35,000 nucleotides of DNA from an uncultured Pelagibacteraceae bacterium (lineage in GTDB: Bacteria > Pseudomonadota > Alphaproteobacteria > Pelagibacterales > Pelagibacteraceae). Numbering within the stretch: position 1 is the first letter of the stretch; each line of letters opens with the position of its first letter. Below are positions 1 through 35,000 of this stretch, piece by piece. The position numbers and the translations under genes were made by a program. The stretch lies in contig CACKXA010000005.1 in NCBI GenBank assembly GCA_902604055.1, positions 1 to 35,000 on the forward strand, written 5' to 3'. Under the pieces are notes generated by a model. It made no database searches, was not told the origin of the DNA, and worked only from the letters and a program-made list of their open reading frames with translations.

Positions 1-1
1 A

Positions 2-1015
2 AATGTTTTTTTTGATGATAAAATTAATTTTCTTTTAGGAGTAACAAACAAAACTTCAAAAAAGGTAAAAGAAGATAATCTTTTAAATTTTTACCTTTCA
101 AGTGTGACTATTCAAAATTTTAAATTTGAACCAAAAAAAAATACAAAAAAAATTATTTGGGAGTATTTAAATGCTGCTAATTTAATAGTACTAGATGACA
201 ACAGAGACAAAAAAAAATTAAAAAGTTTAGAAATAGCTGCTAACCTCAACCAACTTGACAAGCAAAAGATATTTAATATCTATTCAAATATAGCTTTTGA
301 TTTAAAAAGTTTGTTAAATGCTGAAGATATTTACCAATCTTTTGACAGTATAGATGCACGAGCTTTAATATACCAAAAATTTCTTCTTTCAGATAATGAA
401 GAAAATAAAGTCAAGCTTCTATTTTTATTAAAAGATTTATTTCAAAAAGACGAATTATCAAATATTTTTACAGAATTTTTAAGTGAAAAACTCAAAGACA
501 TTGATCAAGATGAAGTTCCCAAATCTTACGTGGAAGTTATAGAGAAAAATATAATTACAAAAGAAAAACTAAAAATAGGAAAAATTAAATTTGACGATAA
601 AGTTTTACACCAATCAAGATTATTAAAATACTTAATTCAAGACATCGATAAGAAAAAAGCCCAAAAAGACTTTTTAAAAATTTATAAAAAGATTAAAAAG
701 AATAGAAAATATTTCTTTTCAGCTAAAGATTTGGCTCTAGTTGAGTCTTTGGCGCAAGACGGTTTTCAAATACCTAAAGAGCTAGATTATAAAGAAATTG
801 CTAAAAAATATAATGTTCCATCAAATTTATTACAACTAGCAAAAAATAAAGAGTCTGCATTTTTAATATTGAAATTAGTTGAAATAATTGGGGAAGATGA
901 AGCTTTCAATCTTGATCCAGAAACAATTTATTTTATAACACATCTATTAAATCAAAATGATTTAAAAAAAATTAGAAATGAAATTTTAATATCTGCTCTT
1001 CCACAAAGAAGTTAA
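2..1015 (+). CDS. Unrecognised protein, 5' end cut off by window edge
   Basis: The reading frame is open from base 2 to a TAA at 1013-1015, giving 337 visible residues. The GTG at 104 is only an internal codon, because the upstream frame continues with ordinary protein sequence (FFDDKINFLLGV...), so the true start lies outside the window. The product is rich in Lys, Leu and Asp, looks mostly alpha-helical, and has no membrane segment or motif that I recognise. It ends 19 bases before def in the same direction, so it is probably cotranscribed with def-fmt-truA. I cannot assign a function. A helical-repeat scaffold would fit the composition, but that is only an impression. Confidence 0.75.
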   Translation, partial: NVFFDDKINFLLGVTNKTSKKVKEDNLLNFYLSSVTIQNFKFEPKKNTKKIIWEYLNAANLIVLDDNRDKKKLKSLEIAANLNQLDKQKIFNIYSNIAFDLKSLLNAEDIYQSFDSIDARALIYQKFLLSDNEENKVKLLFLLKDLFQKDELSNIFTEFLSEKLKDIDQDEVPKSYVEVIEKNIITKEKLKIGKIKFDDKVLHQSRLLKYLIQDIDKKKAQKDFLKIYKKIKKNRKYFFSAKDLALVESLAQDGFQIPKELDYKEIAKKYNVPSNLLQLAKNKESAFLILKLVEIIGEDEAFNLDPETIYFITHLLNQNDLKKIRNEILISALPQRS

Positions 1016-1034
1016 TTGAAATATATATTATAAA

Positions 1035-1556
1035 ATGAAGAAAAAAATTCTTATAGAACCAGATCCTATTTTAAGGAAAAAATGTGAGCCTTTAGATAAA
1101 GTGGATGACAGTGTTAGAAAGCTAATGAACGACATGCTTGAAACTATGTATGCAGCCCCAGGTATTGGTTTAGCGGCAGTACAAATTGGTATTTTAAAAA
1201 AGTTAGTGGTTATAGATATATCAAAAGAAGAAGAAAAAAAAAATCCACTATTCTTAATTAATCCAGAAATAGTTTACAAATCTAATCAAACCTCCGTTTA
1301 TGAAGAGGGATGTTTGTCATTACCTGGGCAATTTGCAGAAATTGAAAGACCATCTGAATGCACGCTAAATTATATTGATTATGATGGAAAGAAAAAAGAA
1401 CTTAAAGCAAAAGGTCTTTTAGCTACATGTATTCAACATGAAGTTGATCACTTAAATGGAATATTGTTTATTGACTATTTATCAAAGCTTAAAAAAGATA
1501 TGATCATAAAAAAGTTAGTAAAACACAAAAAGGAAATTAAAAGAGTAATAGTCTAA
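1035..1556 (+). CDS. def: Peptide deformylase
   Basis: Removes the N-formyl group from nascent proteins in the cytosol using a catalytic divalent metal. All three family motifs are visible: GIGLAAVQ at residues 43-50, EGCLS at 91-95 with metal ligand C93, and HEVDH at 135-139 with two His ligands and the catalytic Glu. The length of 173 aa is normal for type 1 deformylases. It lies five bases upstream of fmt, which makes the formyl-methionyl-tRNA whose formyl group Def later removes, so the pairing is functionally coherent and standard in bacteria. The ATG at 1035 gives the expected N-terminus, reaching the PDPILRK segment after eight residues. Confidence 0.97.
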   Translation: MKKKILIEPDPILRKKCEPLDKVDDSVRKLMNDMLETMYAAPGIGLAAVQIGILKKLVVIDISKEEEKKNPLFLINPEIVYKSNQTSVYEEGCLSLPGQFAEIERPSECTLNYIDYDGKKKELKAKGLLATCIQHEVDHLNGILFIDYLSKLKKDMIIKKLVKHKKEIKRVIV

Positions 1557-1561
1557 AATTA

Positions 1562-2482
1562 ATGCCACAAAAAATTGTTTTTATGGGAACACCAGAGTTC
1601 TCTGTACCCGTTTTAGAGTCTTTAATTAATTCAAATCATAAAATTTTAAGTGTTTATTCTCAGCCTCCAAGTAAATCAAGTAGGGGTCAAAAAATAACTC
1701 CTTCAACTGTTGAACTTTTTTCAAAAAAAAATTCTCTTAATTTAAGAACCCCAACAAATCTTGATACTGATGAAGAGTTTAATTTTTTAAGAAGTTTAAA
1801 TCCTGATTTTGTTATTGTAGTAGCTTATGGAAAAATTATACCAAAAAGATTTCTAGAATTATCAAAACATGGATTTTATAATATTCATGCTTCAATACTT
1901 CCAAAATGGAGGGGAGCAGCTCCAATTCAAAGATCAATTATGAATTTAGATAAGCAAACTGGTATAAGTATAATGAAAATAGTTGAAAAACTTGATGCAG
2001 GTCCTGTTATGCACCAAGATAAAATCAATATTAATGAAAATATAGATGCCTTAACTTTATCAAATGTTTTATCTAAGTTGGGAGCTAAATCAATTATTGA
2101 CTCAATTGATAAAATAGAAAAAGGGACAGCAGAATTTAAAGAACAAGATCACGATAAAGCAACCTATGCAAAGAAAATTTTAAAATCAGAAGCAAAAATT
2201 AATTGGAATGAGAGCGCTCAAAAAATTTTAGCCAAAATAAACGGTTTGAATCCTAACCCTGGAGCATGGTTTCTATATAAAAAAGAAAGATACAAAGTAT
2301 GGAAAGCAGAAGCGGTCGATGCGAAAAATGATGTTGGAAAAATAATTGACGATAAACTTACTGTTGGTTGTAAAGATCAATCTATAAGAATATTAGAAAT
2401 ACAAAAAGAAGGGAAAAGCAAACAGTCAACTGATAAATTTTTACTTGGAAACAAATTATCAAAAGGTGAAAATTTGGACTAA
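1562..2482 (+). CDS. fmt: Methionyl-tRNA formyltransferase
   Basis: Transfers a formyl group from 10-formyl-THF to Met-tRNA(fMet). The N-terminal formyltransferase fold begins with MGTPEFSVPVL. The catalytic triad appears as N107 and H109 in the NIHAS stretch and D145 in LDAGPV, followed by the C-terminal tRNA-binding domain (about residues 205-306). The length of 306 aa is typical. Its stop TAA shares its last A with the truA ATG, so the two are translationally coupled. It draws on the same 10-formyl-THF pool that the fhs/C1 island elsewhere in this window would make or drain. Confidence 0.97.
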   Translation: MPQKIVFMGTPEFSVPVLESLINSNHKILSVYSQPPSKSSRGQKITPSTVELFSKKNSLNLRTPTNLDTDEEFNFLRSLNPDFVIVVAYGKIIPKRFLELSKHGFYNIHASILPKWRGAAPIQRSIMNLDKQTGISIMKIVEKLDAGPVMHQDKININENIDALTLSNVLSKLGAKSIIDSIDKIEKGTAEFKEQDHDKATYAKKILKSEAKINWNESAQKILAKINGLNPNPGAWFLYKKERYKVWKAEAVDAKNDVGKIIDDKLTVGCKDQSIRILEIQKEGKSKQSTDKFLLGNKLSKGENLD

Positions 2483-3222
2483 TGTTTACTTACCAGATTC
2501 AAGTTGAATACCTAGGAACAAATTTTGTTGGTTGGCAAATTCAGAAGAATGGAGTTTCGGTGCAAGAAACTCTCGAGAAAATATTTTCTAGCTTTTTAGA
2601 TGATAAAATTAGAATAATAGGTTCTGGCAGAACGGACGCTGGTGTTCACGCAATTGGCCAGTCAGCTCATTTTAAATCAGAACATAAAATATTGAATAAG
2701 AATAACTTTCTGAACTCTATTAATTATTTTTTAAGAAAATATAATATTTCAATTCTTAATATTAAAAATAGACCTAGTAAATTTCATGCCAGACATAGCG
2801 CAAATGAAAGGATTTATAAATATGTAATTATAAATAGAAACTCATCTCTTGTTTTAGAAAAAAACAAAGCTTGGCATATAAAAAAAAAACTTGATCTTAA
2901 AAGCATGAAAGATGGTGCACAGATATTAAAAGGAACTCATAATTTTTCAACTTTTAGAGCTTCGTCTTGTCAAGCTAAATCACCCATAAGAACTCTCAGA
3001 AAAGTTCAAGTAAAAAAAAGTAAAAGTAAAATAATTTTTACTTTTCATTCTAAGTCTTTTTTACAACAACAAGTTAGATCTATGGTTGGATCCTTGAAAT
3101 ATCTCGGAGAGGGCAAGTGGAGTTTTAATGATTTTAAAAATGCATTTAAATCTAAAAAAAGAAAAATGTGTGCACCACCTGCACCTGCGCATGGTCTTTA
3201 TTTAACAAAAGTTATTTACTAA
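2482..3222 (+). CDS. truA: tRNA pseudouridine(38-40) synthase
   Basis: Isomerises uridines 38-40 in the anticodon arm of many tRNAs. The catalytic signature GSGRTDAGVHA is at residues 47-57, with nucleophile D52. Conserved RIYKY and QQQVRSMVG segments follow, and the 246-aa length matches the family. It overlaps fmt by one base. Its stop codon is nested with the stop of the convergent glycosyltransferase gene (the sequence CTAA at 3219-3222), so no terminator fits between them. Confidence 0.96.
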   Translation: MFTYQIQVEYLGTNFVGWQIQKNGVSVQETLEKIFSSFLDDKIRIIGSGRTDAGVHAIGQSAHFKSEHKILNKNNFLNSINYFLRKYNISILNIKNRPSKFHARHSANERIYKYVIINRNSSLVLEKNKAWHIKKKLDLKSMKDGAQILKGTHNFSTFRASSCQAKSPIRTLRKVQVKKSKSKIIFTFHSKSFLQQQVRSMVGSLKYLGEGKWSFNDFKNAFKSKKRKMCAPPAPAHGLYLTKVIY

Positions 3223-4364
3223 AAATTATCAAAAACTCTTAGAATTTTAGCCCATTTAAAATTTTGAATTGTTTTTAAAGATCTTTTAGATGCCAATAGA
3301 CTATAATTTTTATTTCTTTTTAATTTTAAAATTATTTTAATTAATTCTTCATTATTTTTATAATAATCAATTTTACTTTTTTCAATTGCATCAAAGTTTT
3401 TAGCAACTTGATGACTACAAACGCTTGGTATTCCGTAAGACATATAAGTAAGTAATTTTGTTTGTATGCCTGATGATATTTTTAAGTTAGCTAGTCCACA
3501 AATTGTTTTGTTTAAATAAGGTTCTAGATTATCAACTTTACCATGAGTTTTAACGTTAGTTCTTAGATTTAAAAAAAATTTATCAATTTTAGATATTTCT
3601 CCAATTATGTGAAACTCTATATTTGGATAAATCTTAAGAATTTTTGGTAAAATTTTGTTTACAAATTCATAACAAGCGTTTTTGTTAGGTGAATATTTTA
3701 TATTTCCTATAAAAACTATTTTATTATTTTTTAAACTAAATTTATATTTTCTTTTGATAGACTCTATTCCAAAAGAAATTTGAATAATTTTTTTTTTAAA
3801 TTCTTTTTTTACAGAATTAATTTCTTTTTTTGAAAATAAAAGAATTTTTTGAAAATTAAAAAAGCAAAAATCTTCATATTTTTTTAATAATATACTCTCG
3901 ATAAAATATATTATTCGCAAGGGATTGAAAAAAAATATTCTTTTACTAGTTTGGTTATAATTATTTGATGTAATATCGCCCATGTCCAAGATATTTGATA
4001 CTGCAATATTACCTGGTTTATACTGAGCTGTTCTAAACGATTGAAAAAATATTAAATCATAATCTTTGTAATATCTTTTTACATGTTCATGAATTTTTGG
4101 AGAATAAAAATAACCAAGTTGAAGTGGCTTCAAATCAATTAAAGATAAAAATACATAATAAATTTTTGTTATAAAATTCGTATCTTTAAAACCTTCATAA
4201 CTTATTTTACTTTTTTTAAAAGTTGAATTTTTAAAGTCGGGACTAATTACTTTTACGTAATTATTTCTACTTAAAAAATTTACAAATTTATTCGCTCTTA
4301 CAACATCCCCTGAATATCTTCCAGAAAAAGGATTCCTAGGGCTTACAAATAATATTTTTTTCAT
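3219..4364 (-). CDS. GT4-like glycosyltransferase
   Basis: A predicted cytosolic or membrane-associated sugar transferase of 381 aa. The N-terminus MKKILFVSPRNPFSGRYSGD is typical of GT-B fold, family 1/4 enzymes that start with a Rossmann strand and a glycine-rich loop. The C-terminal half carries FIGNIKYSPNKNA (about residue 218), a PNIEFHIIGE strand, and a GLANLKISSGIQTKLLTYMSYGIPSVCS stretch resembling the nucleotide-sugar donor site, where a Gly-Ile/Leu-x-x-Lys-x-x-Glu-type motif usually lies. The usual second Glu of an EX7E motif is not clear. It is last in the minus-strand operon and overlaps the SET gene by 4 nt (ATGA). It is strikingly Lys/Ile/Phe-rich even for this genome, which may point to accessory status. 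The acceptor is unknown. Confidence 0.8.
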   Translation of the reverse strand: MKKILFVSPRNPFSGRYSGDVVRANKFVNFLSRNNYVKVISPDFKNSTFKKSKISYEGFKDTNFITKIYYVFLSLIDLKPLQLGYFYSPKIHEHVKRYYKDYDLIFFQSFRTAQYKPGNIAVSNILDMGDITSNNYNQTSKRIFFFNPLRIIYFIESILLKKYEDFCFFNFQKILLFSKKEINSVKKEFKKKIIQISFGIESIKRKYKFSLKNNKIVFIGNIKYSPNKNACYEFVNKILPKILKIYPNIEFHIIGEISKIDKFFLNLRTNVKTHGKVDNLEPYLNKTICGLANLKISSGIQTKLLTYMSYGIPSVCSHQVAKNFDAIEKSKIDYYKNNEELIKIILKLKRNKNYSLLASKRSLKTIQNFKWAKILRVFDNF

Positions 4365-4825
4365 TTATGTGATTTATAATATTTTGATTTTTTTATTCTC
4401 CAACGAGACTCCGATCTGACGATATAACCAACACAATTTTTAGATTTACATCTACAAGGAAAATCTTTATAACCTTCATCGAAGCCAAAACCATAATCAT
4501 AAGTTAATTCCTCATTTTTTTTTATATCTCTGATAGCAAAAATCCAAATTTTCAAACCTGTGCCAGACACTTCGCAATTAGGATTGCAAGAATGATTTAT
4601 TAGTCTAGCAGTATTATATTTAAAATCCCCATCAAGATCGTATTTCTTATTGATATTAAAAAGATAAATTGCTTTGTCATTATCAAATTTTGGGTCTTCC
4701 TCAACTTGCTTTTTAGTAATAATTTTTCCTTTATATTCTATTATTTTCGTACGGTCTTTTATGTTTCGAGCAGCATACAAGCCTCTATTATCTATATTAG
4801 ATTTTTTAACTTTGTATAGTTTCAC
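4361..4825 (-). CDS. SET-domain protein-lysine methyltransferase
   Basis: A small 154-aa protein consisting almost entirely of a SET domain, a fold that transfers methyl from S-adenosylmethionine to lysine side chains. Visible motifs are RGLYAARNI (residues 14-22, SET-I start), NHSCNPNC (77-84, SAM and zinc site), ELTYDYGF (106-113, catalytic Tyr region) and a post-SET cysteine cluster CRCKSKNC (124-131). Together with C84 this is the complete zinc-binding set of eukaryotic-type SET enzymes. The C-terminus is basic. It overlaps dapE upstream and the glycosyltransferase downstream by 4 nt each. The protein substrate cannot be told from sequence. Candidates such as ribosomal or nucleoid proteins are only guesses. 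Confidence 0.9.
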   Translation of the reverse strand: MKLYKVKKSNIDNRGLYAARNIKDRTKIIEYKGKIITKKQVEEDPKFDNDKAIYLFNINKKYDLDGDFKYNTARLINHSCNPNCEVSGTGLKIWIFAIRDIKKNEELTYDYGFGFDEGYKDFPCRCKSKNCVGYIVRSESRWRIKKSKYYKSHK

Positions 4826-5979
4826 TTAAAATACTCTATCAAAATATTTTTATAAATATCTGTAAGTTTTCTAAGATCAGTAATAGAAACGCATTCATCA
4901 ACCTTGTGCATAGTTTTATTTACAAGACCAAATTCCAGGCAAGGTGAAATTTTTTTGATAAATCTTGCATCTGATGTACCTCCAGTAGTCGAAAATTTAG
5001 GATTAATTTTGGTTATCTTTTTTATAATTTTTTTTGCCATATAAATTGTTCTATTCGGTTTTGTTAAAAATGCGTCTCCGTTAGCAAGATATTCGATCTT
5101 ATATTTACACTTACTTTTTTTACACAAATTTCTAACTATAGAATTTATTTTTCGTTTTAAAGATACAGCTGTATGATAATTATTATACCTGATATTAAAT
5201 TGCGCTTTCGCTTTAGCAGGAATTACATTATGAGCTTTATTATCAACGAAAATCCTAGTAAACTCTAAATTAGAAGGTTGAAAATCTTTGTTACCTTTAT
5301 CTAATTTTTTTTCTTTTAATTTTTTACATATATTTACTAGAGTATTTATTGGATTATTTAGAAGTTGAGGATAAGCGACATGGCCTTGAGTTCCAAAAAT
5401 CTCCATTTTTCCAGTTAAACTTCCTCTTCTGCCTATTTTTATCATTTCGCCTAATTTATTAGGATTTGTCGGTTCACCTACAATACAAAAATTTATTTTT
5501 TCTTTCTTTCTTTTTAAGTACTCTACAACTTTTTTGGTTCCGTTTATTGCATAACCTTCTTCATCTCCTGTTACGAGAAAACTAATCGACCCGTTAAATT
5601 TTGGATTGCTTTTTAAAAATTTACTTACAGCAGAAACAAAACATGCAATTGAGCTTTTCATATCATTTGCTCCTCTTCCAATTAAGTGATCTTTTTTAAC
5701 AGTGGGTCTAAAGGGGTTTACCGTCCAGTCTTTTGTATTACCTGGTGGTACCACGTCGGTATGACCAGCGTAACAAAGATTAGGTTGTTTTGTTCCGAGT
5801 CTAGCATACAAATTTTTAATAGGTTTGCTGTTTTTGTCCTTAAATTCTAAAATTTTACATCTAAAACCTAAAGATCTAAGTCTTTTACTTAAAAAATTTA
5901 TTGCTCCAGCATCTTTGGGTGTGACACTTGGAAAACTAATAAGCTCTTTAGCTAATTTTAATTCGTCAATACTTGGCAT
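4822..5979 (-). CDS. dapE: Succinyl-diaminopimelate desuccinylase
   Basis: Hydrolyses N-succinyl-LL-diaminopimelate to LL-DAP in the lysine and peptidoglycan precursor pathway. It is an M20-family dinuclear zinc enzyme: metal ligands H73 and the D75 motif in AGHTDVVPPG, D106 in GRGANDMK, catalytic E140 and ligand E141 in TGDEEG, and the C-terminal His in NKTMHKVDE. STTGGTSDARF is the conserved GGTSDARF dimer/substrate loop. The length of 385 aa is normal. It overlaps dapD by one base, and the two act in consecutive parts of the succinylase branch. Confidence 0.97.
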   Translation of the reverse strand: MPSIDELKLAKELISFPSVTPKDAGAINFLSKRLRSLGFRCKILEFKDKNSKPIKNLYARLGTKQPNLCYAGHTDVVPPGNTKDWTVNPFRPTVKKDHLIGRGANDMKSSIACFVSAVSKFLKSNPKFNGSISFLVTGDEEGYAINGTKKVVEYLKRKKEKINFCIVGEPTNPNKLGEMIKIGRRGSLTGKMEIFGTQGHVAYPQLLNNPINTLVNICKKLKEKKLDKGNKDFQPSNLEFTRIFVDNKAHNVIPAKAKAQFNIRYNNYHTAVSLKRKINSIVRNLCKKSKCKYKIEYLANGDAFLTKPNRTIYMAKKIIKKITKINPKFSTTGGTSDARFIKKISPCLEFGLVNKTMHKVDECVSITDLRKLTDIYKNILIEYFK

Positions 5980-6806
5980 TAATCTCTTAATAAATCATTA
6001 ATAGAAGTTTTGCTTCTAGTTTTTTCGTCAACTTTTTTAACAATCACGGCACAATATAAAGATGGTCCATCAGGGTTTTTTTTATTAGGAATTGATCCAG
6101 GAACAACCACTGAGTATGCTGGAACTTTGCCATATGTAATTTCTCCTGTAGTTCTATCAATTATTTTTGTTGAAGCCCCAATGTAAACACCCATAGAAAT
6201 TACAGCTCCTTCCTGAACCAACACTCCTTCAGCTATTTCTGATCGCGCGCCAATAAAACAGTTATCTTCTATAATCACTGGGCCAGCTTGAAGCGGTTCA
6301 AGCACTCCTCCAATTCCAGCACCGCCCGAAACATGACAATTTTTACCAACTTGCGCACAAGATCCGACGGATGCCCAAGTATCAATCATAGTTCCTTCAT
6401 CGACATAAGCACCAAGATTAACAAAACAAGGCATCAAAACTACGCCTTTGCCTATAAAAGATCCTTTTCTTACAACTCCATTCGGTACGTGCCTATATCC
6501 TGCTTTTTTCCAATCATCTTCATTCCAAGAAACAGATTTACCTTGAACTTTGTCGTACCATGTTGTGTACGGACCTTTAGACATCGTCATTTTATTTATT
6601 CTGAAACTTAACAGAATAGCTTTTTTAACCCATTGATTTACAGACCATCGCCCAGCTTTTTTCTCAGCCACTCTTACACTACCTTTGTCCGTAAGTTCTA
6701 TAGTTTCTTTAATTGCATCTAAAATTTTTTTATCTGATTTATCAGATATATTTTGTTTTGCCTCAAAGGCTTCATCTATTATTTCTTCAAGTTCATTTAC
6801 TTTCAT
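5979..6806 (-). CDS. dapD: Tetrahydrodipicolinate N-succinyltransferase
   Basis: Uses succinyl-CoA to succinylate tetrahydrodipicolinate, the committed step of the succinylase DAP branch. The 275-aa protein has the helical N-terminal domain and a left-handed beta-helix of hexapeptide repeats (about residues 100-220: [47 protein letters not shown]). The [10 protein letters not shown] and GAGIGGV segments are strongly conserved in DapD. Its first 14 bases overlap the end of the HAD phosphatase gene upstream in the operon. Confidence 0.97.
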
Positions 6807-7458
6807 TAATCTCCTTTAAAAAACTTGCGAGTTTATCTGTTTTATAGTTTACGAAATCAGCATCTGAAAACTTTGCTGCCCAAGGTTCATCGTTTTTTAT
6901 CCAAACAGTTTTCATTCCCATTTCATATGCCGGTTTCAAATTTCTTGCTATATCTTCAAAGAATATACAATATTGTGGCTCAATTTTGTAATCTTCTACT
7001 AATTTTTTATATGGTTCTTTTGAAGGCTTTGGAATAAATTCGGAGTCTCTTATATCAAATATTCCATCAAAAAGCTTATCTATACCAATTCTTTTAGTCA
7101 CATTTTCAGCATGAGCTCTAGAGCCGTTAGTAAATATAATCTTTTTACCATTTAATTTTTTTATTTCATCTTCAAGAATTTTATCCTTGCTTAAAAAATT
7201 AAGATCTACATCATGAACAAACTCTAGAAATTCATCCGCGTCAATTTTATGATGTTTAATCATTCCATTTAATGTTGTGTTGTACTCTTGAAAATAGCTT
7301 TTTTGAATTTTCCTAGCTTCTTTAGAGTCTACATTAAGTTTTTCAGATATAAATTTTGTCATTTTCTTATCAACTTGGTCAAAAACTTTAGTAGCGCCAT
7401 CATACAAAGTATTATCTAAGTCAAATAACCAATATTTGATGTTGTTTAAATCATTCAT
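6793..7458 (-). CDS. HAD-family pyrimidine 5'-nucleotidase-like phosphatase
   Basis: A cytosolic HAD-superfamily phosphatase of 221 aa. The DxDxT nucleophile motif is [10 protein letters not shown], with D13 and D15. Motif II is IFTNGS and motif III/IV lies in [12 protein letters not shown]. This matches the SDT1/pyrimidine 5'-nucleotidase subgroup, which alphaproteobacteria carry between argB and dapD. The exact substrate is not fixed by sequence; UMP/CMP or other phosphomonoesters are possible. It overlaps argB by 4 nt and dapD by 14 nt, so it sits within the coupled amino-acid biosynthesis block. Confidence 0.88.
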
Positions 7459-8324
7459 TTTCTAATTAGTGTACCAGATCCAGTATCAGAAAAAATTTCA
7501 TGAAGTATTGAGTGAGGTTTTCTTCCATCAAGAATTACTACACCTCTAACTCCATTTTTAACTGCATCTACGCAATTTTCTATTTTGGGAATCATTCCTC
7601 CCTCAACTATTTTCCATTTGATTAAATTCTCAATATCAAAAGGTTTAATCTCGGAAATAAGAGTTTTTTTATCATCATAAACACCCTCTACGTTTGTCAT
7701 TAATATAAGTCTTCTAGATTTAAGTTTTTTAGCTATAGCACTCGCAGCTGTATCACCATTAATATTAAAAGTTTGATTATTTTTATCTAGGCCTAATGGA
7801 GCAATAATTGGAATTCTGTTTTTATTTAAAGCATCTTCAATTAAACTTAAATTTATCTTTTTTGGCACTCCTACGAAACCTAATTCTTCTCTTTCAGGCT
7901 CAACCTCAATTATATTATTATTCTTTGAATGAAAGGAGGCTGTTTCAGAACCTAATTTTTTTAGGGAGTTTACTATATCTTCGTTAAAATCTATTAGAAC
8001 TTCTTCGACAGTATCTATTATTTTTTTATCAGTTACTCTTAATCCATTGATAAATTTTGAAACAATTTTTTTTTTATCTAATTCTCTTTTAATTCTCGGA
8101 CCACCACCGTGAACCACAATTATAGAAAGGCCTAATTTATTGAGTACATTTATGTCAGAAATAAAATTATCAAATACATTTCTATCAATTAGAACATTTC
8201 CTCCGTATTTAATAACAATTTTTTCTTTTTCATATTTTGATACATATTTTTGAACAGTGTTAATATCAGGAGCTTTTTCAGGCCAAAATTTTTTTATTTC
8301 ATCTAAAGAAATTTCTTTTGACAT
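7455..8324 (-). CDS. argB: Acetylglutamate kinase
   Basis: Phosphorylates N-acetylglutamate, the second step of arginine synthesis. The amino-acid kinase fold is clear: KYGGNVL (residues about 39-45) and VVHGGGPRI for the phosphate site, NGDTAASAIAKKL for the acetylglutamate/ATP region, and a C-terminal EGGMIPKIENCVDAV with the MxPK catalytic-lysine segment. The 289-aa length fits the alphaproteobacterial form with an N-terminal helix, often linked to arginine feedback control. The argB start codon directly abuts the yidC stop. It works with argJ at 23911 on the acetylated-ornithine cycle. Confidence 0.96.
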   Translation of the reverse strand: MSKEISLDEIKKFWPEKAPDINTVQKYVSKYEKEKIVIKYGGNVLIDRNVFDNFISDINVLNKLGLSIIVVHGGGPRIKRELDKKKIVSKFINGLRVTDKKIIDTVEEVLIDFNEDIVNSLKKLGSETASFHSKNNNIIEVEPEREELGFVGVPKKINLSLIEDALNKNRIPIIAPLGLDKNNQTFNINGDTAASAIAKKLKSRRLILMTNVEGVYDDKKTLISEIKPFDIENLIKWKIVEGGMIPKIENCVDAVKNGVRGVVILDGRKPHSILHEIFSDTGSGTLIRK

Positions 8325-10004
8325 TTAATGTGTTTTAACTTTTGTCTGTTTCATTATCACCCATTGTTGTGCAATAGTTAAAATATTATTAACAGTCCAA
8401 TAAACTACTAAACCTGATGGGAAGGACGCCAATATAATGGTCAAAAAAATTGGAAAGAACGCAAATATTTTAGCTTGAATTGGGTCTGCAGGAGCGGGGT
8501 TAAGTTTTTGTTGAACCCACATCGAAGCTCCCATTAATATTGGCCAAATACCTATAACTAAAAAACTTGGTGGATCCCAAGGTATCAAACCAAATAAATT
8601 AAAAATAGATGTAGGATCTTTATCAGATAAATCTTTAATCCAACCAAAAAAAGGCTGATGTCTCATTTCTAAAGATATGAATAGCATTTTATAAATAGCA
8701 AAAAAGAATGGTATCTGTATTAAAATTGGCAGGCACCCAGATGCAGGATTTATCTTTTCTTTTCTGTATAAAGCCATCATTTCCTGTTGAAGTTTCACTT
8801 TGTCTTCTTTATGTAATTCTTTCAGTCTTGTCATTTCTGGCTGAACAGCCTTCATTTTTGCCATAGATCTAAATGAGTAGTTTGCTAATGGAAAGAAAAT
8901 CAATCTTATTCCAATTGTGATTATAACTATGGCTATTCCAAAATTTCCAGAATATTTAAATAAATAATCGATTACAAAAAAAAGAGGTTTTGTAAAAAAA
9001 TAAAACCAACCCCAATCAATTGTTAAGTCAAACTTATCTATGTTTTGATTAGCTGCATATGAATCAATCGTATTAACTTCTTTTGCGGCAACAAATATTC
9101 TTACGTCATTAAAATTATTAGAGGATGGATTAACTTTAGTGGGATTATTTAGTATATAGTTAGCTTTAAAAGCCTCTTTATATAAGAAAGTTGATTTAAA
9201 ATTTTCTCCTTTTTTTGGAACTATAGCAGTAATCCAATATTTATCTGTAATACCAAACCACCCCTCGTTGGCTTCTCTAACAATTTTATTTTCCTCTATA
9301 TCGTCGTAGTCATCTTCTTTAAGCTCTTCATCAAAAACTCCAATAAATCCCTCGTGAGAAATATAAAAATTTTGAATATCATCAGGTATTTTGTTTCTTG
9401 TTATTTGTGCGTATGGATATAATTCAATTGGTTGACTTGTATTATTTTGAATCTCTTGAGTAATTCTAAATAAATATTTTTCATCTAGTTCAATTCTTTT
9501 TTTAAATATAATTCCTTCATCATTGTCCCATTCTAAAATTACAGGCTGAGTATTCTTTAAAATTTTATTTCCTTTAACTTTCCACATTGATTTTTTTGAA
9601 GGAACTTTTATTTTATTTCCAATACTTGTCCATCCAGTTTCAATATAAAAACCATCTTCAGTTTGTGCGGGGTTTAAAAACTCAACATTTAAATTATTTT
9701 CTAAGTTTTGTTTATGTTTTTTGAAAGAAATATCGTCTATAAGCCCTCCTTCTAACGACATAGATCCAATAATACTATCGTTTTCAATTTTAACTCTTTC
9801 AGAATTAATTATAGAGTCTTCTCTTGAGACAGCATTTATTTTTAAGGACTCATTAATACTTGGGGTTATAATATTTTCACTTGTTTGCTTTTGCTCTTGA
9901 GCAGCACGATTTTCATTAGGTTTAGGAGTTTCAAAAAAAGCTGCCCAAAAAAGCAAAACAGACATTGATAAAGCTATAGCTATAAAAACATTTTTATTAT
10001 CCAT
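8325..10004 (-). CDS. yidC: Membrane protein insertase YidC
   Basis: Inserts membrane proteins with or without SecYEG. The 559-aa protein has an N-terminal membrane segment (about residues 6-23), a large periplasmic beta domain, and the conserved five-helix insertase core in the last roughly 220 residues. The core includes the IGIRLIFFPLANYSFRSMAKM helix with the hydrophilic-groove Arg, the coiled loop KMKAVQPEMTRLKELH, and the NPASGCLPILIQIPFFFAIYKML segment. It follows yidD with an 8-nt overlap. In many alphaproteobacteria engB comes next, but here argB follows at once. Confidence 0.97.
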   Translation of the reverse strand: MDNKNVFIAIALSMSVLLFWAAFFETPKPNENRAAQEQKQTSENIITPSINESLKINAVSREDSIINSERVKIENDSIIGSMSLEGGLIDDISFKKHKQNLENNLNVEFLNPAQTEDGFYIETGWTSIGNKIKVPSKKSMWKVKGNKILKNTQPVILEWDNDEGIIFKKRIELDEKYLFRITQEIQNNTSQPIELYPYAQITRNKIPDDIQNFYISHEGFIGVFDEELKEDDYDDIEENKIVREANEGWFGITDKYWITAIVPKKGENFKSTFLYKEAFKANYILNNPTKVNPSSNNFNDVRIFVAAKEVNTIDSYAANQNIDKFDLTIDWGWFYFFTKPLFFVIDYLFKYSGNFGIAIVIITIGIRLIFFPLANYSFRSMAKMKAVQPEMTRLKELHKEDKVKLQQEMMALYRKEKINPASGCLPILIQIPFFFAIYKMLFISLEMRHQPFFGWIKDLSDKDPTSIFNLFGLIPWDPPSFLVIGIWPILMGASMWVQQKLNPAPADPIQAKIFAFFPIFLTIILASFPSGLVVYWTVNNILTIAQQWVIMKQTKVKTH

Positions 10005-10266
10005 TTAATTTATCCTTAATTGAGTCTTTTTTATTTGGTACTAAATCTAAACCAGACCCTCCTCCTAAAATTTTAAAAGGATGGCATCTAAATATCCTTT
10101 TTATACCCATGATAGAACCTCTAACTATTCCGTAAGATTTTAGAGACTCTATATAGTACTCAGAACAAGTAGGAAGATATCTACATCTTGTTCCAAACAA
10201 GGGTGAAATAAAATATTGATAAAATTTTATTATATAAACGTTTAAAAATATAATTAGTCTAGTCAT
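9997..10266 (-). CDS. yidD: Membrane protein insertion efficiency factor YidD
   Basis: A small membrane-associated protein (89 aa) that assists YidC-dependent insertion. The family core is visible: FYQYFISPLFGTRCRYLPTCSEY with the conserved Cys pair, followed by GIKRIFRCHPFKILGGGSGLDLVP. It overlaps rnpA by 4 nt and yidC by 8 nt, in the classic rpmH-rnpA-yidD-yidC order. Confidence 0.95.
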   Translation of the reverse strand: MTRLIIFLNVYIIKFYQYFISPLFGTRCRYLPTCSEYYIESLKSYGIVRGSIMGIKRIFRCHPFKILGGGSGLDLVPNKKDSIKDKLNG

Positions 10267-10613
10267 TTACTTAATTTTTTAAAACAATTAATCATTGCCG
10301 GCATAAGAACATTTTGTTTTTCTGCATAAGCATTTGATTTTCCAAAAACTATATAAGTATAATCTCTACTAATTGCACCTCTTTTTTTCAGCAATTTATG
10401 AACAATGGCTTTTAATTTTCTTCTTATTTTGTTTCTTTTAACAGCATTACCAATTTTTTTTTTCATCACAAAACTAATAAGTAAACTTGTTTTATTTTTA
10501 GGTTTATAAAAATTATCTGCTGCAAATATTGAAAAATACTCTGAATGTATTTTTTTTTCTTTTAATACTTTTTTGAATTGGTTGCTTTTCTTTAAACTTT
10601 CAAGCTTAACCAT
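10263..10613 (-). CDS. rnpA: Ribonuclease P protein component
   Basis: The protein subunit of RNase P, which binds pre-tRNA 5' leaders and assists the catalytic RNA. The 116-aa sequence has the diagnostic RNR-type basic helix in KKKIGNAVKRNKIRRKLKAI (about residues 51-70) and the N-terminal LKKSNQFKKVLKEKK typical of the family. It starts 6 bases after the rpmH stop and overlaps yidD by 4 nt. The rnpB RNA is not in this window. Confidence 0.95.
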   Translation of the reverse strand: MVKLESLKKSNQFKKVLKEKKIHSEYFSIFAADNFYKPKNKTSLLISFVMKKKIGNAVKRNKIRRKLKAIVHKLLKKRGAISRDYTYIVFGKSNAYAEKQNVLMPAMINCFKKLSK

Positions 10614-10619
10614 TTTAAA

Positions 10620-10754
10620 TCACGTAGATATTGTTTTTCGACCTTTGGCTCTTCTTCTAGCGATCAGTTGCCTTCCAGTTTTGGTTGCCATTCTTGCCCT
10701 GAAACCATGCCTTCTTTTTCTTACAAGATTACTTGGTTGATAAGTTCTTTTCAT
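10620..10754 (-). CDS. rpmH: 50S ribosomal protein L34
   Basis: A 44-codon gene found by reading the minus strand: ATG at 10754, TGA at 10620-10622. It encodes a highly basic protein beginning [18 protein letters not shown] and continuing [21 protein letters not shown], which is the almost invariant L34 sequence. It heads the minus-strand run rpmH-rnpA-yidD-yidC. Its promoter must lie in the 50 bases between it and the divergent VTT-domain gene. Confidence 0.98.
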
Positions 10755-10804
10755 AAATATTTAAAGGTATATATTTTAATTACCGTCTATTGTACAGGTA
10801 AATT
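10755..10804. promoter_or_regulatory. Divergent intergenic region rpmH / VTT-domain gene
   Basis: Fifty bases of A+T-rich DNA separate the outward-facing rpmH and 10805 genes, so both promoters must be here. TATATA- and TAAAAT-like boxes are present on the minus strand just upstream of rpmH, but no convincing -35 partner was seen. This is inferred mainly from gene orientation. Confidence 0.4.
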
Positions 10805-11521
10805 ATGAGCAAAAGTCTTAAACTATTTTTAGGTATATCTTATCTATTAATGTTATTTATATTTCTCTATTTTATATTTGTTTTTGTAGAAGTAACAAGA
10901 TTAGACGATTTTGGGTATTATAAGGAATTACAAATAAAATTAGAGAACATTAATAGTAAAAATTTTTTTATAAATCTTTTCATTTTCTTTATATTTTGTA
11001 TAATTTGGATATCTCTGCTAGGGTTTGGATCACCACTTCTATTAATCTCAGGAATTTTATTTGGTAAATGGGTTGGAACTTTAGTTTCTGTCTTTTCAAT
11101 TTCTATAGGTGCGCTCTTACTTTACATGATAGCAGAATTTTTTTTTAAAGATTTAATCAATAATCTGTTAAAAAAGAAATTTTATAGATATATAAATTTT
11201 TTTAAAAAAAATGAATTTAATTATTTTCTAGCATTTAGACTGACCGGAGGGCTTGGAATACCGTTTGGCCTGCAAAATGTTTTACCTGTAGTTTTTAAAA
11301 TAAAAAAGATGAATTATTTTTTAGCAAGTTTTTTTGGATTTATTCCAATGTTCTTTATTTGGAATACTATTGGCGCAGGATTAAACGAATATATAAAGCA
11401 AGCAGAAAATTTTAGTTTTTTTAGTTTACTAATGAGTAAAGAGATTTTTTTACCAATAATATTATTTATAATATTAATTTTAATTTCAATAACGATAAAA
11501 AAAAAAATTTTTAATGATTAA
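10805..11521 (+). CDS. TVP38/TMEM64 (VTT-domain) family membrane protein
   Basis: An integral membrane protein of 238 aa with hydrophobic stretches at about residues 6-29, 55-78, 80-108, 163-185 and 205-234. The VTT/DedA-like core is recognisable: LLGFGSPLLLISGILFGKW followed by a Gly-rich helix, then FRLTGGLGIPFGLQNVLPVV and a final helix ending NTIGAGL. The family is linked to lipid scrambling or small-molecule membrane transport, but bacterial roles are poorly defined. It reads away from rpmH and heads a plus-strand run reaching infA. Confidence 0.82.
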   Translation: MSKSLKLFLGISYLLMLFIFLYFIFVFVEVTRLDDFGYYKELQIKLENINSKNFFINLFIFFIFCIIWISLLGFGSPLLLISGILFGKWVGTLVSVFSISIGALLLYMIAEFFFKDLINNLLKKKFYRYINFFKKNEFNYFLAFRLTGGLGIPFGLQNVLPVVFKIKKMNYFLASFFGFIPMFFIWNTIGAGLNEYIKQAENFSFFSLLMSKEIFLPIILFIILILISITIKKKIFND

Positions 11522-11559
11522 TTTAAATACAAGTATTGCAGAGAAAGATTGTGAAATTA

Positions 11560-11748
11560 ATGGTTGAAAAATTTAATTGGATTGTTTGGTTAATTTTAGT
11601 GATTTTGTGGAATTATGGCTTTCCCAAAGCTTCTCCTTTTCAGGATGTAATAGTTGCCGTAATTTTGTCCCTATTGTTTATAATTATCAAAATAATGAGA
11701 TCAAGATACTTGCATAAAACGAGTTCAAGAAGTAAAACTAATAACTAA
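11560..11748 (+). CDS. Small single-span membrane protein, unknown function
   Basis: The start chosen is the ATG at 11560, giving 62 aa beginning MVEKFNWIVWLILV. An in-frame GTG at 11551 and TTG at 11536 would add 3 or 8 residues. A purine-rich AGAGAAAG lies upstream and is compatible with either the GTG or the ATG. Residues about 5-20 and 28-46 are hydrophobic, with a basic C-terminal tail (MRSRYLHKTSSRSKTNN), suggesting one or two membrane spans with the tail in the cytosol. I do not recognise the family. It lies between the VTT protein and the next small gene. Confidence 0.6.
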   Translation: MVEKFNWIVWLILVILWNYGFPKASPFQDVIVAVILSLLFIIIKIMRSRYLHKTSSRSKTNN

Positions 11749-11764
11749 TGAAGGAGCGCTTTAT

Positions 11765-11959
11765 ATGGGAATTCACTATGACTATAAATCTACTCGCGGT
11801 GACAAAGCGATGAAAAAAGAGGCTAAGCGCAAAGCTCGAATTGAACAAAGAAGAGCAAAAAAATCCAATAATAATCCTAAATCGGCTGTAGAAAAACAAA
11901 TGCACGACATAGATAGGCCTATTACGCTTGAGGATTTAACAAATCCAGATAAAAACTAA
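11765..11959 (+). CDS. Small basic hypothetical protein
   Basis: A 64-aa, highly charged soluble protein (MGIHYDYKSTRGDKAMKKEA...) with a Lys/Arg-rich middle and an acidic end, RPITLEDLTNPDKN. A strong Shine-Dalgarno AAGGAG at 11751-11756 sits 8 bases before the ATG, unusually good for this genome, and supports real and possibly high translation. The family is not named here. The composition would fit an RNA- or ribosome-associated protein, but this is inference only. Confidence 0.72.
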   Translation: MGIHYDYKSTRGDKAMKKEAKRKARIEQRRAKKSNNNPKSAVEKQMHDIDRPITLEDLTNPDKN

Positions 11960-11966
11960 TTTTAAT

Positions 11967-12101
11967 ATGAGATCTTTTGAAAAAAAAGATTCTTTGCTTA
12001 AATTTCGTGCAAATTCGCTGAAAAAAAATTTAATAAAAAGAAAAAAATTAAGATATAAAAATAAAAAAAAAAATGACAGTTCTTTCAGACAAATGGATTA
12101 A
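11967..12101 (+). CDS. Possible 44-aa lysine-rich small protein overlapping dcd
   Basis: The ATG at 11967 opens a 44-residue frame ([20 protein letters not shown]...) ending with TAA at 12099-12101, 29 bases inside dcd in another frame. It fills the gap between two genes almost exactly and is extremely Lys/Arg-rich. The A-rich DNA (runs of up to 11 A) could produce such a frame by chance, so it is only a candidate. Conservation in related genomes would decide. Confidence 0.4.
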
Positions 12102-12624
12102 AAAAGCCGCTCAAAAAGGAATGATTAGACCTTTTGTGAGTAAGCAAGTAAGAAAAGGTAAGATCTCTTTTGGACTCTCTTCTTACGGATATGACGCAAG
12201 GGTCTCAAATGAATTTAAAATTTTTACAAACGTAAATTCAGGTATTGTAGATCCAAAAGTTTTTAAAAAAGAGAGTTTTGTTACAAAAAAAGGTAAAGAA
12301 TGTATAATACCTCCCAATTCTTTTGCTTTGGGAAGGACTGTAGAGTATTTTAAAATTCCCGAGAATGTACTTGTTATATGTTTAGGTAAATCTACTTATG
12401 CCAGGTGTGGGATCATAGTTAACGTTACACCTTTAGAACCTGGATGGGAAGGACATGTAACTTTAGAATTTTCTAACACAACCCCATTACCAGCTAAAAT
12501 TTATGCCAACGAGGGTGTTTCTCAATTCGTATTTATAAAAGGTAATGAAAAACCAAGTGTTACTTATGCCAAAAGAAAAGGCAAATATATGAAACAAACA
12601 GGGGTAACTCTCCCGAAAATTTAA
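12073..12624 (+). CDS. dcd: dCTP deaminase
   Basis: Deaminates dCTP to dUTP, feeding dUMP and then dTMP synthesis. The 183-aa sequence has the trimeric dUTPase-like fold. Motifs seen are [14 protein letters not shown] (residues about 35-48), [26 protein letters not shown] for the nucleotide phosphate/Ser-Arg site, and [18 protein letters not shown] with the catalytic Glu. It is followed seven bases later by murA. The ATG used lies at the end of an 11-base A run with no clear Shine-Dalgarno. Confidence 0.96.
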
Positions 12625-12631
12625 TCCCCTG

Positions 12632-13888
12632 ATGGAAAAATTATTGATAACTGGAAAAAAAGAATTATCTGGAAGAATCTACATTTCAGGTTCAAAAAAT
12701 GCCTCACTTCCAATATTAGCTTCAACTATTTTATCTGAAAACGTTAAATTAACCAATATTCCCTTAGTTAAAGATATTTTCACAATGGTTGAACTATTAA
12801 AATTTGTTGGATTAAAGATTAATATTCATAAGAAAACAAACAGAATTGAAATAAAAAATACAAATAAAAATATTAAAACATTAGCTCCTTATAATCTTGT
12901 AAAAACGATGCGGGCAGGTGTACTTGTATTAGGTCCTTTGCTGGCAAAATACAAAAAAGCAAAAATTTCTCTTCCTGGAGGATGTGCTATAGGAACTAGG
13001 CCAGTTAATTTACATCTTTTTGCGTTAAAAAAACTAGGAGCAAAAATAAAGATTAAAAATGGATACATTATCGCTGAGGCAAAAAAAGGATTAAGGGGTT
13101 CAAAAATATTTTTTCCAAGTATCTCGGTAGGCGCAACTGAAAATGCAATCCTAGCTGCTTTTAACTCAAAAGGAAAAACAATACTATATAATTGCGCTAT
13201 AGAACCAGAAATCCAAGATCTAATTAATTTTTTAAACAAACTTGGAGGAAATATAAAATTAGCAGGTAGGAAAATTTTTATAACAGGTTGCAGAAAAATA
13301 AAGAAAAGCGTTAAACATGAAATTATTTTTGATAGAATTGAATTAGGAACTTATTTAGTAGCCGCAGCTCTAGTTGGTAAAAAGATTTTGTTTAATAAGA
13401 TAGATCCTACATTAATTAAAAATGAGATTAATATTTTAAGAAAAATGGGAGTAAAGCTGCGAGTTCAAAAAAATTCCTTAGAAGTTCTTAAAAGTAACAA
13501 TATTAAAAAGATAAGTATTTCCACTAAACCTTATCCTGGATTTCCTACAGATTTGCAAGCTCAGTTTATGGTTTTAATGACACGAGCAAAAGGAATCTCT
13601 AAAATAAAGGAAAATATATTTGAAAATAGATTCATGCATGTTCCCGAACTAAAACGAATGGGAGCTAACATTGAGATCAAAGATAAAACAGCAATTATTT
13701 CCGGTCCTTCACAATTAACTGGGGCTGAAGTAATGGCAACAGACCTAAGAGCTTCAGTAAGTCTTGTTTTAGCTGGCTTAGTTGCAAATAACAGAACAAT
13801 AATTAATAGAATTTATCATTTAGATAGAGGTTATGAATTTCTTGAAAAAAAATTGAAAAATTGCAAGGCACATATTAAAAGATTTTAA
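12632..13888 (+). CDS. murA: UDP-N-acetylglucosamine 1-carboxyvinyltransferase
   Basis: Adds enolpyruvate from PEP to UDP-GlcNAc, the first committed step of peptidoglycan synthesis. The 418-aa EPSP-synthase-like double domain shows K22-N23 in SGSKNASLP, the flexible catalytic loop LPGGCAIGTRPVNLH with C118 (E. coli C115), and RASVSLVLAGLVA plus IYHLDRGYE near the C-terminus. Retention of the loop Cys suggests the ordinary fosfomycin-sensitive form. It is one base upstream of the DUF2948 gene, a conserved alphaproteobacterial pairing. Confidence 0.97.
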   Translation: MEKLLITGKKELSGRIYISGSKNASLPILASTILSENVKLTNIPLVKDIFTMVELLKFVGLKINIHKKTNRIEIKNTNKNIKTLAPYNLVKTMRAGVLVLGPLLAKYKKAKISLPGGCAIGTRPVNLHLFALKKLGAKIKIKNGYIIAEAKKGLRGSKIFFPSISVGATENAILAAFNSKGKTILYNCAIEPEIQDLINFLNKLGGNIKLAGRKIFITGCRKIKKSVKHEIIFDRIELGTYLVAAALVGKKILFNKIDPTLIKNEINILRKMGVKLRVQKNSLEVLKSNNIKKISISTKPYPGFPTDLQAQFMVLMTRAKGISKIKENIFENRFMHVPELKRMGANIEIKDKTAIISGPSQLTGAEVMATDLRASVSLVLAGLVANNRTIINRIYHLDRGYEFLEKKLKNCKAHIKRF

Positions 13889-13889
13889 A

Positions 13890-14333
13890 GTGAAAGCAAA
13901 AAATTTAAAACTAATAGCCAGATCTGACGAAGATTTAAGGATAATTTCAGCCCACCTTCAAGACTCAATTGCAAGTACTAGGAATATTGCTAGTCTAAAA
14001 AAAAATAAGATTTTTTTAATGCAATTAAATCGTTTCATGTGGGAAGATGTTGAAAAAGGAGTTTTTAGAAAAAACAAAAGAATAAGAACAATATTGAAAT
14101 TTGACAATGTTCTAAAGGTCAGCTCAAAAAATATTAGTCAAAATAATAAAGATAAATTTTTGGATTTCCTAGCTGTTGAAAGCAAACAAATGCCAGACGA
14201 TAATTATGAATTAAAATTAACATTTTCAGGAGACTCTATAATTAAAGTATTAGTAGAAGTTATTGAGGCAACTTTAGATGACCAGGGAGAGCCTTGGGAT
14301 ACAAAAAATAAGCCAAAACACAAAGTTTTATAA
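13890..14333 (+). CDS. DUF2948 family protein
   Basis: A 147-aa cytosolic protein with a GTG start one base after the murA stop. The LIARSDEDLRIISAHLQDSI opening, the NRFMWED motif with the RTILKFDNVL stretch, and the end containing DDQGEPWDTKNKPKHKV match the alphaproteobacterial DUF2948 family that follows murA. The function is unknown. Here its TAA overlaps the ATG of a tiny ORF leading to infA. The hisD and low-molecular-weight phosphatase genes that often lie between DUF2948 and infA in larger alphaproteobacteria are absent. Confidence 0.88.
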   Translation: MKAKNLKLIARSDEDLRIISAHLQDSIASTRNIASLKKNKIFLMQLNRFMWEDVEKGVFRKNKRIRTILKFDNVLKVSSKNISQNNKDKFLDFLAVESKQMPDDNYELKLTFSGDSIIKVLVEVIEATLDDQGEPWDTKNKPKHKVL

Positions 14334-14437
14334 TGACAAAAAATTTAAATATAGATAGAAAAACTATAAAAATAGACATTGCAAGATCAGGTTCTTTAGA
14401 TATAAATCTAGCAAAATATTTAAAAAAGGATTTTTAA
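14333..14437 (+). CDS. Possible 34-aa linker ORF between DUF2948 and infA
   Basis: The ATG at 14333 overlaps the DUF2948 stop (TAATG) and the TAA at 14435-14437 directly abuts the TTG start of infA. The product begins MTKNLNIDRKTIKIDIARSG and ends LAKYLKKDF. The exact fit between two genes suggests real translational coupling into infA, either as a small protein or as the shrunken remnant of a gene lost from this position. I recognise no domain. Confidence 0.5.
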   Translation: MTKNLNIDRKTIKIDIARSGSLDINLAKYLKKDF

Positions 14438-14653
14438 TTGGCAAAACAAGAAACTCTAGAATTCAAAGGCAAAGTAACAGAATTGTTACCTAACGCTATG
14501 TTTAGGGTTAAACTTGAAAACAATCATGAAATTTTAGCTCACACAGCTGGAAAACTAAGAAAGAATAGAATAAGAGTTTTAGCTGGTGATAATGTAATGG
14601 TTGAAATGACACCGTACGATCTAACTAAAGGTAGAATTACTTTTAGGTTTTAG
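14438..14653 (+). CDS. infA: Translation initiation factor IF-1
   Basis: An S1/OB-fold protein that occupies the ribosomal A site during initiation. The 71-aa sequence is essentially canonical: [27 protein letters not shown], then [30 protein letters not shown]. It starts with TTG, a rare start codon, directly after the stop of the preceding 34-codon ORF, so initiation probably depends on translational coupling. The last base of its TAG stop is the first base of tRNA-Phe. Confidence 0.97.
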
Positions 14654-14727
14654 GCCTTGTAGCTCAGTAGTAGAGCAGTACCCTGAAAAGGTATGTGTCG
14701 TAAGTGCGATTCTTACCAAGGCCACCA
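14653..14727 (+). tRNA. tRNA-Phe (GAA), with variant D- and T-loops
   Basis: A complete 75-nt cloverleaf with encoded CCA: acceptor GGCCTTG/CAAGGCC, D-stem GCTC/GAGC, anticodon arm GTACC-CTGAAAA-GGTAT with anticodon GAA, variable loop GTGTC, T-stem GTAAG/CTTAC, discriminator A. The GTGTC variable loop and the place near infA fit alphaproteobacterial tRNA-Phe. Two near-universal bases differ: the D-loop AGTAGTA has A at position 18, and the T-loop TGCGATT has G at 55. G19 and C56 are kept. It begins on the last base of the infA stop codon and lies 15 bases before fhs, so it must be cut out of a common transcript or have an internal promoter. Confidence 0.88.
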
Positions 14728-14742
14728 CTAAGCAAGGGTTTA

Positions 14743-16428
14743 ATGAATAAAATAAAATCCGATATTGAAATAGCAAGAGCAGCAAATATTAAACCAATTA
14801 AAGAAATTTTAGAGAAATCAAATATTTCAGACAATCCTTTTAATTTTAGTCCAATGGGACGTCATATAGCTAAATTAAATTTAGAATATATTGATTCTCT
14901 AGAAGAAAAAAAAAGTAATTTAATATTAGTAACTGCAATAACACCAACGCCTGCTGGGGAAGGGAAAACAACTACCTCAGTTGGATTGAATGATGGTTTA
15001 AATAAAATTGGTAAACAATCAATAGTTTGTTTAAGAGAACCCAGTTTAGGACCTTCTTTTGGAATGAAAGGTGGAGCTGCTGGAGGTGGATATGCTCAGG
15101 TTATACCAATGGAACAGATCAACTTACATTTTACCGGAGATTTTCATGCAATTACTTCAGCACACAATTTACTTTCTGCTCTAATAGATAATCATATCTA
15201 TTGGGGAAATAAATTAAATATAGATCCTAATAATGTAATTTGGAAAAGAGTAGTAGATCTAAATGATCGAGCTTTAAGAAAGATAGAAATTAACTTGGAA
15301 AAACTAAAAGCAAATACTCCTAGAAATGATAGCTTTGATATCACTGTTGCTTCAGAAGTAATGGCAATTTTCTGTTTATCAAACAGCGTAGAGGAGCTAG
15401 AAAGAAAAATTGGCAATATTACCGTTGCATATTCAAAAGAACAAAAACCTATATATGCAAAAGATTTAAAAGCCCAAGGCCCGATGACAGTTCTACTAAA
15501 AGAAGCTGTTCGACCTAATGTTGTACAAACTCTTGAAAATAATTTAGCTATTATTCATGGCGGACCATTTGCGAATATTGCTCATGGATGTAATTCAATT
15601 CTCGCAACAAAAACAGCTTTAAAATTATCTGAGTATGTTGTTACAGAAGCAGGTTTTGGTGCTGATCTTGGGGCTGAAAAGTTTTTAGATATTAAATGCC
15701 GTAAAGCTGGAATCAGGCCTAGTTGTGTAGTTGTTGTTGCAACAATAAGAGCTTTAAAAATGCATGGTGGGGTAGAGAAAGAAAACTTAAAAGATGAAAA
15801 CGCTGATGCACTAGAAAAAGGATTGCCTAACCTTGAAAGACATATTGAAAATATTAAGAAATTTGGTTTAGAAGTAGTAGTAGCAATTAATCACTTTATT
15901 ACTGATACCGATAAAGAAATTAAAATTATCCAAGACTATTGTTCAAAACTTAAGGTAAAAGTAAGTCTTTGCACTCATTGGTCTGAAGGAGGAAAAGGAA
16001 CAAAGGATTTAGCAAATAATGTAGTTGAATTATGTGAGAAGAGTGACAAAAGTAAATTTAAATATCTATACTCAGATGAAACTCCCATTTTGGAAAAAAT
16101 AGAAAAAATTGCAAAAGAAATATATAAAGCAAAAGGAATTGAAGTAGATGATACAACTAAGGAAAAAATAAAAAAAATAGAGCAGGCTGGATTTGGAAAA
16201 TTTCCGGTTTGTATTGCGAAAACACAATATAGCTTTTCTACAGACCCCAAGTTAAAAGGAGCACCATCAGGTCATACGCTGCCTATCAGAGAAGTAAGAT
16301 TATCTAGTGGAGCGGAATTTTTAGTCGTTGTTTGTGGATCTATAATGACGATGCCAGGTCTTCCGAGAGTACCAGCAGCTGATAATATTAGATTAAATAA
16401 AAAAGGTGATATAGAAGGTTTATTTTAA
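14743..16428 (+). CDS. fhs: Formate-tetrahydrofolate ligase
   Basis: Interconverts formate + ATP + THF and 10-formyl-THF + ADP. The start chosen is the ATG at 14743; the frame extends upstream only into tRNA-Phe. The 561-aa protein carries the P-loop [12 protein letters not shown] at residues 67-78, [23 protein letters not shown], the GCNSILAT and [14 protein letters not shown] segments, and a C-terminal [16 protein letters not shown], all canonical. In SAR11-like bacteria Fhs may run toward formate and ATP when methyl groups are oxidised. Its stop is nested with that of the convergent hydrolase-like gene (TTAA). Confidence 0.97.
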
Positions 16429-17474
16429 AAATCTATAATTTTCTTAGAGCTGTCAGCCATTGTAAATTCAGCTTTTTTCTTTGAGATTAATTTCATAGAC
16501 TTAAATCCATCAACTTCTTCTATAAATTCATTTAGTTTTTTTCTTGCGCCCTTGCCCATTTTCATTCCTGGCGCATTAATACCTACATCTATAATGACTT
16601 CTGCTCCATTTGCAAAGGCGTTAATATAAGTTGGTATAACTCTGCATTTGCCCGTCATAGCTTCTGTTACCCAAATAGGTTTGTTAATGTCCAAGCTTTT
16701 TAATAGATCTGAGAATTCATCTACCCAAAATTCTTTATCACATTTTCCATCTGGAGGAGTTATGTGGTGTATAGCAGATATATCAAAATGATCTTTAATT
16801 TTTGGTAGAGCCGATTTCCAATATCTTTTGTTTTCTGGAAACATTCCAGCTGCACCAGCCATGACAATCACAGCGCCTTTTTGTTTTGATTTTATTAACT
16901 TTGAAGAAAAATTAAAAATTTCAACAAAATCTTCTTCTTTACCTTTAAAGAACATTTTAAACTCAGGTTCATTCATTATTTGCCAATGTTTAATTGGTTT
17001 AGTTAAGCCTGGCATATCGTTGTTCCCATCACCATCATAACGGTCTACTAATTTTATAAGAAAATTTTTATAATTTTCCATTGAACAAGGTTTGCTTAAA
17101 TATTTTGTAAATCTTTTTCCAAATGGACTTCTGGCCTTTTTTCTATTGCATGATTTTTGTTCCCAGTTTGCATGCGGCCAGATAGTTGCTAAAGTTTTTT
17201 GATTGTGATCTTGTGCGTAAGAAACATATTTATCTGTTTCTTCCCAAGAGAAAACTCCTTGTTCTTTTTCAATTCCATTCCAAATAAAAGGTCCAGGATG
17301 AGGTCTAACCCACTTACCGTCTTTACCTTGCATTCTTTCATCACGCATCTCTGTTAGATCGCCAAATCTTGACTCCGCATAAAGAAAATTAAAACTAAAA
17401 GTTAAGCAAACTAAAGCTAATAAGATTTTTTTTAGACTACTTTTTTTTATATTTTGCAGCTTCTTCAGATCCAC
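16425..17474 (-). CDS. Exported glycoside-hydrolase-like protein (clan GH-A type)
   Basis: The start chosen is the GTG at 17474, 349 aa, preceded by AGGAAG with an 8-base spacer and overlapping the end of fdh by 38 nt; an ATG at 17528 would bury the signal peptide behind 30 residues. A basic N-region and the hydrophobic stretch [17 protein letters not shown] followed by ESRFG give a likely signal peptide, so the product is exported. The mature part resembles a TIM-barrel glycosidase: [20 protein letters not shown] (the look of GH39/GH10/GH5 barrels), WQIMNEPE with putative acid/base E169, and IWVTEAM with putative nucleophile E271. Substrate and even activity are unproven. It is cotranscribed with fdh and converges on fhs. 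Confidence 0.72.
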
Positions 17475-18636
17475 CGGTTGCACTTCCTTTACTATAAGAA
17501 TGGGCACCCATTCCTGCAAGCTGGCCATTCTGAACGATTAAATAAGGATCTCTAATTGGTTTTTTATCGAAGAAACACTCAAGAATTTCTCTAACGCCTG
17601 CAGCATATCTGTATTGAGCTGATAAAGAAGTCCCAGAAGTGTGTGGTGTCATTCCGTGATTAGGCATTGATCTCCAAGCATGATCATTTGGAGCTGGTTG
17701 AGGAAACCAAACATCCCCAGCATAACCACTTAATTGACCAGACTTGAGAGCTTTGGCAATTGCCTCTCTATTACAAATCTTTCCTCTTGCAGTATTAACG
17801 ATATACGCACCTTTTTTCATTTTGCTAATTAGTTTGTCGTCAAATAAATTTTCGGTTTCAGGGTGAAGAGGACAATTAATTGTGACAACATCACAAACTT
17901 TAACCAAAGACTCCACAGAGTCATGAAATGTAAGATTTAATTCTTTTTCAACAGAATCTGGTAATTTATGTCTATCAAAATAATGTAGGTGAACATCAAA
18001 TGGTTTCATTTTTCTTAACGCGTCTAAACCAATACGTCCAGCAGCAACTGTTCCAATATGCATACCTTCAACGTCGTAAGATCTTTGAACAGCATCAGCA
18101 ATATTCCAACCACCTTCTTTTACGATTGCATGTTGATTATGGTAATCTCTTACTAGAGATAAAATCATCATTACTATGTGTTCTGCTACTGATCTTGAAT
18201 TGCAATAAGTAACTTCAACAACGTCTATTTTATTATCCATAGCAGCTTGTAAATCAACATGATCTGATCCAATTCCAGCAGTAATTGCCATTTTTAAATT
18301 TTTCGCTGACTCTATTTTTTCTCTTGTTAAGTAATATGGCCAAAAAGGTTGAGATATAACAATATCAGCATCCACAAGCTCCTTGTCAGCTTTACAACCT
18401 TTAGCGTCTTTGTCAGATGTTACAACTAATGTATGACCATTTGACTCTAGAAATTTTCTCAAGCCTAACTCTCCTGAAACACATCCTAGTAACTCCCCAG
18501 GATTGAAGTCTATTCCTTTTGGAGTTGGAAGTGTCATTCCATCGGGATATTTGTCTAATTTTGGCAGATCAGATAATGGGTAGCTTTTAGGCATCCCTCC
18601 CTTAGGATCATCGTATAAAATACACAGTATTTTCAT
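17437..18636 (-). CDS. fdh: NAD-dependent formate dehydrogenase
   Basis: Oxidises formate to CO2 with NAD+ using no metal or cofactor cluster. The 399-aa sequence matches the Pseudomonas sp. 101 type closely. With the ATG at 18636 residue numbers coincide with that enzyme: P97-F98, N146, the Rossmann motif GTVAAGRIG at 195-203, D221-R222 for NAD specificity, catalytic R284 in NTARGK, Q313 and H332. The frame extends ten residues upstream of this ATG, but those are not part of the known protein. The C-terminal [20 protein letters not shown] tail is also kept. It reads away from metF/demethylase genes across a 104-base regulatory gap and towards fhs. Confidence 0.96.
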   Translation of the reverse strand: MKILCILYDDPKGGMPKSYPLSDLPKLDKYPDGMTLPTPKGIDFNPGELLGCVSGELGLRKFLESNGHTLVVTSDKDAKGCKADKELVDADIVISQPFWPYYLTREKIESAKNLKMAITAGIGSDHVDLQAAMDNKIDVVEVTYCNSRSVAEHIVMMILSLVRDYHNQHAIVKEGGWNIADAVQRSYDVEGMHIGTVAAGRIGLDALRKMKPFDVHLHYFDRHKLPDSVEKELNLTFHDSVESLVKVCDVVTINCPLHPETENLFDDKLISKMKKGAYIVNTARGKICNREAIAKALKSGQLSGYAGDVWFPQPAPNDHAWRSMPNHGMTPHTSGTSLSAQYRYAAGVREILECFFDKKPIRDPYLIVQNGQLAGMGAHSYSKGSATGGSEEAAKYKKK

Positions 18637-18740
18637 TTTTTTTATTCCAGATTTGACTATTAACAAAGGATAAAGTCAAACTATTCTTATAGTGATTTTC
18701 CTGGACACCTGGCAGGTAACATTGGTATATCCCGAGAAAT
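18637..18740. promoter_or_regulatory. Divergent control region of fdh and the MetF/demethylase operon
   Basis: A 104-base gap between the outward-facing genes. It contains a 7-bp inverted repeat TTTGACT (18652-18658) / AGTCAAA (18674-18680), then a short hairpin ACTAT-TCTT-ATAGT (18680-18693), then a G+C-rich patch in which CCTGG occurs twice (18700-18704, 18708-18712) and ACCT/AGGT can form a small stem (18707-18717). The TTGACT in each arm resembles a -35 box, but no well-spaced -10 was found. A shared operator or a structured leader is plausible; no known riboswitch was recognised. Confidence 0.5.
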
Positions 18741-19469
18741 ATGAAATTTTCATTAGAAATAACTATGAAGACAGACCTTTCAGTTCTACCGAAGGTAAAA
18801 GATGTTTACATAACTATGTTGCCTGGTAATGATTATAAAGATGTAGCTAGTAAGGCTAAAGAGCTAGTGCAAAATGGGTTTAATCCAGTTCCTCATTTTC
18901 CAGCAAGATCAATTAAAAATTTTAATGAATTAAAAGAGTACACCTCTATGTGTAAAGATTTTGGCGTAAAACAAGCTTTGGTAATTGGAGGCGGAGCAGA
19001 ACCTATTGGTGATTACCACTGCTCGTTGCAATTATTAGAAACAGGATTATTTAAGGGGATGAAAATAGGAATTGCTGGACACCCAGATGGATCCCCTGAT
19101 ATATCGGATTCAGATTTAGAAAAAGCTATGAAAGATAAAATGCCATTTGCAGATTACATTGTTACTCAGTGGTTATTAAACCCAAATCCGATTAAGGAGT
19201 TTATTTCTAAACAATCTTTACCAGTTCATGTAGGGATTACTGGGCCTTTAAAAATAAGCAGCTTACTAAAGTTTGCTAGTATTGTTGGTGCAAAAAATTC
19301 TCTAAACTTTCTTAAGTCTAATGCTACTAAAGCTGTAGATTTATTAAAACCTAAAGATCCTAATGAATTAATTGAAAATCTTAAATCTTCTACTGAACAT
19401 TTTCATATTTATACTTTTGGTGGTTTAAAAGAAACAAACAAATGGTTAGAAAAAAATAATTATGCCTAA
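18741..19469 (+). CDS. Methylenetetrahydrofolate reductase-like protein
   Basis: A 242-aa protein of the MetF/FAD-linked reductase TIM-barrel superfamily, predicted to interconvert methyl-THF and methylene-THF. It begins KFSLEIT, which corresponds to the first strand with the catalytic Glu region. Other family marks are FNPVPHFPAR, QALVIGGGAEP in place of the usual RGD-type loop, MKIGIAGHPDGSPDI (family pattern PEGHP), and ADYIVTQWLLNPNPIKEF. It is shorter than E. coli MetF (about 296 aa) and diverged at the GD loop. Its last eight bases overlap the downstream demethylase gene, so it probably handles the methyl-THF that enzyme makes rather than serving methionine synthesis. Confidence 0.83.
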   Translation: MKFSLEITMKTDLSVLPKVKDVYITMLPGNDYKDVASKAKELVQNGFNPVPHFPARSIKNFNELKEYTSMCKDFGVKQALVIGGGAEPIGDYHCSLQLLETGLFKGMKIGIAGHPDGSPDISDSDLEKAMKDKMPFADYIVTQWLLNPNPIKEFISKQSLPVHVGITGPLKISSLLKFASIVGAKNSLNFLKSNATKAVDLLKPKDPNELIENLKSSTEHFHIYTFGGLKETNKWLEKNNYA

Positions 19470-20835
19470 AAAAATTCCGAATTCTTATAAAGTTGAAAAA
19501 GTAAATTATGATAAAGTAAGACACGAAACGTCAGTAGATCAGTCAGATCGACAAGTTCCTTATAATCTAAGGCAAAGTGGACCAACCAAAGTAGAAATGT
19601 TGATTTCAACACGAGTAAGAAAGTCTCCTTATTGGCATCTATCTATGAAAGCAGGATGTTATAGAGCTACAGTTTATAATCGTATATATCACCCAAGAGG
19701 TTATGTTAGACCTGAAAAAGGTGGAGCAATGGTAGAGTACCAAGCAATTAAAAAACACGTAACCATGTGGAATGTAGCAGTAGAGAGACAAATACGAGTC
19801 AAAGGCCCAGATGCAGAAAAATTTACAGATTATGTAATTACGAGAGATGCTAGCAAAATTTCAACAATGAGAGGACGTTATGTTATACTTTGTAATTACA
19901 AAGGTGGAGTTTTAAATGATCCTGTTTTGATGAGAATAGCTGAAGATGAATTTTGGTTTAGTTTATCAGATTCTGATATTGGATTGTATTTACAAGGGGT
20001 TAATGCTGACAAAAGATTTAATGTTGAAATAGATGAAATTGATGCTTGTCCTGTCCAAATACAAGGACCTAAATCAAAAGCCCTAATGAATGATTTAATA
20101 GGCGATCAAGTTGATCTAGACAATATGCCGTTTTACGGGTTAGCGGAGGCAAAAGTAGGTGGTAGAAGTTGTGTTATTTCTCAATCTGGATTTTCTGGAG
20201 AAGCTGGTTATGAAATTTATCTTCGAAATGCAACTTTATATGCAGAAGACATGTGGAATGCTGTTCTTAAAGCTGGAAAAAAACATAAATTGATGGTGAT
20301 AGCTCCTGCACACCACAGAAGAATTCAAGCTGGAATATTATCTTGGGGACAAGATATGGATCATGAACACAATCCCTTCCAATGTAATTTAGGCTACCAA
20401 GTTTCTTTATCTGGTAAAGGAGAGTGGAATAAACAAACAGACTATGTTGGCAAAGAAGCTCTAGAAAAAATGAAACAGCAAATTAAAAATGGAGAAAAAC
20501 CTTATAAACTTCAACTTGTTGGAATGGAATTAGGAGGAAAACCTATAGAAGACTATGCAAATGATTTTTACTTAATTTCCAATTCTAAAGGAGGTAAACC
20601 GGTAGGTTACATAACTTCACCATGGTATCATCCTGAGAAAAAAACAAACATTGCTATGGGGTATGTCCCTTACGAAGGGAATTTAAATAATAACGGATTT
20701 CCAACTGGAAATTTTGGAAAAAAATATAAAGTACATTTACCAAAAAAGTATTCTAACAAACCAGTAGATGCTACTGTTGTTCCAATTCCTTTCACCGAGT
20801 CCTTCCATGCAAATACTAGAGAGACAAAAAAATAG
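19462..20835 (+). CDS. DmdA/GcvT-family THF-dependent demethylase, substrate unknown
   Basis: A 457-aa protein of the aminomethyltransferase fold, predicted to move a methyl group from a substrate to THF. After an N-terminal extension (1-50), residues about 51-320 follow the DMSP demethylase pattern: RKSPYW, KKHVTMWNVAVERQIRVKGPDA (97-118), LNDPV (151-155), VQIQGPKSKALM (198-209), SGFSGEAGYEIY (242-253), and SWGQDMDHEHNPFQCNLGY (294-312). As I recall DmdA it has SGW at the 242-244 position; here it is SGF, closer to GcvT. The length and C-terminal end (VVPIPFTESFHANTRE) also recall LigM/DesA O-demethylases. No gcvH or gcvP is nearby, so glycine cleavage is unlikely. Confidence 0.85.
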   Translation: MPKKIPNSYKVEKVNYDKVRHETSVDQSDRQVPYNLRQSGPTKVEMLISTRVRKSPYWHLSMKAGCYRATVYNRIYHPRGYVRPEKGGAMVEYQAIKKHVTMWNVAVERQIRVKGPDAEKFTDYVITRDASKISTMRGRYVILCNYKGGVLNDPVLMRIAEDEFWFSLSDSDIGLYLQGVNADKRFNVEIDEIDACPVQIQGPKSKALMNDLIGDQVDLDNMPFYGLAEAKVGGRSCVISQSGFSGEAGYEIYLRNATLYAEDMWNAVLKAGKKHKLMVIAPAHHRRIQAGILSWGQDMDHEHNPFQCNLGYQVSLSGKGEWNKQTDYVGKEALEKMKQQIKNGEKPYKLQLVGMELGGKPIEDYANDFYLISNSKGGKPVGYITSPWYHPEKKTNIAMGYVPYEGNLNNNGFPTGNFGKKYKVHLPKKYSNKPVDATVVPIPFTESFHANTRETKK

Positions 20836-20862
20836 CTTGGATATAAAAAGAGACATCATTCA

Positions 20863-21309
20863 ATGAGGAATGAAAAGGAATTTTACAAAAAATTTAAACC
20901 TCAATTAACTCCTAAGAGAATGTTAGAACTGGGAGTTTTTGGAGGAGCGTATTTTGCTGATGGAAGTGTAAGGGAATTCCCTAAATCATGGTTTGCTAAT
21001 GCAAAATTAAGCAAAACTTTTGATGTAAATTTAAATCGATTTAAAATTGAGTCAGGTTTGTCCAGAAAAGAGTGGATTGCTAAAGGCTGGATTTTTAAAG
21101 AAGACCCATTAGGTTGGTTTCAATGGTACTGTAGATTTAAAAATGGAAGAAGAATACCTGAAATAGATGAAATTCAAATCAAGAGATGGAAAGCTTTTGG
21201 CGATAGACATGGACCTGCTGTAAAAAAAAATTGTGAAGAAGGAGACTTGCAATGCAGAAGAAGACAAAGGCAAGCTTTATTGCAATGGGCCTATAATCCA
21301 ATTTTTTAG
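20863..21309 (+). CDS. Conserved-looking hypothetical protein linked to the C1 operon
   Basis: A 148-aa soluble protein, rich in Trp and Arg, starting 27 bases after the demethylase gene in the same direction. Visible elements are LTPKRMLELGVFGGAYFADG (residues 15-34), WFANAKLS, GWIFKEDPLGWFQWYCRFKN (about 70-89), and a C-terminal CxxxxxxxC stretch KKNCEEGDLQCRRRQRQALL. It has no signal peptide or membrane span. I have the impression of similar uncharacterised proteins in other bacteria and some eukaryotes, but know no function. The operon position suggests a role in recognising or processing the methylated substrate. Its stop is separated by one base from that of convergent secA. Confidence 0.8.
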   Translation: MRNEKEFYKKFKPQLTPKRMLELGVFGGAYFADGSVREFPKSWFANAKLSKTFDVNLNRFKIESGLSRKEWIAKGWIFKEDPLGWFQWYCRFKNGRRIPEIDEIQIKRWKAFGDRHGPAVKKNCEEGDLQCRRRQRQALLQWAYNPIF

Positions 21310-21310
21310 A

Positions 21311-23866
21311 TTAAATAGAACCGCAACAATGTTTATACTTTTTTCCTGAACCACAAGGACATTTTTCGTTTCTACCTATTTTTTTATTATCCGTAGTCTT
21401 TTCTTGTTCACGTTCTTTTTTTTTATCATTATTTGAGACAACAATGTTTAAATTAAGTAAAAATTTTATAACATCATTTTTTATTTTTTCTAACAAACCT
21501 TCAAATAAAGTAAAAGCTTCTTTTTTAAATTCAGATAAAGGATCTTTTTGACCATAAGATCTCAGGCCAATTACTTGTCTTAATTGTTCTAAGTATTGCA
21601 AATGTGAGCGCCAAGTAAAATCTATAATTTGCAAAAAAATCCTTTTTTCAAGATTATTATTCTCAATTTTACCAATTAAATTCTCTCTTTCCTTTCTTTT
21701 CGCTGAATATAAATCTTTTATTTTTTCAAAAAAATTTTCTTTATTAAGAGATGCAATAGATATTAAATCTTTATCACTCAGGATATTGCCCGTTGTATTT
21801 TTAATAGAAGCTAGATAACTTTTTTCGTCATTAGACTTTTGATAAATATTTTTTATTGATGTCAGACCCTCCATTACTTCATCTAAAAAATCATTTAATA
21901 TATCTTCAATATTTTTATCTTTTAATATCTTTAATCTTTGAGAAAAAATAACTTTTCTTTGATCGTTCATTACATCATCAAATTTAATTAGTGTTTTTCT
22001 TATATCAAAGTTTCTGGACTCAACCTTTTTTTGTGCCCTTTCCATAGCTTTATTGATCCAGGGGTGATCTATTGACTCATTTTCCTTAAGACCAAGTTTT
22101 TTAAGCATTCCATCGATAGAGTCCCCCCCAAAAATTCTCATTAATTCATCCTGTAAACTTATAAAGAATATTGAACTCCCATCATCTCCTTGCCTTCCAG
22201 CCCTACCTCTTAGCTGATTATCTATTCTTCTACTTTCGTGCCTCTCTGTTCCAATTATGAACAAACCTCCGAGTTCTTTAACTTTTGACTCATCTATTTT
22301 AATTTGTTCTACATCGGTTGTTTTTCCTTCTTCTATGTAATCCTTATTTCCTCCTAACTTGATATCTGTTCCACGGCCAGCCATGTTAGTTGCAATAGTA
22401 ACTGCATTTATTTTTCCAGCTTCTGCTATGATCTTAGCCTCTTTTTCATGTTGTTTAGCATTAAGTACATTATGTTTTATCTTTTTTTTATTTAAATAAT
22501 CGGAAATTTTTTCTGATTTTTCTATACTAGTAGTTCCAACTAAAACTGGCTGCCCTTTATTATTACACTCAATTATTTTGTTAGTTATAGCGTTATACTT
22601 TTCAATCTCTGTTCTAAATATTTGATCATTTAGATCTTTTCTAAGCATTATTTTGTTTGTTGGAATTGAAACAACATTCAGTTTATAAATATCAAAAAAT
22701 TCTTCTGCCTCAGTTAAAGCTGTTCCCGTCATCCCAGATAATTTTTTGTAAAGACGGAAATAGTTTTGATAAGTTATAGATGCCAATGTTTGATTTTCTT
22801 CTTCAATTTTAACATTTTCTTTAGCTTCTAAAGCTTGATGTAGCCCATCAGAAAATCTTCTGCCATCCAAAACTCTACCAGTGAATTCATCTATAATTTG
22901 GACTTTTCCTTCTTTAACAATATAGTCTGTATCTCTATTAAAAAGCAAGTTAGCTTTAAGGGCTTGATTTATATGGTGGACTAGACTTAAATTTTCTGGA
23001 TCATAAAAATTATTATTTTTTAATATTCCTTTTTGAATTGAAAGTTTTTCAATTTTATCAATGCCCTGATCTGTCAAAATTGCATTTTTATTTTTTTCAT
23101 CAAGCTCAAAGTCACCTTTTTGTAAATGTTTTATAAACTCATTAGATATAGGATATAAATTAGTTTTATCCTCGAGTTTACCCGAAATTACTAAGGGTGT
23201 TCTGGACTCGTCAATTAAAATACTGTCCACTTCATCTACAATGCAAAAATTATGATTTCTTTGAACCATATCCGAAAGTTCATATTTCATATTGTCTCTT
23301 AGGTAATCAAATCCTAGTTCATTATTTGTTGCGTAAGTTATGTCGTAATTATAATTTTTCTTTCTTTGGTCGTCATTTAAATCATTTGTTATGCATCCTG
23401 TAGAGATACCTAAAAAATTAAAAACCTTACCCATCCACTCAGAGTCTCTTTTTGCTAAATAATCATTTACAGTCACTATATGCACTCCCTTTCCACTCAA
23501 TGAGTTGAGGTAAGCTGGTAATGTAGAAACCAATGTTTTACCTTCGCCAGTTTTCATTTCAGCAATATTTCCTTTATGCAAAATTATTCCTCCCGCCAAC
23601 TGAACATCATAATGTCTTTCACCCAAAGTCCTTTTTGCAGCTTCTCTCACTAAAGCGAAACTTTCGGGAATTATATTATCTATTGACTTGCCCTCTTGAA
23701 CTGATCGTTTTAGGTTTTGTGTTTTCTCTCTAAATTCACCGTCTGATATCGCTTTGACTGAATTTTCATTACTATTAATAGCTGAAATTAAATTCTTAAT
23801 CTTGTCTAATTCTTGTTGATTAGAGCTTTTAAATAATTTACTAAAAGTCCTTGTAAATACATTCAT
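21311..23866 (-). CDS. secA: Preprotein translocase ATPase SecA
   Basis: Drives protein export through SecYEG. The 851-aa sequence includes Walker A MKTGEGKTLV (residues 104-113), the DEVDS Walker B box, TNMAGRGTDIKLGG and GTERHESRRIDNQLRGRAGRQGD of the second helicase domain, the scaffold/helical wing region, and the C-terminal zinc finger CPCGSGKKYKHCCG that binds SecB or phospholipid. It is a single gene on the minus strand, divergent from argJ across 44 bases. Confidence 0.98.
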   Translation of the reverse strand: MNVFTRTFSKLFKSSNQQELDKIKNLISAINSNENSVKAISDGEFREKTQNLKRSVQEGKSIDNIIPESFALVREAAKRTLGERHYDVQLAGGIILHKGNIAEMKTGEGKTLVSTLPAYLNSLSGKGVHIVTVNDYLAKRDSEWMGKVFNFLGISTGCITNDLNDDQRKKNYNYDITYATNNELGFDYLRDNMKYELSDMVQRNHNFCIVDEVDSILIDESRTPLVISGKLEDKTNLYPISNEFIKHLQKGDFELDEKNKNAILTDQGIDKIEKLSIQKGILKNNNFYDPENLSLVHHINQALKANLLFNRDTDYIVKEGKVQIIDEFTGRVLDGRRFSDGLHQALEAKENVKIEEENQTLASITYQNYFRLYKKLSGMTGTALTEAEEFFDIYKLNVVSIPTNKIMLRKDLNDQIFRTEIEKYNAITNKIIECNNKGQPVLVGTTSIEKSEKISDYLNKKKIKHNVLNAKQHEKEAKIIAEAGKINAVTIATNMAGRGTDIKLGGNKDYIEEGKTTDVEQIKIDESKVKELGGLFIIGTERHESRRIDNQLRGRAGRQGDDGSSIFFISLQDELMRIFGGDSIDGMLKKLGLKENESIDHPWINKAMERAQKKVESRNFDIRKTLIKFDDVMNDQRKVIFSQRLKILKDKNIEDILNDFLDEVMEGLTSIKNIYQKSNDEKSYLASIKNTTGNILSDKDLISIASLNKENFFEKIKDLYSAKRKERENLIGKIENNNLEKRIFLQIIDFTWRSHLQYLEQLRQVIGLRSYGQKDPLSEFKKEAFTLFEGLLEKIKNDVIKFLLNLNIVVSNNDKKKEREQEKTTDNKKIGRNEKCPCGSGKKYKHCCGSI

Positions 23867-23910
23867 TATACTTCTATATATGTATTTATATTCTAAATTA
23901 AATAGTAATT
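23867..23910. promoter_or_regulatory. Divergent intergenic region secA / argJ
   Basis: Forty-four bases, almost all A/T, separate the starts of secA and argJ, so both promoters must overlap here. Several TATAT-type boxes can be read on both strands (for example TATATATG and TTATATTC), but no specific pair of -35/-10 elements stands out. No hairpin was seen. Confidence 0.4.
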
Positions 23911-25215
23911 ATGACAATAAACTTAAAAAATTTCCTTAACCAGAAAACTAAATTGTCTAAAATGGGGGAGTTTCAAAATCTTAAACAAATAGAAGGCTTA
24001 GAAATGTCTTCTATTTCTGCAGATCTGTATGGAAATGGCAGAGATGATTTGACACTATTTTATTTTAGCAAAGGAGCTAATTATGCTTCTGTAACAACTA
24101 CAAGCAGCATAATCTCTGAAACTATATCTTGGAACAATAATTCTCACAAAAAACTAATTAAAGGACTAATGGTTAACACTAAAAATGCAAATACGTTCAC
24201 TGGCAAACAAGGCAAAGAAAGTTTGGATATTATAGCAAAAAATTTGTCGAGAATACTTACTTTAAAGGAGTCTAAAACGGAAAAAGGGACAAGTGAAACA
24301 GTAAGAATTAAAGATTTAATATTTGCCTCAACTGGCGTCATAGGCGAACAATTTCCAGTAGATCAAATAAAAGACGCCTTACCAGATTTAGTCGAAAAAC
24401 TTAAAAGTCAGCACAATAAACTATTTTGGTTGAAAGTTGCTTCAGGAATAATGACTACTGATACAAAACCAAAAGTAGCTTATGAAGAAATTATTTTTGG
24501 AGATGAGCTAATAAAGATTTGTGGAATTGCTAAAGGATCTGGAATGATTGCTCCAAACCTAGCAACCATGTTGTCATTTATTTTTACTAATGCCGACATA
24601 GGTTCAAATTTATTAAAATCACTTTTAAAGAAAGCAGTGGCCAACACGTTTAATGCCATAACGGTTGATAGCGATCAATCAACTAACGATATGGTTTCAA
24701 TATTTTCTACTAAGGCTATTAAGATTGGACAGAATCTTTCATTAAATGATAAGATAATTCTTAAATTTGAAGAAGCTTTAAAAAAACTATGTTTAAATCT
24801 TGCTCAACAGATAGTTGTTGATGGAGAAGGGGCAAAAAAATTTCTTAAAATTAAAATTATAAACGCTAAGTCCTTAGGAAGTGCAAAAAATATTGGTTTC
24901 TCAATTGCAAATTCTCCTTTGGTAAAAACAGCAGTTGCTGGAGAAGACCCCAACTGGGGTAGGATAATTATGGGCATTGGTAAATCTGGAGAAATTATAG
25001 ATAGCAAAAAATTAAAGATTAAATTAGGAGAATTTGTTGTTGCTGAAAATGGTAAAATCTCAGATAGCTATAATGAGGAAAAATTAAAAGAATATATGAA
25101 GTGGGATTCGATAGAGATAGAGATAAATTTAAAATTAGGTAACGATGCTTTTGAATGTTATACTTGTGACTTTACCCACGATTACATAGATATAAATGCG
25201 GATTATAGGAATTAA
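23911..25215 (+). CDS. argJ: Bifunctional ArgJ: ornithine/amino-acid N-acetyltransferase
   Basis: Recycles acetyl from N-acetylornithine to glutamate and, in bifunctional forms, makes N-acetylglutamate from acetyl-CoA. The 434-aa precursor self-cleaves; the cleavage and nucleophile Thr is T219 in KGSGMIAPNLATML (208-221). The oxyanion-hole segment STGVIGEQFP is at 140-149, and EDPNWGRIIMGIG lies in the beta subunit. It supplies the substrate for ArgB at 7455 and can replace both argA and argE. It is followed immediately by the DUF1178 gene. Confidence 0.96.
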   Translation: MTINLKNFLNQKTKLSKMGEFQNLKQIEGLEMSSISADLYGNGRDDLTLFYFSKGANYASVTTTSSIISETISWNNNSHKKLIKGLMVNTKNANTFTGKQGKESLDIIAKNLSRILTLKESKTEKGTSETVRIKDLIFASTGVIGEQFPVDQIKDALPDLVEKLKSQHNKLFWLKVASGIMTTDTKPKVAYEEIIFGDELIKICGIAKGSGMIAPNLATMLSFIFTNADIGSNLLKSLLKKAVANTFNAITVDSDQSTNDMVSIFSTKAIKIGQNLSLNDKIILKFEEALKKLCLNLAQQIVVDGEGAKKFLKIKIINAKSLGSAKNIGFSIANSPLVKTAVAGEDPNWGRIIMGIGKSGEIIDSKKLKIKLGEFVVAENGKISDSYNEEKLKEYMKWDSIEIEINLKLGNDAFECYTCDFTHDYIDINADYRN

Positions 25216-25638
25216 ATGATTAAGTATAATCTCAAATGTTCAAATAATCATGAATTTGAAAGTTGGTTTTCAAACTCTGAAGAGTTCGATAAATTAGATA
25301 AGAAAAAATTACTTGAATGCATTTATTGTTCATCTAAAAAAATTAAAAAATCAATTATGGCCCCGATGGTTTCAGGAAGTAAAATTAAAGAAGATGGTGT
25401 TTCTTTTACAAATAAAAAGTTATTAAGCCAAAAAAATGATTTATTAAAAATAAGGAATTATATAGAAAATAATTTTGAATTTGTTGGAGACAAACTTAGT
25501 AAAAAAGTTAGAGAAGTCTATTACGACAAACAAACTAAAAAAAGTTTTTATGGAACAGCTACCTCAGAAGAAAGAGAGGAACTAGCTGAAGAAGGAATTG
25601 ACTTGTTAACTGTACCTTGGGTAAGTAAAGACAATTAA
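25216..25638 (+). CDS. DUF1178 family protein
   Basis: A 140-aa cytosolic protein starting one base after argJ. The N-terminal CSNNHEFESWFSNSEEFDKL and CIYCSSKKIKKSIMAP segments place Cys at 8, 35 and 38, the expected metal-binding pattern of DUF1178. The C-terminal EEREELAEEGIDLLTVPWV is also typical. The function is unknown. Its stop TAA is nested with the stop of convergent ubiG in the sequence TTAA (25635-25638). Confidence 0.9.
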   Translation: MIKYNLKCSNNHEFESWFSNSEEFDKLDKKKLLECIYCSSKKIKKSIMAPMVSGSKIKEDGVSFTNKKLLSQKNDLLKIRNYIENNFEFVGDKLSKKVREVYYDKQTKKSFYGTATSEEREELAEEGIDLLTVPWVSKDN

Positions 25639-26360
25639 TTTTTTAAACTACAGACTATATAATTTACTGATAAGTTGTTAGACCTTCTCCACTTATTCAT
25701 TACAGGATTAAAATCTAAGCCTCTAACATCACTAGTTGTGAATTTTTTGTCAGATAGTATTTTTTCCAGTTCTTCTGGTTTCACAAACTTATTCCAGTCA
25801 TGTGTTCCAATTGGTAACCATCTCAATATATACTCCGCCCCTATAATTGCTTTAACATAAGATATAAATGTCCTATTTATTGTTGCAGTGAACATCAAAC
25901 CATCTTTTTTCAACAAGTTATAACATGATTGTAAATACAAATCTAAATTGTCCACGTGTTCAACAATTTCAAGATTTAAGATTATATCGAATTTTTCCTT
26001 TTCATTTAATTGTTCAGGTGATTTATTTAGATAATTAATAGAAAGATTATTTTTTTTACTGTGAAGAGATGCAACTTTAATGTTTTTTTGAGAAGCATCT
26101 ATACCTGTTACTTTCCCACCTAGTCGAGCCATAGGTTCACTTATTAATCCTCCACCGCAACCTATGTCAAGAATTTCTAAATCTTTAAGAAAATTTTTTT
26201 TATTGTTATCTAATTTAAAATGATTTGTTATCTTTTCTAAAATATATTCAATTCTTATTGGATTAAACATATGTAAAGGTTTAAATTTACCTTTTATATC
26301 CCACCATTCGTCAGCTAACTTTGAAAACTTTTGAATTTCTTCTTTATTTATTGTAGTCAT
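25635..26360 (-). CDS. ubiG: Ubiquinone biosynthesis O-methyltransferase
   Basis: A SAM-dependent methyltransferase of 241 aa that methylates hydroxyl groups on the ubiquinone ring. The N-terminus EEIQKFSKLADEWWDIKGKFKPLHMFNPIR is diagnostic for UbiG. The SAM site LDIGCGGGLISEPMARLG and the GIDAS strand follow, and post-I motif LNLEIVEHVDN and the C-terminal GLDFNPVMNKW are family-specific. It is divergent from lysC. Confidence 0.96.
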   Translation of the reverse strand: MTTINKEEIQKFSKLADEWWDIKGKFKPLHMFNPIRIEYILEKITNHFKLDNNKKNFLKDLEILDIGCGGGLISEPMARLGGKVTGIDASQKNIKVASLHSKKNNLSINYLNKSPEQLNEKEKFDIILNLEIVEHVDNLDLYLQSCYNLLKKDGLMFTATINRTFISYVKAIIGAEYILRWLPIGTHDWNKFVKPEELEKILSDKKFTTSDVRGLDFNPVMNKWRRSNNLSVNYIVCSLKN

Positions 26361-26420
26361 AGTTTTTAGTGTTTTAATTAAAATTAATTAAACCTATTTA
26401 TATAATATTAAAATCTAACA
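26361..26420 (+). promoter_or_regulatory. Probable lysC promoter in the ubiG/lysC gap
   Basis: The 60-base gap carries a perfect TATAAT at 26401-26406, 14 bases before the lysC ATG, with only a weak A/T-rich candidate at the -35 position. If used, transcription would start a few bases before the ATG, giving a very short leader without a Shine-Dalgarno. The ubiG promoter must be on the opposite strand in the same gap, which also holds the palindromic TTAATTAAAATTAATTAA (26374-26391). Confidence 0.45.
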
Positions 26421-27632
26421 ATGGCAAAAAAAGTATTAAAATTCGGTGGAACTTCAGTAGGAACTATAGAGAGAATCCTACATGTGGCAAAAATTATTAA
26501 AATAGAGCACGATGCTGGGCATCAGATTATTGCAATAGTTTCCGCTATGTCTGGAAAAACTAACGAACTATTGAAATTATCAAAAGATGTTTCTGAAAAC
26601 TTTAATAAACGAGAATTGGATGTACTTTTAAGTTCTGGAGAACAAGTGACGAGCGCTTTATTAGCTGGCGCGTTAACAGAAATAGGTGCAAACTCAAAAT
26701 CTTGGTTAAATTGGCAAATACCTATTCTTACAGATGGAAAGAATTTAAATGCGAGAATTGTTAATATGAATATTGAAAGTATTAATAAATTTTTGTCAGA
26801 AAAGGGAATTGCAATCATTCCAGGTTTTCAAGGAATATCTAGAGAAGGAGATGTGACTACTATTGGCAGAGGTGGCTCAGATGCTACCGCTGTAGCAGTA
26901 GCAAAAATATTTGATGCTGACACTTGTGAAATATATACAGACGTGGATGGAGTTTATTCTACCGATCCAAACAAAATACCCGTTGCAAAAAAAATCGATA
27001 AAATTTCATATGAAGAAATGCTTGAACTATCATCTGTAGGTGCAAAAGTAATGCAATCCTCTGCAGTACAAACTGCGATGATGTACAATATTCCCTTAGA
27101 AGTTAAATCAACTTTTACAAACAGAGAGGGAACAAAAATTTTTGATCAAGAAAGTATAGATTATTCAAAAAGTGTCACAGGTGTAGCTTATTCAAAAGAT
27201 GATGCAAAGATTACTTTAATGGGGGTTGAAGATAAGCCTGGTGTTGCAGCTAATATTTTTGAGCCATTAAGTAAAAATCAAATAAATGTTGATATGGTAA
27301 TTCAAAATATTTCGTCTGATCACAAAACTACAGATTTGACCTTTACAATTAAAAGGGATGATCTTTCTAAGTCTTTAAAGATATTGAAAGATAATAAAGA
27401 TATTAAATATCAAAATTTAAGTCATAATGATAAAGTTTCTAAAATTTCTATTGTGGGAGCTGGAATGGTGTCCACTCCAGGAATAACTTACAAAATGTTT
27501 AGAAGTTTGGCAGATGAAAAAATTAATATTTTAGCTATTTCTACTTCAGAAATTAAATTATCAGTTATCATTGATGAAAGTGATACTGTTAAAGCTATAA
27601 AAAAATTACATACTGTTTTTGATTTGGATTAA
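26421..27632 (+). CDS. lysC: Aspartate kinase
   Basis: Phosphorylates aspartate, the entry step to lysine, DAP, threonine and methionine. The 403-aa enzyme has the kinase motif KFGGTSVG at residues 7-14, [25 protein letters not shown], the [12 protein letters not shown] segment, and two C-terminal ACT domains (about 265-400; [14 protein letters not shown] and [16 protein letters not shown]), which normally give lysine and/or threonine feedback. It feeds the DapD/DapE pathway encoded elsewhere in this window. Confidence 0.96.
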
Positions 27633-27634
27633 AT

Positions 27635-28730
27635 ATGGAAATACGACCACATAGATTGATTAAAAGAAAAAAAACTAAAGTTATTAAAGTAGGAAATATT
27701 TTAGTCGGTGGTGAATCAAAAATAAGCGTTCAATCAATGACAAACACTCTTACGACTAACGTAAAAGAGACAATAAAACAGATCCATTTATTGGAGGAAG
27801 CTGGAGCGGATATTGTAAGAGTATCTTGCCCAGATGAAGAGTCAACTAGAGCACTTAAGGATATTGTTAAAGAAGTAAAAGCCCCAATAGTAGCTGATAT
27901 TCATTTTCACTATAAAAGAGCAGTCGAGGCAGCAGAAAAAGGAGCAAGTTGTTTAAGAATTAATCCTGGAAACATTGGTTCAAAAGAAAGAATTTTAGAA
28001 GTAGTTAAAGCTGCAAAGGATAATAATTGTTCAATAAGAATTGGAGTCAATGCGGGTTCACTAGATAAAACTTTACTAGAGAAATACAAAGAGCCTTGTC
28101 CGGAGGCACTAGTAGAAAGTGCAATGTATAATGTAAAATTACTAGAAGATAATGATTTTTTTAATTTTAAGATAAGCGTAAAATCTTCTGATGTATTTTT
28201 AACAGTTAAAGCCTATAGAGAATTATCAAAAGCCTGCGATTACCCTCTTCACCTAGGCATTACTGAGGCAGGCGGTCTACTTAGCGGAAGTATAAGATCT
28301 TCTATAGGTATCGGACAACTATTAATGGATGGCATAGGAGATACAATAAGAGTTTCGCTTTCTTCAGATCCAGTAGATGAAATTAAATCTGGTTTTGAGA
28401 TTTTAAAATCTTTAGGGATTAGAGCTAGAGGTGTAAATATAATTTCTTGTCCTTCTTGTGCCCGACAAGCTTTTCCAGTAATTGAAACAGTAAAAGAATT
28501 AGAAAAAAAACTATCTCATGTAAAAAAAACCAATAACCCTGTCTATTATAGGATGTGTTGTAAATGGCCCAGGCGAAGCTGCTCAAACAGAAATAGGTTT
28601 AACAGGCGGCGGGCAAGATAATAATCTTTTGTACTTATCTGGAATACCTCACAGCAAAGTTGCGAGTGCAGAAATAATAGATAAAGTTGTTAAACTCGTA
28701 GAAGAGAAAGTAAAACAAAAAAATAGCTAA
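27635..28730 (+). CDS. ispG: 4-hydroxy-3-methylbut-2-enyl diphosphate synthase, frameshifted as read
   Basis: An iron-sulfur enzyme of the non-mevalonate isoprenoid pathway. Residues 1-308 read normally, including [26 protein letters not shown] and the Fe-S pair C282/C285 in [10 protein letters not shown]. At the A8 run 28522-28529 one extra A shifts the frame; as read it ends at 28621 with nonsense ([11 protein letters not shown]). The correct continuation is in the next frame: [21 protein letters not shown] with the third cluster Cys and the conserved Glu, then [14 protein letters not shown] to TAA at 28728-28730. The span of 1096 bases is one more than a multiple of three. Correcting it gives 364 aa, near the usual length. 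Confidence 0.93.
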
Positions 28731-28732
28731 AA

Positions 28733-29806
28733 ATGATACCAATAGAAAAGGTCCAAGCCATTGTATCTCGGCATGATAATCTAGAAAAAGAACTATCATC
28801 AGGCAAAGTTGAGGCAAAACTTTTTGCTACTAAATCGAAAGAGTATTCTAGTTTAGGAAATATAATTTTAAATGCTCGTGAGTTTCTAAAATTTGGTAAA
28901 GAAACCAAAGATTTAGAACTATTAATTAATGATAAAAATAATGACCTAGAAATGATCAAATTGGCAGAAAAAGATCTAGAAGACTTAAAAGTTAAAATAC
29001 AAGAGCATGAGGATAAATTAAAATTATTTTTATTGCCTAAAGATGAAGACGATGACAAAAATGCAATCGTTGAGATTAGGGCAGGAACAGGTGGTTTAGA
29101 AGCCTCCCTTTTTTGCTCAGATCTTTTTAAGATGTATGAAAAAGTTTGTTCAAAAAAAAGATGGAAATTAGAAATAATAAGTATTTCTAAAAGTGAGGCA
29201 GGGGGGTTTAAAGAGGTAATATTTTCTGTAAGTGGGAATGATATTTATTCGTATTTAAAATATGAGTCAGGAGTTCATAGGGTTCAAAGAATTCCAAAAA
29301 CTGAAACACAAGGTCGGGTTCACACATCAGCAGCTACGATAGCAGTACTACCTGAAGCCGAAGAAGTTGATATTCAAATCAAAGATACAGATCTTAGAAT
29401 AGATGTTTTTAGGGCCGGTGGACCTGGAGGACAATCAGTGAATACAACAGACAGTGCAGTTAGAATTACACATATTCCTACGGGGGTAGTAGTCAGTCAA
29501 CAAGATGAGAAATCTCAACATAAAAATAAAGCCAAAGCTTTGAAAATTTTAAGATCTCGAGTGTATGAAGCTGAAAAAAGAAAAAAAGATCAAGAAAGAT
29601 CAAGTAATCGAAGAAGTCAGATTGGATCAGGCGATAGGTCAGAAAGAATTCGAACTTATAATTTTCCTCAAGGTAGAATAACCGACCATAGAATAAATTT
29701 AACCTTGCATAAATTAGATGAATTTCTAAGTGGTGAAATTCATGAAGAAATTAATCAAGAATTAAGATTAAAAGAACAAGATATTAAACTTAAAAGTTTA
29801 AATTAA
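28733..29806 (+). CDS. prfA: Peptide chain release factor 1
   Basis: Ends translation at UAA and UAG. The 357-aa protein has the codon-recognition tripeptide PKT at residues 188-190 (the PxT class of RF1), the catalytic GGQ at 232-234 within [19 protein letters not shown], and the [14 protein letters not shown] helix. It overlaps prmC by one base; PrmC methylates the Gln of the GGQ motif, so the pair is a conserved functional unit. It starts two bases after the ispG stop. Confidence 0.98.
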
Positions 29807-30648
29807 TGGAAATTATAAAATTAATAAATACCGGGTCAAAAGAATTAAAAAATAAACGAGTTTTAACAAATAACTTAGACTCAGAGTTATTGCTCTCTAA
29901 AGTTTTGAACAAAACTAGAGAAGAGCTATTAATCAACCTTCATCAACAAGTCTCTAAAAATGAAATAAATATCTTTAAAAAACTTCTTAACAGAAGATCT
30001 CTTAAAGAGCCAGTTGCTTACATTTTAAAAGAAAAAGAGTTTTGGAGTAAAAAATTTATTGTAAACAAACATACTTTAATTCCAAGGCCTGAGACTGAAT
30101 TGATGGTAGAAAAAATCGTAGAAATTTTTAAATATAAAAACATATTCATTCTTGATGTTGGAACAGGCTCAGGATGTATTTTGTTAAGTATTTTAAGCGA
30201 GCTTAAGAACTCAAATGGAATAGGTTTGGACATATCTAAACAGGCAATAAGAATTGCAAAAGCTAATTCTGAAAAATCCAAATTAACTAGACGCACCAAG
30301 TTCTTAAATAGATGTATTAACGATGTTTATAATAAAAAATTTGATTTAATTGTTTCAAATCCTCCTTATATAAAGAGAATAGAACTTAGAAATTTGGTTG
30401 ATGATATTAAAAAATTTGAACCCAAATTAGCCTTAGATGGAGGAAATGATGGGCTTGACGTCATTAAAAAAGTTATCTACAAATCCAAAAGTATCTTAAA
30501 AAACAAAGGTATGCTCGCCTTAGAAATAGGAAATGAGCAAATTAAAAAAGTTTCTAAAATATTAATAAAAGAAAAATTTAAGATTAAATATTTAGTTAGA
30601 GATTATCAAAGAAACGTAAGATGTATATTATCAATATTAGAAGATTAA
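29806..30648 (+). CDS. prmC: Release factor glutamine methyltransferase
   Basis: Methylates the GGQ glutamine of RF1/RF2 using SAM. The 280-aa sequence has an N-terminal helical domain, the substrate loop RPETELMVE (94-102), the SAM motif DVGTGSGCILL at 117-127, and the catalytic NPPY at 185-188. It is coupled to prfA by a one-base stop/start overlap and is followed by the DUF4167 gene. Confidence 0.97.
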   Translation: MEIIKLINTGSKELKNKRVLTNNLDSELLLSKVLNKTREELLINLHQQVSKNEINIFKKLLNRRSLKEPVAYILKEKEFWSKKFIVNKHTLIPRPETELMVEKIVEIFKYKNIFILDVGTGSGCILLSILSELKNSNGIGLDISKQAIRIAKANSEKSKLTRRTKFLNRCINDVYNKKFDLIVSNPPYIKRIELRNLVDDIKKFEPKLALDGGNDGLDVIKKVIYKSKSILKNKGMLALEIGNEQIKKVSKILIKEKFKIKYLVRDYQRNVRCILSILED

Positions 30649-30670
30649 AATAACAATTCAGATATAGTAA

Positions 30671-31042
30671 ATGAACAATAATAGAAGAAGAAGCTTTAGA
30701 CCAAGATCTCAAAAAAATAATTTTAGACGAAGAAACGGTTCAATGAACTCAAATAGTGGAACTAGTTTTAGCTCTAACGGTAATATGAATTTTAACAGAA
30801 ATGGTTCTATGTCTAACCCTCATAATGTTGAAAAAACTATGTTAAAATTTCAACAATTAGCCAAAGATGCACAAAGTGTTGGTGATCCGGTTTTAGTTGA
30901 AAATTATCTACAGCATGCTGATCACTATTCAAGAAGATTAAAAGAGTTAAATGATAGGAACAAAGATAATTCAAATGGTGAAAAAAATAATAATGTATCA
31001 GACGAGTCTTCTAAAGAGTTGCCAAAAACCCAAATCAAATAA
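30671..31042 (+). CDS. DUF4167 domain protein
   Basis: A 123-aa, Arg/Asn-rich protein. The N-terminus MNNNRRRSFRPRSQKNNFRRR and the core GDPVLVENYLQHADHYSRRLKELN (about 75-98), preceded by KFQQLAKDAQSV, are typical of DUF4167, an alphaproteobacterial family found after prmC. The middle (residues 22-50) is low-complexity Asn/Ser/Gly and probably disordered. The basic, disordered head suggests nucleic-acid binding, but this is inference. Confidence 0.9.
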   Translation: MNNNRRRSFRPRSQKNNFRRRNGSMNSNSGTSFSSNGNMNFNRNGSMSNPHNVEKTMLKFQQLAKDAQSVGDPVLVENYLQHADHYSRRLKELNDRNKDNSNGEKNNNVSDESSKELPKTQIK

Positions 31043-31055
31043 GTAAAGTTCTAAA

Positions 31056-32381
31056 TTACCTTCTTCTTAATTCTGACAATTTTAAATCGATCTTTATTCT
31101 TTTAAGTTCAAAATTTTCTCTCGTACTGCCCTTTAAAATCTTTCCTGATGGCAATTTCAATTTTTGTGAATTTACTTTTTTTCCATTTACTACTACTTCG
31201 TAATGTAAATGTGGACCCGTAGACATACCTGTAGAACCAACATAACCAATTATTTGACCTTGTTTAACCTTTCGACCTTCTTTTATTCCCTTGGCAAAAT
31301 TTTTCATGTGGGCGTAAATAGTTTCATAGGTCGAGTTGTGTTTTATCTTTACACAGTTTCCACCTCCACCACACCATCTAGCTCTTGTAACTGTACCAGA
31401 ACCTGAAGCCATAATTGGTGTCCCACTAGGTGCCGCAAAGTCTGTTCCTCTATGCATTTTATTGTAACCTAAAATTGGATGTTTTCTCATCCCAAATCTA
31501 GATGATAGTCTCGCACCATTAATTGGAGTTTTCATTAAAGATTTAACAATACTTTTTCCTTTTATATCAAAATAACCTAATTCACCTCCGTCATCAAAAT
31601 TATAAAGATTAATTTCATCTCCATTAACAAACATTGATGCATAAATTATTTTTCCTGTGTCTTGAACTATACCATTATCATCTTCAAATTTTTCATACAA
31701 AATTTCGAACCAATCTCCTTTTCTTATATCTCTTTGAAAATCCACTTCGAAACCAAATATTCTTGCAAATTCTATTATTATATTTGGTTCTATTCCTGCA
31801 TTCATAGCTGCGCTGTAAAGATTATTTTTTATTTCATTTTTAATTACGACTTCATTCTTATAAAGCTGAAGTATGTTTTCTTTAATAATAAAGTTATTTT
31901 GACTTTTTCTAACTTCTATATTTAGGATATTGCTGACAGGATATGTTAAGTTTACTACTGTATTTGACCCGTCATCTAATTTTTTTATGATAATAGAAAG
32001 CTTTCTTCCTGCATATATGTTACTTAGCTTTTTTTCCTTTAAATTTTTACCAATTATTTTGACGTCATTAGCATTAATATTTAAATTTTTTAAGATTTTC
32101 TCTATGGAGTCATTGTTTTGAATTAGGTATTGAATTTCTTTATAAGGACTATTAATCTTTGATATCAGATAATTACTTAATGACGAAAATTCTTTCGACT
32201 CGACTATAGAACTTAAGTTTTCAGTTTGTTTATTATTTTGTTTTTCGATTAGGTTTGAAATAATTATAAATAATAAGCAGAATAGTACTGCTAAGAAAAC
32301 ATATGTAAAATACCTCCAGCTGACGATACCCAAACCATCGTATTTTGTTTTAAAAGTCCTTAAAATTCGATTTAACGCCAT
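31056..32381 (-). CDS. M23 family murein metallopeptidase
   Basis: A membrane-anchored periplasmic endopeptidase of 441 aa, probably cutting peptidoglycan cross-links. There is one N-terminal membrane segment (about residues 24-45) and a LysM/OapA-like region (about 80-140). The C-terminal LytM domain shows zinc ligands H320 and D324 in MHRGTDFAAPSG, the AHMKNF strand, and catalytic H401/H403 in GPHLHYEV. This layout matches MepM-type enzymes. The gene stands alone on the minus strand, with the rRNA operon diverging from its start. Confidence 0.93.
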   Translation of the reverse strand: MALNRILRTFKTKYDGLGIVSWRYFTYVFLAVLFCLLFIIISNLIEKQNNKQTENLSSIVESKEFSSLSNYLISKINSPYKEIQYLIQNNDSIEKILKNLNINANDVKIIGKNLKEKKLSNIYAGRKLSIIIKKLDDGSNTVVNLTYPVSNILNIEVRKSQNNFIIKENILQLYKNEVVIKNEIKNNLYSAAMNAGIEPNIIIEFARIFGFEVDFQRDIRKGDWFEILYEKFEDDNGIVQDTGKIIYASMFVNGDEINLYNFDDGGELGYFDIKGKSIVKSLMKTPINGARLSSRFGMRKHPILGYNKMHRGTDFAAPSGTPIMASGSGTVTRARWCGGGGNCVKIKHNSTYETIYAHMKNFAKGIKEGRKVKQGQIIGYVGSTGMSTGPHLHYEVVVNGKKVNSQKLKLPSGKILKGSTRENFELKRIKIDLKLSELRRR

Positions 32382-32703
32382 AGTTGTTTTTATAAAATTT
32401 ATATCAGATTTTCAATGAGGTAAGGGCTCTAAAAGCCTTAATTTATTAGCTTTTAACTACAATATACGCCTTGACTTATGGCATATTTGTAATAAAAACA
32501 CCGCTCACCTCAATCCAAATATTTTTTATTAGGGCCAAAGGTGTGTAGATTTTAAAATACTTAAAATCTTAGCTTTTTTAAATTGTAAATTTTTAAGAAG
32601 AGAAGTGTGGACGGCTAGGTTAATAAAGAAATTGTCGTACACGCTTTAACGAAAAGTGACTTTAATAACCTTAAAGTCATTAAAGCTAGTGTGCGCCGTT
32701 ATT
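32382..32703 (+). promoter_or_regulatory. rRNA operon promoter and leader region
   Basis: This gene-free stretch holds the rrn control sequences. A promoter candidate has -35 TTGACT (32471-32476), a 16-base spacer and -10 TAAAAA (32493-32498). Downstream are a 9-bp hairpin AGATTTTAA/TTAAAATCT (32547-32569) followed by a T-run; the 5' arm of the pre-16S processing stem (about 32594-32624); and a nested stem-loop just before the 16S gene whose inner stem TGACTTTAA/TTAAAGTCA (32657-32679) is perfect and whose outer arms are GTACAC (32637-32642) and GTGTGC (32690-32695). CGCTTTAAC at 32642-32650 faintly resembles a boxA. The minus-strand peptidase promoter is also somewhere here. Confidence 0.65.
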
Positions 32704-34178
<1,475 letters not shown>

Positions 34179-34184
34179 TAAGGA

Positions 34185-34207
34185 AGACCAAAAATTTCTT
34201 TTGGTCT
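34185..34207 (+). other. Hairpin directly after 16S
   Basis: AGACCAAAA (34185-34193) and TTTTGGTCT (34199-34207) form a perfect 9-bp stem with a 5-base loop, seven bases after the 16S end. It lies inside the loop closed by the pre-16S processing stem and may guide 3' end maturation. Confidence 0.6.
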
Positions 34208-34218
34208 CAAAAAATTAA

Positions 34219-34249
34219 GTTAATGTGGCCGTCCTCATTTCTCTTCTTA
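34219..34249 (+). other. 3' arm of the pre-16S processing stem
   Basis: Bases 34228-34248 are complementary to leader bases 32595-32615 with one mismatch and one G-U pair, and pairing with a few more G-U pairs extends to about 34219-34249 with 32594-32624. This brackets the whole 16S gene and is the expected double-stranded substrate for RNase III. Confidence 0.75.
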
Positions 34250-34277
34250 TTAATTAAAGTGTCTCATACATGCTTAG

Positions 34278-34354
<77 letters not shown>

Positions 34355-34361
34355 TTTTCAT

Positions 34362-34437
34362 GGGGGATTAGCTCAGCTGGGAGAGCGCCTGATTTGCATT
34401 CAGGAGGTCAGCGGTTCGATCCCGCTATCCTCCACCA
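34362..34437 (+). tRNA. tRNA-Ala (TGC)
   Basis: A 76-nt cloverleaf with encoded CCA: acceptor GGGGGAT/ATCCTCC including the G3-U70 pair that marks alanine tRNAs, anticodon loop TTGCATT with anticodon TGC, T-loop TTCGATC. It is seven bases after tRNA-Ile in the rRNA spacer. Confidence 0.98.
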
Positions 34438-34487
34438 ATTTTGACACTTTTAGTTTTTTTAAATTGTAAATAATGAATATCAATTTT

Positions 34488-34579
34488 GATTGTTCAACAG
34501 TAAGAACAATCAAACAATATCTATATCCGATTGTTCGAATAGATGAACAATCTATAAATGTTCGAATAGATGAACATTT
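34488..34579 (+). repeat. Three tandem hairpins in the tRNA-Ala to 23S spacer
   Basis: Hairpin 1 (34488-34511) has arms GATTGTTC/GAACAATC around AACAGTAA. Hairpin 2 (34529-34552) has the same arms around GAATAGAT. Hairpin 3 (34556-34579) has arms AAATGTTC/GAACATTT around the same GAATAGAT. The 18-base unit TGTTCGAATAGATGAACA occurs at 34532-34549 and 34559-34576, a period of 27. Stems are perfect at 8 bp each. They may be processing signals or local duplications. Confidence 0.8.
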
Positions 34580-34601
34580 TAATAAAAATTTAATTTAGAC
34601 G

Positions 34602-34618
34602 CAGAAAATTATTTTCTG
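34602..34618 (+). other. Hairpin just before 23S
   Basis: CAGAAAA and TTTTCTG form a perfect 7-bp stem around a TTA loop, ending seven bases before the predicted 23S start. It is probably part of the pre-23S leader structure; the matching 3' arm of the full 23S processing stem is beyond the window. Confidence 0.5.
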
Positions 34619-34624
34619 TGCATA

Positions 34625-35000
34625 AATCAAGCGTTTAAGGGCGTATGGCGGATGCCTAGGCACTGAAAGGCGATGAAGGACGTGGTATACTGCGATAAGT
34701 TTCGGGGAGCTGTATGCGGGCTTTGATCCGAAAATTTCCGAATGGGATAACCCACCACTTTTTGTGGTACTTTAAACTGAATTCATAGGTTTAAAGAGCT
34801 AACCCGGAGAACTGAAACATCTAAGTAACCGGAGGAAAAGAAATCAAATGATATTCCGTTAGTAGTGGCGAGCGAACGCGGAGGAGGCCAGTAACAATGT
34901 TAAAATAATCTAAATAGTTTGGAAAAACTAACCACAGAGGGTGATAGTCCCGTATGAGTAATGTTTATCATTGTTCTTGAGTAGAACGGGACACGTGTAA
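34625..35000 (+). rRNA. rrl: 23S ribosomal RNA, 5' part (runs off the window)
   Basis: The 5' end is recognisable: AAGCG...AAGGGCGTATGGCGGATGCC, then GGCGATGAAGGACGTGG, matching the first 60 bases of E. coli 23S. AGTAGTGGCGAGCGAACGCG near 34861 is another universal segment. The start is placed by E. coli alignment and may shift by a few bases. The gene continues past base 35000. Confidence 0.97.

Follow-up and report, generated by a model that had tools for sequence, protein, structure and literature searches.

A DmdA-like protein family of SAR11 and other marine bacteria as a likely tetrahydrofolate-dependent glycine betaine demethylase

Q457, a protein of 457 amino acids encoded in an uncultured Pelagibacteraceae bacterium, raises the question of which methyl donor is used by an enzyme that resembles the DMSP demethylase DmdA but departs from it in signature residues and length. 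The window, i.e., the whole stretch of 35,000 nucleotides analyzed here, belongs to an assembly of 824 kb that is 74% complete and is probably SAR11. Few osmolytes in the sea are as abundant as glycine betaine. In Pelagibacter ubique, betaine methyl groups are oxidized to CO2, and SAR11_1265, located beside metF (SAR11_1264), was described as a DmdA relative of unknown substrate, for which a second DMSP demethylation was guessed (Sun et al., 2011; PMC3160333). Furthermore, P. ubique bhmT is under the control of SAM riboswitches, and SAR11_1264 and SAR11_1265, which show joint changes, do not appear in the list of riboswitch genes (PMC5069961). The first step of betaine demethylation in aerobic marine bacteria has recently been named a knowledge gap and assigned to the cobalamin-dependent MtgBCD, and SAR11 is proposed to depend on BHMT alone (Mausz et al., 2025; PMC12478193). 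In the open-access literature searched, which did not include subscription papers or preprints, SAR11_1265 was named only in PMC3160333 and PMC5069961 without an assigned function, and no description of a folate-dependent route of betaine demethylation was found. We propose that Q457 is likely a tetrahydrofolate (THF)-dependent glycine betaine demethylase; the substrate, the product, the activity, and direct methyl transfer are inferred, and no biochemical or genetic test is available.

The fold of Q457 is shown by sequence and structure comparisons. Both the GCV_T and GCV_T_C domains of Pfam are present, and the GCV_T score of 141.4 bits against a cut-off of 25.6 places the protein in the GcvT/aminomethyltransferase folate-binding superfamily. 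Among solved structures, P. ubique DmdA (3TFH; 156 bits, E 1.2e-44) is nearest in sequence, and it is also the closest fold to an AlphaFold model of Q457 (Z 35.4, rmsd 2.9 Å over 358 residues) within a range of Z 28.8–35.4 for DmdA and T-proteins. The model has a mean pLDDT of 75.7 and a pTM of 0.78, with medium confidence around the site and low confidence in residues 1–50 and 293–298; the active-site residues were compared via alignment alone, without pocket geometry. A preliminary description, made from sequence alone, had reported DmdA-pattern motifs, a Phe in the segment SGFSGEAGYE, and about 90 extra residues, and all three points held when the sequence was re-read: KKHVTMWNVAVERQ is located at residues 97–110, VQIQGPKS at 198–205, SGFSGEAGYE at 242–251, and HNPFQCNL at 303–310, and Q457 exceeds the 369 residues of DmdA by 88.

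Q457 represents a distinct family: when 385 genomes of the class were searched, a sharp break separated a group at 53–84% identity to Q457 from the rest at ~40% or less. Members of the clade are ~50–84% identical and spread over five phyla, and orthologs in records named Pelagibacteraceae are ~82–84% identical. The carriers are mostly marine bacteria, including SAR11, SAR86, and Marinobacter, and the group reaches at least Marinobacter, halomonads, SAR86, HIMB59, Gemmatimonadota, Latescibacterota, and Acidobacteriota; its Marinobacter members include orthologs of Marinobacter maroccanus and M. zhanjiangensis (L110, L133). Many matches in a related SAR11 family (f2) list one in-frame TAG (L021–L023 and others). 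The f2 reading frames read from those loci begin at about residue 18 of Q457 and are intact (447 aa), which places this codon in the unconserved beginning of the alignment and makes the f2 start a later one. In the tree of 38 rows, a check that the preliminary description had suggested, Q457 does not fall inside the DmdA clade: its family is supported at 100/100 with one adjoining sequence of 53% identity, its sister group comprises DmdA and others, and a joint clade with DmdA alone is rejected (AU p 1.65e-5). Long outgroup branches leave the outgroup order unsure, and LigM was not included in the tree.

Exclusion of Q457 from DmdA, LigM, and GcvT is likewise shown. Identity as DmdA is rejected by the NCBIfam PRK12486 score (244.5 bits against an equivalog cut-off of 410), by the tree, and by a separate true DmdA in the window genome, which scores 478.7 bits against the same cut-off and 484 bits to 3TFH and carries Tyr at the Trp position. 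Identity as GcvT is rejected by the NCBIfam gcvT score (134.4 bits against 235.85); a better GCV_T match of 269 bits is encoded elsewhere in the genome on contig C21, beside reading frames of 126 and 955 aa that have the size of gcvH and gcvP. A methoxy-aromatic demethylase of the LigM/DesA type, suggested by the length and the MetF neighbor, is excluded by scores of 32.5 against 580 bits for LigM and 45.7 against 800 bits for DesA, and the structural match to LigM is much weaker (Z ~21 against 35). The score for TMAO demethylase is also far below its cut-off (NCBIfam NF053776; 156.4 bits against 1100), and a role as the partner of dimethylglycine dehydrogenase was rejected in view of the GcvT domain that dimethylglycine oxidases themselves have.

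The residues that set the family apart are only partly those to which attention had first been drawn. The view of a Trp as part of this DmdA segment held in part: Trp is present in 3TFH and in neighboring clades, whereas DmdA orthologs of the same genus have Tyr or Phe (SGYSKQGGFE in the window genome and SGFSKQGGYE in congener G051), and the change from Trp to Phe alone is therefore not decisive. The resemblance of SGFSGEAGYE to GcvT is present but does not reflect ancestry, because the tree places the Q457 family on the DmdA side of a split supported at 100/100. In an alignment of 48 orthologs, F244, Q241, E247, E251, and Y253 are each conserved in 48/48. A stretch from about residue 25, VDQSDRxVPxNLRQSG, is nearly invariant (Q27, R30, P33, N35–Q38, and G40 in all 48; V25, D26, S28, and D29 nearly so), although structure prediction is poor at this motif (pLDDT 31–39). 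The near invariance of this stretch, together with the full conservation of F244, indicates that the extra length is not due to chance. Across 25 other superfamily sequences aligned, the position of Gln241 is always occupied by Arg and that of Gln307 by Glu or Asp. On the basis of the alignment, Q241, Q307, and the N-terminal motif constitute a more distinctive signature than Phe244. The further claim, that the fold and THF use are kept while the methyl donor differs, is supported because Q457 does not group within DmdA in the tree, a separate DmdA is encoded in the genome, and the gene context points to betaine rather than DMSP; the fold is shown, and the reaction itself is inferred.

The features of the locus are summarized in Table 1.

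Table 1. Positions of Q457, its distinctive segments, and its neighbors within the window
Feature	Position	Strand	Remarks
fhs, formate--tetrahydrofolate ligase	14704-16428	+	NCBIfam PRK13505, 885.1 bits (cut-off 652)
NAD-dependent formate dehydrogenase	17437-18633	-	NCBIfam PRK07574, 668.9 bits (cut-off 329); proposed last step to CO2
metF-like gene	18741-19469	+	Shares 8 bases with the start of Q457; proposed to oxidize 5-methyl-THF to 5,10-methylene-THF
Q457	19462-20835	+	457 aa, intact; proposed glycine betaine:THF methyltransferase (betaine demethylase)
Conserved N-terminal motif of Q457, ~residues 25-48	19534-19605	+	Absent from aligned DmdA
SGFSGEAGYE segment of Q457, residues 242-251	20185-20214	+	Preceded by Q241; family-conserved residues
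Conserved 148-aa protein	20863-21309	+	Directly downstream of Q457; role uncertain

The metF-like gene has no Pfam or NCBIfam match; its nearest solved relative is 5,10-methylenetetrahydrofolate reductase (chain 7xg9; phmmer E 2.9e-35), and it is kept beside Q457 in the SAR11 relatives read. The formate dehydrogenase is kept next to metF–Q457 in another genome of the order, G005 (98%), and fhs also adjoins metF–Q457 in genomes of the same order. From these gene assignments, it is inferred that the window encodes the C1 route from 5-methyl-THF to CO2 except for FolD. No betaine gene is located next to Q457 in the window locus, and dimethylglycine dehydrogenase was not recognized among the DAO-domain matches of the 74%-complete genome, in which SoxB is present. 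The 148-aa protein has no Pfam or NCBIfam match; an 88% identical ortholog occupies the same place in G005, and the protein is not beside Q457 in the other members of the order that were read. Between fhs and the formate dehydrogenase lies a reading frame of 367 aa (16425–17528, minus strand), whose first codons overlap the formate dehydrogenase frame and whose only match, to glycosyl hydrolase family 10, is sub-threshold (E 0.019). Elsewhere in the genome, the DmdA with Tyr in place of the pocket Trp is preceded upstream by genes for an acyl-CoA dehydrogenase, a ligase, and an enoyl-CoA hydratase (L025, 513–7074).

Gene neighborhoods in other genomes, which are shown, connect Q457 with both C1 oxidation and dimethylglycine. 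Among 80 loci, a methylene-THF-reductase (MetF)-like gene lies within 3 kb of Q457 in 48, a dimethylglycine oxidase or dehydrogenase lies within 8 kb in 51, and fhs or formate dehydrogenase is found nearby in a number of them. Vicinity to the dimethylglycine enzymes extends over Alphaproteobacteria, Gammaproteobacteria, Gemmatimonadota, Latescibacterota, and Acidobacteriota. The HIMB59-type order is SoxA, SoxG, dimethylglycine oxidase, metF, and Q457, in which the oxidase matches N,N-dimethylglycine oxidase of Arthrobacter over the full length (734 bits). In Marinobacter, the order runs from Q457 through metF, fhs, and GbdR to a dimethylglycine dehydrogenase relative, and in some SAR11 loci BHMT, a DMGDH-like gene, and a ProX/ProW-like importer are beside metF and Q457; several SAR86 loci of Q457 lack any gene of the pathway within 8 kb. 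MetF-like, fhs, and formate dehydrogenase neighbors are expected if the product of Q457 is 5-methyl-THF, and since dimethylglycine is the product of betaine demethylation, Q457 could fill the missing upstream step. Pairing with GbdR and with dimethylglycine-oxidizing enzymes is thus met across the family, and not at the window locus.

Two further observations concern these neighborhoods. A Rieske oxygenase that is weakly GbcA-like (123 and 104 bits against 670) is encoded near metF–Q457 in several SAR11 genomes; at L177 (12332–13528, plus strand) it is directly divergent from metF–Q457, and a similar gene lies at the low end of the L144–L147 locus. Its substrate may possibly be another betaine or quaternary amine. 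In genus g3 (L027, 7754–10296), a second GcvT/DmdA-like enzyme, ~29% identical and with a GWSNQ motif, directly follows Q457; its clade is a further demethylase-like group, which is found elsewhere beside homocysteine-methyltransferase-like and DMGDH-like genes.

The co-occurrence of Q457 with a betaine regulator is shown in Marinobacter, in which the regulator adjoining Q457 passes the GbdR cut-off (495.9 against 480). GbdR over the cut-off is present in 32 of 81 genomes, and Q457 is present in 28 of these 32 and in 1 of the 49 GbdR-negative genomes (Fisher p 2e-16, uncorrected for relatedness), i.e., 28 of the 29 Q457-bearing genomes are also GbdR-positive. The four GbdR genomes without Q457 have GbcA instead (three over the cut-off and one GbcA-like at 444 bits), and no GbcA was found among the 49 GbdR-negative genomes. 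Four genomes with both enzymes carry two GbdR genes, one per enzyme neighborhood; by the listed coordinates, one is ~2–3 kb from GbcA and the other ~3–18 kb from Q457. The Q457 locus of G553 contains metF, fhs, formate dehydrogenase alpha, and FdhD, whereas the GbcA locus of G558 contains SoxBDA and glutathione-independent formaldehyde dehydrogenase (745.8 against 637); we infer that these are the sets expected if Q457 releases 5-methyl-THF and GbcA releases formaldehyde. The contrast rests on three loci in two Marinobacter genomes, without a genus-wide count, and relatedness among genomes inflates the co-occurrence statistics.

The distribution of other betaine demethylases was considered in 50 Q457 genomes, of which five have GbcA over the cut-off, three have an MttB match, and 16 have BHMT. 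The 28 of the 50 in which none of the three is found all carry a relative of dimethylglycine oxidase/dehydrogenase; enzymes of the Bmt/MmuM type were covered only via the BHMT query. In the window genus, Q457 is found in 15 genomes and BHMT in 11, never together (chance 3%, uncorrected for relatedness, with incomplete genomes). By contrast, both are present in many members of SAR11 family f2, and four halomonad-type Q457 genomes also have GbcA.

In the proposed mechanism, Q457 would catalyze the reaction glycine betaine + THF -> dimethylglycine + 5-methyl-THF, with N5 of THF directly accepting one methyl group from the quaternary nitrogen, much as DmdA takes one from the DMSP sulfonium. Next, 5-methyl-THF would be oxidized to methylene-THF by the adjacent MetF-like enzyme; FolD, for which no gene lies in the window, formate--THF ligase, and formate dehydrogenase would take the carbon on to CO2, and dimethylglycine would continue via dimethylglycine oxidase/dehydrogenase and sarcosine oxidase where present. 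Betaine is favored over DMSP as the substrate in that DMSP is served by the separate DmdA. The P. ubique observations cited above on bhmT, SAR11_1264/1265, and the oxidation of betaine methyl groups (PMC5069961; PMC3160333) also speak for the proposal.

Three alternatives remain to be weighed. The one that survives best, although unlikely, is that the methyl donor of Q457 is a different osmolyte with a quaternary ammonium or sulfonium group (carnitine, choline, a proline or pyridine betaine, or another sulfonium), again with THF as the acceptor, and that betaine genes are nearby since the breakdown of these compounds frequently leads to betaine or dimethylglycine. The weakly GbcA-like Rieske oxygenase (104–123 bits) near Q457 in several SAR11 genomes and the lack of a recognized dimethylglycine dehydrogenase in the window genome speak for it; however, the pairing with GbdR, the exchange with GbcA in Marinobacter, and adjacency to dimethylglycine oxidase in several phyla favor the conversion of betaine to dimethylglycine. 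A second alternative, put forward for SAR11_1265 in 2011 (PMC3160333), is that Q457 acts on methylmercaptopropionate and so removes the second methyl group of DMSP; it has little to recommend it. DmdA is the closest structural relative of Q457, and genomes of the same order have a ligase-like gene beside fhs, the N-terminus of which resembles that of the dmdB-like gene of the window genome (by sequence inspection only). On the other hand, the Marinobacter, SAR86, and Gemmatimonadota loci have betaine rather than DMSP genes, and the window genome has a DmdA cluster elsewhere, in which a ligase, an acyl-CoA dehydrogenase, and an enoyl-CoA hydratase are also encoded. In addition, quaternary ammonium and sulfonium groups are better methyl donors than a thioether, which counts against this alternative. 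Finally, demethylation of dimethylglycine or sarcosine to methylene-THF, by which Q457 would help a flavin enzyme like the GcvT domains of dimethylglycine oxidase, is suggested by the shared superfamily and by adjacency to dimethylglycine oxidase and sarcosine oxidase, but is very unlikely because those flavin enzymes carry their own GcvT domain, methyl rather than methylene transfer is the better fit to the MetF-like neighbor and to N152/D153, an Asn-Asp pair that DmdA also has and that is Asp-Asp in GcvT, and Q457 exchanges with GbcA, not with DMGDH.

If betaine demethylation by Q457 is true, a folate-linked enzyme in SAR11, SAR86, and Marinobacter would be a route missed by surveys counting only mtgC, bhmt, and gbcA, and would tie betaine to energy-yielding C1 oxidation rather than to methionine synthesis. 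A bolder reading, which we consider more likely than not in the absence of activity data, is that demethylation of betaine onto folate by a single enzyme, independent of oxygen and cobalamin, operates in SAR11, SAR86, and many marine bacteria. Such a route could explain betaine use in cells without GbcAB, MtgBCD, or BHMT and the oxidation of betaine methyl groups by SAR11 when methionine is plentiful.

Among known systems, DmdA (3TFH, PRK12486) shares with Q457 the fold, the Asn-Asp pair, non-oxidative methyl transfer (inferred for Q457), and a probable THF site, in which S171, E251, and Y253 of Q457 appear to be the conserved folate residues S, E, and Y of PMC7487153; it differs in lacking the ~90 extra residues with VDQSDRxVPxNLRQSG, in the residues at the positions of Q241 and Q307, and in its gene neighborhood. 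GbcAB, the Rieske glycine betaine monooxygenase, resembles Q457 in the proposed net step from betaine to dimethylglycine and in the pairing with GbdR, but has an unrelated fold, uses O2, and yields formaldehyde, whereas Q457 would yield 5-methyl-THF. The cobalamin-dependent MtgBCD and the homocysteine-dependent BHMT likewise transfer a methyl group from betaine, with folds and acceptors different from those of Q457. LigM and DesA, the vanillate and syringate O-demethylases, are THF-dependent and of similar length (~455–475 aa), although LigM is only ~16–20% identical to Q457 in the structural alignment. A further counterpart is SAR11_1265 of Pelagibacter ubique HTCC1062, which is DmdA-like and lies beside metF SAR11_1264 (PMC3160333); it is likely the ortholog of Q457, as inferred from these two features and not from its sequence.
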